NCBI RefSeq assembly: GCF_013155125.1
Contig: NZ_CP053564.1
Span: 4,905,501 to 4,969,500 of the forward strand
Source of the DNA: Pseudonocardia broussonetiae
GTDB taxonomy: Bacteria > Actinomycetota > Actinomycetes > Mycobacteriales > Pseudonocardiaceae
DNA: 64,000 nt
Reading direction: 5' to 3'
Below the pieces are notes generated by a model that saw nothing but the letters and a program-made list of their open reading frames with translations, did no database searches and was not told the DNA's origin. The position numbers and the translations under genes are program-made. Numbering within the stretch: position 1 is the stretch's first letter; every line of letters starts with the position of its first letter. Shown one piece after another: positions 1 to 64,000 of this stretch.

Positions 1-749
1 AGACCTCCATGGACGAGGCGCGGCGGCTCGGCGCGATGATGCTGTTCGGCGAGAAGTACGGCGACCGCGTGCGCGTCGTCGACATGGGGGAGTACTCCCG
101 CGAGCTGTGCGGCGGCACGCACGTCGGGCGCACCGGCGAGATCGGCATGGTCAAGGTGCTGTCGGAGGCCTCGATCGGCTCCGGGGTGCGCCGCGTCGAC
201 GCGCTCGTCGGGCTCGACGCCTTCCGCTTCCTCTCGCGCGAGCACCTGCTGGTCTCGAACCTCGCCGAGCAGCTCAAGGCCCGGCCCGAGGACATCCCGG
301 AGCGCATCAACTCCCTGGTGGAGCGCCTGCGCACCGCCGAGCGCGACCTCGACAAGGTCCGCGCCGACGCCGTGCTGTCGTCGGCGGGCGCGCTCGCCGA
401 GGGCGCCGAGGACGTCGGAGGGGTCGCGCTCGTGGCCGTCGCCGCGCCCGACGGCGTCGGCGGCAACGACCTGCGCGCACTGGCCGCCGACGTGCGGGGC
501 CGGCTGGGCTCGCGCCCGGGCGTCGTCGCGCTGTTCTCCTCCGACGGGGAGAAGGTGGCCTTCGTCGTCGCGACGACGGCGGCCGCGCGCGACGCGGGGC
601 TCGCCGCCGGGAAGCTGATCCCGGCCTTCGCGGGCGCCGTGGGCGGGCGGGGCGGCGGCAAGCCGGACCTCGCGCAGGGCGGGGGCACCGACCCGTCCGG
701 CGTCCCGGCCGCGGTCGACGCGCTGCGGGCGCACCTGCGTGCCCGCTGA
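1..749 (+). CDS. alaS: Alanyl-tRNA synthetase, C-terminal part (5' end outside window)
   Basis: This is the C-terminal end of alanyl-tRNA synthetase, which charges tRNA-Ala and edits mischarged Ser and Gly. The frame is open from nt 3 and the start lies outside the window. The visible part begins in the editing (SAD) domain, with the zinc-ligand motif CGGTH at nt 108-122 followed by VGRTGEIG. A helical linker follows, then the DHHA1 C-terminal domain with the glycine-rich stretch GGRGGGKPDLAQGGG near the end, as is usual for the family. The downstream ruvX start overlaps the last codons by 11 bp, so the two are probably co-transcribed and coupled. The alaS-ruvX-mltG order is standard in actinobacteria. 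Confidence 0.97.
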   Translation, partial: TSMDEARRLGAMMLFGEKYGDRVRVVDMGEYSRELCGGTHVGRTGEIGMVKVLSEASIGSGVRRVDALVGLDAFRFLSREHLLVSNLAEQLKARPEDIPERINSLVERLRTAERDLDKVRADAVLSSAGALAEGAEDVGGVALVAVAAPDGVGGNDLRALAADVRGRLGSRPGVVALFSSDGEKVAFVVATTAAARDAGLAAGKLIPAFAGAVGGRGGGKPDLAQGGGTDPSGVPAAVDALRAHLRAR

Positions 750-1209
750 GCAGGTGGGCGCTGAGCAGGTGCCCGCTGACCGGCCGTCGCGGCGCGGGCG
801 GCGGATCGGCATCGACGTCGGCTCGGTCCGGGTCGGCGTCGCGCTGTCGGACCCGGACGGGCTGATCGCGACGCCCCTGGTCACCGTGCCGCGCGACGTC
901 GCGGGCGGCACCGACGTCGTCGCGGTGGCCGCGCTGGTGGCCGAGCACGAGGCCGTCGGCGTGGTCGTCGGGCTGCCGCGCACGCTCGCCGGGCGCGAGG
1001 GCCCGGCCGCGGAGGCGGCGCGGGTGTTCGTCGCCGCGCTGGAGCCGGCGCTGACGGTGCCGGTCGAGCTGTCCGACGAGCGCCTGACCACGGTCGTCGC
1101 CACCCGCCAGCTCCGCGAGAGCGGGCGCAAGGGGCGGAAGCAGCGGGCGGTCGTCGACCAGGTCGCGGCCGTCGGCATCCTGCAGGGCTGGCTGGACAGC
1201 CATCGCTGA
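739..1209 (+). CDS. ruvX: Putative pre-16S rRNA nuclease / Holliday junction resolvase-like YqgF
   Basis: RNase H-fold protein of the YqgF/RuvX family, 156 aa, the usual length. It is involved in 16S rRNA 5' processing and possibly junction resolution. The N-terminal motif IGIDVGSVRVGVALSD carries the first catalytic Asp and the conserved Arg; GLPRTLAGREG and the C-terminal SDERLTT segment carry the other family signatures. The GTG start at 739 lies inside the end of alaS (11-bp overlap), which implies translational coupling. The first 20 residues before RRIGIDVG are variable and could be trimmed, but no better start is visible. Confidence 0.93.
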   Translation: MPAEQVGAEQVPADRPSRRGRRIGIDVGSVRVGVALSDPDGLIATPLVTVPRDVAGGTDVVAVAALVAEHEAVGVVVGLPRTLAGREGPAAEAARVFVAALEPALTVPVELSDERLTTVVATRQLRESGRKGRKQRAVVDQVAAVGILQGWLDSHR

Positions 1210-1292
1210 AGAACGGACACCCGGGCACGAACCGGGCGACCCGGACGGGTCGGCGTCCGAACCCCCTCCCAGCGCCGATCGTGCGCGATCGT

Positions 1293-1298
1293 TACCCT
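1293..1298 (+). promoter_or_regulatory. -10 hexamer TACCCT, near-leaderless promoter of mltG
   Basis: TACCCT ends 8 nt before the GTG start of mltG. With a typical 6-8 nt gap from -10 to the start of transcription, the mRNA would begin at or next to the start codon. No Shine-Dalgarno sequence is visible. Confidence 0.45.
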
Positions 1299-1306
1299 CC
1301 GGCCCT

Positions 1307-2665
1307 GTGGACATCGACGGCCCGACGACGCGGTTGCGCAGTGTCACCGAATCGGGTGGCGACCACCGATCCGGGGGAGTCCCGGATGGGGGAAGCGACG
1401 CCGAGACCGCGCCGATCCGCGTCGTGCGGGCCGCGCCGGTCCGCCACGAGCCCACGGCCGCGTCGGCCGGCTCCGACTCCGTCCCCGGTTCCGACGACGA
1501 CGCCCCGCGCGCCCGGCGCCGGGCCGCTCCGGCCCGTCGGTCGCCGGGGCGGGGGCAGCGCCGCGGGGTCCTGCTGCTGGCCGTCGCCGTCCTGCTGGCC
1601 GGCGTGCTGGGCGGCGCCTACTACCTGTTCCGGTCGCTGACCGCGGCGCCCGACTTCGAGGGCGCGGGGGAGGGCGACGTCGTCGTGCAGGTCGCCGACG
1701 GCGACTCCACCGCCGCCATCGGCCGCACGCTGGAGAGCAGCGGGGTCGTCGCGAGCGTGGCGGCGTTCCTCGAGGCGGCCCGGCAGGACGACCGCATCCT
1801 CGGCGTGCAGCCCGGCTCGTACCAGATGCGGGCGCGGATGTCGGCCGCCGCGGCGGTGGAGCGCCTGCTCGACCCGGAGGCCCGCGTCGGGCAGCTGGAG
1901 ATCCGCGGCGGCGTGCAGCTCGACGACACCAGCGCCCCCGACGGCACCGTCGCGCCCGGCGTGCTCAGCCTCGTCTCGCGCGCCAGCTGCGCCCGGCTCG
2001 ACGGCGCGGAGTCCTGCGTGTCGGTCGACGAGCTGCGCGCGGCGATGGCCGAGACCGACCCGGCCGAGCTCGGGGTGCCCTCGTGGGCCCTGGACGCGGT
2101 GGCCGCGGCCGACCCGGTGCGCCGGCTGGAGGGCCTGCTCGTGCCCGGCGTCTACGAGGTGGAGCCCGGGCGCTCGGCCGTCGAGGTGCTGCAGGCGCTG
2201 CTGGCCACGTCCACGGCGCAGCTGGAGGCGAGCGGCATCGTCTCCGGCGCCGCGGCGATGGGCTCCTCGCCCTACGAGGTGCTGGTGATCTCCTCGCTGG
2301 TGGAGAAGGAGGGCATCACGCCGGACATGCCCAAGGTCGCGCGCGTGGTCTACAACCGCCTCGGCGCCGGGCAGCGCCTGGAGCTCGACTCCACCGTCAA
2401 CTACCCGCTCGACCTGCAGGCCTTGCGCACCACGGCCGAGGACCGCGCCGCGCCCGGCCCGTACAACAGCTACGCCACCGCCGGACTGCCGCCGACGCCG
2501 ATCGCCGCGCCCGGCCGGGAGGCCATCGCCGCCGCGCTCGCCCCGGAGCCGGGGCCGTGGTTCTTCTTCGTGCGCTGCCAGACCGACGGCACCTCGTGCT
2601 TCGCGGAGACGTTCGCCGAGCACACCGCGAACGTCGCGCTGGCGCGGGAGAACGGCGCGTTCTAG
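1307..2665 (+). CDS. mltG: Endolytic murein transglycosylase MltG
   Basis: Inner-membrane lytic transglycosylase (YceG family) that cuts nascent peptidoglycan glycan strands and terminates their elongation; 452 aa. The order is a charged, disordered cytoplasmic segment (1-85), one membrane helix (about 87-108), a LysM-like region, and the YceG catalytic domain. The catalytic Glu lies in SLVEKEG (about residue 333), followed by RVVYNRL and the C-terminal segments YNSYATAGLPP and FAEHTANV typical of the family. It sits 97 bp after ruvX. In related actinobacteria aroE normally follows; here a convergent minus-strand gene does. The GTG start at 1307 is supported by the -10 element just upstream. 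Confidence 0.93.
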   Translation: MDIDGPTTRLRSVTESGGDHRSGGVPDGGSDAETAPIRVVRAAPVRHEPTAASAGSDSVPGSDDDAPRARRRAAPARRSPGRGQRRGVLLLAVAVLLAGVLGGAYYLFRSLTAAPDFEGAGEGDVVVQVADGDSTAAIGRTLESSGVVASVAAFLEAARQDDRILGVQPGSYQMRARMSAAAAVERLLDPEARVGQLEIRGGVQLDDTSAPDGTVAPGVLSLVSRASCARLDGAESCVSVDELRAAMAETDPAELGVPSWALDAVAAADPVRRLEGLLVPGVYEVEPGRSAVEVLQALLATSTAQLEASGIVSGAAAMGSSPYEVLVISSLVEKEGITPDMPKVARVVYNRLGAGQRLELDSTVNYPLDLQALRTTAEDRAAPGPYNSYATAGLPPTPIAAPGREAIAAALAPEPGPWFFFVRCQTDGTSCFAETFAEHTANVALARENGAF

Positions 2666-2703
2666 GAGCTCGCTCCTCGGACGCCGCCCTCCCTCGCCCT
2701 CAC

Positions 2704-2722
2704 GGCGGCCGTCACGGCCGCC
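2704..2722. terminator. Hairpin between mltG and the converging minus-strand gene
   Basis: A perfect 9-bp inverted repeat (GGCGGCCGT / ACGGCCGCC) with a 1-nt centre. It lies between the converging genes and overlaps the stop codon of the minus-strand gene. There is no U-tract, as is common in high-GC actinobacteria. It could serve both strands. Confidence 0.45.
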
Positions 2723-3569
2723 CGAAGAAGCCCGAAGGCGGCACCGGGGACGGGACGGCCGCGCGGTCGGACGGTGCGGTGCTCGCCATCGCGCGCACCC
2801 TCGCGTCGTCGAGGACGCGGGCCGGGAACGGGTCGGCCGCGGCCGCGCGGACCAGGCCGTCGAGGGGGAGCTCGCGGTCGGAACCGACGAGCACGACGTT
2901 GCCGAAGCGCCGCCCGTCGAGCACCGCCGGGGCGACGAGGGCCGCGAGGTGCGCGAACACGCCGGCCGCCGCCGCGAACTGCGTGCGCGCGAACGCCAGG
3001 CCCTCCCCGTCGGCGACGTTGGCCACGTAGGTGCCGCCCGGGGCCAGCACGCGCGCGGCGTCGGCGACGAACTCCGTGCTCGTCAGGTGGGCCGGGGTGC
3101 GGGCGCCGGCGAACACGTCGAGCACCAGCAGGTCGACCGACGCCGCGGCGGCCCGGGCCAGCGCGGCGCGGGCGTCGCCGACGACGACGTCGAGGTCGAG
3201 CCCGTCGGCGGGCAGCCACGTCGACACCAGGTCGACCAGCCCGCCGTCGATCTCGACGACCCGCTGCCGCGAGCCGGGCCGGGTGACCGCGACGTAGCGC
3301 GGCAGCGTCCACGCGCCACCGCCCAGGTGCAGCGCGCGCAGCGGCGACCCGGGGTCGGCGACGAGGTCGACGACGTGGGCCGTGCGGCGCACGTACTCGA
3401 ACTCCAGGTGCGTCGGATCGTCGAGGTCGACGTGCGACTGCGCCGTGCCGTCGACGAGCAGCGTCCAGGCCTGCGACCGGTCCGGATCGCCGAGCAGCTC
3501 CGCGACGCCGTGGTCGACCTCGGCGCGGACCGAGGCGCGGGCCGTGCGCCCGCCGCGCGCGGGCCTCAG
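2712..3569 (-). CDS. Spermidine synthase-like SAM-dependent enzyme (start codon unusual)
   Basis: Rossmann-fold aminopropyltransferase/methyltransferase of the spermidine synthase (SpeE-like) family, about 285 aa. Visible motifs are LEFEYVRR near the N-terminus, the nucleotide-binding loop LHLGGGAW, the acidic ribose-binding VVEIDGG, VVVGDAR, and the family Asp in LLVLDVFAGARTP. No membrane segment is seen, so it is the soluble form. The true polyamine substrate is not certain, because actinobacterial members of this group are mostly uncharacterised. No ATG, GTG or TTG lies in frame between the upstream gene's stop and the conserved N-terminus. The only placed start is CTG at 3569-3567, overlapping the upstream TGA as CTGA. 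The next GTG (in EYVRR) would delete conserved residues. The coordinates assume the CTG start. Confidence 0.7.
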   Translation of the reverse strand: MRPARGGRTARASVRAEVDHGVAELLGDPDRSQAWTLLVDGTAQSHVDLDDPTHLEFEYVRRTAHVVDLVADPGSPLRALHLGGGAWTLPRYVAVTRPGSRQRVVEIDGGLVDLVSTWLPADGLDLDVVVGDARAALARAAAASVDLLVLDVFAGARTPAHLTSTEFVADAARVLAPGGTYVANVADGEGLAFARTQFAAAAGVFAHLAALVAPAVLDGRRFGNVVLVGSDRELPLDGLVRAAAADPFPARVLDDARVRAMASTAPSDRAAVPSPVPPSGFFGRP

Positions 3570-3994
3570 AGTCCGGCCCAGCCGTAGACGTGGTCGACGG
3601 TGGCGCTGAGCAGCACGCGGCCGTCGGCGACCATCGCGGTGCGGTACTCGTCCCAGTCGGGGTGCTCGCCGCGCAGGTCGCGGTAGAGGTCGACGAGCGC
3701 CTCGACGGTGGCGTCGTGCGGGTCGGCGGCCACCGGCGTCAGCTCGGCGGTGGCCTCGGCGACCGCGTAGCCACCCAGGTCGGGGCGCGTGACCTGGTAG
3801 GACAGGCGCGGGTCGCGGCGGAGGTTGCGGGTCTTGGCGCGGTCGTCGGTGACCGAGATCCGCAGCCGGCGGGTGCCGGGGTCGAACGCGTGGGAGACCA
3901 CCGACGACTGCGGACGCCCGTCGCGCTTGAGCGTGATCAGCGTGCCGCCCCCGATCTCGGTGAACAGGGCGAGCAGCTGCGGGTCCAGGGCCAT
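3566..3994 (-). CDS. PPOX-class F420-dependent flavin/deazaflavin oxidoreductase
   Basis: Small split-barrel protein, 142 aa, of the pyridoxamine 5'-phosphate oxidase-like, F420-dependent class (TIGR03618 type). Diagnostic features are the start FTEIGGGTLITLKRDGRPQSS, VSHAFD, the ISVTDDRAKTRNLRRDPR cofactor-contact block and the Tyr/Trp-rich end VYGWAGL. It probably reduces or binds a quinone- or tetrapyrrole-like substrate with F420H2; the substrate is unknown. The ATG at 3994 is preceded by GGAG with 5-nt spacing. The stop overlaps the proposed CTG start of the next gene, so the two are probably co-translated. Confidence 0.85.
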   Translation of the reverse strand: MALDPQLLALFTEIGGGTLITLKRDGRPQSSVVSHAFDPGTRRLRISVTDDRAKTRNLRRDPRLSYQVTRPDLGGYAVAEATAELTPVAADPHDATVEALVDLYRDLRGEHPDWDEYRTAMVADGRVLLSATVDHVYGWAGL

Positions 3995-4458
3995 GGGTGC
4001 TCCGGTCGGACGGTGATCGATGTGTCCGTTCCGGAGTACCACACCGGACCGCCGCGGGGCGGTGGTCGGGCGGGTGACGGGCGGGGTTGTCCACATCGGC
4101 GTTCGTCCGTCCACAGGAATCGGGAGCCTCTCGACCGGGGCGTGGTGGGGCGGGAGGGTCGGGGGGCGTCAGGGGGTGGGTCCGGTGGTGCGACTCGGGC
4201 TCGGCCGGGGCGTGAGCGATCGGGGGGCGACGGGCTTCGGCCGGGTGGGGACCGGCGTCGGGCCGGGGAGGAGACGGGCGTTGAGCGTGCGGTGCGACGG
4301 GCCTCGGGGCGGGAGGCGGGAGGCGGGAGGCGGGAGGCCGCAGGGCGCGGTGCGCGGGTGGGGGCGTGCTGCGGCTGTGGCGGGGGACGGCGCGGAAGGG
4401 GCAGCGGCGGGGCCTACGGGTTCGTGGGTGGTGGCGAGGAGCGGCTGAGGCGGAGGGC
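3995..4458. other. Gene-free, strongly G-rich stretch
   Basis: No reading frame here looks like a protein on either strand. The plus strand is very G-rich: seven G runs of 3-6 lie at 4137-4180, a strong G-quadruplex-type pattern, and a heptamer repeat lies at 4309-4336. One perfect actinobacterial DnaA-box match (TTGTCCACA) is at 4087-4095. The promoter for the F420/PPOX gene should lie at the left edge and that of the prepilin peptidase at the right edge. Confidence 0.6.
4309..4336 (+). repeat. Tandem heptamer GCGGGAG x4
   Basis: Four perfect head-to-tail copies of GCGGGAG. This is a simple repeat likely to vary by replication slippage. Confidence 0.9.
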
Positions 4459-5154
4459 GTGGTGGAGGTGGTGACGGTCGTGGCGGGAGTGCTCGGAGGC
4501 GTGCTCGGCGCGGGCGCCGGGGCGGTGGCCCGGGTGCTGCTCGGCCGGTTGCGGCGCGGGGCGCGGGTGCGGGCGCCGGCGTGCGAGGTCGCCGTCGCGG
4601 TGGCCTGGGCCGGTGTCGGCGCGGGGTGGGCGGCCGGGAGGTGGACCGGCACCTGGGCGGTGCTGCTGCTCGCGCTGTCCTGGTTCGCCGTGGCGGCGGG
4701 GGTGGTGGACCTGCGGCACCGCAGGCTGCCCGACGCGCTGACCCTTCCCGCCGTGCCCGTGGCGCTGCTGCTGGTGGCCCCGCTGGGCGTGGCGGCGCTC
4801 GGGCGGGCCGCGGCCGGAGCGGCGCTGGCGTGCGGGGTGCACGCCGCGGTGCACCTGGCGTCGCCGCGCTCGCTCGGGGCGGGGGACGTCAAGCTGGCCG
4901 CCTCGCTGGGGGCGGTGCTCGCCGCGGTGTCGTGGGCGGGGCTGCCGTCGGCGGCGGTGCTGGCGTCGCTGCTGACCGTCGTCACGGCGGTCCTGTCCCG
5001 GGCGGTCCCGTCCCCGGCGGTCCTCGCCCCGGCGGTCGGAACGGTCGCGGTGCCGGGTCCGCCGCCCGGTCGCCTGCGGGCGCCGGTGCCGCACGGTCCG
5101 TCGATGCTGCTGGCCACCCTGGTGGTGGTCGCCGCCGGGGCGGTGGGGTGGTGA
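4459..5154 (+). CDS. A24-type prepilin peptidase (TadV/PilD-like membrane aspartyl protease)
   Basis: Integral membrane aspartyl protease of the A24 prepilin peptidase family, 231 aa, with about six predicted helices. The two catalytic Asp motifs are visible: DLRHRRLPD early in the domain and the hallmark GAGDVKLAASLG (GxGD). It lacks the N-terminal cysteine-rich methylase domain, like the short archaeal/Tad type. It would cleave the leader of type IV/Flp pilins at the membrane, although no pilin gene is in the window. The GTG at 4459 follows a GGAGGG ribosome site; GTG 4462 is an alternative. The C-terminal third is Pro/Val-rich and variable. It sits just upstream of aroC, as in many actinobacteria. 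Confidence 0.85.
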   Translation: MVEVVTVVAGVLGGVLGAGAGAVARVLLGRLRRGARVRAPACEVAVAVAWAGVGAGWAAGRWTGTWAVLLLALSWFAVAAGVVDLRHRRLPDALTLPAVPVALLLVAPLGVAALGRAAAGAALACGVHAAVHLASPRSLGAGDVKLAASLGAVLAAVSWAGLPSAAVLASLLTVVTAVLSRAVPSPAVLAPAVGTVAVPGPPPGRLRAPVPHGPSMLLATLVVVAAGAVGW

Positions 5155-5186
5155 GGTGGGGGCCTGCCTGGTGAGAGGATGGTGAC

Positions 5187-6359
5187 GTGCTGCGTTGGAT
5201 CACTGCCGGGGAGTCCCACGGTCCTGCGCTGGTCGCCGTGCTGGAGGGCATGGTCGCCGGTGTCGGGATCACGACCAAGGAGCTGGCTGCGGAGCTCGAG
5301 CGCCGCAAGCTCGGCCACGGGCGCAGCCCGCGCATGGCGTTCGAGGCCGACGAGCTCGAGGTGATCGGCGGCCTGCGGCACGGCCTGACCCAGGGCGGCC
5401 CGGTGGCGGTCCGGATCGCCAACACCGAGTGGCCCAAGTGGGAGACCGTCATGGCGGCCGACCCGGTCGATCCCGAGCTCATCGCCGGGCGCGCCCGCAA
5501 CGCCCCGCTCACCCGGCCGCGTCCCGGCCACGCCGACCTCGCCGGCATGACCAAGTTCGGCTTCGACGACGCCCGCCCGGTCCTGGAGCGGGCGAGCGCC
5601 CGCGAGACGGCGGCGAAGGTCGTGATGGGCACCGTGGCCAAGGCGTTCCTCGCCCAGGCGCTCGGGGTGGCCGTCGTGTCGCACGTCGTCGCCATCGGTG
5701 CCGTCGACGCCCCCGACGGCGACCCGGTGCCCGGCCCGGGTGACCTGGAGCGGGTCGACGCCAGCCCGGTCCGCGCGCTCTCCCCGGAGACCTCGGCGCG
5801 GATGATGGCCGAGATCGACGCCGCCCACGAGGACGCCGACACCCTCGGTGGCGTCATCGAGGTCATCGCCTACGGCATGCCGGTGGGGGTGGGCTCCTAC
5901 GTCCAGTCCGACCGCCGCCTCGACGGCCGCCTCGCCGGCGCGCTGATGAGCATCCAGGCGATGAAGGGCGTCGAGATCGGCGACGGCTTCCGCACCGCGC
6001 ACCGCCGCGGCAGCGCCGCGCACGACGAGATGATCCCCGGCGACCCGGTGAAGCGGCTGTCCAACCGCGCCGGTGGCATCGAGGGCGGCATGACCAACGG
6101 CGAGCCGGTGCGGGTGCGCGTGGCGATGAAGCCGATCTCCACCGTGCCCCGGGCGCTGCGCACGATCGACACCGCCACCGGCGAGGAGGCCACCGCGATC
6201 CACCAGCGCTCCGACGCCTGCGCCGTGCCCCGCGCCGGGGTGGTGGCCGAGTCGATGGTGGCGCTGGTGCTGGCCGACGCCGTGCTGGAGAAGTTCGGCG
6301 GCGACTCCCTGGCCGAGACCCGCCGCAACGTCGAGGCCTACCGGTCCGCGAGCGCCTGA
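5187..6359 (+). CDS. aroC: Chorismate synthase
   Basis: Last enzyme of the shikimate pathway: an FMN-dependent anti-1,4-elimination of phosphate from EPSP giving chorismate. It is 390 aa, the normal length. Family signatures seen are the N-terminus [23 protein letters not shown], the FMN/EPSP-binding [24 protein letters not shown], and the C-terminal [15 protein letters not shown]. The GTG start at 5187 matches the family N-terminus exactly. It heads the aroC-aroK-aroB-aroQ set, but a 940-bp gap separates it from aroK, so aroK has its own promoter. Confidence 0.98.
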
Positions 6360-6704
6360 CCCCGCCGTCTGGCGCCGACCGCAGCCGGTCCGGGGCCCGA
6401 CCGCCGTTCCCGCGCGCGTTCTGGTTTCCCGCGCGCCTTTCGCGCTCCCGCGCGGCCCCGGCGGCGCGCGGGAGCCTGGAACGTGCGCGGGACCCGGGAA
6501 GGCGCGGGACGGGGTGCGCGTGGGACTCGGCGGCGGAGAAGGGATGCGCTCGTCTCGCCCTCGCGGGTGCGCAGCCGCGACCCGCACGGAAACTACCAAC
6601 TCGTGGGCTCGCGCACGTCCGCGGAGGCGAACCGCGCACCCACCGGCCCCCGCGCACCTCCCGCCGTGCGCGAACCGCCACGAGGTGTGCAGTTCAGCAC
6701 ATGG

Positions 6705-6960
6705 TCAGCTCGGGCGGCCCGTGGCCTTCCGGACCGCCGCACGGAAGGTCGCGGCCCGGCTGCCGGAGGGCGGGGCGGAGGCGGGCGACGAGGGGGTGGG
6801 GTCGGCGGCGCGCACGTGCTCGTCGTCGAACGCCTCGAACGGCGTGCCCGAGCCCGCCCCGTCGCGCTCGCGGAGCTGGGGCTCGAGGTGGGTCTGGCCG
6901 TCGCGCCTCGGGAGCGGGAGCTGCTCGCGGCGCGGGGGGAGCCGGTGGTCCGGCCCGTCG
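6705..6960 (-). pseudogene. Possible remnant of an unidentified gene (C-terminal end only)
   Basis: I do not recognise this. On the minus strand, from about 6960 down to a TGA at 6705, the codons have almost only G/C in third position while first and second positions are mixed, as in real genes here. The peptide includes PFEAFDDEHVRAADPTP and ends in FRAAVRKATGRPS. Upstream in the same frame the peptide becomes Arg/Pro-rich and loses coding character, so this may be a 5'-deleted gene. The opposite strand in the same triplet register has some A/T third positions and looks worse. The evidence is composition only. Confidence 0.3.
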
Positions 6961-7286
6961 GCGCTCACGAGGCGGTCCGGGGGCGCGGGACCGGGCCCGG
7001 GGAGGCCGCGCGCCGGGGCGCAGGAACACGGGTGTGCCGGGCGGGGGTGCGGGGCTCGCTCGCGTGGCGGGCCACCGGGACGCGGGGGATGCCGCGCTCG
7101 CCGTCGTTCACGCCGCTTCTCCGATCGTGCGATCACCCCGCGCAACGGGGCCGGACTCGTCACCGTGCGCCGCACCGGTGCGCCCGCAGGCTATCGCGCC
7201 ACCGGGTCGGGTGATCCACGCGGGCCCGGGCCGGACGCGGACGGTCACCGGCCGGTGCGGCCGGGCGCGCGCCCCCACGCGGTCAC

Positions 7287-7292
7287 TACCCT
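7287..7292 (+). promoter_or_regulatory. -10 hexamer TACCCT, leaderless promoter of aroK
   Basis: TACCCT ends 7 nt before the ATG of aroK, so the predicted transcript begins at the A of the ATG. There is no Shine-Dalgarno sequence upstream of the start. Confidence 0.5.
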
Positions 7293-7299
7293 CGGACGG

Positions 7300-7932
7300 A
7301 TGACCGCCCCCCTCCGCCCGGTGCTGGTGCTCGTCGGGCCGCCCGGCGCCGGCAAGTCGACCGTCGGCAAGGTGCTGGCCCGACGCCTCGGCGTCGGCTT
7401 CACCGACGTGGACACGCTGATCGTCGAGCGGGCCGGGAAGCCGATCGCGGACATGTTCCTGCAGGACGGGGAGGCCGCGTTCCGCGCGCTGGAGCGCGAG
7501 GTCGTCGCCGAGGCGCTGACGGGCGTCGACGGCGTGCTCGCCCTGGGCGGCGGTTCCGTGCTCGCCGAGGAGACGCGGGTAGCGCTGCGCGGGCACCGGG
7601 TCGTGCACCTCACGGTCTCCCTCGCCGACGGGCTGCGCCGCACCGGGATGTCGTCGGCGCGCCCGCTGCTCGCCGGGGTCAACCCGCGGGCCACGTTCAA
7701 GGCGCTGCTCGACGCCCGCGCGCCGCTCTACCGGGAGGTCGCGACGGTGGAGATCGACACGGCGCGCCGCAGCGCCAACCAGGTCGCGCGCGCGGTGCTG
7801 CTGGCGCTGGGCGAGATCCCGGCGGACGCCCCCGAGTCGCCCGCCGACCCCTCGGACCCCCTCGACGTCCCGACCCCCCACGAGAGCACCCTGCTCCCGA
7901 ACCCCGCGCTCCCCGACACCGCCCGGAGCTGA
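7300..7932 (+). CDS. aroK: Shikimate kinase
   Basis: Phosphorylates shikimate at the 3-OH using ATP. 210 aa, longer than the usual about 170 because of a disordered Pro/Ser/Asp-rich C-terminal tail of about 40 residues after LLALGEIP. The Walker A motif [12 protein letters not shown] is at residues 12-23; the shikimate-binding [12 protein letters not shown] and FRALEREVV, the GGGSV loop and the lid RPLL with the downstream REVA segment are all present. The ATG at 7300 is placed by the family N-terminus and by the -10 hexamer 7 nt upstream. It is followed after 57 bp by aroB, which has its own leaderless promoter motif. Confidence 0.96.
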
Positions 7933-7977
7933 CGGGGCCCGGAACCGACAGGGCCCGGGACCGAGAGGCGCCCGCAC

Positions 7978-9491
<1,514 letters not shown>

Positions 9492-9574
9492 GGCCGGAGC
9501 GGCCCGACAGAGCCGGGACGGCCGCGACGGCGCCGGAGCGAGCCCCGGCACCGCCGGCACCGCCGGCACGGGCG

Positions 9575-9796
9575 TCAGTAGCGCGGGTCGCGCTCCGGCG
9601 GGTAGACGTCGGCGCGCGGTGCCACCACCGGGCGCGCCCGGCGGGCCATCGCGAGGCTGGCGACCAGGCCGATGACCCCGACGACGGCCAGGATCCAGCC
9701 GATGAGATCGAGGTCGATCCCGTCGACGTCGATGTTCACGGCCAGCGCCAGGATCAGGCCGATCGCGATCAGGGCGATGCTCGATCCGATTCTCAT
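9575..9796 (-). CDS. Small two-helix membrane protein (DUF6458-like)
   Basis: 73-aa protein with two hydrophobic helices (about 5-22 and 31-50) and a short basic, Pro-rich cytoplasmic tail ending PPERDPRY. The IGSSIALIAIGLILALAVN start and the ILAVVGVIGLVASL second helix match the small actinobacterial DUF6458 group as I recall it. The function is unknown. It is divergent from pepQ, and the two starts are 47 bp apart with overlapping promoter hexamers on the two strands. Confidence 0.75.
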   Translation of the reverse strand: MRIGSSIALIAIGLILALAVNIDVDGIDLDLIGWILAVVGVIGLVASLAMARRARPVVAPRADVYPPERDPRY

Positions 9797-9828
9797 GGCG
9801 CTCTGTACCCGCTCGGCCCCGTCACCAA

Positions 9829-9836
9829 CCTAGGCT
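9829..9836. promoter_or_regulatory. Overlapping divergent -10 hexamers (pepQ on +, small membrane protein on -)
   Basis: The plus strand reads TAGGCT at 9831-9836, ending 7 nt before the pepQ GTG, so pepQ looks leaderless. The minus strand reads TAGGTT at 9834-9829, which would give the membrane-protein gene a 5' leader of about 26 nt. The shared CCTAGG core means only one polymerase can occupy the site at a time. Confidence 0.45.
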
Positions 9837-9843
9837 GCTCCGG

Positions 9844-10920
9844 GTGACGCCCTCCGCCCGCCGCGCCGCCCTGCGCGCCCTGCTCCCGGCCCGCGAGGTC
9901 GACGCGCTCCTGGTCACCGACCTGGTCAACATCCGCTACCTCACCGGCTTCACCGGCTCCAACGCCGCGCTGCTGGTCCACGTCGACGGCGACGGGAGCA
10001 GCCGCTTCTGCACCGACGCCCGCTACCGCTCGCAGTCGGCGGCGCAGGTGCCCGACCTGGAGCGCGTCGAGGACCGCGCCTGCGCCCGCACCCTGGTGGC
10101 CGGGGCGGCGGTGGGGCGGCTGGGGTTCGAGTCCGACGCCGTCACCGTCGACGCCCACGCCGCGCTCGTCGACGTCGCCGGGGACACGGCGCTGCACCGC
10201 GTGCCGGGCCTCGTGCAGCGCCTGCGAACGGTGAAGGACGAGTCCGAGATCGACGCCCTGCGCGCCGCGTGCGCCGCCGCCGACGCCGCGCTCACCGACC
10301 TCGTCGACGCCGGCGGGATCGCCCCGGGACGCACCGAACGGGAGGTGGCGCTCGACCTCGAGGACCGGATGCGCCGCCACGGCGCGCAGGGCCCGGCGTT
10401 CGAGACGATCGTCGCGGCCGGGCCGCACTCCGCCGTGCCCCACCACCGCCCCACCGACGCCGTGCTGCGACGCGGCGACCTCGTCAAGATCGACTTCGGG
10501 GCGCTCGTCGGCGGCTACCACTCCGACACGACCCGCACGGTCGTCCTGGGCCCGCCGGCCGACTGGCAGCGCGAGCTGCACGACCTCGTCGCCGCCGCCC
10601 AGCGGGCCGGGCGCGACGCGCTGGCGCCCGGCGCCGACGTCGTCGCCGTCGACGCGGCCGCCCGCTCGGTCTGCGAGGAGGCCGGGCGCGGTCGGGAGTT
10701 CCTGCACGGGCTCGGCCACGGCGTCGGGCTGCAGATCCACGAGGCGCCGCTGCTGGCGCGCACCGGCGTCGGCGTCCTGGCCGCCGGGATGGCGGTCACC
10801 GTCGAGCCCGGGGTGTACCTGGAGGGCCGCGGCGGCGTCCGGATCGAGGACACCGTCGTCGTCCGCGACGGCGGGCCCGAGGTCCTCACCGCGACCACCA
10901 GGGAACTGCTGCACCTGTAG
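9844..10920 (+). CDS. pepQ: Xaa-Pro aminopeptidase/dipeptidase, M24 family
   Basis: Creatinase-fold metallopeptidase of the M24B family, 358 aa, which cleaves N-terminal X-Pro bonds. The N-terminal creatinase-like domain is followed by the pita-bread catalytic domain. The metal ligands are visible in VKIDFGALVGGYHSDTTRT (two Asp), FLHGLGHGVGLQIHE (His), VTVEPGVYLEG (Glu) and VRIEDTVVV (Glu). The arrangement aroQ-pepQ-efp-nusB is conserved in actinobacteria, where pepQ precedes the gene for the Pro-stalling relief factor EF-P. The GTG start at 9844 is placed by the -10 hexamer and the alignment to family N-termini. Confidence 0.95.
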   Translation: MTPSARRAALRALLPAREVDALLVTDLVNIRYLTGFTGSNAALLVHVDGDGSSRFCTDARYRSQSAAQVPDLERVEDRACARTLVAGAAVGRLGFESDAVTVDAHAALVDVAGDTALHRVPGLVQRLRTVKDESEIDALRAACAAADAALTDLVDAGGIAPGRTEREVALDLEDRMRRHGAQGPAFETIVAAGPHSAVPHHRPTDAVLRRGDLVKIDFGALVGGYHSDTTRTVVLGPPADWQRELHDLVAAAQRAGRDALAPGADVVAVDAAARSVCEEAGRGREFLHGLGHGVGLQIHEAPLLARTGVGVLAAGMAVTVEPGVYLEGRGGVRIEDTVVVRDGGPEVLTATTRELLHL

Positions 10921-10927
10921 GGGCGGG

Positions 10928-10933
10928 TACCCT
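10928..10933 (+). promoter_or_regulatory. -10 hexamer TACCCT upstream of efp
   Basis: TACCCT lies 8 nt after the pepQ stop codon. It would start transcription near 10940, giving efp a 5' untranslated region of about 98 nt that contains a GGAG ribosome site. Confidence 0.4.
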
Positions 10934-11037
10934 GACGTGCGGACGACGGCGCCGGGACGGTGCCGTCCGCGAGACACACCCGGCGCGCCTCCTCACGGCA
11001 GCCGCGCGCCCCGAACCGATGCAGGAGACCCGCTCAC

Positions 11038-11601
11038 GTGGCCACCACGAACGACCTGAAGAACGGCCTGGTGCTCAACCTGGACGGCCAGCTCTGGGCG
11101 GTCACGGCGTTCCAGCACGTCAAGCCCGGCAAGGGCGGCGCCTTCGTGCGCACGACGCTGAAGAACGTGATGACCGGGAAGGTCGTCGACAAGACCTTCA
11201 ACGCCGGCACCAAGGTCGAGACCGCCACGGTCGACCGCCGCGACATGACCTTCCTCTACCGCGACGGCGCCGACTTCGTCTTCATGGACGGCGACACGTT
11301 CGACCAGATCCCGATCCCGGAGGGCACCGTCGGCTCCGCGGCCGGCTACCTGCTGGAGAACCAGGTCGCGATGGTCGCGCTGCACGAGTCGGTGCCGCTG
11401 TTCGTCGAGCTCCCGACGTCGGTCGAGCTCGTCATCAGCCACACCGACCCCGGCCTGCAGGGCGACCGCTCCACCGGCGGCACCAAGCCCGCCACGCTGG
11501 AGACCGGCGCGGAGATCCAGGTGCCGCTGTTCGTCACCACCGGCGAGAAGGTCAAGGTGGACACCCGCGACGGGCGCTACCTCGGCCGCATCTCCTCCTG
11601 A
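11038..11601 (+). CDS. efp: Translation elongation factor P
   Basis: 187-aa factor that binds between the ribosomal P and E sites and rescues stalling at consecutive prolines. Three OB/KOW-type domains are seen; the KOW-like N-terminus [19 protein letters not shown] leads into the loop [10 protein letters not shown], whose tip residue would be the modified or contacting Lys/Arg. The C-terminus [17 protein letters not shown] is standard. The GTG at 11038 was chosen over an upstream in-frame ATG because it matches the family start and follows GGAG at 9-10 nt. nusB follows 16 bp downstream. Confidence 0.97.
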
Positions 11602-11617
11602 TCGCCCGAGCTCCGAC

Positions 11618-12040
11618 ATGCTGAGAGCCCGCACCAAGGCCCGGAAGCGGGCACTGGACATCCTGTTCGAGTCCGAGGCCCGCGGCGATGACCCGCTCGC
11701 GGTGCTGGTGCAGCGCAGGGAGACCGACGACGCGCCGCCCGTCTCCGAGTACGCGGCGATGCTCGTCGAGGGCGTCGTCGCGCACCGCGAACGCATCGAC
11801 CAGCTCCTCGCCGAGCACGCCGAGGGCTGGACCGTGGCCCGCATGCCCGCGGTCGACCGCGCGCTGCTGCGGATCGGCGTGTTCGAGCTGCTGTGGGTCG
11901 ACGAGATCGACGACCCGGTGGCGATCACCGAGGCCGTCGAGCTGGCCCGCACGCTGTCCACCGACGACAGCCCGCGCTTCCTCAACGGCGTCCTGGGCCG
12001 CATCGCCGACATCGGCGAGCAGCTGCGCGCCGCGCGCTGA
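11618..12040 (+). CDS. nusB: Transcription antitermination factor NusB
   Basis: All-helical RNA-binding protein, 140 aa, which with NusE (S10) binds boxA RNA and prevents Rho termination in rRNA operons. The N-terminal Arg-rich KARKRALDILFESEARG and the C-terminal ITEAVELARTLSTDDSPRFLNGVLGRI are diagnostic. The ribosome site before ATG 11618 is weak, and it is probably co-translated with efp. A long hairpin follows 16 bp after the stop, ending the aroB/pepQ/efp/nusB stretch. Confidence 0.96.
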   Translation: MLRARTKARKRALDILFESEARGDDPLAVLVQRRETDDAPPVSEYAAMLVEGVVAHRERIDQLLAEHAEGWTVARMPAVDRALLRIGVFELLWVDEIDDPVAITEAVELARTLSTDDSPRFLNGVLGRIADIGEQLRAAR

Positions 12041-12055
12041 TCTGCGCTCCGCGCT

Positions 12056-12097
12056 CGTGAGTGGCGATCGTGGCCCTGGCCACGGTCGCCACTCACG
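12056..12097. terminator. 20-bp-stem hairpin after nusB, outer stem CGTGAGTGG/CCACTCACG
   Basis: An inverted repeat of 20 bp with a single T/G mismatch (a U-G pair in RNA) and a 2-nt centre, directly after nusB. The outer nine pairs are identical to those of the palindrome at 53872-53917, so it belongs to a repeated hairpin type in this genome. Confidence 0.7.
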
Positions 12098-12189
12098 GGT
12101 GTGTTCTGGGTCCCACGCCATCGAATCGATTCGATCCCCGGCGTAGCGTCGGCCGCTGTCACATCCGCCGACCGCCGGGGGGCCGCGCC

Positions 12190-13365
12190 GTGCCGATCGC
12201 GATCGTCGTGATGGCGCTGGGGACGTTCGCCATCGGGCTCACCGAGTTCGCCGTGATGGGCCTGCTTCCCCGCATCGTCGGCGACCTGTCCGTCTCCCTG
12301 CCCGTCGGCGGCAACCTCGTCACGGCCTACGCCGTCGGCGTCGTCGTCGGGGCGCCGCTGCTCACGGCCGCGGCCGTGCGGCTGCGCCGGCGCACCGCGC
12401 TGCTGCTGTTCATGGGCCTGTTCGCCGCCGGCAACGCGCTCGCGGCCGTGGCGCCGACGTTCGGGCTGCTCGTCGTCGCCCGGTTCCTCTCCGGGCTCCC
12501 GCACGGCGCGTTCTTCGGCGTCGGGGCGCTGGTGGCGGCCTCGCTGGTGCCGCCGGGGCGGCGGGCGTCGGCGGTGGCGTCGATGGTGCTGGGGCTGACC
12601 GTCGCCAACCTCGTCGGCGTGCCCGCGGCCACCGCGCTCGGCGGGATCGCCGGGTGGCGCCTCGCGTTCGCCCTCATCACCGCGCTGGCGCTGCTGTGCG
12701 TCACGGGGATGGTGCTGACGCTCCCGCGCGATGCCGTCACGTCCCGCCCCAGCATCGGCGCCGAGTTCGCGGCGCTGCGCCGGCCCGTCGTGCTGCTGGC
12801 GCTGAGCACCGTGGTCGTCGGCGGCGGCGGGCTCTTCGCCTTCTACACCTACATCGCCCCGATGATGACCGACCTCACCGGCTTCGCGCCCGCGGCCGTC
12901 CCGCTGCTGCTGGCGGCGTTCGGCCTGGGCATGACGGTCGGCACGGTCGCGGGCGGGCGCCTGGCCGACCGGTTCGACCCGCGCCGGGTCGTCGTCGCCA
13001 TGCTCGCCGTGCAGACGGTGGTGCTGGTGGTCGCCGTGCCCGCGCTGCGCTCGCCGGTGCTCGCGCCCGTCGTCGTCTTCGCGGTCGGCGCGGCCGGTCT
13101 CGCGATCGTGCCGGCCGTGCAGTCGGTCGTGCTGGACGCGGCGGGGGAGGCCCCGGCGCTCGCGTCGGCGTCGATCCAGTCGGCGTTCAACCTCGCCAAC
13201 GCCATCGGCGCGGCCGCGGGCGGGCTCGTGCTCACCGCCGGGCTGGGCCTGGCCGCGCCGCCCGCCGCCGGGGCCCTGCTCGCCGCGCTGGGGATCGTGC
13301 CGGCCGTCGCGGCGATCCGGTACGCCCGGCGCCGCCGGGCCGCACCCGTCGCCGTCGCGCCGTAG
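12190..13365 (+). CDS. MFS exporter, DHA1 (12-TM drug/sugar efflux) family
   Basis: 391-aa major facilitator with 12 predicted helices. The first helix motif LTEFAVMGLLPRIVGDLSVS is typical of DHA1 members such as AraJ, YdhP and chloramphenicol exporters. The loop RLRRRTALL, the antiporter-like SGLPHGAFFGVGALVAASLVPP and the second-half ADRFDPRRVV are also seen. The substrate cannot be told. The GTG 12190 start was chosen because the open frame upstream (from 12061) runs through the nusB hairpin and lacks hydrophobic signal. It is not part of the conserved core here and has no regulator next to it except bldD, which converges on it. Confidence 0.85.
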   Translation: MPIAIVVMALGTFAIGLTEFAVMGLLPRIVGDLSVSLPVGGNLVTAYAVGVVVGAPLLTAAAVRLRRRTALLLFMGLFAAGNALAAVAPTFGLLVVARFLSGLPHGAFFGVGALVAASLVPPGRRASAVASMVLGLTVANLVGVPAATALGGIAGWRLAFALITALALLCVTGMVLTLPRDAVTSRPSIGAEFAALRRPVVLLALSTVVVGGGGLFAFYTYIAPMMTDLTGFAPAAVPLLLAAFGLGMTVGTVAGGRLADRFDPRRVVVAMLAVQTVVLVVAVPALRSPVLAPVVVFAVGAAGLAIVPAVQSVVLDAAGEAPALASASIQSAFNLANAIGAAAGGLVLTAGLGLAAPPAAGALLAALGIVPAVAAIRYARRRRAAPVAVAP

Positions 13366-13377
13366 CCCCCCGGATGT

Positions 13378-13424
13378 GCGAACGGCCCTCCCGCCCACTC
13401 GAGGTGGGCGGGAGGGCCGTTCGC
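13378..13424. terminator. Perfect 21-bp-stem hairpin between converging MFS and bldD genes
   Basis: A perfect 21-bp inverted repeat (left arm 13378-13398, right arm 13404-13424) with a 5-nt loop TCGAG. It lies between the convergent genes and is very stable, so it is a likely bidirectional terminator. Confidence 0.8.
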
Positions 13425-13460
13425 CGTGCGTGCGGGTGCCCTTCCCCAGGCACCCGACCG

Positions 13461-13943
13461 TCACGTCGCGGGCCGGGCCTCCGGGGGCAGCACGCCCCAG
13501 TCGATGAGCTGGTCGGTCAGCTCGCCCGGGCTCTTGTCGTAGATGATCGCGAGCGAGCGGAGGTCCTCGGCGCGGATGCTGAGCACCTTGCCGTTGTAGT
13601 CGCCGCGCTGGCTCTGGATGGCGGCGGCGTAGCGGGCCAGCGGGCCCACCTTGTCCGCCGGGAGCTGCTGGAGCCGCTCCAGGTTGATGACGATCTTGGT
13701 GGCGGGCTCGGAGCCGGACGGCACGCGGCCCTCGGGCAGCAGCTCGGCCACCGGCACGCCGTAGAAGTCGGCCAGCTCGGCCAGCTTCTGGACGGTGACC
13801 GCACGGTCACCGCGCTCGTAGGAACCCACGACGACGGCCTTCCACCGCCCGCCCGACTTCTGCTCGACGCCGTGCAGCGAGAGGCCCTGCTGCTGCCGGA
13901 TGGCGCGGAGCTTCCCGCCGAGCGCCTTGGCGTAGTCGCCCAT
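13461..13943 (-). CDS. bldD: Developmental master regulator BldD
   Basis: 160-aa transcription factor that represses sporulation and antibiotic genes during vegetative growth when bound to c-di-GMP. The N-terminal HTH_XRE domain (about 5-72) contains KLRAIRQQQGLSLHGVEQKS and WKAVVVGSYERGDRAVTV, nearly identical to the Streptomyces protein as I know it. The C-terminal domain keeps the c-di-GMP signature: RGD at 113-115, eight residues, then RAED at 124-127 (RGD-X8-RxxD). ATG 13943 follows an AAAGGGG-type ribosome site. It is divergent from the pyr operon across a 491-bp intergenic region. Confidence 0.97.
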   Translation of the reverse strand: MGDYAKALGGKLRAIRQQQGLSLHGVEQKSGGRWKAVVVGSYERGDRAVTVQKLAELADFYGVPVAELLPEGRVPSGSEPATKIVINLERLQQLPADKVGPLARYAAAIQSQRGDYNGKVLSIRAEDLRSLAIIYDKSPGELTDQLIDWGVLPPEARPAT

Positions 13944-14400
13944 GCGGCGACCCCTTTCGTGACTGGCGCCGACCCTCGCGGGCCGGCGTCGGAGGAACTG
14001 AGGTTCTCGGGGAGTCGGCGCTCGGGAACGCCGAGGGTCGTCTCGGGTGGTGCCCCCCGCGGCCGCGGCCGCCCGAGAAACAGTCGATCAATACGGAGAG
14101 TAATCATGCGCTCGCCGCCGCCGTCTGGTCAAGTTGTCGGACCCGTCCCCGGCCCGTTACGCCCCGGTTCCACCCTAATGGCTGATCGACACGCCGCCGC
14201 CAGGGCTTTCGTCGGCGGGGTACCCGCCCCGCCACCGGTAGTTCGTGACCGGAGCGTGATCGACGTGTGACGCATGGGACTCCGGAGGGTGGCAAACGGG
14301 GTCGCATCCGGAGCAGGTGTGATGCTCCCGATGCCCGGGCGCTCGGAGGCGGGCCGTCCGGTGACCCGCTGGTACGGTCGCGACCACACCGTTCCTTTAA
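13944..14400. other. Divergent intergenic region between bldD and pyrR
   Basis: No gene is seen. This 457-bp stretch must hold the bldD promoter and the pyr operon promoter. BldD is known to autoregulate in Streptomyces, but I could not pick a convincing operator by eye. Confidence 0.6.
14373..14378 (+). promoter_or_regulatory. Candidate -10 hexamer (TACGGT) of the pyr operon
   Basis: TACGGT preceded by TGG lies 23 nt before the PyrR-binding hairpin. It would start transcription around 14385, giving a short leader of about 50 nt that contains the hairpin. No good -35 box is seen. Confidence 0.35.
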
Positions 14401-14420
14401 GGCCCGTCCCGTGAGGCGGG
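14401..14420 (+). promoter_or_regulatory. PyrR-binding RNA hairpin in the pyr leader (translational control)
   Basis: The leader contains GTCCCGTGAGGC at 14406-14417, which fits the PyrR loop consensus ARUCCNGNGAGGYU known from Bacillus, held by a CCCG/CGGG stem (14403-14406 with 14417-14420). The ribosome site GGAG (14424-14427) lies immediately after the hairpin, and the GTG start is at 14436. This matches the mycobacterial arrangement in which UMP-bound PyrR represses translation of its own operon. There is no terminator/antiterminator pair. Confidence 0.8.
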
Positions 14421-14435
14421 GAAGGAGAGTCACTC

Positions 14436-15056
14436 GTGGCGATCGATCGCCGCGGGGACGTCGCGGGCGCACCGGGTGACCGGGAGCTGCTGTCCGCCGC
14501 GGACGTCACCCGCACCGTCGCGCGCATCGCGCACCAGATCATCGAGAAGACGGCGGGCGACGACGGCGTCGTCCTCATCGGCATCCCCACCCGCGGCGCC
14601 GTGCTGGCGCGCCGCCTGGCCGCGGCCATCGGGGAGTTCTCCGGCACGGTCCCCGGCGTGGGTTCGGTCGACGCGACGCTCTACCGCGACGACCTGCGCC
14701 TGCGCCCGACCCGCGCCCTGGAGGACACCGACGTCCCCGAGGGCGGTCTCGACGGACGGCTCGTCGTGCTCGTCGACGACGTGCTGATGTCGGGCCGCAC
14801 GGTCCGCGCCGCGCTCGACGCGCTGGCCGACCACGGCCGCCCGCGCGCGGTGCAGCTCGCGGTCCTCGTCGACCGCGGCCACCGCGAGCTCCCCATCCGC
14901 GCCGACTACGTCGGCAAGAACGTCCCCACCAGCCGGGAGGAGCAGATCCTGGTGCTGCTGACCGAGACCGACGACGTCGACGGGGTCCGGCTGCGCCGCG
15001 GCGCCGCCGGTGCCGACGACGCGCCGGGCGAGCCCGACCGGGAGGGTCCGGCGTGA
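14436..15056 (+). CDS. pyrR: Pyrimidine operon regulator / uracil phosphoribosyltransferase PyrR
   Basis: 206-aa phosphoribosyltransferase-fold RNA-binding regulator. With UMP/UTP it binds the leader hairpin 15 nt upstream and lowers expression of the pyr operon; it also has weak UPRTase activity in other species. Signatures are [20 protein letters not shown] [16 protein letters not shown], the Arg-rich [16 protein letters not shown] contact, and the PRPP loop [17 protein letters not shown]. The C-terminal tail of about 20 residues after EQILVLLTE is variable. The GTG at 14436 is fixed by the GGAG ribosome site. GTGA overlap with pyrB. Confidence 0.96.
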
Positions 15057-16006
15057 GGCACCTGCTCTCGGTCGCCGACCTCGACGCCGCCGCGGCCACC
15101 GGCCTGCTCGACACCGCCGACCGCCTCAAGCAGGCCCTGCTGGGCCGCGAGGTCCGCAAGCTCCCCACGCTGCGCGGCCGCACCGTGATCACGATGTTCT
15201 ACGAGAACTCGACGCGCACCCGGGTGTCGTTCGAGATCGCGGGCAAGTGGATGAGCGCCGACACGGTCAACGTGAGCGCGTCCGGCTCGTCGGTGTCGAA
15301 GGGGGAGTCGTTGCGCGACACCGCGTTGACGCTCTCGGCCATGGGCGCCGACTGCGTCGTCGTGCGGCACCCGGCGTCGGGCTCGGCGCACCGGCTCGCG
15401 GGCTGGATGGACTCCGAGATCGGCGGCGGCCACACCTCGATCGTCAACGCCGGCGACGGCACGCACGAGCACCCCACCCAGGCGCTGCTCGACGCGGCCA
15501 CGCTGCGGGACCACTTCCGCGCCCGGGGGTCGGGCACCATCGCCGGGCGCCGCATCGGGATCGTCGGCGACGTGCTGCACAGCCGCGTCGCGCGGTCCAA
15601 CGTGCTGCTGCTGGCCACCCTCGGCGCCGACGTCGTGCTCATCGCGCCGCCGACGCTGCTGCCGGTGGGCGTCGAGCAGTGGCCCTGCCGCGTCAGCTCC
15701 TCTCTCGACGCCGAGCTGCCCGCCCTGGACGCGGTGATGATGCTGCGCGTGCAGGCCGAGCGGATGCACGGCGCGTTCTTCCCGTCGGCGCGCGAGTACG
15801 CCGTCGGCTACGGCCTGTCCGAGGCGCGTGCGGCCCTGCTGCCCGAGCACGCCCCGGTGCTGCACCCGGGTCCGATGGTGCGCGGCATGGAGATCGCGCC
15901 CGCGGTCGCCGACGGGCCCTCCTCGGCCGTGCTGGCGCAGGTCGCCAACGGCGTCCACGTCCGCATGGCCGTGCTCTACCACCTCCTCGCGGGAGCACCC
16001 GAATGA
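15053..16006 (+). CDS. pyrB: Aspartate carbamoyltransferase catalytic subunit
   Basis: 317 aa. It joins carbamoyl phosphate to aspartate, the committed step of UMP synthesis. The carbamoyl-phosphate site [13 protein letters not shown] (about 43-55), the [16 protein letters not shown] motif, and the aspartate-site [10 protein letters not shown] near residues 230-240 are intact. It is the PyrB-only (no PyrI) type, as in other actinobacteria. The GTG 15053 start overlaps the pyrR stop (GTGA) and the end overlaps pyrC (ATGA), so the operon is tightly coupled. Confidence 0.98.
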
Positions 16007-17295
16007 CCGACCTGCTCATCACCGACGTCCGCCCCTACGGCGGTGACGCCGTCGACGTCCTCGTCCGCGACGGGGTCGTCGCCGAGATCGGCCCGGGGCT
16101 CACCGCGCCCGAGGACGTGGCCACGCTGGACGGCGGCGGGCACGTGCTGCTGCCCGGCTTCGTCGACCTGCACGTCCACCTGCGCGAGCCCGGCGGCGAG
16201 GAGTCCGAGGACGTCGCCACCGGGTCGGCCGCGGCCGCGCTGGGCGGGTTCACCGCCGTGTTCGCGATGCCCAACACCGATCCCGTCGCCGACTCCGACG
16301 TCGTCGTCGAGCACGTGTGGCGGCGCGGGCAGGAGGTCGGCCTGGTCGACGTCCACCCGGTCGGCGCCGTCACCGTCGGCCTGGCCGGGCAGCAGATGGC
16401 CGAGCTCGGGACGATGGCCGCCAGCCGCGCGCAGGTGCGGATGTTCAGCGACGACGGGAAGTGCGTCAACGACCCGCTGATCATGCGTCGCGCCCTGGAG
16501 TACGCCTCCGCGCTCGGTGCCGTGATCGCCCAGCACGCCGAGGACCACCGCCTCACCGGGGGCGCGCAGGCCCACGAGGGCGTCGTCGCGTCGCGGCTGG
16601 GGCTGGCCGGCTGGCCGGCCACCGCGGAGGAGACGATCGTCGCCCGCGACTGCGCGCTGGCCCGCGAGGCCGGTGCGGCGCTGCACGTCTGCCACATCTC
16701 CTCGGCCCGCACCGTCGACGTGCTGCGCGCGGCCAAGGCGGCCGGGGTGCGGGTGAGCGCCGAGGTCACCCCGCACCACCTGCTGCTCACCGACTCGCGC
16801 CTCAGCGGCTACGACCCCGTCAACAAGGTCAACCCGCCGCTGCGCACCGCGGAGGACACGAAGGCGATGCGCGCGGCGCTGGCCGAGGGCGTCATCGACG
16901 TCGTCGCCACCGACCACGCCCCGCACGCGTCGCAGTACAAGGACACGGAGTGGCAGGCCGCACGTCCGGGCATGCTGGGGCTGCAGACGGCGTTGTCGGT
17001 GCTGGTGCACACCATGGTGGAGCCCGGCCTGCTCGACTGGCGCGGCGTGGCCCGCGTGCTGTCGGAGCGGCCGGCGGAGATCGGCGGGCTGTCCGACCAC
17101 GGGCGCCCGATCGCGGCGGGTGAGCCGGCGACGTTCGCGCTGGTCGACCCGGACGCCCAGTGGACGGTGCGCGGGGCCGCGCTCGCCAGCCGGGCGTCGA
17201 ACACCCCGTACGAGGGGATGCGGCTGCCCGGTGCGGTGGTCGCCACCGTCCTCAGAGGACGGATCACGGCGCAGGACGGGAAGGTTTCTCCATGA
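16003..17295 (+). CDS. pyrC: Dihydroorotase, class I
   Basis: 430-aa zinc amidohydrolase which cyclises carbamoyl aspartate to dihydroorotate. Metal ligands are visible in [12 protein letters not shown] (HxH, about 55-60), [18 protein letters not shown] and VATDHAPHA (catalytic Asp). The MFSDDGK segment holds the position of the bridging residue in class I enzymes. ATG 16003 overlaps the pyrB stop and the stop overlaps the carA ATG. Located in the expected place of the pyr operon. Confidence 0.98.
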
Positions 17296-18400
17296 CAGCG
17301 GTACTGGTGCTCGAGGACGGGCGGATCTTCCGGGGCGAGGCCTTCGGGGCGCTCGGGACCGGGCTCGGCGAGGCGGTGTTCACGACCGGGATGACCGGCT
17401 ACCAGGAGACGCTGACCGACCCCTCCTACCACCGCCAGATCGTCGTCCAGACCGCGCCGCACGTCGGCAACACCGGCTGGAACGACGAGGACGACGAGTC
17501 GGCCGGGATCCAGGTCGCCGGGTACGTGGTGCGCGACCCGTCGCGGTCGGCGTCGAACTGGCGCTCCACCGGCTCGCTCGGCGACGCCCTGCGGGAGCAG
17601 GGGATCGTGTCGGTCGCGGGCGTCGACACCCGCGCGCTGGTGCGCCACCTGCGCGAGCGCGGGGCGATGCGCGCGGGCGTGTTCTCCGGGCCCGACCTGG
17701 CCGACGACGACGTGCTGGTGCGCCGCGTGCTCGACAGCCCGCGCATGGAGGGCTCCGACCTCTACGGCGCCGTCACCACGCGCGAGCCCTACGTCGTGCC
17801 GGCGTCGGGGCCGACCCGGTTCCGGGTGGCCGCACTGGACGTCGGCATCAAGTCGAACACCCCGCGGATGCTGGCGCAGCGGGGGATCGAGACCCACGTG
17901 CTGCCCGCGTCGACGTCGATCGAGGAGATCGAGGCGCTCGCGCCGGACGGGTTCTTCCTGTCCAACGGCCCCGGCGACCCGGCCACGGCCGACGGCCCCG
18001 TCGCGCTCACGCGGGCGGTGCTGGAGCGGCGGATCCCGCTGTTCGGCATCTGCTTCGGCAACCAGATCCTCGGCCGCGCGCTGGGGCGGGGCACCTACAA
18101 GCTGCCCTACGGCCACCGCGGCATCAACATCCCGGTGATCGAGCACGCCACCGGCCGCGTGGCGATCACCTCGCAGAACCACGGGTTCGCCGTCGAGGGC
18201 GAGGCGGGGGAGGAGTTCGACACCCCCGTCGGCCGCGCGCGCGTCACGCACACCTGCCCCAACGACGGCTGCGTCGAGGGGCTCGCCGCGCTGGAGGTCC
18301 CCGCGTTCAGCGTGCAGTACCACCCCGAGGCCGCGGCCGGCCCGCACGACGCCGCCGACCTCTTCGACCGCTTCGTCTCGCTCATGGCAGGAGAAGACTG

Positions 18401-18401
<1 letters not shown>
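17292..18401 (+). CDS. carA: Carbamoyl-phosphate synthase small (glutaminase) subunit
   Basis: 369 aa. It hydrolyses glutamine and passes ammonia to CarB. The N-terminal CPSase_sm_chain domain ([34 protein letters not shown]) is followed by the class I glutamine amidotransferase domain. The nucleophile Cys is in [16 protein letters not shown] and the catalytic His/Glu in [16 protein letters not shown] 17292 overlaps the pyrC stop (ATGA); the end overlaps the carB ATG by one base (TGATG). Confidence 0.98.
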
Positions 18402-21723
<3,322 letters not shown>

Positions 21724-21727
<4 letters not shown>

Positions 21728-22533
21728 GCTTCGGCGCGCGGCTGACCGCCGCGGTCGCCGAGCACGGCCCGCTCTGCGTCGGGATCGACCCGCACGCCCC
21801 GCTGCTGGCGCAGTGGGGCCTGGCCGACGACGCCGACGGCCTGGAGCGCTTCGCGGCGGTCTGCGTCGAGGCCCTCGCGGGGAGGGTGGCGGCGGTCAAG
21901 CCGCAGTCGGCGTTCTTCGAGCGGCACGGCTCGCGCGGCGTCGCGGTGCTGGAGCGGGTGCTGGCCGCGTTCGCCGGGACCGGGACGCTGACGGTCCTCG
22001 ACGTCAAGCGCGGCGACATCGGCTCCACGATGGGCGGCTACGCCGACGCCTACCTCGCCCCGGGCGCCCCGCTCGGCGCCGACGCCGTGACGCTCTCGCC
22101 CTACCTCGGCTTCGGCTCCCTCGACCCGGCCCTGGCCGCGGCCGACGCGGCCGGGCGCGGGGTGTTCGTGCTCGCGCGCACCTCCAACCCGGAGGGCGCG
22201 CCCGTGCAGCTCGCCACGCTCGACGGGCGCAGCGTGGCCCAGGGGATGGTCGACGGCGCGGCGGAGCGCAACGCCGGCGCCGACCCGCTGGGCGCGGTCG
22301 GGGTGGTCGTCGGGGCGACGACGGAGCACGGCCTGGACCTCGGCGCGCTGAACGGCCCGGTGCTGGCGCCGGGCCTCGGGGCGCAGGGGGCGGGCCCGGC
22401 CGACATCGCCGCCCGGTTCGCCGGGGTGCGCGGGGTGGTCCTGCCGGCGGCGTCGCGGTCGGTGCTGGCGGCGGGCCCGGACGCGGCCGGGGTGCGCGGC
22501 GCGGCGGAGGCGCTGCGCGACGAGCTCGCCTGA
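21724..22533 (+). CDS. pyrF: Orotidine 5'-phosphate decarboxylase, group 2
   Basis: 269-aa TIM-barrel enzyme converting OMP to UMP, the last step of the operon's pathway. Catalytic array in [23 protein letters not shown] (Asp-Lys-Arg-Asp) plus [19 protein letters not shown] and LPAASRSVL at the phosphate site; this is the longer group 2 type found in actinobacteria. The GTG 21724 start overlaps the carB stop (GTGA). pyrD is not in this operon. It ends only 4 bp from the stop of the convergent serine hydrolase gene, leaving no room for a separate terminator. Confidence 0.97.
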
Positions 22534-22537
22534 GCGG

Positions 22538-23764
22538 CTACGGCGCGTACAGCGCCCCGATCACCGCCTTCGCCAGCTCGACGGCCGGTCCGCGGCCGTC
22601 GACGCTCGGGGCGAGGGAGGTCCAGGTGACGACGGTGATGTCGCGCTCGGGGTCGTGCCCCATGAACGAGTTGAAGCCCGGCAGCTCGCCCGAGTGCCCG
22701 TAGAGGGTGCCGAACCGGGCGAGCCCGAGCCCGTAGCCGGGGCTCGCGGGGTCGGCCGGGTCGACGGGCCGGACGCTGTCGAGCCGCTGCTGCTGGAGCT
22801 CGGGGCCGAGCAGGCCGCCTCCGGCGAGGGCGCGGACGTAGTCGGCGAGGTCCTCCGCGGTGGAGATGCCCGCCCCCGCGGTCCAGCCCCAGGACGGGTT
22901 GGCGTCGGTGACGTCGGTCGGGGCGAGCGTGCCCGCCCGCGCCCGCGCCTGCACGTCGTCGGGCAGCACCAGGCTGTCGATCGTCTCGACGTTGCCGCCG
23001 AAGGTGTAGCCCCGCGGGTGCGGGTCGGCGAGGGCGGCCGAGTCCCGGTCGGGGAACGCGGACCCGTCCATGCCGAGCGGTGCGAACAGACGCGTGCGGA
23101 ACTCCTCGGCCACCGGGTTGCCGGTGACCTGCTCGATGACCAGCCCGAGGAGCACCGTGTTGGTGTTCGAGTAGTTGTAGCCCTCGCCGGGCGGGTAGAG
23201 CGGCGGCCGCCGGAAGGCCATGTCCAGCAGCTCCTGCGGCGCGTACGACCGTGCCGGGTCCGCGTCCATCGCCTCGTTCAGCTCGAGCGCCTCGGTGTAG
23301 TTGTCCAGCCCGCTGCGCATGGAGAGCAGGTGGGCGAGGGTGATCGCGTCCCCGTTCGGGACGTCGGGCACGTAGGTCGAGATCGGGTCGTCCAGGCCCA
23401 GCCGGCCCTCGTCGACGAGCTGCAGGACGACGGTGCCGGTCCAGGTCTTCGTGTTGCTGCCCACCCGCACGTGGTCGCCGAGCTGCACAGGCTCGGTGCC
23501 CCGGTGCTCCCGGGTGCCGATGGTGGTGCTCCAGTCGCCGAGCTCGGGCGAGCGGACCAGGACGACGGCGCCGGTCACCAGCATCTCCTGCGCGAGGGCC
23601 TCCAGCCGGGGCGCCAGGTCGGCGGCGTACGCCGGGACGGGCGGGTCGGCGGCGGGTGCGGCGGCGGGTGCGGCGGCCACGGGGGCGCCGCAGCCGGTGG
23701 CCCACAGGAGGGCGGCGACCGCCACGGCGAGGAGCGTCCTGTGACGCGGTCCGGTGCTCGTCAT
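22538..23764 (-). CDS. Secreted serine hydrolase (class C beta-lactamase / D-alanyl-D-alanine carboxypeptidase family)
   Basis: 408-aa exported serine hydrolase of the beta-lactamase/DD-peptidase superfamily (Pfam Beta-lactamase type). The N-terminal signal peptide ends near LLWATGCG, a weak lipobox (ATGC), so it may be a lipoprotein. Catalytic motifs: Ser103-x-x-Lys106 in VGSNTKTWTG, the Tyr-Ser-Asn box in EGYNYSNTN, and HSGELPG as the KTG-equivalent. The substrate is unknown: peptidoglycan peptides, D-amino peptides or esters are all possible, and nothing identifies it as a true beta-lactamase. ATG 23764 follows GGGAGG. It diverges from the response regulator gene 83 bp away, which suggests a regulatory link. 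Confidence 0.88.
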   Translation of the reverse strand: MTSTGPRHRTLLAVAVAALLWATGCGAPVAAAPAAAPAADPPVPAYAADLAPRLEALAQEMLVTGAVVLVRSPELGDWSTTIGTREHRGTEPVQLGDHVRVGSNTKTWTGTVVLQLVDEGRLGLDDPISTYVPDVPNGDAITLAHLLSMRSGLDNYTEALELNEAMDADPARSYAPQELLDMAFRRPPLYPPGEGYNYSNTNTVLLGLVIEQVTGNPVAEEFRTRLFAPLGMDGSAFPDRDSAALADPHPRGYTFGGNVETIDSLVLPDDVQARARAGTLAPTDVTDANPSWGWTAGAGISTAEDLADYVRALAGGGLLGPELQQQRLDSVRPVDPADPASPGYGLGLARFGTLYGHSGELPGFNSFMGHDPERDITVVTWTSLAPSVDGRGPAVELAKAVIGALYAP

Positions 23765-23833
23765 GGTGGCCTCCCCGCTGCTCGTCGGAGGAACTATGGG
23801 CCACCGCCGGGGGCCGGACAAGCGGTTGCCGGG

Positions 23834-23839
23834 TAGGTT
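23834..23839 (+). promoter_or_regulatory. -10 hexamer TAGGTT, leaderless promoter of the response regulator
   Basis: TAGGTT ends 7 nt before the GTG start at 23847. It lies in the 83-bp divergent region shared with the serine hydrolase gene. Confidence 0.45.
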
Positions 23840-23846
23840 CCCCTCC

Positions 23847-24521
23847 GTGCCGCTGCGCGTCGTGATCGCGGAGGACTCCCTGCTCGTGCGCGAGGGGGTC
23901 ACCGCCGTGCTCCGCCAGCCCGGGGACATCGAGGTGGTCGCGGGCGTCGGCGACCTGCCCGCGCTCCTGGCCGCCGTCGCCGAGCACGCGCCCGACGTGG
24001 TCGTCACCGACGTCCGGATGCCGCCGACGTCCACCGACGAGGGCGTCCGCGCGGCCGGCCGGCTGCGGACCACGCACCCCGGCGTCGGGGTCGTGGTGCT
24101 GTCCCAGTACGCCGAGACCGGCTACGCCACCGCGCTGCTCGCGGGCGGCAGCGCGTCGCGGGCGTACCTGCTCAAGGAGCGCGTGAGCAACCCCGGCCAG
24201 CTCGTCGCCGCGGTGCGCGAGGTGGCCCGCGGCGGCTCGGTGATCGACCCGGCCGTCGTCGAGGTGCTGGTGTCGGCGAACGGGCGGACGCGGGTCTCAC
24301 CGCTGGCCGATCTGACCTCCCGCGAGCGCGACGTGCTCGCCGAGATCGCGCAGGGCAAGAGCAACGCCGGGGTCGCCGCCGCGCTGTTCCTGTCGGAGCG
24401 GGCGGTGGAGAAGCACATCAACACGCTGTTCACCAAGCTCGGCCTGGCGGCGGAGCCGGACACGAACCGGCGCGTCAAGGCCGTGCTGATGCACCTCGCC
24501 GACGGGGTCGACCCCGGCTGA
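23847..24521 (+). CDS. NarL/LuxR-type response regulator
   Basis: 224 aa: receiver domain (1-120) and LuxR-type HTH (about 155-215). The receiver has the acidic pair in VIAEDSLLV, phospho-acceptor Asp55 in VTDVRMPP, the Ser in VVLSQYAE and the Lys in YLLKERV. The DNA-binding part LTSRERDVLAEIAQGKSNAGVAAALFLSERAVEKHI is canonical. NarL-type regulators pair with HisKA_3 kinases, and one is encoded 2 kb away on the other strand (26369-28159). It is followed by a gene for a lone receiver domain. Target genes are probably the hydrolase and the ABC block (inference). Confidence 0.93.
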   Translation: MPLRVVIAEDSLLVREGVTAVLRQPGDIEVVAGVGDLPALLAAVAEHAPDVVVTDVRMPPTSTDEGVRAAGRLRTTHPGVGVVVLSQYAETGYATALLAGGSASRAYLLKERVSNPGQLVAAVREVARGGSVIDPAVVEVLVSANGRTRVSPLADLTSRERDVLAEIAQGKSNAGVAAALFLSERAVEKHINTLFTKLGLAAEPDTNRRVKAVLMHLADGVDPG

Positions 24522-24592
24522 CCCGGGTGGTAGCACCCTGCCCGTCGCCCGTTCCCGCGAGCACCATGGGCACCGTGACGGGGAGGTCAGCG

Positions 24593-24949
24593 GTGGTGGA
24601 CGTGCTCATCGTGGACGACCAGCCGCCGTTCCGGTCGGTGGCCCGGGCGGTCGTCGGCCTGGTCGGCGGGTGGACCGTGACGGCGGAGGCCGAGACGGGC
24701 GAGGAGGCGGTGCGCCTCGCGGCCGACACCCGGCCGGGGGTGGTGCTGATGGACATCACCCTGCCCGGCATCAGCGGAATCGAGGCGACGCGCCGGCTGC
24801 TGGCCGCCGCGCCGTCGACGACGGTGGTGCTGATGAGCACCTACGCCGCGGCCGACCTCCCGGCCGACGCCGCCGACTGCGGGGCGGTGGCGTACCTGCA
24901 CAAGGAGGACCTCACCCCGGCGGCGCTGCGGGCGCTCACCGCGACCTGA
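24593..24949 (+). CDS. Stand-alone receiver-domain protein
   Basis: 118-aa protein consisting only of a CheY-like receiver: acidic pair in LIVDDQPPF, phospho-acceptor Asp54 in LMDITLPGISGIEATRRLL, the Ser/Thr in VVLMSTYA and the Lys in YLHKEDL. All phosphorylation residues are intact, but there is no output domain and none can be found downstream in another frame. The GTG at 24593 follows GGGAGG with 7-nt spacing; ATG 24566 is an alternative. It could be a phosphate sink, a competitor for the nearby kinase, or a regulator that lost its HTH domain. Its 3' end overlaps the converging oxidoreductase gene by 14 bp. Confidence 0.85.
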   Translation: MVDVLIVDDQPPFRSVARAVVGLVGGWTVTAEAETGEEAVRLAADTRPGVVLMDITLPGISGIEATRRLLAAAPSTTVVLMSTYAAADLPADAADCGAVAYLHKEDLTPAALRALTAT

Positions 24950-26372
24950 CGGCCGGGGCCCCCACCGGGTCGGCCAGGGCGAGGCCGGCCGCCTCCCAGC
25001 CGCCCATGCCGTGCACACCGCCGCCCGGCGGGGTGCTGGCCGAGCACAGGAACAGCCCGGGGACGGGGGTGCGCCAGGGGGAGCGGGCGAGGACGGGGCG
25101 GGAGACGAACTGGCGCCAGTCGCCCGACCCGCCGTTGATGTCGCCGCCCACCTCGTTGGGGTTGTGCGACTCCAGCGCCGCGGGTCCCCTGACGTGCCGG
25201 GCGAGCACGCGGTCGCGGAAGCCGGGGGCGAACCGCTCGACCTGCCCCTCGAGCGCCGCCGTCATGTCGACGTCGGAGCCGTTCGGCACGTGGCAGTAGG
25301 CCCAGAACGTGTGCTTGCCCTGCGGCGCGCGGGAGGGGTCGGCCACGCAGGCCTGGACGCCGAGCACGAACGGCCGCTCCGGGTGCCCGCCCCGCACCAC
25401 GGTGCGCTCGGCGTCGGCGATCTCGGGGAGCGTGCCGCCGAGGTGCACCGTGCCCGCCCCGGCGACGGCGGGATCGGTCCACGGCACGGGCGCGTCCAGC
25501 GCGTAGTCGATCTTGAAGACGCCCGGGCCGGGCCGGAACCGCTCCACCCGTCGCCGGTACGCCGCGGGCAGCCGGTCGCCGGCGATCTCGAGCAGGGCGC
25601 GGGTCGAGGTGTCGAGCAGGGTCACGGGCACGGGCGGCAGCTCGTCGAGGTCGCGCACCCGCCACCCGGTGACGACTTCCCCGCCGAGCGCCTGCAGCTC
25701 CCGCACCAGCGCATCGGCGAGCGACTGCGTGCCGCCGCGCACCACCGGCCAGCCGACGGAGTGCGCGAGCGCGGCCAGCAGCAGGCCGTAGCCCGCGGTC
25801 AGCGGCCGGGCCAGGTCGAGCATCGAGTGCGCCGCCATCCCGGCCAGCGCGGCGCGGGCGGCGGGATCGCGGAACACCCGGGCGGCGGCGGTGGCGGGCA
25901 GCGCCCCGAGCGCGCCGTAGCGGACCGCGGCCAGCGGCGCGGCCGGGGGCAGGTGCAGCGGGGACAGCAGCGTGTCGACCAGCGGGAACCCGGCGCGCGC
26001 CGTCGCGCCCACCGAGGCGCGCCAGGCGGGCCCGTCGCGGCCCAGGCCCGCCGCCGTCGCGCCCTCGCTGCGCTGCACCAGGGCGGCCGGCGCCCCGTCC
26101 AGGGGGTGCGCGGCGGGCACCGGCGGGTGGTCGTAGGCGACGTCGACGCCGAGCGCGCGGAACGCGGGGGAGGCCAGCGCGAGCGGCACCACGGTGGCGC
26201 AGACGTCGTGGCGGAAGCCGGGCAGCGTCAGCTCCTCGGTGCGCAGCCCGCCCCCGACGGTGCCGGCGGCCTCGACGAGCAGCACGCGCCGGCCCGCCCG
26301 CGCCAGCCGCAGCGCCCCGACGAGCCCGTTGGGCCCGGACCCGACGACGACGGCGTCGAACCCGTCGGTCAC
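24936..26372 (-). CDS. FAD-dependent oxidoreductase related to phytoene desaturase
   Basis: 478-aa flavin amine-oxidase/phytoene-desaturase-like protein. The N-terminal dinucleotide-binding motif VVVGSGPNGLVGALRLARAG with the following VLLVEAAGTVGGGLRTEEL is at residues 7-40, and the C-terminal FAD-contact CSASTPPGGGVHGMGGWEAA is near 445-465. Members of this group (often annotated phytoene dehydrogenase-related) mostly have unknown substrates, and no carotenoid synthase gene is nearby. The GTG 26372 start overlaps the histidine-kinase stop (GTGA), so it is translated with the kinase. It is an odd partner for a sensor/ABC operon; a link between a redox enzyme and sensing is possible but unproven. 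Confidence 0.88.
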   Translation of the reverse strand: MTDGFDAVVVGSGPNGLVGALRLARAGRRVLLVEAAGTVGGGLRTEELTLPGFRHDVCATVVPLALASPAFRALGVDVAYDHPPVPAAHPLDGAPAALVQRSEGATAAGLGRDGPAWRASVGATARAGFPLVDTLLSPLHLPPAAPLAAVRYGALGALPATAAARVFRDPAARAALAGMAAHSMLDLARPLTAGYGLLLAALAHSVGWPVVRGGTQSLADALVRELQALGGEVVTGWRVRDLDELPPVPVTLLDTSTRALLEIAGDRLPAAYRRRVERFRPGPGVFKIDYALDAPVPWTDPAVAGAGTVHLGGTLPEIADAERTVVRGGHPERPFVLGVQACVADPSRAPQGKHTFWAYCHVPNGSDVDMTAALEGQVERFAPGFRDRVLARHVRGPAALESHNPNEVGGDINGGSGDWRQFVSRPVLARSPWRTPVPGLFLCSASTPPGGGVHGMGGWEAAGLALADPVGAPAVRSR

Positions 26373-28159
26373 GGGGTCCTCGCCGTCATCGGGACCGACC
26401 CGACGACGGCCGCACCCGCACCGGGCGCCGCGACGATCTCGAGGGTGCCGCCGACGGCGCCCAGGCGGTCGCGCATGTTGACGAAGCCGTGCCCCGTCCC
26501 GGCCGCGTCCGGGTCGAACCCGGCCCCGTCGTCGGAGACGCGGAAGCGCAGGACGCCGTCGGTGTGGGTCACGGACACGAGGATCTCCGATCCCGCCCCG
26601 GCGTGCTTGCCGGCGTTCTGGATCGCCTCGAGGCAGCAGAAGTAGACGCACGACTCGACGTCCTGCCCGAAGCGCCCGGTCGCCTGCACCTCCACCGCGC
26701 AGCGCAGCGGCGAGCGGGCCGCCGCCGTCCGCAGCGCCTCGCCGAGCCCGCGCTCGCGCAGCAGCGGCGGGTAGATGCCGTGGGCGAGCTCGCGGACGGC
26801 GCCGATCGCGGCCTGCGCGTCGGTGCGCAGCTGGTCGAGCAGGGCGGGGACCGCCGCCGGGTCCGCGTCGAGGACCGTCCGGGCGAGCCCGATCCGCACG
26901 GCGAGCGCGACGAGGTGCTGCTGCGCGCCGTCGTGCAGGTCGCGCTCGATGCCGCGGCGCGACTCGTCGGCGGCGGTGACGATGCGGGCGCGGGAGGCCT
27001 GCAGCTCGGCGTTGCGGGTGCGCAGCTCCTCGAGCGAGGCCTGCAGCGCGGAGTCCAGCGTCACGTTGTGCAGCGCGAGACCCAGCTGCCGGGCGAGCTC
27101 GACCAGCGCGTGGTCGTCGTCGTCGGAGAAGGGGTCGGCGCCGGCCGGGCGGTGCACGACGAGCAGCCCGAGCAGCGCGCCGAGGTGGGCCACCGGCACG
27201 GCGCGCACCGGGGCGTCCGCCCCGTGCCGGGCGGTGTGGTCGTCGAGCAGGCCGGGCAGCCACACCGACATCCAGCGGGCCCCGCCGGAGCGGGCGCGCC
27301 CGACGACGACCCGCTCCTCGGGGCCCAGGACGACGCGGCCGGCCGGCCGGTCCGGCACGGCGACGGCCCGGTCGAGCACCCCCTCGGCGCCGACCCACAC
27401 CTCGGCCCCGGCCGGGGCCAGCGACGCGCGCAGCGACTCCGCGAGCTGCAGCAGCAGCTCGTCCAGGGGGACGGCGCGCGTCATCCGCGCCCCGAACGAC
27501 GTCATCGCACCCGCCTGGCCGCCGCGGCGCCCGACCAGGGCCTCGGCCAGCGCGACCAACCGGGTCCGGACCGGCACGACCAGCACCGCCGCCACGATCG
27601 CCGCGACGATCCCGGAGACCAGCACCTCTCGCTCCCCGCCCACCGGCACCCGCCCCAGCCCGACGACCACGACCAGGTAGACGCCGACGACCAGCACCGC
27701 CAGGCCGGTCACCACGACGGCCTCGACGAGCGCGGCCGGCGCCGCGGGGGCCGTGGCCGGCAGCAGCCCGCAGGCCAGTCCCAGTGGCACGAGCGCGGCC
27801 GCCGCGGTGCCCCAGGCGGCGAGGTCGCCCGGCGCGCCGAGCATCAGGTGCAGCGCGGCGAGCACGGCGACGACGGCCCCGGCGAGCACGGCCGCGGCCA
27901 CGACCCACTGCAGCACCCGGCGCGCGGCCGGCGCGGCCCGGCGCCACCGCAGGGCCGCGGCGAGCGCCGCGCCGCCGAACGCCGCCCACCCGGCGAGGAC
28001 GAGCGGCACCAGCGCGGGCCAGGCCGTCGCCGCCGCGTGGGCGGCGGCGAGCCCGGCGCACCCGAGGGCCAGCGCGGGGGAGCGGGTGCGCCGGGCCGCC
28101 CCGGCCGCCACCGCCCACGCGGCCCCGACGACCAGCGCCGCGACGACGAGCCCGGTCAA
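26369..28159 (-). CDS. NarL-family sensor histidine kinase (multi-TM, GAF, HisKA_3)
   Basis: 596 aa. The order is six or seven membrane helices (1 to about 205), a GAF-like domain (about 230-375), a helical linker, HisKA_3 with phospho-acceptor His409 in GIERDLHDGAQQHLVALAV, and a HATPase_c domain with the N box IQNAGKHAGAGSEI, the G1 box DDGAGFDPDAAG and GHGFVNMRDRLGAVGG. The start is TTG 28159 with a purine-rich GAGGGGGG stretch upstream. It follows the permease gene by 13 bp and overlaps the oxidoreductase gene (GTGA). Likely partners are the NarL-type regulator and the lone receiver encoded on the plus strand at 23847-24949. Confidence 0.93.
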   Translation of the reverse strand: MTGLVVAALVVGAAWAVAAGAARRTRSPALALGCAGLAAAHAAATAWPALVPLVLAGWAAFGGAALAAALRWRRAAPAARRVLQWVVAAAVLAGAVVAVLAALHLMLGAPGDLAAWGTAAAALVPLGLACGLLPATAPAAPAALVEAVVVTGLAVLVVGVYLVVVVGLGRVPVGGEREVLVSGIVAAIVAAVLVVPVRTRLVALAEALVGRRGGQAGAMTSFGARMTRAVPLDELLLQLAESLRASLAPAGAEVWVGAEGVLDRAVAVPDRPAGRVVLGPEERVVVGRARSGGARWMSVWLPGLLDDHTARHGADAPVRAVPVAHLGALLGLLVVHRPAGADPFSDDDDHALVELARQLGLALHNVTLDSALQASLEELRTRNAELQASRARIVTAADESRRGIERDLHDGAQQHLVALAVRIGLARTVLDADPAAVPALLDQLRTDAQAAIGAVRELAHGIYPPLLRERGLGEALRTAAARSPLRCAVEVQATGRFGQDVESCVYFCCLEAIQNAGKHAGAGSEILVSVTHTDGVLRFRVSDDGAGFDPDAAGTGHGFVNMRDRLGAVGGTLEIVAAPGAGAAVVGSVPMTARTP

Positions 28160-28172
28160 CCTCGTGCCCCCC

Positions 28173-30560
28173 TCACTCGGCCCGCAGGACGTGGCCGATG
28201 CGCAGCCGGGCCGCGAGGTGCCCGGGCCGGGCGGCCAGCGCGCCGGCGACGAGCACCGCGACCGGGACGACGAGCAGCAGGGCGAGCAGCGCGACGGGCG
28301 GGGCGTACTGCAGCGGCGTGATGTCGGCGACGAGCCGCCACAGCACGCGGCCCAGTGCGAGGCCCAGGGGCACGCCGAACAGCAGCCCCACGGCGGCCAG
28401 GACCGCCGCCTGGGTGGCGACGACGGCGCGGCACTGGCGCCGGGTCATGCCGAGCACGCGGAGGACGGCCACGTCGTGGCGGCGCCGGCGCACGGCCGTC
28501 GCGAGCGCGTGCCCGACCGCGCCGACGGCGAGCAGGGCGAGGAAGCCGCCCAGCACCAGCGGCAGGACCTCCACGTTGCGCAGCAGCCCCGCCTCGTACG
28601 GCGACGCGACCGGCTCCAGCCCCACGACGCCGGCCAGCCGCCCGGCGACCGCGGCGGCGTCGGCCCCGGGCCGCAGCGCGACCAGCCCGACGTGGAAGCG
28701 GAAGGTGCCGGCCAGCGCGGCGTGGCCCTCCGGGCTGAGCCAGGCGCCGTCGTCGTAGGAGTTGTGCGGGCCGGCGGGCACGAAGCCGATGCCGGTGACG
28801 GTCAGCGGGGCGGCGCCGGCCGGTCCGGCGGCCGCCAGCGCGTCGCCGGGCCGGGCGCGCAGGTCGCGGGCGGTGCCCGGGGCCAGGACGACCTCGTCGG
28901 CGCGCTCGGGCATCCGGCCGGCCGTCAGCACGGTCGGGAACGGCCGCCCGCCGGGTGGGGGACCGGTGAAGACGGTGACCGGCCGGGCCGCGCCGGCGCC
29001 GCCGCCGGGCGCGCGCAGGTCGACGACCCCGTCGCGGACGTCGAGCACGCCGGTGACGTCCGGGTCGGCGGCCACCGCGTCGAGCACGGGCCCGGCCGGA
29101 CCGCCCAGGTCCTCCCCGAAGTACCCGAACCAGGCCTGGAGGCGGTGGGTCTGCCCGAACCGGTCCGGGTTGTCCGCGGCCTCGGAGACGCCGGCGGAGA
29201 ACGTCAGCGCGGCGAGGACCCCGAGCACCCCGGCGACGGCCCCGACGAGCGCCGGGCGCACCGGCAGCGCCGACCGGCCGCGCCCGGGCTCCAGGGCGAA
29301 CCGGGTGCCGACCAGCACCGGCACCGGCAGCCCGGCGCGGGCGGCCGCGGCGGCGACGGCGGAGCGCTGCGGGCCGCCCGCGGCGCTCCCGGACGGCGCC
29401 GGGCGCCCGGCCAGCACCGCCCCGGCGACCACCAGCAGGACCAGCGCGGCGCCCCCCGCGCCGAGCACCGGCGCGTCGACGGCGGGACCCGGGTCGGGCT
29501 CGAACCCGGCGGCGGTGCCGAACGGGAACCACGCCGACGCCGCCGCGGCCGCGCCCGCACCGAGTGCGGTGCCGGCGAGCCCGGCCAGCGCCGGCCCGGC
29601 CGCGGCGGCCGCCGTCGCGAGCCGCCGGGGCATGCCCAGCGCGCGGAGCACCCGCAGGTCGGCCGCCGCCGCGCCGGCACCGCGCACCACGGCCTGCCCC
29701 ACGAGCACCGTGGCCGCGGCCAGCGCCGCGAGCCCGAACGCCAGCAGGCTGGCGCTCTCGAACGCCAGCGTCCGCCCGATCTTCGCCTGCTGCGCCGACA
29801 GGTCGAGGTAGGCGATGTCGGTCCGCCCGGTCAGCGCGACGAGCGCCGCCTGGAACGCGGGCACCGCCGCGGCGCCCCCGTCGAGGCGCACGAGCGCCTG
29901 CAGCGCTGCCTGGTCCGAGGTGCCCAGCAGGTGGGGGCGGTACTGCGCGAGTAGGCCGGGGGACGGGTGCGGGACGGGTGCGTCGCCGGGGCGGTCGGCC
30001 AGCACGAAGGACCGGACGACGCCGACGATCCGCACGGTGAGCACCGGACCGGCGGACGGGGGCGCGGACCCGCCGTCGGCGAGGCCCGCCGCGTCCACGA
30101 CGGACGGGTCGGGCAGGGCCAGGGTGACCACGTCGCCGACGCCGCGGCCGGACGCCTCGACGTACCCCGGCGTCACGACGGCCTCGTCGGCGCGCGCCGG
30201 GTCGGCGGCCCGCCCCTCCAGCACGACCGGCACCTCGACGGTCCCGGGCCGCAGGTCGAACGGGAGGTCGACCGGGACGCCGTCGACCTCGGCCGGGGCC
30301 ACGCCGAACTCGCTCAGCGCCGTGACGCCCGGCAGCGCCCGGACCGCGTCCCAGTCGAAGCCGGGCGTGCTGGGCAGCACGGCGATCGTCGCGGGGAGGG
30401 TCTGCGCGAGGAGCCGGTCGAGCGCGCCGGCGCCGCGCCGCGCCCCGGCGACGGCGGTCAGCACGACCCCCGCGGAGAGCGCGACGAGCAGCGTGAGCAC
30501 CAGCAGCGAGCGCCACCGGCGCCGCAGCTCCAGGCGCAGCCACACCGCGACCACCGCCAC
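28173..30560 (-). CDS. FtsX-type ABC transporter permease (second copy)
   Basis: 795-aa permease of the FtsX/MacB type: an N-terminal helix (LLVLTLLVALSAGVVLTAVAGARR) before a large extracytoplasmic domain, then helices near 260-360 and 440-460, a second extracytoplasmic domain and four C-terminal helices, ending LAARLRIGHVLRAE. It is a clear paralogue of the upstream permease (30565-32982), with near-identical first 50 and last 120 residues and a diverged extracytoplasmic part. The two probably form a heterodimer with the ATPase encoded at 32986. Family knowledge: such systems move lipids, lipoproteins or peptides out of the membrane, or sense antimicrobial peptides. Confidence 0.9.
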   Translation of the reverse strand: MAVVAVWLRLELRRRWRSLLVLTLLVALSAGVVLTAVAGARRGAGALDRLLAQTLPATIAVLPSTPGFDWDAVRALPGVTALSEFGVAPAEVDGVPVDLPFDLRPGTVEVPVVLEGRAADPARADEAVVTPGYVEASGRGVGDVVTLALPDPSVVDAAGLADGGSAPPSAGPVLTVRIVGVVRSFVLADRPGDAPVPHPSPGLLAQYRPHLLGTSDQAALQALVRLDGGAAAVPAFQAALVALTGRTDIAYLDLSAQQAKIGRTLAFESASLLAFGLAALAAATVLVGQAVVRGAGAAAADLRVLRALGMPRRLATAAAAAGPALAGLAGTALGAGAAAAASAWFPFGTAAGFEPDPGPAVDAPVLGAGGAALVLLVVAGAVLAGRPAPSGSAAGGPQRSAVAAAAARAGLPVPVLVGTRFALEPGRGRSALPVRPALVGAVAGVLGVLAALTFSAGVSEAADNPDRFGQTHRLQAWFGYFGEDLGGPAGPVLDAVAADPDVTGVLDVRDGVVDLRAPGGGAGAARPVTVFTGPPPGGRPFPTVLTAGRMPERADEVVLAPGTARDLRARPGDALAAAGPAGAAPLTVTGIGFVPAGPHNSYDDGAWLSPEGHAALAGTFRFHVGLVALRPGADAAAVAGRLAGVVGLEPVASPYEAGLLRNVEVLPLVLGGFLALLAVGAVGHALATAVRRRRHDVAVLRVLGMTRRQCRAVVATQAAVLAAVGLLFGVPLGLALGRVLWRLVADITPLQYAPPVALLALLLVVPVAVLVAGALAARPGHLAARLRIGHVLRAE

Positions 30561-30564
30561 CGGC

Positions 30565-32982
30565 CTACTCCGCCCGCAGGACGTGCCCGATGCGCAGCCG
30601 GGCCGCGAGGTGCCCGGGCCAGGCGGCCAGGGCGTTGGCGACGAGCACGGCCGCGGGGACGGCGAGCAGCAGCGCGAGCAGCGCGACGGGCGCGACGTAC
30701 TGCAGCGGGGTGATGTCGGCGACGAGCCGCCACAGCACGCGGCCCAGCGCGAGGCCCAGCGGCACGCCGAACAGCAGCCCCACGGCGGCCAGCACCGTCG
30801 CCTGCGTGACGACGACGGCGCGGCACTGCCCGCGGGTCATCCCCAGCGCGCGGAGCACGGCGACGTCATGGCGGCGCCTGCGCACCGCCGTGGCCAGCGC
30901 GTGACCGACGGCGCCGACCGCGAGCAGGGCGAGGAACAGGCCGAGCACGACGGGCAGGACCTCGACGTTGCGCAGCTGTGCCGCCTCGGTGAGCGGGGCG
31001 ACCGGTTCCAGCGGCAGCGGGTCCGGCGAGCCGGCCGCGGCGGCCCCGGCGGCGGCGAGCCGCTCCTGCACCGCGGCCGGGTCGACACCCGGGCGCAGCG
31101 CGACGAAGGCCAGGTGGAACTTGAAGCCGTCGACGAGCTCGTCGTACCCGGCGTCGGAGAGGAAGCCGCCCTCGTCGTAGTTGTTGTGGGGGCCGTTGGG
31201 CACGAACCCGGTCCCGACGACGGTCAGCCCCGCGGCGCCGCGGTCCGGTGCCGTCACCCTGTCCCCGACCTCCGCCCCGAGGGCCTCCGCGGTCGCGGGC
31301 GCGAGCACGATCTCGTCGGGCCGCTCGGGTAGGCGGCCCGCGGTCAGCACCGCCGGGTACGGATCGGGCCCGACCGGCGCGAAGCTGTAGACCGTCACCG
31401 GCGTCACGGCCGACCCCGGCGCGCCGCGGACGTCGACCACGCCGCTGCGGGCGTCCAGGGCGGCGGCCGCGTCCGGGTCGGCCGCGATCGCCTCCAGGAC
31501 CGGGCCGGCCGGGATGCCGAAGTCCTCGCCGTTGAAGCCGAGGTAGAGCGAGAAGGCGTGCGTCTGGCCGAAGCGGGCCGGGTTCTGGGCGGCCTCGGCG
31601 ACCCCCGCGGAGAAGGTCAGGGCCGCGAGGACCCCGAGCACCCCGGTGACGGCCCCGACCAGCGCGGGCCGGACGGGCAGCGCCGAGCGCCCGCGGCCCG
31701 GTTCGAGCGCGAACCGGGTGCCGACGAGCACGGGCACCGGCAGCCCCGCCCGGGCCGCCGCGGCCGCCACCGCCGAGCGGCGCGGGGCGGCACCGGAACG
31801 CTGGGCCGCGGTGGCGAGCCGGGCCGCGCCGGCCGCGCCCGCGGCGACGAGCACGGCGAGCAGCGGGGCGCCCAGGCCGATCACCAGGGCGTCCGCGTCC
31901 GGACCGGGCTCCGGCTCGAAGATCGCCGCCGTGCCGAAGGGGAACCACGCCGACGCGGCGAGGGCGGCCGCCGCGGCGAGCAGCGCCCCGGCGACCCCGG
32001 CCAGGGCGGGCGGCGCGGCCGCGGCCACGAGCGCGTGCCGGCGGGGCAGGCCGAGCGCCTGCAGGACCTGCAGGTCGGCCACGGCGGTGGCGGCGTACCG
32101 CGCGACTGCCTGCCCGACCAGCACCACGGCGGCGGCCAGGGCCGCCAGCCCGAACGCCAGCAGGCTCCCGCTCTCGAAGGCCGTCGTGCGGGCGGTGCGC
32201 TCGGCCTGGTCGGCGAGGTGGAAGGAGCTGATGTCGGTGCGCCCGGTCAGCGCGGCCAGCTCGGCCTGGAAAGCCGGCACCCCGGCGGCCCCGTCGGTGA
32301 GGCGCACCAGCGCGTTGACGGTGATCTGCTCCTCGTACCCGAGGAGGTTCGCGCGGTACTGCTCCAGCAGGCCGGGGGACGAGCTGATCCCGCCGCTGCT
32401 GCCCGGCGCGTCGCTGAACCAGAAGGAGCGCACGGTCCCGACGATGCGGGTCGGGACGACCGGCCCGTCGGCCGCCGGGGTGGTGGCGGTCGTGGCCGTG
32501 GCGTCGACGGTGGCCGGGTCGAAGAGCCGCACGTCGACGACGTCGCCGATCCCCAGGCCGTGCGCCTCGGCGAAGGCGGGGCTGATCACGGCCTCGTCGG
32601 CGCGGGCGGGGTCGGCCAGCCTGCCCTCCAGCACCACCGGGCGCTCGATGGTGTCCATCACCCCGGCGCCGTAGGGGAACCCGATGCTCTCCGGACCGAT
32701 CCCGTCGATCTCGGGCCCGGTCACCGCGAACTCGGCGACCGCCGCCACGCCGGGCAGCGCGCGGACCGCGTCCCAGTCGAAGCCGGCCTGGTTGGGCAGC
32801 ACGGCGAGCGTGGCGGGCAGGGTCCGGGCGAGCAGCCGGTCCAGCGCGGAGTCCCCGCGCCGGGCGCCCGCGACCGCGGTCAGGACCACGCCCCCGGCCA
32901 GCGCGACGAGCAGCGCCAGCACCAGCAGGGAGCGCCAGCGCCGCCGCAGCTCCAGCCGCAGCCACATCCCGATCAGCGCCAC
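30565..32982 (-). CDS. FtsX-type ABC transporter permease (first copy)
   Basis: 805-aa FtsX/MacB-type permease, paralogous to the next gene. The start MALIGMWLRLELRRRWRSLL matches the paralogue's start, and the end GHLAARLRIGHVLRAE is identical. Helices are near 20-40, 270-330, 360-385, 450-470 and four at the C-terminus, with large extracytoplasmic domains between. It starts 4 bp after the ATPase stop and ends 5 bp before the second permease, so all three are one transcript. The substrate is unknown; the histidine kinase in the same operon suggests that the transporter and sensing may be coupled. Confidence 0.9.
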   Translation of the reverse strand: MALIGMWLRLELRRRWRSLLVLALLVALAGGVVLTAVAGARRGDSALDRLLARTLPATLAVLPNQAGFDWDAVRALPGVAAVAEFAVTGPEIDGIGPESIGFPYGAGVMDTIERPVVLEGRLADPARADEAVISPAFAEAHGLGIGDVVDVRLFDPATVDATATTATTPAADGPVVPTRIVGTVRSFWFSDAPGSSGGISSSPGLLEQYRANLLGYEEQITVNALVRLTDGAAGVPAFQAELAALTGRTDISSFHLADQAERTARTTAFESGSLLAFGLAALAAAVVLVGQAVARYAATAVADLQVLQALGLPRRHALVAAAAPPALAGVAGALLAAAAALAASAWFPFGTAAIFEPEPGPDADALVIGLGAPLLAVLVAAGAAGAARLATAAQRSGAAPRRSAVAAAAARAGLPVPVLVGTRFALEPGRGRSALPVRPALVGAVTGVLGVLAALTFSAGVAEAAQNPARFGQTHAFSLYLGFNGEDFGIPAGPVLEAIAADPDAAAALDARSGVVDVRGAPGSAVTPVTVYSFAPVGPDPYPAVLTAGRLPERPDEIVLAPATAEALGAEVGDRVTAPDRGAAGLTVVGTGFVPNGPHNNYDEGGFLSDAGYDELVDGFKFHLAFVALRPGVDPAAVQERLAAAGAAAAGSPDPLPLEPVAPLTEAAQLRNVEVLPVVLGLFLALLAVGAVGHALATAVRRRRHDVAVLRALGMTRGQCRAVVVTQATVLAAVGLLFGVPLGLALGRVLWRLVADITPLQYVAPVALLALLLAVPAAVLVANALAAWPGHLAARLRIGHVLRAE

Positions 32983-32985
32983 CGC

Positions 32986-33735
32986 CTACTCCGGCACGAT
33001 CCGGCCGTCGCGCATCCGCACGACCCGCGAGGCACCGGCGGCGACGTCGGGGGAGTGCGTGACCATCACGATGGTCTGGCCGCCCGCGTGCAGCCGCCGG
33101 AACAGCTCCAGCACCTCCAGCCCGCCCTCGGTGTCGAGCGCGCCCGTCGGCTCGTCGGCCAGGAGCAGGGTCGGCTCGTTGGCCAGCGCCCGGGCGATCG
33201 CCAGGCGCTGGCGCTGCCCGCCCGACAGCACCGCGGGCACCTGCTCGGTGCGGTCGCCCAGCCCCAGCAGGTCCAGCAGGTCGCGGGCCCGGGACTCCGC
33301 GGCCCGCCGGCGCAGCCCGTGCAGCATCGCCGGCAGCACGATGTTGTCCAGCGCCGAGACGCCGTCGAGCAGGTTGAAGAACTGGAAGACGATGCCGACG
33401 TGGGTGCGGCGGAACCGGGCCAGCCAGTCCTCGTCGCGGCCGTCGATCCGCTCGCCCGCGACCTCCACCGTCCCGTCGTCGACGGCGTCGAGCCCCGCCA
33501 CGACGTTGAGCAGGGTCGACTTCCCGCAGCCCGAGGGGCCCATCAGCGCGACGAACTCGCCGGGCTCCACGTCGAGGTCGACGCCGCGCAGCGCGCGGAC
33601 CGGCGCCAGGTCGGCGGCGAAGGTGCGCCGCGCGCCCCGCACGCGCACCGCCCCGCCCGTCGCCGGCGGGCCCGCGTCCGGGACCGCCGCGTCCGCCGGG
33701 TCCGCCGCACCCGTCGTGTCGGCTGCTGTGCTCAC
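32986..33735 (-). CDS. ABC transporter ATP-binding protein (MacB/LolD type)
   Basis: 249-aa ATPase of the MacB/LolD/FtsE class, first gene of the minus-strand operon. Walker A GPSGCGKSTLLN, Q-loop FQFFNLL, signature LSGGQRQRLAIARAL, Walker B LLLADEPTGALD and switch His in VMVTHS are intact. The first 25 residues are a variable Ala/Asp/Pro-rich tail. GTG 33735 was chosen for its GAGGAG ribosome site; the open frame continues upstream but is Arg/Pro-rich and non-protein-like. It powers the two FtsX-type permeases downstream. Confidence 0.94.
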   Translation of the reverse strand: MSTAADTTGAADPADAAVPDAGPPATGGAVRVRGARRTFAADLAPVRALRGVDLDVEPGEFVALMGPSGCGKSTLLNVVAGLDAVDDGTVEVAGERIDGRDEDWLARFRRTHVGIVFQFFNLLDGVSALDNIVLPAMLHGLRRRAAESRARDLLDLLGLGDRTEQVPAVLSGGQRQRLAIARALANEPTLLLADEPTGALDTEGGLEVLELFRRLHAGGQTIVMVTHSPDVAAGASRVVRMRDGRIVPE

Positions 33736-34284
33736 GCTGGCTCCTCGGTGTGCTGACCCCGCTCCGGCGCACAGCATGACGGCGACGACGCCGCTGGTCG
33801 AGGGCCCGGTGCGCCCCGCCGCCACCGCTCGCCGCAGCCGCGAGCCCCCTCGTCGCGGCCGCCGGTCCCGACCACCCCGACGGCGGCCCACCGCGGCCGG
33901 GCGGGGCGTCCGCGACCCCGCCCCGTCCCGCGCGGGCGACGGCGGAACCGCTCTCTCGGAGCAGTCGCGCGCCCGGTTGCCGGTGCGCGGGGGTCCCGTC
34001 CGGTCGCAGTGGGCGACGACCCGGCCGCGCGGGCACCGTGCGTCGCCGACCGCACACGTCCAGTCATGGGCGTGATCCAGGGGACGGTCGGCGAGATGCG
34101 CCGAACGGGCGCGTCGAGGAGGTGTGGGCGATCCTCCCCGTGGTATCACCCGTACGGGTGGCGGGAGAGAGAACCCACAGGTGGCACCCCCCGTTTCCCT
34201 TCCCGGACGTGTCGTGAGTACGTTCGGAACAGACCCCGGGGGCAGGCCCGCGGGGCGGTGATTCGACGAACGACGGAGGAGACC
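33736..34284. other. Divergent intergenic region between the ABC operon and mihF
   Basis: 549 bp without a credible gene. It must hold the promoter of the minus-strand ABC/kinase operon and that of mihF; a TACGTT hexamer at 34219-34224 is a weak candidate for the latter. A perfect 14-bp palindrome (CACCCGTACGGGTG) is at 34147-34160. The stretch 33800-33980 is C-rich on the plus strand. Confidence 0.55.
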
Positions 34285-34596
34285 GTGGCCCTTCCCCAAC
34301 TCACCGAGGAACAGCGTGCCGCCGCGCTGCAGAAGGCGGCTGCGGCGCGCCGGGCCCGTGCGGAGTGGAAGGAGCGTCTCAAGCGTGGTGGGACGTCCCT
34401 GGACGAGGTGCTGAAGGAGGCCGACACCGACGAGGTGCTCGGCAAGATGAAGGTCTCGGCTCTGCTCGAGGCGATGCCGGGCGTCGGCAAGGTGCGCGCC
34501 GGGCAGATCATGGAGCGCCTGGAGATCGCCCCGAGCCGCCGCCTGCGTGGCCTGGGCGACCGCCAGCGCAAGGCGCTGCTCAGCGAATTCGCCTGA
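34285..34596 (+). CDS. mihF: Actinobacterial integration host factor mIHF
   Basis: 103-aa nucleoid-associated protein, unrelated to proteobacterial IHF. It binds DNA non-specifically through a helix-two-turn-helix region and affects supercoiling and development. [30 protein letters not shown] forms the long N-terminal helix; the C-terminal part [35 protein letters not shown] is the conserved H2TH/HhH-like DNA-binding segment. GTG 34285 follows GGAGGAG. In mycobacteria and streptomycetes it sits between pyrF and gmk; here the accessory block separates it from pyrF. Confidence 0.97.
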
Positions 34597-34601
34597 GCGA
34601 C

Positions 34602-35213
34602 GTGACCGCGCGCGGGAGGGGTCGGCTGATCGTCCTGGCCGGCCCCTCCGGCGTGGGCAAGTCCCGGGTGGTGGACGCGCTGCGCGAGCTGCTGCCCGAC
34701 CTGTTCTTCTCCGTGTCGGCCACCACGCGCGACCCGCGCCCCGGCGAGGTCGACGGCCGCCACTACCGCTTCGTCGGCCCCGCCGGGTTCGACGAGATGA
34801 TCGCCCGCGGCGACCTGCTCGAGTGGGCCGAGATCCACGGCGGCCTGCAGCGCTCGGGCACCCCGCGCCGCCCCGTCGAGGAGGCGCTCGCCGCCGGCCG
34901 CCCGGTGCTCGTCGAGGTCGACCTCGCCGGTGCCCGCGCCATGAAGCGCGAGATCCCCGAGTGCGTCAGCGTGTTCCTCGCGCCGCCCTCGATGGAGGAG
35001 CTCGAGCGCCGGCTGCAGGGCCGCGGCACCGAGACGGCCGCCACGTTCGCCCGCCGGCTGGAGACCGCCCGCGAGGAGATGGCCGCCCGCGAGGAGTTCG
35101 ACGTGTGCGTGATCAGCGACGAGCCGCGGGCGGTCGCCGCCCGGTTGGTAGAGTTGCTGGTCGCCACCCCCCACGGTGCGCACCCACTACACAAGCAGGA
35201 GTCCTCTTCGTGA
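34602..35213 (+). CDS. gmk: Guanylate kinase
   Basis: 203-aa kinase which phosphorylates GMP to GDP. P-loop [14 protein letters not shown] at about residues 10-23; GMP-binding [21 protein letters not shown] and WAEIHG; lid region [20 protein letters not shown] 34602 starts 5 bp after the mihF stop. The C-terminus has a few extra residues ([10 protein letters not shown]) encoded by the sequence that also holds the rpoZ ribosome site. GTGA overlap with rpoZ. Confidence 0.97.
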
Positions 35214-35491
35214 GCATGCCGCTGACCGCCCCCGTCGCCGGGGCCCTCCCCGAGGGCATCACCAACCCGCCCATCGACGACCTGCTGGGCCAGGTGAGCT
35301 CGAAGTACGCTCTCGTCATCTACGCCGCCAAGCGCGCCCGGCAGATCAACGACTACTACTCCCAGCTCGGCGAGGGCCTGCTCGAGTACGTCGGCCCCCT
35401 CGTGGAGCCGGGCCCGCGCGAGAAGCCGCTCTCGATCGCCATGCGCGAGATCCAGGCCCACATGCTGGAGCACACCGAGGGCGAGCAGTAG
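35210..35491 (+). CDS. rpoZ: RNA polymerase omega subunit
   Basis: 93-aa omega subunit that helps fold and hold beta-prime. Diagnostic stretch: [32 protein letters not shown], then the C-terminal [13 protein letters not shown] 35210 overlaps the gmk stop (GTGA) and follows GGAG; ATG 35216 is an alternative two codons later. The stop shares its last base with the coaBC GTG. Confidence 0.96.
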
Positions 35492-36708
35492 TGACCACGC
35501 CGCCCTCGGTGCTGCTGGGGGTGGCGGGCGGCATCGCCGCCTACAAGAGCGCCGAACTGCTGCGCCGGCTCACCGAGACCGGCCACAGCGTGCGCGTGCT
35601 GCCGACGGCCTCCGCACTGGAGTTCGTCGGCGCCGCCACGTTCGAGGCGCTGTCGGGCCACCCCGTGCACACCGGCGTCTTCGCCGACGTCCCGTCCGTC
35701 CCGCACGTGAAGCTGGGCCAGCAGGCCGACCTCGTCGTCGTCGCCCCCGCCACCGCCGACCTCATGGCGCGCGCCGCGCACGGCCGCGCCGACGACCTGC
35801 TCACCGCCGCGCTGCTCACGGCCCGCTGCCCGGTGCTGTTCGCGCCGGCGATGCACACCGAGATGTGGGAGCACCCGGCCACGCGCGCCAACGTGGCGCT
35901 GCTGCGCGAGCGCGGCGTCGTCGTGCTGGAGCCGGCGTCGGGTCGGCTCACCGGCAGGGACACCGGCCCCGGCCGGCTGCCCGACCCCGCCGAGATCGCC
36001 GAGCTGGCCCGGCTGCTGCTGGAGCGGCCCGACGCGCTGCCCCGCGACCTCGCCGGGCGCCGCGTCGTCGTCAGCGCGGGCGGCACGCGCGAGGCGCTCG
36101 ACCCCGTGCGCTTCCTGGGCAACCGCTCGTCGGGCCGGCAGGGCTACGCGCTCGCGCGGGTCGCCGCGCAGCGGGGCGCGCACGTCACGCTGGTCGCCGC
36201 GCACACCGCCGACCTGGCCGCCCCGGCCTCGGTCGACGTCGTCCGCGCGGGCTCCGCGCTCGAGCTGCGCGAGGCGGTGCTGGCCGCGGTGAAGGGCGCC
36301 GACGCGGTCGTGATGGCCGCCGCGGTGGCCGACTTCCGACCGGTCGCGCTGGCCGAGCACAAGATCAAGAAGGGGTCCGCGGACCCGGACCCGCTGGCGC
36401 TCACCACCAACCCCGACATCCTCGCCGAGCTCGTGCGCGAGCGGGAGCCGGGCCAGCTGGTCGTCGGCTTCGCCGCCGAGACCGGTGACGCGTCGGGCGA
36501 CGTCCTGCACCACGCCCGCGCGAAGCTCGCGCGCAAGGGGTGCGACCTGCTCGTCGTCAACGCGGTGGGGGAGGGCAAGGCGTTCGAGACGCCCGACAAC
36601 GCGGGCTGGCTGCTCGGCGCCGACGGGTCGGAGTCCGTGCTGGCGCCCGGCTCGAAGGCGCTGCTGGCCTCGCGCGTCTGGGACGCCGTGGCGCCGCGCC
36701 TGTCCTGA
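35491..36708 (+). CDS. coaBC: Bifunctional phosphopantothenoylcysteine decarboxylase / phosphopantothenate-cysteine ligase
   Basis: 405-aa CoA biosynthesis enzyme. CoaC half (1 to about 180): flavoprotein with GVAGGIAAYKSAELLRRL, the catalytic His in VPHVKLGQQAD and APAMHTEMW. CoaB half: RRVVVSAGGTREALDPVRFLGNRSSGRQGYALA, the KIKK motif in EHKIKKG, and ETGD with NPDIL. It makes 4'-phosphopantetheine from 4'-phosphopantothenate, cysteine and CTP. GTG 35491 overlaps the rpoZ stop by one base. Confidence 0.97.
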   Translation: MTTPPSVLLGVAGGIAAYKSAELLRRLTETGHSVRVLPTASALEFVGAATFEALSGHPVHTGVFADVPSVPHVKLGQQADLVVVAPATADLMARAAHGRADDLLTAALLTARCPVLFAPAMHTEMWEHPATRANVALLRERGVVVLEPASGRLTGRDTGPGRLPDPAEIAELARLLLERPDALPRDLAGRRVVVSAGGTREALDPVRFLGNRSSGRQGYALARVAAQRGAHVTLVAAHTADLAAPASVDVVRAGSALELREAVLAAVKGADAVVMAAAVADFRPVALAEHKIKKGSADPDPLALTTNPDILAELVREREPGQLVVGFAAETGDASGDVLHHARAKLARKGCDLLVVNAVGEGKAFETPDNAGWLLGADGSESVLAPGSKALLASRVWDAVAPRLS

Positions 36709-36809
36709 GCGGGACCGGCCGGCGGCCGTACCCCGCGGGGCGGGCACTCGACGGGTGATCGGGGTCACCCGGAGCGACGCCGCCCCGCGGGCGGACCGTG
36801 GGGCCGGAC

Positions 36810-37349
36810 TCAGCCCAGCAGACCGCCGCCGAGGCCGCTGCCGCCCTCGTCGTCGGCCTCCTCCGGCTCCTCGGACGCGTCGCTGCCGGTCGTCGTGTCG
36901 GCGTCGTCGTCCGCGGTGCTGGTGCCCGAACCCGAGCCCGAGCGGCCCGACGGCGACTCGGCGGTCGTCGACGGGCTCGAGGGGGAGGTGGTCCGCGGGG
37001 TGCTCGTCGTGTCGTCCGACGAGGTCGGCGCGGGACGGGTGCTCGGCGCGCTGCCGGTCGCCGGGGCGGCCCCGCCGACGGACACGTACTGCTCCGACGC
37101 CCAGCCGCCCTGGTCGGTGAGCTGCACGAACCCGTCGCGGATCCGGCCGGTCTCGACCGCGGTGCCGGCCTCGCACACCGCGACGATGCGCGAGTCGATG
37201 CTCGGCTCCGCGCGCACGTTCACGTTCTCGACGCAGCGGCCGGGGGACACCGCGGAGGCGGTGCCGGCCAGTACTCCCATGAGGGTGGTCGCGCTGACCG
37301 CGACCACCGCGCCGACCACTGCTGCCGTACGGCCCGGTCGTGCCATCAT
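36810..37349 (-). CDS. Secreted SH3-like protein with acidic Ser/Thr-rich tail
   Basis: 179 aa. Signal peptide (1 to about 33; [26 protein letters not shown]), then a bacterial SH3-like domain (about 34-92; [28 protein letters not shown] and [19 protein letters not shown]) with two Cys that may pair, then a disordered Ser/Thr/Pro tail turning acidic ([12 protein letters not shown]) and a Gly-rich end. Such domains often bind cell wall. ATG 37349 or 37346, after GAGGAA. It sits between the coaBC and metK genes on the opposite strand; the partner is unknown. Confidence 0.85.
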
Positions 37350-37577
37350 CGTCGTTCCTCTTCTCGTCGGGGGTCTTCAACGAGGTCCAACGAGCGTTTC
37401 CGTTACCGATTCGCTACCACGCGTGACACCACCGGATGCGGTGAGCGTGTCGCGCGTGACGTCACGCACGGTGACCGCCCACGTCGCGACGCGGCCCCGG
37501 CGGCCTGGACTACTCTGCAGGCTCTGATCAGGCCCGTCGGGAGTCGGTGGGATCTGGACCAACGGACGGAGCAGGGC

Positions 37578-38780
<1,203 letters not shown>

Positions 38781-38797
38781 CGCCCCGACGCCGGACG

Positions 38798-38824
38798 CCC
38801 GGCGCTCACCCCGTGAGCGCCGGG
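38798..38824. terminator. Hairpin between metK and eutC, overlapping the eutC stop
   Basis: A perfect 11-bp inverted repeat CCCGGCGCTCA / TGAGCGCCGGG with a 5-nt loop. It contains the TCA (stop) of the minus-strand eutC gene and lies 18 bp after the metK stop. It probably ends transcription from both sides. Confidence 0.65.
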
Positions 38825-39531
38825 TCGGCCTTCAGCGCGACCCCCGACAGCCCGAGCCGCTTCGCCTCGGCCATCAGCATCACGCAGGTGGTGGCCGCGG
38901 CGTCGTAGCCGGTGCCGTGCGGGGGACGGATGTTGGACAGGCAGTTGCGCTCGGAGTCGCGGCGCCCGCGCCGGGCGTCGAAGGTGAAGTAGATGCCGAG
39001 GCTGTCGGTCGAGCTCATGCCCGGCCGCTCGCCGACCAGCACCACGACGCTGCGCGCCCCGAGCGCGGCCGCGATCTCGTCGCCCAGCGCCACCCGCGCC
39101 TGGGTGGCGACGACGACGGGCGCGATCCGCCAGCCGTCGAGCCGCTCGGTCAGGGCCCGCAGCATCGGCACGCCGTGCGCGTGCACCGCCTGCGGCGACA
39201 GCCCGTCGGCGAGCACCACGACCACGTCGTGCTCGCCCGCGGGCAGCTCCGTGCCGCCGTCCAGGCGCCGGCCCAGGTCGGGGCGCTGCAGGTACTCCGC
39301 GCGGGAGCCGGCCGCGCTGGTGGCGACGAGCGGCTCCGCGCCCGTCTCCGCGACCAGTTCGGCCACGAGCGCGTCGACGTCGAGCGGGTCGTGCACGGCG
39401 TCCCGGGCGGCGGCGTGCGCGGCCCGCAGCTCCAGCAGCCGCGCGGTGGGCAGCGCGTCCCCGGCCCGGCCCAGCGCGACCCGGGCGCGGGTGGCGTCGC
39501 GCAGGCGGGCGAGGGGGTCCGGGGCGCTCAC
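38806..39531 (-). CDS. eutC: Ethanolamine ammonia-lyase small subunit
   Basis: 241 aa; small subunit of the adenosylcobalamin-dependent lyase that converts ethanolamine to acetaldehyde and ammonia. Family blocks: RARVALGRAGDALPT near the N-terminus, VVVLADGLSPQAVHAHG, LVGERPGMSSTDSLGIYFTF and the C-terminal ERNCLSNIRPPHGTGYDAAATTCVMLM. Both cobalamin-contact regions are present. The GTG 39531 start overlaps the eutB stop (GTGA). Confidence 0.96.
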   Translation of the reverse strand: MSAPDPLARLRDATRARVALGRAGDALPTARLLELRAAHAAARDAVHDPLDVDALVAELVAETGAEPLVATSAAGSRAEYLQRPDLGRRLDGGTELPAGEHDVVVVLADGLSPQAVHAHGVPMLRALTERLDGWRIAPVVVATQARVALGDEIAAALGARSVVVLVGERPGMSSTDSLGIYFTFDARRGRRDSERNCLSNIRPPHGTGYDAAATTCVMLMAEAKRLGLSGVALKADPALTG

Positions 39532-40901
39532 GCCAGCCCCGCCGTCAGCGCGCGCACGGCCGGCGAGTCCAGCTCGCGGACCCGCCCGTCGGGCGTGAGC
39601 AGCTCCATCCGCTCCAGCCACGCCGCGAACTCCGGCGCGGGGGACAGGCCCAGGACCTGCCGGGCGTAGAGCGCGTCGTGGTAGGACAGCGACTGGTAGT
39701 GCAGCATCACGTCGTCGCCGCCGGGCACGCAGATCACGAAGGAGCAACCGGCCACGCCGAGCAGCGTGAGCAGGGCGTCGGTGTCGTCGGCGTCGGCCTC
39801 GGCGTGGTTGGTGTAGCAGACGTCCACGCCCATCGGCACGCCCAGCAGCTTGCCGCAGAAGTGGTCCTCCAGGCCGGCGCGGGCGATCTGCTTGCCGTCG
39901 AAGAGGTACTCCGGGCCGATGAACCCGACGACGGTGTTGACCAGGAGCGGGTCGAACGCCCGGGCGACGGCGTAGGCGCGCACCTCCAGGGTTTGCTGGT
40001 CGACGCCGTGGTGGGCGTCCGACGACAGCGCGCTGCCCTGGCCGGTCTCGAAGTACATGCACTGGGTGCCGACGGTGCCCCGGCCCAGCGACAGCGCCGC
40101 CTCGTGGGCCTCGCGCAGCAGGTCCAGCGTCACCCCGAACCCCGTGTTGGCCGCCTGCGTCCCCGCGACGGACTGGAACACGAGGTCGACCGGGGCCCCG
40201 CGCTCCATCACCTCGATCGACGTCGTGACGTGCGCGAGCACGCAGCTCTGCGTCGGGATGTCGTAGCGCTGCCGGACGTCGTCGATGAGGCGGAGCAGGT
40301 CGACGGTGCGGTTGGGGCTGTCGGTGGCCGGGTTGATGCCGATGACGGCGTCGCCGCAGCCCAGGAGCAGGCCGTCGACGATGCTCGCGGTGACGCCGAC
40401 CGGGTCGTCGGTGGGGTGGTTGGGCTGCAGCCGGGTGGCCAGGGTGCCCGGGCGGCCCAGCGTCGTGCGGAACGCCGTGACGACCGGCGTGCGCCGCGCC
40501 ACCGCGATCAGGTCCTGCAGCCGCATCAGCTTCGAGGTGGCCGCCACCATCTCCGGCGTGAGCCCCGCGGCGAGCGTCGTCGGGTCGGTGGCGGGGTCGA
40601 GCAGGTGGTCGCGGAACTCGCCGACGGTCATCGACGCGACGGGCGCGAACGCCTGCGGGTCGTGGGAGTCGACGATCAGCCGCGTGACCTCGTCGTCCTC
40701 GTAGGGGACGACGAGCTCCTCCAGGAAGGTGGCCAGCGGCAGGTCGGCGAGCAGGCACTGCGCGGCCACCCGCTCCTGCTCCGACCGCGCGGCGACGCCC
40801 GCGAGGACGTCGCCGGAGCGGGCGGGTGTGGCCGCGGCGAGCAGCGTCGCGAGGTCGGCGAACTCGTGGCCGTGGCCGCCGGTGGTGATCCTCCTGATCA
40901 C
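39528..40901 (-). CDS. eutB: Ethanolamine ammonia-lyase large (catalytic) subunit
   Basis: 457-aa TIM-barrel subunit holding the active site. Conserved stretches seen are TFLEELVVPYEDDEVTRLI, LMRLQDLIAVARR, TLGRPGTLATRLQPNHPTDD, GINPATDSP, FQSVAGTQAANTGFG, CMYFETGQGSALSS and FCGKLLGVPMGVDVCYTNHAEAD. Length matches the family. GTG 40901 after GGAG; it overlaps the permease stop (GTGA). No microcompartment shell, EutA reactivase or aldehyde dehydrogenase gene is in the window, so acetaldehyde must be handled elsewhere. Confidence 0.97.
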   Translation of the reverse strand: MIRRITTGGHGHEFADLATLLAAATPARSGDVLAGVAARSEQERVAAQCLLADLPLATFLEELVVPYEDDEVTRLIVDSHDPQAFAPVASMTVGEFRDHLLDPATDPTTLAAGLTPEMVAATSKLMRLQDLIAVARRTPVVTAFRTTLGRPGTLATRLQPNHPTDDPVGVTASIVDGLLLGCGDAVIGINPATDSPNRTVDLLRLIDDVRQRYDIPTQSCVLAHVTTSIEVMERGAPVDLVFQSVAGTQAANTGFGVTLDLLREAHEAALSLGRGTVGTQCMYFETGQGSALSSDAHHGVDQQTLEVRAYAVARAFDPLLVNTVVGFIGPEYLFDGKQIARAGLEDHFCGKLLGVPMGVDVCYTNHAEADADDTDALLTLLGVAGCSFVICVPGGDDVMLHYQSLSYHDALYARQVLGLSPAPEFAAWLERMELLTPDGRVRELDSPAVRALTAGLA

Positions 40902-42322
40902 CGCAGCTCCTGCTCCGCCGCGGCCAGCGCGGCGAACTCCTCGTCGGGGGCGCGCGCGACCAGGTGGTGGCGGCTGTAGAGGGCGAAGTAGGCCATGAAC
41001 AGCGCGAACGCCCCGAGCGCGCAGAGCGCGGCGATGCTGTCGACGAGGAACGTCGCGATCACCGAGATGACGGCGACGACGAGGGCGAACCCGGTGGTCG
41101 CGACGCCGCCGGGCGTCCGGTACGGGCGCGGCATGTCGGGCTCGCGGCGGCGCAGCACGATGTGGCTGACCATCATCAGCACGTAGCTCAGGGCCGCCCC
41201 GAAGACCGCCATGTTGAGCAGCACCGCGCCCTGGCCGGTGAGCGAGAGCAGGAACCCGATCACGCCGGGGACGATGAGCGCCAGCGTGGGGGCCTTGCGG
41301 CCGTTGGTCAGAGACAGCACGCGGGGCAGGTAGCCCGCGCGGGAGAGCGCGAACGTCTGGCGCGAGTAGGCGTAGATGATCGAGAAGAAGCTGGCGACGA
41401 GCCCGGCGAGCCCGATGTAGTTGACGACCGTGGCCATCGTGCCCGTGCCCAGCGCCTCGACCAGCGGGTTGCCCGACTCCGACAGCGCCGACGCCCCGAT
41501 CGCGCCGGTGGCCAGGACGAGCACGGCCGCGCCGGTGACGAGCAGGACCACCATCGCGGCGATGATGCCGCGCGGCACGTCCTTGGCCGGGTCGCGCGCC
41601 TCCTCCGCGCCCAGCGGCACGCCCTCGATGGCGAGGAAGAACCAGATCGCGAACGGCACGGCGGCCCAGATGCCGAGGTAGCCGTAGGGCAGGAACGGCG
41701 ACGCGCCGGCGGCCTCGGTCGGCGGGATGTCGGTGAGGTTGGCGGCGTCGAACAGCGGCACGGCGGCGACGGCGAACACGACCAGGCCGACGAGGGCGAT
41801 CGCGGTGATCACGAACATCACCTTGAGCGCCTCGCCCGCGCCCATCAGGTGCACGCCGACGAAGATCACGTAGGCGGCCAGGTAGACCCACCAGCCGTCG
41901 GTGATGCCGAACAGGCCCAGCGACTCGACGTAGGCGCCGATGAACGTGGCGATCGCGGCCGGGGCGATCGCGTACTCGATGAGGATGGCGGTGCCCGTGG
42001 CGAACCCGCCCCACGGCCCGAGCGCGCGGCGGGCGAAGGTGTAGCCGCCGCCCGCCGTCGGCAGCGCGGAGGACAGCTCGGCCATCCCCAGCACCATCGC
42101 GGTGTACATCGCGGCGATCAGCACGCCGGCGATGAGCAGGCCGCCGAAGCCGCCCTGCCCGAGCCCGAAGTTCCAGCCGGAGTAGTCGCCGGAGATGACG
42201 TAGCTGACGCCGAGCCCGGCGAGCAGCACCCACCCGGCGGCGCCCTTCTTGAGCTGCCGCTTGGCGAGGTAGTCGTCGGCGGCGCCCGCTGTGGAGGAGG
42301 GGCTGGTCGGTGAGGTGCTCAC
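40898..42322 (-). CDS. eat: Ethanolamine permease, APC superfamily
   Basis: 474 aa with 12 predicted helices. The start YLAKRQLKKGAAGWVLLAGLGVSYVISGDYSGWNFGL is typical of Eat-type ethanolamine:proton importers; AIEGVPLGAEEARDPAKDVPRG and FSIIYAYSRQTFALSRAGYLPR are further family marks. It is the first gene of a three-gene operon with 4-bp overlaps (eat-eutB-eutC). GTG 42322 follows GGAGG at 5 nt; a TACCGT hexamer 28 nt upstream of the leader (42362-42357, minus) is a possible -10 box. No regulator gene is adjacent. Confidence 0.94.
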   Translation of the reverse strand: MSTSPTSPSSTAGAADDYLAKRQLKKGAAGWVLLAGLGVSYVISGDYSGWNFGLGQGGFGGLLIAGVLIAAMYTAMVLGMAELSSALPTAGGGYTFARRALGPWGGFATGTAILIEYAIAPAAIATFIGAYVESLGLFGITDGWWVYLAAYVIFVGVHLMGAGEALKVMFVITAIALVGLVVFAVAAVPLFDAANLTDIPPTEAAGASPFLPYGYLGIWAAVPFAIWFFLAIEGVPLGAEEARDPAKDVPRGIIAAMVVLLVTGAAVLVLATGAIGASALSESGNPLVEALGTGTMATVVNYIGLAGLVASFFSIIYAYSRQTFALSRAGYLPRVLSLTNGRKAPTLALIVPGVIGFLLSLTGQGAVLLNMAVFGAALSYVLMMVSHIVLRRREPDMPRPYRTPGGVATTGFALVVAVISVIATFLVDSIAALCALGAFALFMAYFALYSRHHLVARAPDEEFAALAAAEQELR

Positions 42323-42621
42323 GGGGCCTCCGGTTCCGGTGCGGCGATCGGTGCCCGCACGGTAGGGCGGCGATGTTGCTCCCGTCTCACGTCCAGGTTT
42401 CCCCGGGCCCGGATTCCACCCGGACGGCGCGCGGCCATCCGGCGCAGTGGCTCGTGGTCGCGTGTCGGGCCGGGCGATCCGTTGACCGGTTCGGGGTGGG
42501 GGGGCGTCAGGGGCGGACGGCCGGGGGTGGCGCTGCGCTGCTGGCGCGGCGCGCAGGTCGGGGGCCGGGGTTCGGGGCGGACCCCGGCCGCGCGACGCCG
42601 GGCGGTCGCCGGGCCGGGGTC
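42323..42621. other. Gene-free region upstream of eat
   Basis: No credible gene. It holds the eat promoter at the left edge. From about 42480 it becomes G-rich on the plus strand and leads into the repeat array. Confidence 0.55.
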
Positions 42622-42689
42622 GGTGATCGTCGGGAGTGCACCGTCAGGGTCGTCGGCGCGGCCGTGGTGTCACACTCCCGACGATCACC
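42622..42689. repeat. Element A, copy 1 (68-bp palindromic repeat)
   Basis: Arms GGTGATCGTCGGGAGTG and CACTCCCGACGATCACC are a perfect 17-bp inverted repeat around a 34-nt centre that contains GGTCGTCGGCG and CCGTGGTGTCA. Followed after 16 nt by element B copy 1. Confidence 0.9.
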
Positions 42690-42705
42690 GGCTGCTCGGG
42701 GGTGG

Positions 42706-42768
42706 ATGATCACCAGTTGGGCGCGTTCGGGCCACATGCGGCCGGAAGTGCGCCGAGGTTGTGATCAT
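42706..42768. repeat. Element B, copy 1 (63 bp)
   Basis: Ends ATGATCAC and GTGATCAT are inverted. Inner stem of the GGCGC/GCGCC class, shared with copy 3. The centre contains GGGCCACATGCGGCCGG. Confidence 0.85.
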
Positions 42769-42840
42769 GGCCGAGGTTCGGGGCCGGCGGTCGGGGGTCG
42801 GCGGCCGGGGGCGGAGCTGGCACCGCTCGGCGGGATCGGG

Positions 42841-42867
42841 CGTGGCGCCACACTCCTGGTCATCACA
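42841..42867. repeat. Element A, copy 2 (right-hand remnant)
   Basis: Only the right half of A survives (CACACTCCTGGTCATCACA region), again 16 nt before a B element. The left arm is missing, and the junction lies in GTGGCG, where intact copies have a GTGG both before and inside A. This suggests deletion between short repeats. Confidence 0.65.
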
Positions 42868-42883
42868 GGCCCGCTGATCGTTC

Positions 42884-42948
42884 ATGATCACCGTCTGGGC
42901 AGGAGAACAGCAACATCCGCTCGGAAACCCTGCCGAGATGGTGATCAT
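42884..42948. repeat. Element B, copy 2 (65 bp)
   Basis: Ends ATGATCAC/GTGATCAT. Arms extend to about 20 bp with few mismatches through GTCTGGGCAGG and CCTGCCGAGAT; inner stem class GGCAGG/CCTGCC, shared with copy 4. Confidence 0.9.
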
Positions 42949-43017
42949 GGGCCGGCGGTGATCCGATGCGGCCCGGCCCGGCCTGCCTCGCCTCTCTCCG
43001 CCCGGCGGGTCGGGCGC

Positions 43018-43085
43018 GGTGATCGTCGGGAGTGTGCGGTCATGGTCGTCGGTGAGACCGTGGTGTCGCACTCCCGGCGATCACA
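43018..43085. repeat. Element A, copy 3 (68 bp)
   Basis: Left arm GGTGATCGTCGGGAGTG identical to copy 1; right arm CACTCCCGGCGATCACA. The inner CGGTC/GACCG can extend the stem. Preceded by the conserved CCCGGCGGGTCGGGCGC spacer end and followed after 16 nt by B copy 3. Confidence 0.9.
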
Positions 43086-43101
43086 CCGTGGTTGCTCGTC
43101 C

Positions 43102-43165
43102 ATGATCACCGTTTCGGCGCGTTGTCGGCCGGATGTGGCCGCATGTGCGCCGAGGTGGTGATCAT
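43102..43165. repeat. Element B, copy 3 (64 bp)
   Basis: Ends ATGATCAC/GTGATCAT; inner stem TCGGCGC/GCGCCGA class, like copy 1. Confidence 0.9.
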
Positions 43166-43252
43166 GGTCGGTGGTCGGGGGGGTGATCGCCGAGGGTTCG
43201 AGGCTGGCGGCTGAGTGACCGGGGGCCTGCGCCGCCCGGCGGGGTCGGGCGT

Positions 43253-43320
43253 GGTGATCGTCGGGAGTGTGTCGTGACGGTCGTCGGCGGGACCGTGGCG
43301 TCACATTTCCGGTGATCACA
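43253..43320. repeat. Element A, copy 4 (68 bp)
   Basis: Left arm identical to copies 1 and 3; right arm diverged (CACATTTCCGGTGATCACA). Inner ACGGTC/GACCGT pairing kept. Followed after 16 nt by B copy 4. Confidence 0.85.
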
Positions 43321-43336
43321 CGACCGCTGCTCGTCC

Positions 43337-43401
43337 AAGATCACCGTCTGGGCAGGAGAGCAGCCACATACGGCCGGAAAACCTGCCGAGACGGTGATCA
43401 T
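43337..43401. repeat. Element B, copy 4 (65 bp)
   Basis: Left end AAGATCAC with one change, right end GTGATCAT; inner stem GGGCAGG/CCTGCC as in copy 2, with which it is about 85% identical by eye. Confidence 0.88.
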
Positions 43402-43425
43402 GGGGCCGCCGGACACCCAGTAAAA

Positions 43426-43486
43426 CCCCGGCCCGCCCCGCCCGGCCCGCCCCGCCCCGCCCCGCCCCGCCCCGCCCGGCCCGGCC
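43426..43486 (+). repeat. C-rich low-complexity tract (CCCCG/CCCGG repeats)
   Basis: About 60 bp made almost only of CCCCG-type pentamers, in tandem, directly after the last B element and before the priA promoter region. It is prone to slippage and to assembly error. Confidence 0.85.
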
Positions 43487-43670
43487 GATCTGATCTCCCG
43501 GCCCGGCCATCCAACGAGACGACCGTCCCACCGCCCAGCCGGCCTGGCGACCGCCCACCCGCCCGCACCCGACGCCCGTCCCACCCCCCACCCTGACCCC
43601 TTCAGGCAGCGCCGCCCCGCACCCCCCGACCCCGTGCCGCCCTGTCGGACCCGTCCTGCACGATGCGGGG

Positions 43671-45713
43671 ATGACCACCGCCCGTCCCTCCACCCCGGCC
43701 AAGGGGGAGTGGCGTCCGGCCGCGGACCGGCCGGTGGCGCGGGTGGCGGTGGACGTGCCGCTGGCCCACCTGGACCGGGTGTTCGACTACCGCGTCCCCG
43801 AGCAGTTCGACGCCGACGCGCGGCCTGGGGTGCGGGTGCGTGTGCGGTTCGCGGGGCGGCTGGTCGACGGGTTCCTGCTGGAGCGGGTGGCCGACTCCGA
43901 GCACCGGCTGGCGTGGGTGGAGAAGGTGGTCTCGCCTGAGCCCGCGCTCACCCCGGAGGTGGCGGCGCTGTGCCGCACGGTGGCCGACCGCTACGCCGGG
44001 GTGTTCGCCGACGTCGTCCGCCTCGCCGTCCCGCCCCGCCACGCGCGCGTCGAGAAGGAGGTGCGCGAGCCCGGGCCGGTCCCGCAGCCGGCGGCGCCCG
44101 ACCCGGCCGGGTGGGCCCGCTACCGGCACGGCGCCGCCCTGCTCGACGCGCTGGCCGGCGGGCGGGCGGCGCACGCGGTGTGGCAGGCGCTGCCGGGGGA
44201 GTCGTGGGTGGCGCGGCTGGCCGAGGCGGCCGCGGCCACCGCGTCGGCCGGGCGGGGGGCGCTGCTGGTGGTGCCCGACCAGCGCGACGTCGACCTCCTG
44301 CACGCCGCCCTCGTCGAGCGCCTCGGGGCCGACGGGGTCGTCGCGCTCACCGCCGAGCTCGGGCCGGCCGAGCGCTACCGGCGCTGGCTGACCGTGCGGC
44401 GGGGGCACGTGCGGGTCGTCGTCGGCACCCGCTCGGCGGCGTTCGCGCCGATCGCCGAGCCCGGCCTGCTCGCCGTCTGGGACGACGGCGACGACCTGCA
44501 CGCCGAGCCCCGCGCGCCCTACCCCCACGTCCGCGACGTCCTCGTGGTGCGCGCGCACGCGGCCGGCGCGGCGCTGTTGGTCGCCGGCTTCGCCCGCACG
44601 GCCGAGGCCCAGCTGCTGGTGGAGACGGGGTGGGCGCGGGAGGTCGTCGCCGAGCGCGGGGTGGTCCGCGACGTCATGCCGCGCGTGGTCGCGCTGTCCG
44701 AGGGCGACGGCGCCGTGCTCGCCCGCGACCCCGACGCCCGCGCCGCGCGCCTGCCCCACATCGCCTTCGACGCCGCCCGCGCCGCGCTGGCCGCCGACCG
44801 GCCGGTGCTCGTGCAGGTCCCGCGCTCGGGCTACGTGCCGTGGGTGTCGTGCGGGCAGTGCCGGGAGACCGCGCGCTGCCGGCACTGCGCCGGGCCGCTC
44901 GGCCTGCGCCGGAGCGCAGGTCCCGACACCGCCGACCCGCCCGCCCTCCCGCACTGCCGCTGGTGCGGGCGCCCCGACCCGGCGTTCCGCTGCCCCAACT
45001 GCGGCTCGCGGCGGCTGCGCGCGGGCGTCGTCGGGGCCGGGCGCACCGCCGAGGAGCTGGGCCGGGCGTTCCCCGGCGTCACCGTGCGGGCGTCGGGCGG
45101 CGGCGCGCCCGTGCTGGCCGGCGTGCCCGCGGGCCCGGGGCTCGTCGTCGCCACGCCGGGGGCCGAGCCGCCCGCCGAGGGCGGCTACGGCGCCGCCCTG
45201 CTGCTCGACGGCTGGGCGATGCTGTCGCGGCCGGACCTGCGCGTGGCCGAGGAGACGCTGCGCCGCTGGCTGGCCGCGGCGGCGCTGGTCGTGCCGCACA
45301 CCGCGGGCGGGCGGGTCGTCATCACCGCCGACGCCGGGCTGCCCGTCGTGCAGGACCTCGTGCGCTGGGACCCGGCGCACCACGCCGCCGCCGAGCTCGC
45401 CGCCCGCGCCGAGGTCGGGTTCCCGCCCGCCGTGCGGATGGCGGCGGTGGAGGGCGTGCCGGTGGCGGTGGGCGAGGTCGTCGACGACGTGTGCGCCGCG
45501 CTGGACGGCGTCGAGGTGCTGGGGCCGGTCGAGATCGAGCCCTCCCGGGACGGCACCGGCGACGGCGTGGAGCGCGAGCGGGCCCTGCTCCGCGTCCCGC
45601 GCGCGCAGGGCCGCGCGCTGGCCGCCGCGCTGCACGCCGCCCAGGGCGCCCGCGCCGCGCGCAAGGCGCCCGACCCGGTGCGCGTGCGGCTGGATCCCGT
45701 CGCGATCGAGTGA
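43671..45713 (+). CDS. priA: Primosomal protein N' (PriA), helicase-degenerate actinobacterial form
   Basis: 680 aa. PriA restarts stalled forks by loading DnaB. The N-terminal 3'-DNA-binding domain (DVPLAHLDRVFDYRVPEQFD) and the zinc-binding region are intact (CGQCRETARCRHCAG, CRWCG, CPNCGSRRL). The Walker A motif GxxGxGKT of true PriA is absent: the region reads WVARLAEAAAATASAGRGALLVVPDQ, and the DEAH box is replaced by WDDGDD. It therefore cannot be an active ATP-dependent helicase, a known trait of actinobacterial PriA-like proteins. The ATG at 43671 has a CACGAT hexamer 6 nt upstream, possibly a leaderless -10. Confidence 0.93.
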   Translation: MTTARPSTPAKGEWRPAADRPVARVAVDVPLAHLDRVFDYRVPEQFDADARPGVRVRVRFAGRLVDGFLLERVADSEHRLAWVEKVVSPEPALTPEVAALCRTVADRYAGVFADVVRLAVPPRHARVEKEVREPGPVPQPAAPDPAGWARYRHGAALLDALAGGRAAHAVWQALPGESWVARLAEAAAATASAGRGALLVVPDQRDVDLLHAALVERLGADGVVALTAELGPAERYRRWLTVRRGHVRVVVGTRSAAFAPIAEPGLLAVWDDGDDLHAEPRAPYPHVRDVLVVRAHAAGAALLVAGFARTAEAQLLVETGWAREVVAERGVVRDVMPRVVALSEGDGAVLARDPDARAARLPHIAFDAARAALAADRPVLVQVPRSGYVPWVSCGQCRETARCRHCAGPLGLRRSAGPDTADPPALPHCRWCGRPDPAFRCPNCGSRRLRAGVVGAGRTAEELGRAFPGVTVRASGGGAPVLAGVPAGPGLVVATPGAEPPAEGGYGAALLLDGWAMLSRPDLRVAEETLRRWLAAAALVVPHTAGGRVVITADAGLPVVQDLVRWDPAHHAAAELAARAEVGFPPAVRMAAVEGVPVAVGEVVDDVCAALDGVEVLGPVEIEPSRDGTGDGVERERALLRVPRAQGRALAAALHAAQGARAARKAPDPVRVRLDPVAIE

Positions 45714-45762
45714 GGTGGCAGAATCGAGGGGCCCCCGACGTCACCCCTCGCGTAGGAGATCC

Positions 45763-46311
45763 GTGCCCGTCCAGCCCGTCCGACTCTTCGGCGACCCCGT
45801 GCTCCGCACGCCCGCCGAGCCCGTCACCACGTTCGACGCGGAGCTGCGCAAGCTGGTCGCCGACCTCACCGACACCATGCACGACGAGGGCGGCGCCGGC
45901 CTCGCCGCGCCGCAGCTGGGCGTCGGCCTGCGCGTGTTCACCTACGACTGCGACGGGTTCTCCGGGCACCTGGTGAACCCGACGTTCGACGTCGTCGGCG
46001 ACGAGGAGCAGGTCGGCCCCGAGGGCTGCCTGTCCATCCCGGGCCTGGGCTGGGAGTGCCGCCGCCACCTGCACGTCGTGGCGAAGGGCTGGGACCTGCA
46101 CGGCGAGCCGCTGGAGGTCGAGGGCAGCGAGCTGCTCGCGCGCTGCATCCAGCACGAGACCGACCACCTCGACGGCATCCTGTTCGTCGACCGGCTCGAC
46201 CCCGAGACGCGCAAGATCGCGATGGCCGAGATCCGCGCCGCCGAGTGGTTCGGCGAGCCCGCGCCCGTGGTGCGCGAGAGCCCGCACCCCCTGTTCGGGA
46301 AGGTCCGGTGA
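45763..46311 (+). CDS. def: Peptide deformylase
   Basis: 182-aa metalloprotease which removes the formyl group from nascent N-formyl-Met. The three motifs are intact: [19 protein letters not shown] (metal Cys) and QHETDHLDG (HExxD, two metal His and the catalytic Glu). GTG 45763 was chosen for its GGAG site and the family start [21 protein letters not shown] overlap with fmt, its functional partner. Confidence 0.97.
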
Positions 46312-47243
46312 CGGGCCTGCGGCTCGTCTTCGCCGGCACCCCGGCCCCCGCCGTCCCGGCGCTGCGCGCGCTGCTGGCGTCGGACCGGCACGAGGTGGTC
46401 GCCGTCGTCACGCGTCCCGACGCGCCCGCCGGCCGCGGCCGCAGGGTCGCCCGCTCGGCGGTCGGCGCCGTCGCCGACGAGGCCGGCGTGCCGGTGCTCA
46501 CCCCGGCGCGCCCGTCCGAGCCGGAGTTCCTCGACGCCCTGCGCGCGCTCGAGCCCGACTGCTGCCCGGTCGTCGCCTACGGCGCGCTCGTGCCCCGCGC
46601 GGCGCTCGACGTGCCCCGCCTGGGCTGGGTCAACCTGCACTTCTCGCTGCTCCCGGCCTGGCGCGGCGCCGCACCCGTGCAGGCCGCGGTCCGCGCGGGC
46701 GACGACATCACCGGCGCCAGCACGTTCCGGCTCGAGGAGGGCCTCGACACCGGGCCGGTGTTCGGCGTCGTCACCGAGGCCGTCGGGCCCCGCGACACCG
46801 CGGGCGACCTGCTCGACCGCCTCGCCGTCTCCGGCGCCGCGCTGCTCACCGCCACCATGGACGGGCTCGCCGACGGCACGCTCGACGCGCGCCCGCAGCC
46901 CGCCGAGGGCGTCTCGCACGCCCCGAAGATCACCACCGCCGACGCCCGCCTCGACTGGACGCGCGCCGCCGCCGTCGTCGACCGGCTGGTCCGGGCCGTC
47001 ACCCCGGAGCCCGGCGCCTGGACGACGTTCCGCGACGAGCGCCTCGGGCTCGGCCCGCTGCGGCCCGTCGAGGGCGCCGACCTCAAGCCCGGGGAGCTCG
47101 CGCCGGAGAAGAGGCGGGTGCTGGTGGGCACGGCCGCCGGCGTGCTGGAGCTGGGCGAGGTGCGCCCGGTCGGGAAGCGCGCGATGCCCGCCGCCGACTG
47201 GGCGCGCGGGGTCCGCATCGAGGCGGGGGAGCTGCTCACGTGA
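46308..47243 (+). CDS. fmt: Methionyl-tRNA formyltransferase
   Basis: 311 aa. It formylates Met-tRNAfMet using 10-formyl-THF. Rossmann-type catalytic domain with [19 protein letters not shown], the catalytic loop [17 protein letters not shown] (Asn, His) and GLDTGPVF; the C-terminal OB-like tRNA-binding domain follows (residues about 205-311). GTG 46308 overlaps the def stop. Confidence 0.97.
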
Positions 47244-47316
47244 CCGAGCCTGCGAGGTCACCATCAGACGCAGCACCCGTGGGCACGGAAGCGACGAGCG
47301 TCAGCGAGGAGTGCCT

Positions 47317-48741
47317 GTGACCACTCGGGACCGCAAGCCCGGCGTCCGGCGGGCGTCCGGCCCGCCCCGGGGGCGTCAGGGCCCGGCGCGCCCGCCGGAG
47401 CCCGACCTGCCCCGCCGCGCCGCGCTGGAGCTGCTGCGGGCCGTGCGCGTCCGCGACTCCTACGCCAACCTCGCCCTGCCCGCGATCCTGCGACGCCACG
47501 AGCTGCGCGACCGCGACGCCGGGCTGGCCACCGAGATCGGTTACGGCACGCTGCGCGCGCAGGGCCTGCTGGACGCCGTGATCGAGCACTGCACCGACCG
47601 GCCGCTGGTCAAGGTCGAGCCCGCGCTGCTCGACGCGCTGCGCCTGGGCGCCTACCAGCTGCTGCGGATGCGGGTGCCGGCCCACGCGGCCGTGCACGCC
47701 ACCGTCGAGCTCGTCCGCGAGGACTCCGGGTCGCGCCCGGCCGGGTTCGTCAACGCCGTCCTGCGCCGGGTCGGCGAGCACGACGAGGCCGCCTGGGTGG
47801 CGCGCCTCGCGCCCGACGCCGCCGAGGATCCCCTCGGTCACGCCGCCTTCGCCCACGCCCACCCGCGCTGGATCGCGCAGGCCTTCGCCGACGCGCTCGG
47901 CGGGGTCGGCGAGCTCGACGCCGCGCTGGCCGCCGACGACGCCCGCCCGGTCGTGCACCTGCTCGCCCGCCCCGGCGAGATCACCGCCGAGGAGCTGGCC
48001 CTGGCCACCGGCGGCACCGAGGGCCCGTACTCGCCCTACGCCGTGCACCTCGACGCCGGCTCCGGCGCGATCGGTGACCTCGACGCCGTCTCCGAGGGGC
48101 TCGCCGTCGTGCAGGACGAGGGCAGCCAGCTCGTCGCCCTCGCGCTCACCCGCGCCGCGACCAGCGGCGAGGACACCGGACGCTGGCTCGACCTGTGCGC
48201 CGGCCCCGGCGGCAAGGCCGTGCTGCTGGGCGGGCTCGCGGTGATGGACGGGGTCACCGTCGACGCCGTCGAGCTGGGGGAGCACCGCGCCGAGCTCGTC
48301 CGCAAGGCCGTCGACGGGCTGCCGGTCACCGTCCACCACGCCGACGGCCGCGAGGCCCCGCTGCCCGACGCCGCGTTCGACCGCGTCCTCGTCGACGCCC
48401 CGTGCACCGGCCTCGGAGCGCTGCGCCGCCGTCCCGAGGCGCGCTGGCGCCGCACGCCCGAGGACGTCCCGGGGCTGGCGAAGCTGCAGCGCGAGCTGCT
48501 CACCGCGGCGCTGCGCCACGTCCGCCCCGGCGGGGTCGTCGCCTACGTGACGTGCTCGCCGCACCTGTCGGAGACCGTCGGCGTCGTCACCGGGGTGGCG
48601 CGGCGGCAGAAGGCCGAGCTGCTCGACGCCCGGGACCTGCTGCCCGGCGTGCCGGACCTCGGCGCCGGCCCCACCGTCCAGCTCTGGCCGCACCGCCACG
48701 GCACCGACGCGATGTTCCTGTCGGTGCTCCGCAGGACGTGA
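47317..48741 (+). CDS. rsmB: 16S rRNA (cytosine-967-C5)-methyltransferase
   Basis: 474 aa. An N-terminal Arg/Pro-rich tail (1-25), a NusB-like RNA-binding domain (about 28-165; [22 protein letters not shown]), then a SAM methyltransferase domain. SAM motif [16 protein letters not shown], release Cys in [21 protein letters not shown] and catalytic Cys in [10 protein letters not shown]. The start GTG 47317 is favoured over GTG 47311 by the position of the GAGGAG ribosome site. Confidence 0.96.
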
Positions 48742-48759
48742 CGCGCGCCATACTCGCGC

Positions 48760-49332
48760 GGTGCCCTCGGCGCCGAGCAGGCGGTGTGGGTGGGGCACTC
48801 GTCGAGCGGCTGCATCGGCCTGCAGGCCGCGCTCGAGGAGCCGGACCTGATCACCGGTCTCGTCCTGCTGGAGCCGGCCCCGAAGCCGGCCGGCCCGTCG
48901 GCCGACGAGGTGAACGCCCGCGTGCTCGGCCCGGTCATGGCCGCGCTCGCGACCGGCGACGTCGCGGGCGCGGCGGACCTGTTCCTGCGCGGGGTGGACG
49001 GCCCCGACCACCGGGCGCTGCTGCGGGCCCGGCTCGGCGAGGACGCCCCGGACTGGCTCGTCCGCGACGCGGCCTTCTTCTTCGCCGACGAGATCCGCGC
49101 CGCGGCCGTCGACTGGGACATCGACGCGGTGACGGCCGCCCGGATCCGGGCCCGGACCCTGCTGGTGGCCGGAGCGGAGAGCCGGACGCCGATGTTCGCC
49201 GAGGCCGTCGCGATGCTGGCCGGGTGGCTCCCCGACGCGACCGCGGTGGAGCTGCCCGGCGTCGGCCACGGGATGACGCTGCAGGACCCGGCGGCGGTGG
49301 CCCGCCTCGTGGCGGACTTCGTGCGGGGGTGA
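48760..49332 (+). pseudogene. 5'-truncated alpha/beta hydrolase
   Basis: In-frame reading from about 48760 gives [21 protein letters not shown], the nucleophile-elbow region of an alpha/beta hydrolase (Ser in GHSSSG), followed by a normal cap and the C-terminal acid ([11 protein letters not shown]) and His (LPGVGHGMT). The elbow normally sits about 90 residues into such proteins, so the first strands and the oxyanion-loop HG motif are missing. The sequence just upstream is the rsmB stop plus about 20 bp of unrelated DNA. A GTG at 48784 could start a 182-aa protein, but it would lack an essential part of the fold. Most likely a deletion remnant. Confidence 0.75.
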
Positions 49333-49355
49333 CCGCGGGACGCACGGGCGGGCCG

Positions 49356-49361
49356 TACGCT
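49356..49361 (+). promoter_or_regulatory. -10 hexamer TACGCT, leaderless promoter of rpe
   Basis: TACGCT ends 6 nt before the GTG of rpe, the same geometry as at aroB. No Shine-Dalgarno is visible. Confidence 0.45.
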
Positions 49362-49367
49362 CGGCCC

Positions 49368-50060
49368 GTGCGTCCCCTGATCGCGCCCAGCATCCTCAAC
49401 GCCGACTTCGCCCGGCTCGCCGACGAGATGGCCGCCGTCACCGACGCGGCCGACGGCGCCGACTGGCTGCACGTCGACGTCATGGACGCCCACTTCGTGC
49501 CCAACCTCACACTCGGCCTTCCAGTGGTCGAGTCGCTGCTGAAGGCCACGTCCGTGCCGCTGGACTGCCACCTCATGATCGAGGAGCCGGACCGCTGGGC
49601 GCCGGGCTACGCGGAGGCGGGCGCGCACAACGTCACCGTCCACGCCGAGGCCGCCGCCGACCCGGTCGCGCTGGCCAAGGACCTGCGCGCGGCGGGCGCG
49701 CGGGCGGGGCTGTCGATCAAGCCGGACACGCCGCTCGAGCCGTGGGTCGAGGTGCTGCGCCACTACGACACCCTGCTGGTCATGAGCGTGGAGCCCGGGT
49801 TCGGCGGGCAGAGCTTCATGCCCGAGGTGCTCGACAAGGTGCGCACCGCGCGGCGGCTCGTCGACACCGGTCACCTGACGCTGCTCGTGGAGATCGACGG
49901 CGGCATCAACGCCGACACCGTCGAGCAGGCCGCGGAGGCCGGCGTCGACTGCTTCGTGGCGGGGTCCGCGGTGTACGGGGCCGACGACCCGGGCCGCGCC
50001 GTCGCCGCCCTGCGCGACCGCGTGCGCGCGGCGTCACCCCACCGCGGCTGGACCGCCTGA
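49368..50060 (+). CDS. rpe: Ribulose-phosphate 3-epimerase
   Basis: 230-aa TIM barrel interconverting ribulose 5-phosphate and xylulose 5-phosphate. [18 protein letters not shown] at the N-terminus, the metal/catalytic motif [42 protein letters not shown] and [11 protein letters not shown] with the phosphate site [14 protein letters not shown] 49368. It precedes the riboflavin genes, which use its product ribulose 5-phosphate as the RibB substrate. Confidence 0.97.
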
Positions 50061-50137
50061 CGCACCGGGCGCTGCGCGGGGGATGATCCGGGTGGCCCCG
50101 GCCGTTGGCACGGGCAGGACGCGAGGAGGCGGCGGGG

Positions 50138-50751
50138 ATGTTCACCGGCATCGTCGAGGAGATGGGCGAGGTCATCGCCGTGCGCGAGAGCGCCGAGGTG
50201 GTGGTCTTCACCGTGCGCGGGCCGGTCGTCACCGGCGACGCGGGCCACGGCGACTCGATCGCCGTCAACGGCGTCTGCCTCACCGTGATCGACCCCCAGG
50301 GCAGCACCGACGGCACGTTCAGCGTCGAGCTGGTGCCCGAGACGCTGGCGCGGTCGAGCCTCGGGGCGGTCCGCGAGGGCACCGCCGTCAACCTCGAGCG
50401 CGCGGTCCCGGTGTCCGGGCGCCTGGGCGGGCACATCGTGCAGGGCCACGTCGACGGCGTCGCCACGCTCGTCTCGCGCACCCCGGCCGAGCGCAGCGAC
50501 GAGCTCGCGTTCAGCCTGCCGCCCGACCTCGCGCGCTACGTCGTCGAGAAGGGCTCCATCACCGTCGACGGGGTGTCGCTGACGGTCGCCTCCGTCGGGC
50601 CCGACTCCTTCACCGTGGCGCTGATCCCCACGACGTTGGCGCACACCACACTCGGCGCGCGGGCTGTGGGGGATACCGTCAACATCGAGGTGGACGTCCT
50701 CGCGAAGTACGTGGAGCGGCTGGTCGGCGGCTACGGCGGCGGTGCGGCCCG

Positions 50752-50755
<4 letters not shown>
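50138..50755 (+). CDS. ribE: Riboflavin synthase, alpha subunit
   Basis: 205 aa with two lumazine-binding beta-barrels in tandem (about 1-97 and 98-195). [12 protein letters not shown] starts the first and [15 protein letters not shown] the second; the active-site VNGVCLTV and VDGVSLTV copies are both present. It disproportionates two lumazines to riboflavin. ATG 50138 matches the universally conserved start. No FMN riboswitch lies in the 77 bp before it. The reductase/deaminase gene ribD, often next to rpe in actinobacteria, is not here. Confidence 0.96.
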
Positions 50756-52535
<1,780 letters not shown>

Positions 52536-52537
52536 GC

Positions 52538-52981
52538 GTGGCCACGACCGGCGAGCGGGTGACGGTCCGTCCCCTGCGCGCCGTCGTCATCTCGTGGGTG
52601 TCGGCCGTGGTGATCGTCGTGCTGTTCACGGCGATCGCGCTCGTGCTGCGCAACAGCGACACCGGCGTCTTCTTCCGACTCGCCGACCAGGTCGCGCTCG
52701 TGCTGATCGGGCTGTTCATCGCCGGCGGCTGCCTGCTCATGGCCCGGCCGCGGGTGCGGGCCGACGCCGCGGGCATCGAGGTGCGCAACGTGGTCGCGAC
52801 GAAGCACTTCGCCTGGTCGGACGTGGAGCGCGTCGCGTTCCCCGACGGCGCGTCCTGGGCCCGGATCGACCTGCGCGACTACGAGTACGTGCCGGTCATG
52901 GCGGTGCAGGCCGTCGACGGGCAGCGGGCGGTCGACGCGATGCGCCAGCTCCGCGCGCTGCACGCCTCCGCGCGCGGCTGA
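52538..52981 (+). CDS. PH-domain membrane protein (bPH family)
   Basis: 147 aa. Two membrane helices (about 15-35 and 47-66) followed by a bacterial PH-like domain (VRADAAGIEVRNVVATKHFAWSDVERVAFPDGASWARIDL). Such proteins follow ribH in many actinobacteria; the function is unknown. GTG 52538 has AGGAG at 8 nt, so I prefer it to GTG 52532, which overlaps the ribH stop but has only 2-nt spacing. It ends 13 bp before the enoyl-CoA hydratase gene. Confidence 0.85.
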   Translation: MATTGERVTVRPLRAVVISWVSAVVIVVLFTAIALVLRNSDTGVFFRLADQVALVLIGLFIAGGCLLMARPRVRADAAGIEVRNVVATKHFAWSDVERVAFPDGASWARIDLRDYEYVPVMAVQAVDGQRAVDAMRQLRALHASARG

Positions 52982-52994
52982 CCGCCGCAGCGAC

Positions 52995-53864
52995 GTGGAG
53001 TTCGAGCAGATCACCTACGGCGTCGCCGACGGCGTGGCGACGCTGACGCTGCACCGGCCCGAGCGGCTCAACGCCTTCACCGCGCGCATGGGCGACGAGC
53101 TGCGCGAGGCGTTCGACCGCACCGACGCCGACGACGACGTGCGCGCCGTCGTCGTCACCGGGGCGGGCCGCGGCTTCTGCGCGGGGGCCGACCTCGCCGG
53201 GGGCGGCGGCACCTTCGCCCTCGACGGGTCGGGGGACGACGACCCGGACGCCCACCGCGACGGCGGCGGCCTGCTCACCCTGCGGATCTTCGAGAGCGCG
53301 AAGCCGGTGATCGGGGCGGTCAACGGCCCGGCGGTCGGCGTCGGCGCCACGATGACGCTGCCGATGGACGTCCGCCTGGCCGCCGTCACCGCCCGCTTCG
53401 GGTTCGTGTTCGCGCGGCGCGGCATCGTGCCCGAGGCCGCGTCGACCTGGTTCCTGCCCCGGGTCGTCGGCATCAGCCGGGCCGTCGAGTGGGCGGTGAC
53501 CGGCCGCGTGTTCGACGCCGCCGAGGCGCTGGACGGCCGCCTGGTCCGGTCCGTCCACGCCGCCAACGCCCTGCTGCCCGCCGCCTACGCGCTCGCCGCG
53601 GAGATCGCCGGGAACACGGCCCCGGTGTCGGTGGCGATGGCCCGCCAGATGATGTGGCGGATGCTGGGCGCCGACCACCCGATGGAGGCCCACCGCGTCG
53701 ACTCGTGGGCGATGGTGTCGCGCGGCCGGTCGGCCGACGCGGCCGAGGGCGTGCAGGCGTTCCTGGACAAGCGACCCGCCGACTTCCCCGACCGCGTCAC
53801 CGGCGACCTGCCCGAGGGCTACCCCTGGTGGCCCGACCGCCCCTGGAGCCCCCTGCAGCCGTGA
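52995..53864 (+). CDS. Enoyl-CoA hydratase/isomerase family protein
   Basis: 289-aa crotonase-fold enzyme. VATLTLHRPERLNAFTARM at the N-terminus, first oxyanion-hole segment VVVTGAGRGFCAGADLAGG, a longer than usual loop to about residue 95, then KPVIGAVNGPAVGVGATMTLPMDVRLAA (second oxyanion Gly) and FARRGIVPEAASTWFLPRVVG with the catalytic Glu in PEAAST. The C-terminal end PDRPWSPL is unusual. It could be a true hydratase in fatty-acid or branched-chain degradation; the exact substrate is unknown. A perfect palindrome follows the stop. Confidence 0.92.
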   Translation: MEFEQITYGVADGVATLTLHRPERLNAFTARMGDELREAFDRTDADDDVRAVVVTGAGRGFCAGADLAGGGGTFALDGSGDDDPDAHRDGGGLLTLRIFESAKPVIGAVNGPAVGVGATMTLPMDVRLAAVTARFGFVFARRGIVPEAASTWFLPRVVGISRAVEWAVTGRVFDAAEALDGRLVRSVHAANALLPAAYALAAEIAGNTAPVSVAMARQMMWRMLGADHPMEAHRVDSWAMVSRGRSADAAEGVQAFLDKRPADFPDRVTGDLPEGYPWWPDRPWSPLQP

Positions 53865-53871
53865 CCCCGCA

Positions 53872-53917
53872 CCCGTGAGTGGATACGAGTGCTGCAGCAC
53901 TCGTATCCACTCACGGG
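53872..53917. terminator. 46-bp perfect palindrome, outer stem CGTGAGTGG/CCACTCACG
   Basis: A perfect palindrome of 46 bp starting 8 bp after the enoyl-CoA hydratase stop. Its outer nine pairs repeat those of the hairpin after nusB (12056-12097), while the inner part differs. Probably a strong transcription terminator belonging to a repeated family. Confidence 0.75.
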
Positions 53918-53926
53918 GGGCGCACG

Positions 53927-53932
53927 TAGCAT
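53927..53932 (+). promoter_or_regulatory. -10 hexamer TAGCAT, leaderless promoter
   Basis: TAGCAT ends 6 nt before the GTG start at 53939 and only 9 nt after the palindrome, so the promoter is squeezed between terminator and gene. Confidence 0.4.
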
Positions 53933-53938
53933 CGGGGC

Positions 53939-54955
53939 GTGTTGCGAGCGAAGCGGGACCAGGACCACGGCGAGGTGCGGCTGGGCGACATCGTCCTGCG
54001 CAACCGGCTGGTGACGTCGTCGAGCCTGCTGGGCTACGGGGTGGCCAACTCGCCGCTCCTGCCCTACGGGATGAGCCCCGTGTCGCTGTTCGTGCCGCTG
54101 GAGGAGTTCGGGGCGGTCACGACGCGCACGCTGACCGTCGAGCCCCGCGAGGGCCACTTCAGCACCCGGGACGACTACTCCCTCGGCGAGCTGCCCGGGC
54201 TGCTCCAGCGCTACGGGCGGGTCCTGCGCAGCACCGACGGCGGCTGGGTCAACGCGTTCGGCTGGTGCAACATCGGCATCGACGCCTACCTGCGCGACTA
54301 CCACCCCCGCACCCGGGCCCAGCGCACGATCATCTCCCTCGGCGGGTTCTCGGCCGCCGAGTTCGTGACGCTGATCGACCGCGTGAACGCCGCCGTGCCG
54401 TCGGGGGAGATCGCGGCCGTCGAGCTCAACGTGAGCTGCCACAACGTCAACTTCGACTTCTCGACGATCCTGCAGGACGTCCTCGACGAGGCCGTGCCGC
54501 GCAGCCACCACCCGGTGATCCTCAAGCTCTCGCCCGACTACGACTACCTGCGCAACGCCCGGCAGGCCGCGAAGGCGGGGGTCTCGGCGCTCACGGCGAT
54601 CAACACGGTCAAGGCGCTGCGCCTGGACCCGCGCACCGGCGAGCCCTTCCTCTCCAACCGCTACGGCGGCCTGTCCGGACGGGCGATCAAGCCGATCGGG
54701 CTCCGCGTCGTCTCCGAGCTCCGCGAGGCCGGCATCACGCTGCCGATCATCGCGACGGGCGGCATCCGCACCGCCGACGACTGCCGCGAGTACTTCTGGG
54801 CCGGCGCCGACGCGGTGAGCCTCGGCAGCGCCGTGTGGCTGGCCAGCTACCCCGGCTACGCCCTGGCGCCGCTGCGCGCGCTGCACGTTCGGCGCGTGCT
54901 CAACGCCGTTCGGCGCTGGGAGCCGGTCCCGCGCCGCGCCGTCGCGGCCGCCTGA
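53939..54955 (+). CDS. Dihydroorotate dehydrogenase-like flavoprotein
   Basis: 338-aa TIM barrel of the class 1 DHODH-like family. Marks: VRLGDIVLRNRLVTSSSLLGYG, VELNVSCHNVNFDFSTIL (at the place of the catalytic loop, where class 1 PyrD has CPN), VILKLSPD with the FMN Lys, SALTAINTVKALRLD, SGRAIKPIGLRVV, ATGGIRTADDCREYFWAGADAVSLGSA (FMN phosphate). The CHN in place of CPN and a distant sequence suggest a substrate other than dihydroorotate, or a loss of that activity. Since the pyr operon lacks pyrD, a PyrD role cannot be excluded. GTG 53939. It precedes a broken HAD gene. Confidence 0.75.
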   Translation: MLRAKRDQDHGEVRLGDIVLRNRLVTSSSLLGYGVANSPLLPYGMSPVSLFVPLEEFGAVTTRTLTVEPREGHFSTRDDYSLGELPGLLQRYGRVLRSTDGGWVNAFGWCNIGIDAYLRDYHPRTRAQRTIISLGGFSAAEFVTLIDRVNAAVPSGEIAAVELNVSCHNVNFDFSTILQDVLDEAVPRSHHPVILKLSPDYDYLRNARQAAKAGVSALTAINTVKALRLDPRTGEPFLSNRYGGLSGRAIKPIGLRVVSELREAGITLPIIATGGIRTADDCREYFWAGADAVSLGSAVWLASYPGYALAPLRALHVRRVLNAVRRWEPVPRRAVAAA

Positions 54956-55001
54956 GCCACCATCCCCGCCACGATGATGTTGCTCCGGAAGGAGTAGTGG
55001 C

Positions 55002-55723
55002 ATGGCAGGAGAGCCGCGGCACGCCCCCGGCGGTGACGACCGGCCCCGGGCGGCCGACCGGCGCCCGCGGGTGGTGCTGTTCGACGTGTTCGAGACGATG
55101 CTGCAGGTCGACGCCCTCGGCGTGCGGTTCGTCGACGTCGGCAGGCCCGCCCACGAGTGGGAGCTGTTCTTCACCCGCACCCTGCGCGACGGGATGGCGC
55201 TGACGCTCGCCGGCGCCGCCCCGCCGTTCGCGGACGTGGCCCGCGCCGCGCTGCGCACCACCACCGGCCACACGCTGTCGGACGAGGCCCTGGACCACGT
55301 GCTCGCCGGCTTCGCCCACCTCCCGCCGCACCCGACGTCGAGCCCGCCCTCGTGGAGCTGGCCAGGGCGAAGGTCCCCACCTACGCCTTCACCCACGGCA
55401 ACCCGAAGACGGCCTGCGACGCGCTGGACCGCGCCGGCCTGCGCACCTACCTGCGCGGGGTGCACTCGGCGGAGGCCATCCGCGCGTTCAAGCCCCCGCC
55501 GCGGGTCTACGACTGGGTGTGCGGCGAGGTCGACTCCGCGCCCGAGCGCACCGCGCTCGTGGCGGTGCACTCCTGGGACGTGCACGGCGCCGTCCGCGCC
55601 GGCCTGGTCGGCGCGCTGGCCACCCGGCTCGAGGGCCGGGTGCCCGCGGTGGTCGAGCCGCCGCACGTCAGCGCGCCGCGCGTCGACCTCGTGGTGGACC
55701 GCCTGCTCGCCCTGCCGGCCTGA
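55002..55723 (+). pseudogene. Haloacid dehalogenase-type hydrolase, frameshifted near 55333
   Basis: HAD-superfamily hydrolase (L-2-haloacid dehalogenase type). The first frame, from ATG 55002 after a GGAAGGAG site, gives VVLFDVFETMLQVDALG (nucleophile Asp) and runs to FAHLPPHP. At about 55333 the frame must move to the next one, which continues DVEPALVELARAKVPTYAFTHGN, the Lys in FKPPPRVYDWV, and HSWDVHGAVRAG, ending at 55723. The join FAHLPPHP-DVEPAL is seamless if one base is missing in the CCC run. Either a recent pseudogene or a sequencing error. About 240 aa if restored. Confidence 0.85.
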
Positions 55724-55736
55724 CCCCTCCTGCCCC

Positions 55737-56462
55737 TCACCCGCCCAGCGCGGCCGCGGGGGAGCGGGGCACCGCGGTGCGCCCCAGGTCGGCCCGGGAC
55801 CCGGCCCGCGCGCCCGCGCCGTAGCCCGAGCCCGACAGCACCGACCGCCGCGCGCGCCCCAGGTCGGGGAACGCCTCCGCCCACGCCCGCTCCACCCGCT
55901 CCCGGCGGTCGGCGAGGACGAGGGCGACCGAGGGCCCGTCGACGGGCCACCCGGCCCCGGCGTCGGCCTCGGCCCGCTCGTGGGCCTCGGTGAGCCGGCG
56001 GTGCACCTCCACGGCGAACCCGTGCAGCCACGACCGCCGGTAGGCGGCCACGGACTCCCGGGCGTCGGGCGGGCGCAGCCGGACCAGCTGCGAGGTGGCC
56101 TGCAGCAGCAGCGACGTGTGCAGGAGCTCCGTGCGCGCCCGGTCGGACGCGTGCCCGAACAGCGTGACCGCCGTGACCTTGCCCCCGCCGGCGCCGTGCA
56201 GCACGCACCGGCAGCCGAACGCGCTCCCGACCCAGCCCAGCAGCCGTGCCTTGCCCGCGCTGTACGGGTCGTCGACGGCGACGCGGGTGGCGCCGATCTC
56301 GTCGTCACCGGGCCGCGCGCTGCCCAGCAGGGCCTCGTCGATCCCGTGCCGGGCCATCAGCTCCACGGCCTTGGCCGTGTAGGCGCGCGCCTCCTCCGCG
56401 GTGGCGGCGCGCTCGGCCTTGGCGAGCAGCTTGCGGACCGTGTCGAGCTTGTCGGCACCCAC
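55737..56462 (-). CDS. DUF2786 domain protein
   Basis: 241 aa. The N-terminal part VGADKLDTVRKLLAKAERAATAEEARAYTAKAVELMARHGIDEALL is the DUF2786 helical domain, found in proteins of unknown function; the rest contains a second conserved segment (ARLLGWVGSAFGCRCVL, LFGHASDRARTELLHTSLLLQA) and a variable C-terminal tail (GSGYGAGARAGSRADLG). GTG 56462; the ribosome site is weak. It converges on the HAD gene with 13 bp between them. Confidence 0.82.
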   Translation of the reverse strand: MGADKLDTVRKLLAKAERAATAEEARAYTAKAVELMARHGIDEALLGSARPGDDEIGATRVAVDDPYSAGKARLLGWVGSAFGCRCVLHGAGGGKVTAVTLFGHASDRARTELLHTSLLLQATSQLVRLRPPDARESVAAYRRSWLHGFAVEVHRRLTEAHERAEADAGAGWPVDGPSVALVLADRRERVERAWAEAFPDLGRARRSVLSGSGYGAGARAGSRADLGRTAVPRSPAAALGG

Positions 56463-56532
56463 CGGAGGACCCCCTCGAACGCGTGTTCGTGTCGAGGACA
56501 AGGGATAGCACGGCACCCCGACAGGACGGGTG

Positions 56533-57849
56533 TCAGCCGTTGACGGTGACGCCCCACCGGTCGAACGTGCCCTCGTCGACGATCACCCCGTCGTAGACGC
56601 GGAGCTCCCAGGGTCCGGCCACCGGCTCGCCCACCAGCGGCGCGAGCGGCGAGCCCGGCGTCGCCGAGTCGAGGGTGAGCGCAATGGCCGGGCCGAGCCC
56701 CGCCTCGTACTCGGTCAGCACGACGGTCCGCCCCAGCGGCGAGCGCAGCTCGATCCGCAGGTCGCTGCTGATCGCGTGGGTGATGGCGACGTCGACGGCG
56801 ATCCGGTCGACGGTGCCGTACCCGCCCAGCTCCACGACGTCGGTGGCGCCGATCAGGACGTCGTCGTCGGGGATGGCGATGGCCGGCGTGGAGGAGGCGG
56901 CGGCGGGCACCGCGGTGGGCGCGGGGGCGTCCTGCGCCGCGGGGTAGGCGGTGACCTGCCAGCTCAGGAGCGTGCCGGAGTCGGCACTGACCTCGTCGGA
57001 CATGGTGAGCGCCCAGTCGCCGGCGACCGGGCCGCCCAGCAGGTTCGCCAGCGGCGACGCGGGGTCGGTCGTGGAGAGCGTGAGGCGGCCGCCGGTCGAC
57101 CGGCGGGGGAACACGACGGCCTGGCGACCCGCGGGGGAGGTGAGGACGCCGGTGACCTCGGCGGGGTAGTCGTGCTGCAGGTCGAGCACGACCTCGAGGC
57201 GCCCGACGCTCGCGTCGCCCCCGTCGAGGGTGATCGTGCTGGTGGCGCCGCCCGCGGCGTTGTCCGGGATCACGAGCGGCGCGGTCGACGCGCCCTCGGC
57301 CACGGGGGTGTTCGGGTCGGGGGCGCGGTTGAGCAGGACGACCACGACGACGGCCGCCACGATCGCCACCGAGGCCACCACGGCGGCCACGACGATCCCG
57401 GTGCGCCGCCCGCGGCCCGGGTACGCCGGCGGGGGGCCGTAGCCGCCGTGGGCGGGGTTCCAGCCGCCCGGCTGCCCGGCGAACTGCTGGCCGCCGGGGT
57501 ACTGCTGGCCGCCCGGGTACTGCTGGCCCGGGTACGGCTGGCCGTACTGCTGCCCCGGGTACCCCTGGTCGGGGTGCTGCTGCCCCGGGTACGCGGCCGC
57601 GCCGGGGTGCTGCGCCGTCTCCGCGTACTGCTGCGGGCTGCCGTACTGCTGCGGGCTCCCGTACTGCTGCGCGGCGCCGTACTGCTGGGGCTGGTGCGGG
57701 TCCGACCAGCCGGGCGGCGGACCCTGGGGCCCGCTCCCGGGCCACTGCGCCGTCTCGGGTGCCTCGGCCCGGGGCGCGGTCGACCAACCGCCCTGGTTCC
57801 AGCCGGGCTGGTTCGAAGCGGGCTGGGATGGTCCGTTCGGGTCGGTCAT
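56533..57849 (-). CDS. Membrane-anchored protein with two proprotein-convertase P-domains
   Basis: 438 aa. N-terminal cytoplasmic Gln/Tyr/Pro/Gly-rich segment with repeats of QQYGSP and YPGQQ type (1 to about 145), one membrane helix (about 150-172; [24 protein letters not shown]), then two tandem P/Homo-B-like beta domains (about 185-300 and 315-438). Each has the marks [27 protein letters not shown] or [27 protein letters not shown], then [22 protein letters not shown] or [22 protein letters not shown]. No protease domain accompanies them. ATG 57849. P-domains usually stabilise a protease; here the role may be calcium binding or protein contact at the cell surface. Confidence 0.82.
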
Positions 57850-57990
57850 GGGGGAGCCTTCCGGGCGAGTCTGCGGTACCGATCATCCCTCGTCACTCCA
57901 CGTCAGCAGTGCACCCGGACGGGGGACAGCATGCCCTGCGCCCCCGGGACGGGTCCCGGCCCGGGCGCCGCACCTGTCGGGGGGCCGTCC

Positions 57991-57996
57991 TACCCT
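57991..57996 (+). promoter_or_regulatory. -10 hexamer TACCCT upstream of uvrC
   Basis: TACCCT ends 9 nt before the uvrC ATG; near-leaderless geometry. It lies in the 156-bp divergent region shared with the P-domain gene. Confidence 0.4.
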
Positions 57997-58005
57997 GGGT
58001 CGGCC

Positions 58006-60006
58006 ATGCCTGATCCCGCCAGCTACCGCCCCGCCACCGGGTCGATCCCGGAGGCCCCCGGGGTCTACCGGTTCTCCGACGTCCACGGGCGCGTCATCTA
58101 CGTCGGCAAGGCCAAGAGCCTGCGCCAGCGCCTCAACTCCTACTTCGCCGACCTCTCCGGGCTGCACCCGCGCACCCGCCAGATGGTCACGACGGCGGCC
58201 CACGTGCAGTGGACGGTGGTCGGCACCGAGGTCGAGGCGCTCCAGCTCGAGTACAACTGGATCAAGGAGTTCGACCCGCGGTTCAACGTGCGCTACCGCG
58301 ACGACAAGACCTACCCGGTCCTGGCGGTCACGGTGGGTGAGGAGTTCCCGCGGCTGCACGTCTACCGGGGGCCGCGCCGCAAGGGCGTCCGCTACTTCGG
58401 CCCCTACGCCCACGCCTGGGCCATCCGCGAGACGCTCGACCTGCTGCTGCGCGTCTTCCCGGCCCGCACCTGCAGCGCCGGGGTGTTCAAGCGGCACGGC
58501 CAGATCGGGCGGCCCTGCCTGCTCGGCTACATCGACAAGTGCTCCGCGCCGTGCGTCGGGCGGGTCGACGCGCAGCAGCACCGCGACATCGTCGACGACT
58601 TCTGCGACTTCCTCGCCGGCCGCACCGACCACCTCGTCCGCCAGATGGAGCGGCGGATGGCCGAGGTGTCGGAGGGGCTGGAGTTCGAGCGCGCCGCCCG
58701 GCTGCGCGACGACATCGGCGCGCTCAAGCGGGCCATGGAGAAGCAGGCCGTGGTGCTGGGCGACGGCACCGACGCCGACGTCGTCGCGTTCGCCGACGAC
58801 GAGCTCGAGGCCGCGGTGCAGGTCTTCCACGTGCGCGGCGGGCGGGTCCGCGGCCAGCGCGGCTGGGTGATCGACAAGGTCGAGCCCACCGACACCCCTC
58901 AGCTCGTCGAGCGGTTCCTCACCCAGTTCTACGGCGAGCAGGCCGCACTGGCCGCCGAGACGCCGGGCGGGGGCAGCGACGACGCCCAGCAGCCCGTGCC
59001 GCGCGAGATCCTCGTGCCCGAGCTCCCCGCCGACGTCGACGCGCTCACCGACTGGCTCACCGGGCTGCGCGGCTCGCGCGTCGGCATCCGGGTGCCTCAG
59101 CGCGGCGACAAGCGGGCGCTGGCCGAGACCGTCGCCCGCAACGCCGCCGAGGCGTTCACCCAGCACAAGCTGCGCCGGGCGGGCGACCTCACTGCCCGCT
59201 CCGCCGCGCTGCAGGAGATCCAGGACGGTCTCGGCCTGGACTCGGCGCCGCTGCGCATCGAGTGCATCGACGTCTCCCACGTGCAGGGCACCGACGTCGT
59301 CGCCTCGCTGGTGGTGTTCGAGGACGGGCTGGCGAAGAAGTCCGACTACCGCCGCTTCGAGGTCAAGGACGCCGCCGAGCTGGGCGACGTCGCCTCGATC
59401 GCGGAGGTCGTGCGCCGCCGGTTCCGCCGCTACCTCGCCGAGACCGCCCCCGCGGGTCCCCGCGACGCCGACGCCGGTAACGATCCGGGCACTCCGCGCG
59501 AAGCCTCCGACGTCGGGGCCCGTCCGGGCATCGACCCCGAGACGGGGCGCCCCCGCCGGTTCGCCTACCCGCCCAACCTCCTCGTCGTCGACGGGGCGGC
59601 GCCGCAGGCCCAGGCGGCCGCCGACGTCCTCGCGGACCTGGGCGTCACCGACGTCGCCGTGTGCGGCCTGGCGAAGCGGCTGGAGGAGGTGTGGGTGCCC
59701 GGAGAGCCCGACCCCGTGATCCTGTCCCGCACGTCCGAGGGGCTCTACCTGCTCCAGCGCGTCCGCGACGAGGCGCACCGCTTCGCGATCGCCTACCACC
59801 GGCAGAAGAGGTCCAAGGGGATGACGAGCTCGGAGCTCGACGGCGTGCCCGGCCTCGGCCCGGCCCGGCGGGGGGCGCTGCTGCGCCACTTCGGGTCGGT
59901 GCGCAAGCTGAAGGCCGCCGACGTCGAGGAGATCGCCGCGCTGCCCGGTTTCGGGCCGCGCACGGCCGCGGCCGTGCTCGCGGCGCTGCACAAGGAGGGC
60001 GCGTGA
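58006..60006 (+). CDS. uvrC: Excinuclease ABC subunit C
   Basis: 666-aa nucleotide-excision repair nuclease. N-terminal GIY-YIG domain ([25 protein letters not shown]) for the 3' cut, the Cys-containing segment [11 protein letters not shown] and CSAPC, the UVR domain (about 205-240; [16 protein letters not shown]) that contacts UvrB, the RNase H-like domain with [18 protein letters not shown] and [11 protein letters not shown] for the 5' cut, and the helix-hairpin-helix pair at the end ([30 protein letters not shown]). A 40-residue low-complexity insert (about 484-520) lies inside the RNase H part. GTGA overlap with rapZ. Confidence 0.97.
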
Positions 60007-60899
60007 CCACCGACGAGGTTCCGCCGCCGAGCGGCTCGGGGATCGAGGTCGCGCTGGTCAGCGGCCTGTCCGGGGCCGGTCGCAGCACCGCGGCCAAGGT
60101 GCTGGAGGACCTGGGCTGGTTCGTCGTCGACAACCTGCCGCCCGAGCTGATCGCCACGATGGTCGACCTGGGGGCGCGGGCGCGCGGCGACATCACGCGC
60201 ATCGCCGTCGTCATGGACGTGCGCAGCCGCGCGTTCACCGCCGACCTCGGCGCCGTCATCAAGGACCTCGACGCCCGCGGCTACCGCCCGCGCCTGCTGT
60301 TCCTGGAGGCCACCGACGCCGTGCTGGTGCGCCGGTTCGAGCAGGTCCGCCGCAGCCACCCGCTGCAGGGCGAGGGCCGGCTCGTCGACGGCATCGCCGC
60401 CGAGCGCGCGCTGCTGCGCCCGCTGCGCGAGACCGCCGACCTCGTCGTCGACACCTCCACCGTGTCGGTCCCGGCGCTGCGCGCCACCCTGGAGCGCACG
60501 TTCGGCGCCGAGTTCGCGCAGCACACGCGCGTCACGCTGGTGTCGTTCGGCTACAAGTACGGGCTGCCGATGGACTCCGACCTCGTCGTCGACGTCCGGT
60601 TCCTGCCCAACCCGTTCTGGATCCCGGAGCTGCGCGAGTTCACCGGCCGCGACGCCACCGTGCGCGACTACGTGCTGAGCCAGGAGGGCGCCGAGGAGTT
60701 CATCGACCGCTACCTGGAGCTGCTGCGCCTGGTCGGCGCGGGCTACCGGCGCGAGGGCAAGAGCTACCTCACGGTCTCGGTCGGCTGCACCGGCGGCAAG
60801 CACCGCAGCGTCGCCATCAGCGAGGAGATCGCCCGGCGCCTCGCCGGTGACCAGGGCGTGTCGGTCAACGTGGCGCACCGCGACCTGGGGCGCGAGTGA
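60003..60899 (+). CDS. rapZ: RapZ-like nucleotide-binding protein
   Basis: 298 aa, formerly YvcJ. The N-terminal P-loop [28 protein letters not shown] has Arg in the usual Lys position, as is common in actinobacteria. The C-terminal part [27 protein letters not shown] and [19 protein letters not shown] is the conserved RNA/metabolite-binding region. In E. coli it links GlcN6P to small-RNA decay; the actinobacterial role is unknown. GTG 60003 overlaps uvrC, and the end overlaps yvcK (GTGA). The uvrC-rapZ-yvcK-whiA order is standard. Confidence 0.95.
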
Positions 60900-61900
60900 G
60901 CGGGCCGCCGACGACCGGGCTGCGGGCCGTCGCCCTGGGCGGCGGGCACGGGCTGCACGCCACGCTCACCGCGCTGCGCGTGCTGGCGGGGCGCGGGGTC
61001 GTCGACCCGCACGTCACGGCCGTGGTCACGGTGGCCGACGACGGAGGTTCCTCGGGCCGGCTGCGCCGCGAGCTGGGCTCGCTGCCGCCGGGGGACCTGC
61101 GGATGGCGATGGCCGCGCTGGCCTCCGACGACGTCGTCGGCGCCCGCTGGACCGCGCTCGTGCAGCACCGCTTCGGCGGCACCGGGGCGCTGGCCGGGCA
61201 CGCCGTGGGCAACCTGCTGCTCGCCGGGCTCATGGACACCCTGGGCGACCCGGTGGCCGCGCTCGACCAGCTCGGCGCGCTGCTGGGCGTGCGCGGTCGC
61301 GTGCTGCCGATGAGCTGCGAGCCGCTCGACATCGAGGCGGAGGTGAGCGGGCTGGGCGCCGGCGGCCCGCACCGGATCCGCGGGCAGGTGGCCGTCGCCT
61401 CGACGCCCGGGCGGGTCCGCCGCGTCTGGCTGCAGCCCGAGCGGCCCACCGCGTGCCCGGAGGCCGTCGCCGCCGTCCGCGAGGCCGACGTCCTGATCCT
61501 CGGTCCGGGCTCGTGGTTCACCAGCGTGCTGCCCCACCTGCTGGTTCCCGGTCTGTGCGACGCCGTGCTGGAGAGCGCGGCGCGCCGGGTCCTGGTGCTC
61601 AACCTCGCGCCCGAGCCCGGCGAGACCGCCGGGTTCTCGCCCGAGAGGCACCTGGCCGTACTCTCCGAGCACGCACCGGCACTCAGGGTGGACGCGGTGA
61701 TCGCCGACGTCGACGCGGTACCGGTGCCCGATCGGCTCCACCGGGCGGCGTCGCAGATGCTGTCGCCCGGCGGCCGGGTCCAGCTGGCCCCGGTCGCGGC
61801 CGACCCTGCCGTGCCGCGCCACGACCCGGTGGCGCTGGCCGACGCCCTCGGTGCGGTCGTGTCGCCGGTCAGTCCTTTCCCGTCCCCCGGAGGTCCGTGA
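60896..61900 (+). CDS. yvcK: Gluconeogenesis factor YvcK/CofD-like protein
   Basis: 334 aa of the UPF0052/CofD superfamily. [14 protein letters not shown] near the N-terminus, [43 protein letters not shown] and [15 protein letters not shown]. It binds UDP-GlcNAc in other species and controls wall synthesis and growth on gluconeogenic sources; it is a target of Ser/Thr kinases in mycobacteria. The GTG at 60896 overlaps the rapZ stop. whiA follows at once with a GGAGG site. Confidence 0.94.
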
Positions 61901-61901
61901 C

Positions 61902-62885
61902 ATGGCGATGACCGCAGCGGTCAAGGACGAGCTGAGCAGGCTCGTCGTCACCAAGCCCTGCTGCCGGCGCTCCGAGGTCGCGGCCCTGCTGCGCTTCGCG
62001 GGCGGCCTGCACATCGTCGGCGGGCGCGTCGTCATCGAGGCGGAGGTCGACACCGGCTCCGTCGCGCGCCGGCTGCGCCGCGACATCCACGAGCTGTACG
62101 GGCACACCTGCGAGGCGCACGTCATCTCGCCCGGTGGCCTGCGCCGCGGCGCCCGCTACGTCATGCGGGTGGTGCGCGACGGCGAGGGGCTGGCCCGCCA
62201 GACCGGCCTGCTCGACGCCCGCGGCCGCCCGGTCCGCGGCCTGCCGCCGCCCGTCGTGTCCGGCGGGGTGTGCGACGCCGAGGCGGCCTGGCGCGGGGCG
62301 TTCCTCGCGCACGGCTCGCTCACCGAGCCGGGCCGCAGCTCCTCGCTGGAGGTCACCTGCCCCGGGCCGGAGGCCGCGCTCGCGCTGGTCGGGGCGGCGC
62401 GCCGGCTCGGCGTCACGGCGAAGGCGCGGGAGGTCCGCGGCGCCGACCGCGTGGTCGTGCGTGACGGCGACGCGATCTCCGCGCTGCTCACGCGCATGGG
62501 CGCGCACGAATGCGTCATGGCGTGGGAGGAGCGGCGGATGCGCCGCGAGGTGCGGGCCACGGCCAACCGCCTCGCCAACTTCGACGACGCCAACCTGCGC
62601 CGCTCGGCCCGCGCCGCCGTGGCCGCGGCCGCGCGCGTCGCCCGGGCCCTGGAGATCCTCGGCGACGACGTGCCCAAGCACCTGCTGGCCGCGGGCCGGC
62701 TGCGCGCCGAGCACACCCAGGCGTCGCTGGAGGAGCTCGGCCAGCTCGCCGACCCGCCGATGACCAAGGACGCCGTGGCCGGGCGGATCCGGCGGCTGCT
62801 GCACATGGCCGACAAGCGGGCGGCCGACCTCGGCATCCCCGACACCGACTCCGCGGTCACCCCGGACATGCTCGACGAGAGCTGA
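61902..62885 (+). CDS. whiA: Sporulation transcription factor WhiA
   Basis: 327 aa. DUF199 family: an N-terminal LAGLIDADG-homing-endonuclease-like fold ([57 protein letters not shown]) without nuclease residues, and a C-terminal HTH (DEAN-type [22 protein letters not shown] and [27 protein letters not shown]). In Streptomyces it acts with WhiB at sporulation genes. ATG 61902 was chosen for the GGAGG at 8 nt. Last gene of the uvrC cluster. Confidence 0.97.
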
Positions 62886-62948
62886 GCCCGGCCGCCGGCG
62901 CACTCACCGCCCACGCCCGGCTACCGGCTGCGTCGTCCCGCGGGGCAA

Positions 62949-63016
62949 CAAGATCGTCAGGATCGCGTCGCCAGGGTCGCGGGAGGGACGCTGGGGGTGC
63001 ACTCCCGGTGATCACA
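62949..63016. repeat. Element A, copy 5 (68 bp, after whiA)
   Basis: Starts AAGATCGTCAGGATC and ends CACTCCCGGTGATCACA, aligned over exactly 68 bp with copy 3. The right arm is nearly intact, the left arm diverged. No B element is recognised at the usual 16-nt distance. Confidence 0.7.
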
Positions 63017-63256
63017 CCGCCGTCGCCGCCGTCCGCACACCACGGTCGTCGCGGCAGCCGTCCGGTGCGGCCGGTGGCGATCACGCGGGGGCTCGCGCAC
63101 CCCGTGGCGTCCTGCGCACGGCCGGACGGTGCGCACACCTCCGGCGGGTGCGCGTCTCGGGGACCTCGTCGGACGCGCTGCGCAGTTCGGGGGAGCGGGC
63201 CGGTGCTGCGGCAGCCCGAGGCCGGCCCGCGGCCCGGCCACGTCCCACTCCCGCTC

Positions 63257-63324
63257 GGTGATCGCCGGGACCGTGACACCGCGGACGTCCCGACGACCCC
63301 GACGCCAGGTCTCGACGATCACCC
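63257..63324. repeat. Element A, copy 6 (68 bp, after whiA)
   Basis: Left arm GGTGATCGCCGGGAC pairs with right arm GTCTCGACGATCACC (two mismatches in 15). Exactly 68 bp when aligned on the GATC of both ends. Confidence 0.7.
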
Positions 63325-63338
63325 GGGGTCGAGCTGTC

Positions 63339-63406
63339 GACGATCCGCAGGACCGCACGGCCACGGTCGCGGGAGGGGCACTGGTGGCGCGATCCCGGTG
63401 ATTACC
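63339..63406. repeat. Element A, copy 7 (68 bp, after whiA)
   Basis: Starts 15 nt after copy 6. Similar to copy 5 through GGTCGCGGGAGGG and CCCGGTGATTACC. Again 68 bp on the same alignment. Confidence 0.65.
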
Positions 63407-63514
63407 GTCCGATCGCAGGCCGCACCCGACGGTCGGCCGGCAGCCACCCCACCACCGGCAGCCATCCCACCACGAGCGCACCCCCGGCTCCCGCGGTGAC
63501 CGGCTGCCGCCCGA

Positions 63515-64000
63515 CTACAGCCGCCCTCCCGCCGTGTCCGACGCCAGCGCCGCCCGTCCGGCCTCGAGCCGCGCCACCGGCACCCGGAACGCCGAGCAGG
63601 ACACGTAGTCGAGCCCGGCGTCGTGGAAGAAGTGCACCGACTCCGGGTCGCCGCCGTGCTCGCCGCAGATGCCGAGCTTGATGTCGGGCCGGACCTCCCG
63701 CCCGGCCTGCACGGCCATCCGGATCAGGGCGCCGACGCCGTCGCGGTCGAGCGACTCGAACGGCGAGACGGTGAACACGCCCTTGTCGAGGTAGGTCGCG
63801 AAGATCGAGGCCTCGACGTCGTCGCGGGAGAAGCCCCACGTCGTCTGCGTGAGGTCGTTGGTGCCGAAGGAGAAGAACTCGGCGGCCTCGGCGATCCGCC
63901 GGGCGGTGAGCGCGGCGCGGGGCAGCTCGATCATCGTGCCGATCGGGATGTGCGGCGCGCCGCCCGCCGCGGCGGCGACCTCGGCGAGCACCCCGTCCAT
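63515..64000 (-). CDS. ppdK: Pyruvate, phosphate dikinase, C-terminal part (5' end outside window)
   Basis: The last 161 residues of PPDK, which interconverts pyruvate, ATP and Pi with PEP, AMP and PPi. The PEP/pyruvate-binding TIM-barrel domain is seen: [67 protein letters not shown], including the catalytic Cys in [10 protein letters not shown]. The gene continues beyond 64000, so the start is not in the window. It converges on the whiA region. Confidence 0.96.

Follow-up and report, generated by a model that had tools for sequence, protein, structure and literature searches.

The palindromic array between eat and priA

The window, i.e. the whole analysed stretch of 64,000 nucleotides, covers positions 4,905,501–4,969,500 of the 7.18-Mb chromosome of Pseudonocardia broussonetiae. 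The array is located in the intergenic gap formed by the minus-strand frame 40898–42322 (named eat in the preliminary description) and the plus-strand frame 43671–45713 (priA), and thus stands between divergent genes. The nearest relatives of this PriA come from Pseudonocardia, and the same genus name is found on the homologues of the DUF559 protein of this genome (see below).

The array is built of two elements. Element A is an imperfect palindrome of 66 bp with the ends GTGATC..GATCAC, and element B is a palindrome of 66–67 bp with the ends resembling ATGATCACC..GGTGATCAT. Sequence reading and alignment confirm the four A-B units described previously in this gap; all of them are given here on the plus strand. 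The nearly symmetric A1 (42623–42688; supported by sequence, alignment and folding) is followed by B1 (42705–42770), and A2 (42831–42866, start approximate), a right-hand remnant of A with the left arm missing, is followed by B2 (42883–42949). The third unit consists of A3 (43019–43084) and B3 (43101–43166), and the fourth one of A4 (43254–43319) and B4 (43336–43402). A3 and A4, both of 66 bp, are assigned by sequence and folding, B1 and B2 by sequence and the search for B copies, B3 and B4 by all three. The distance from A to B is 16 nt in four units of four including the damaged one, as had been claimed, counted from the base with which A ends (..GATCAC, or ..CATCAC in the remnant) to the one with which B starts (NATGATC or CAAGATC). 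The length of 68 bp assigned to A earlier has to be corrected to 66 bp, as 70 copies are aligned gap-free over 66 columns.

As single-stranded DNA, the plus strand of A1, A3, A4, B3 and B4 folds with z-scores of −3.5 to −8.3 relative to dinucleotide shuffles; the corresponding values for the minus strand are −6.1 (A1), −3.5 (A3) and −2.1 (A4). The closest resemblance among the B copies of the window is observed between B1 and B3 and between B2 and B4, which makes it probable that the array arose when a block of two units was duplicated and then decayed. The preliminary description held a single decaying duplication to be unlikely, which has to be corrected for the window array. The gap is kept at five separate loci of the chromosome.

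The window has no Rfam match at gathering scores. The array is matchless in the plasmid and phage collections searched, and a plasmid or phage origin was therefore rejected. Near its right end the window contains another array of this family, on the minus strand (62950–63406) and also located between coding regions. This second array is composed of A (62950–63015), a C-type palindrome (~63019–63084) and two more A elements (63258–63323 and ~63340–63406).

The repeat family in the chromosome

Profile searches in 81 sampled regions (1.05 Mb, mostly picked for holding hits) gave 301 copies of A; B is represented there by 16 and C by 17 palindromes, the latter counted where they do not overlap A, and all three types measure ~66 bp. 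A copies occupy 61 of the 81 regions (termed clusters below), and 16 arbitrary 20-kb regions contain none. The pattern GTGATC-N40-70-GATCAC has 231 forward matches genome-wide and the control pattern read backwards has 0. The third type, C, was revealed by a scan of GATC..GATC pairs, which also provides the unbiased length test, element lengths after snapping being limited to 65–67: of the pairs spanning 54–84 bp with paired arms, 91/116 are exactly 66 bp.

The preliminary description regarded a lack of further copies, or A and B at random distances, as arguing against its proposal. Dozens of clusters are present in the genome, so the former does not hold. As to the latter, 9 of the 16 B copies adjoin A (or a damaged A), all nine at 15–16 nt, whereas 7 have no adjacent A. 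The A-B unit with the fixed gap recurs at five separate loci. At 3.155 Mb the similarity to the window units begins at the edge of A and extends through B, with weak similarity for ~35 nt past the end of B in one comparison; at 0.684 Mb it reaches into the upstream spacer and includes a further B remnant (both seen for the first three window units). Copying thus seems to have involved single units as well as larger blocks. No duplication was noticed at the target edges at 3.155 Mb, the one locus inspected (by eye). The suggestion that A and B work or move as one unit is supported by this recurrence and by the edge-to-edge similarity at 3.155 Mb, but A-16-B is not special among the spacings described below.

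The first set comprised 37 clusters, which are intergenic according to the genes called by our simple codon model; one overlaps a gene call by 9 bp and one contains an insertion-sequence gene. The flanking genes are in tandem in 20 cases, convergent in 13 and divergent in 4.

Two side observations concern individual clusters. Inside an A cluster at 671.0–671.5 kb (L064, ~4800–5300) there are two more GATC palindromes of another type, one of which weakly resembles a palindrome flanking the DUF559 gene at 7.02 Mb. An IS481-family insertion sequence with the ends TGTTCTGACC..GGTCAGAACA is inserted in opposite orientations into the centre of two different A palindromes (L091:3715–4875, plus strand, and L118:7256–6099, minus strand), with duplications of ~26–28 bp that span the module loop. 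It may target A palindromes: both copies seen (2/2) are located in them, in a sample enriched for A arrays.

Spacing of the palindromes

The gaps shorter than 30 nt between neighbouring A, B and C elements (n=167) fall into the classes of 5–8 nt (87 gaps), 14–18 nt (53) and 25–28 nt (17), with 10 elsewhere; these four groups are seen in 34, 18, 10 and 7 of 55 clusters. In other words, 157/167 short gaps lie at ~6, 16 or 27 nt, and these quantised values are common to A-A and A-B neighbours. The best-fitting period is 10.4 bp, in a test that takes clusters as independent, although some of them share linkers by descent, and in which almost half of the values belong to the 6-nt mode. Linkers of equal length differ widely in sequence. 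Pairs including C fit less well (14 of their 22 gaps under 30 nt in phase, 8/22 off phase), C being involved in 8 of the 10 misfits, and gaps of 33–34 and 43–44 nt are off phase as well. It follows from the quantised gaps that A-16-B, a member of the middle class (14–18), is one helically phased doublet among many. The A-A doublets of the three gap classes are mostly arranged head to tail: the polarity is the same in 90 of the 94 doublets where it is clear, with 38 more too weak to call.

Polarity and replication strand

This polarity is established by the non-Watson-Crick pairs of A, which are mainly G·T pairs on one strand. Orienting the copies by the odd pairs predicts the even pairs with 737:172 in cross-validation (56 clusters vs 3), and the G·T strand folds better for A3 and A4. 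dnaA is found at 1.606 Mb, and the terminus is expected near 5.195 Mb since this is half a chromosome away. With these positions the G·T strand is the leading-strand sequence in 44/59 clusters and opposed to it in 15/59 (p 0.0002); polarity assigned by model score gives 42/61 leading-strand clusters (p 0.004). The leading-oriented GC skew is +0.16 in the elements, +0.008 in the spacers within 400 bp and +0.021 in other intergenic DNA. Replication-strand composition as the only cause of polarity was rejected, as the spacers are almost without GC skew; the background composition is for this reason not the explanation. Composition may nevertheless be a minor factor, given that the spacer TA skew (+0.078) correlates with polarity (rho 0.40; for GC skew rho 0.24, p 0.06). 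In 37 clusters the polarity is independent of the direction of neighbouring genes. The bias is an indirect hint at hairpins formed on the lagging-strand template, which would favour the leading-strand orientation.

Palindromes at the borders of DUF559 nuclease genes

The preliminary description proposed a search for a TnpA/REP (Y1, PF01797) transposase, and such a partner was not found: the genome has 0 matches, while 5/14 control genomes are positive. The Y1 gene is present in 5/60 genomes of the genus and in 1/12 same-genus genomes with 17 or more hits of the covariance model (CM) of A. The Y1/REP transposase was therefore rejected as a partner.

Inspection of the genes enclosed by the modules yielded two DUF559 (PF04480) proteins, one of them with an AbiEi_4 domain. 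The linked protein (~290 aa) consists of an N-terminal AbiEi-like half and a Vsr/EDxHD-nuclease-like half (DUF559), in which the nuclease residues are conserved. Four of the seven PF04480 loci of this genome are bordered by GATC palindromes of 64–67 bp, three of them on both sides. The locus at 3.52 Mb (3,519,747–3,520,808) is flanked by B on both sides and the one at 0.13 Mb by A on both sides; the 2.71-Mb locus has C upstream only, and the 7.02-Mb locus has further palindrome types on both sides, which are undispersed in our sample except for one weak match at 0.671 Mb. At three bordered loci the downstream palindrome has a TGATC end whose TGA is the stop codon of the gene. The remaining three loci have no GATC palindrome, and one of them encodes a homologue with 49% identity. 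The DUF559/AbiEi nuclease gene is thus the likely partner of the palindromes.

No AbiEii (DUF1814) gene was found beside the AbiEi half among the neighbouring genes scanned. These are both neighbours at 3.52 and 7.02 Mb (an unmatched 154-aa protein, DUF349, an FA desaturase and an acyltransferase) and one nearby gene each at 0.13 Mb (Suc_Fer-like) and 2.71 Mb (nitroreductase/F420 ligase). The DUF559 proteins are matched by 1 and 4 plasmid records.

The protein of the 3.52-Mb locus has 291 aa, and one of its Pseudonocardia homologues is 93% identical to it. A homologue of the 3.52-Mb protein is present in 112 of 200 sampled genomes of the order (Mycobacteriales in GTDB; E 1e-10). The borders were examined at 74 DUF559 loci, a non-random set of 5 own loci and 69 from stronger homologue matches, some orthologous, with start codons placed nearest to a 292-aa product. 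A long palindrome is located just upstream at 47 loci (at L263, the own locus at 0.669 Mb, it is not of the GATC kind), at the stop at 37 (at L259 another palindrome than the A copy at the stop was scored), at both ends at 27, at either at 57 and at neither at 17. The corresponding numbers for the priA control (79 of 80 loci used) are 14 upstream, 9 downstream and 2 both. The stop codon is within the downstream palindrome in 18/37 cases and not more than 4 nt away in 7 more, i.e. inside or at the edge in 25/37. At the two-ended loci both palindromes belong to one sequence family in 23/27 cases, with 20 distinct families in all, and in 21/27 none of the 83 palindromes compared matches the upstream one better than its downstream partner at the same locus. 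The scored cores in other genomes have ~46–57 bp (e.g. L324, L302, L286 and L291), 46 bp being the shortest core visible to the scan. We consider the positional link between long palindromes and DUF559/AbiEi nuclease genes as very likely.

Our searches of open-access papers yielded no report tying DUF559 to palindromic repeats, no report of a DUF559 transposable element and no description of intergenic palindromic repeats in Pseudonocardia. For DUF559 together with Vsr they gave a Vsr-like protein of Caulobacter, judging by the title.

Occurrence in relatives and one orthologous site

The CM of A matches 28/35 other members of the genus and gives no match in 7; outside the genus 6/24 genomes have one or two weak matches each. 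These counts are lower bounds (at most 87 candidates were scored per genome), and a palindrome may be counted on both strands. In 20 regions picked from the hits in relatives the cognate palindromes are mainly 61–64 bp long as matched, with TGATC-like ends and different interiors; close doublets or arrays occur in several regions (from G006, G018, G025 and G031), and lone palindromes in others. The array is not a conserved feature upstream of priA, an option that was rejected: at 80 other actinobacterial priA loci (10 from Pseudonocardia; four of the 80 with less than 1 kb upstream) no match was better than E 0.007. Palindrome spreading is not general: in G091, a distant genome, 400 kb of sampled sequence contain no dispersed copy of the palindromes at the ends of two DUF559 loci. 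The genus member G074 (loci L266, L295 and L310) has seven matches to the DUF559 protein, and its locus L295 carries near-identical palindromes at both ends.

The site between the genes of the 154-aa protein and DUF349 was compared at 30 loci of the genus. The 154-aa protein gene (L078:4450–4914, plus strand), Pfam-matchless at E 0.001, lies between miaB and the DUF559 element and adjoins the same DUF349 gene in most of these loci. The nuclease gene is present at 12 loci, absent at 16 and unresolved at 2; among the 12 it is decayed in L365, partial in L375 and split in L383. Several gene-less loci retain one GATC-ended palindrome (L374, L384 and L363) or at least one (L376), and L357 has an intact and a truncated B-like palindrome around a 41-nt gene fragment with 83% identity. 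In L361, L362, L370, L378, L379 and L382 just 28–66 bp are found at the site. L362, L364, L367, L370 and L372 contain palindromes of a different build, which lack GATC ends and are perhaps terminators. The states match those expected of an element and its leftovers, and they fit either direction of change. The gene at the miaB-DUF349 site may be an old and often lost resident and not a recent insertion, as it is common to many species.

Proposed mechanism and alternatives

Our best reading is that the nuclease spreads the palindromes: the units of the window array would be non-autonomous members of a mobile system that resembles REPtrons and is driven by a protein similar to homing endonucleases. 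We estimate the probability of this reading as about 0.6. The autonomous form would be an element of ~1.05 kb made of a palindrome, the gene of the ~290-aa protein and a second palindrome, which overlaps or adjoins the stop codon and usually shares the family of the first one. Each nuclease gene would have its own palindrome family (B at 3.52 Mb, A at 0.13 Mb, C at 2.71 Mb, others at 7.02 Mb). We infer that the protein binds the two-fold-symmetric palindrome of ~60 bp as a dimer and cuts or nicks it, after which repair would copy palindrome units elsewhere. In-phase doublets with gaps of 6, 16 or 27 nt, A-16-B among them, may be the smallest unit handled, with two dimers on one face of the helix, and hairpins would form on the lagging-strand template, as the strand bias suggests.

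Several observations weigh against this reading. Palindromes are absent at both ends of 17/74 DUF559 loci, 3/7 own PF04480 loci lack a GATC palindrome, and palindromes at gene ends are not rare in general, as the priA control (14 and 9 of 79) demonstrates. The palindromes of G091 and, but for one weak match, those at 7.02 Mb are undispersed. Gaps of 33–34 and 43–44 nt and 8/22 short gaps next to C are off phase, and polarity is opposite to the leading strand in 15/59 clusters. The miaB-DUF349 gene is perhaps an old resident, with non-GATC palindromes at some gene-less sites, and no target-site duplication was identified at the edges inspected at 3.155 Mb.

The palindromes could alternatively be operators: bound to the upstream one, the AbiEi-like half would repress the gene that encodes it, the dispersed copies would be a regulon or decoys, and no mobility would be needed. 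In favour of this, autoregulation of AbiEi and Rv2827c by binding to inverted promoter repeats is described (PMC7319586), the protein has an AbiEi-like N-terminal half, and in many loci the assigned start codon follows the centre of the upstream palindrome by ~60–130 nt. We consider this unlikely, as the 3′ end carries another member of the palindrome family found upstream, which often covers the stop codon, as hundreds of copies are arranged in arrays (13/37 clusters between convergent genes), as lone copies remain where the gene is gone, and as the nuclease residues are conserved. A protein-binding array, also mentioned in the preliminary description, might serve the host in nucleoid organisation, supercoiling or replication, the association with the nuclease being secondary. 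The patchy copy number in the genus (CM hits in 28/35, none in 7), inner sequences that vary by species and the lack of a match better than E 0.007 at 80 other priA loci make this improbable, despite the helical phasing near 10.4 bp, the symmetric invariant positions in A, the intergenic position of the 37 checked clusters and the leading-strand bias (44/59).

Somewhat less probable still is a structured RNA or a series of transcription terminators in the form of tandem hairpins. The G·T pairs on one strand (737:172) and the better folding of this strand in A3 and A4 would suit it, but in 37 clusters the strand does not depend on the genes beside them, the window array is flanked by divergent genes, and gaps of 6, 16 and 27 nt would rather suit a DNA helix than RNA. 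The lack of an Rfam match in the window, together with this indifference to gene direction, disfavours a cis RNA element. The mobile REP-like option came closest, except for its TnpA/REP enzyme, which is absent. The least probable explanation, and a very improbable one, is the spread of ordinary REPs or MITEs through a Y1 or DDE transposase, now lost or sited elsewhere: clustered intergenic doublets resemble the REPINs as described in PMC3116915, but Y1 is missing here and rare both in the genus (5/60) and in the genomes with 17 or more CM hits (1/12), and the doublets are head to tail, not inverted.

Under the mobile reading, the nuclease would spread itself and above all the palindromes, and the autonomous form would be common across the order, overlooked as a “DUF559 domain-containing protein”. 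Chances are about even that this is a bacterial class of mobile elements without an HUH transposase, in which a dimer of an AbiEi-winged-helix/EDxHD nuclease acts on long palindromes and lagging-strand hairpins and leaves phased doublets and arrays behind. A repeat family of a Y1-free genome now has a candidate enzyme of another class, with the positional link seen in 20 palindrome families of one bacterial order, and a common protein family that is still unnamed gains a suggested function. The origin of REP-like palindromes, which have been puzzling for a long time, becomes testable in soil bacteria, with the 10.4-bp phasing and the leading-strand bias as specific handles on the mechanism.

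Comparison with known systems

The N-terminal half shares the AbiEi fold with the AbiE type IV toxin-antitoxin systems, where AbiEi itself binds inverted repeats. In contrast to AbiE, the AbiEi-like half is fused to a nuclease and no AbiEii is found among the scanned neighbours. The predicted EDxHD/Vsr-like catalytic domain resembles the EDxHD homing endonuclease I-Bth0305I in its fold and active-site pattern. This enzyme reportedly dimerises on a target of nearly 60 bp, and the palindrome length is suggestive of an analogous ~60-bp dimer target. Homing endonuclease genes are described as typically located inside the target they cut, often in introns (PMC3943268), whereas the gene considered here lies between two intergenic palindromes, both at the own-genome loci and at the site studied in relatives.

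The CGTC-tagged REPs, as reported by Di Nocera 2013 (PMC3733652), are another case of palindromic repeats for which no dedicated transposase is known. They have stems of 8–9 bp and loops of 4–5 nt and occur in Proteobacteria and four other phyla, while the A modules have 66 bp. CGTC is present in A at columns 6–9, within the arm, and with columns 6, 7 and 9 paired it is not an unpaired tag. The main text of PMC3733652 contains no occurrence of actinobacter, mycobacter, pseudonocardia or DUF.

The closest similarity is to the REP/BIME/REPIN-RAYT systems (TnpA-REP, “REPtron”), which are described as having a palindrome type of their own on both sides of a DNA-processing gene and doublets of this type scattered between genes (PMC6006769, PMC3116915). 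Common to both are intergenic palindromes in tens to hundreds of copies arranged as doublets and clusters, several types per genome, each tied to its own gene flanked by that type, and a strand bias as expected from lagging-strand chemistry. High-copy intergenic palindromes thus flank a cognate enzyme gene in both cases, but the enzyme class differs: the linked protein is an AbiEi-DUF559 (Vsr/EDxHD-like) nuclease and not Y1/HUH. The modules of roughly 50–67 bp, the head-to-tail doublets with phased gaps instead of inverted pairs and the downstream palindrome that often overlaps the stop codon are further differences, as is the missing GTAG/GTGG foot (0/70 aligned A copies begin so, most begin with GTGATCG). 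The REP features tested (enzyme, foot and doublet orientation) do not apply, while the arrangement is still that of a REPtron.
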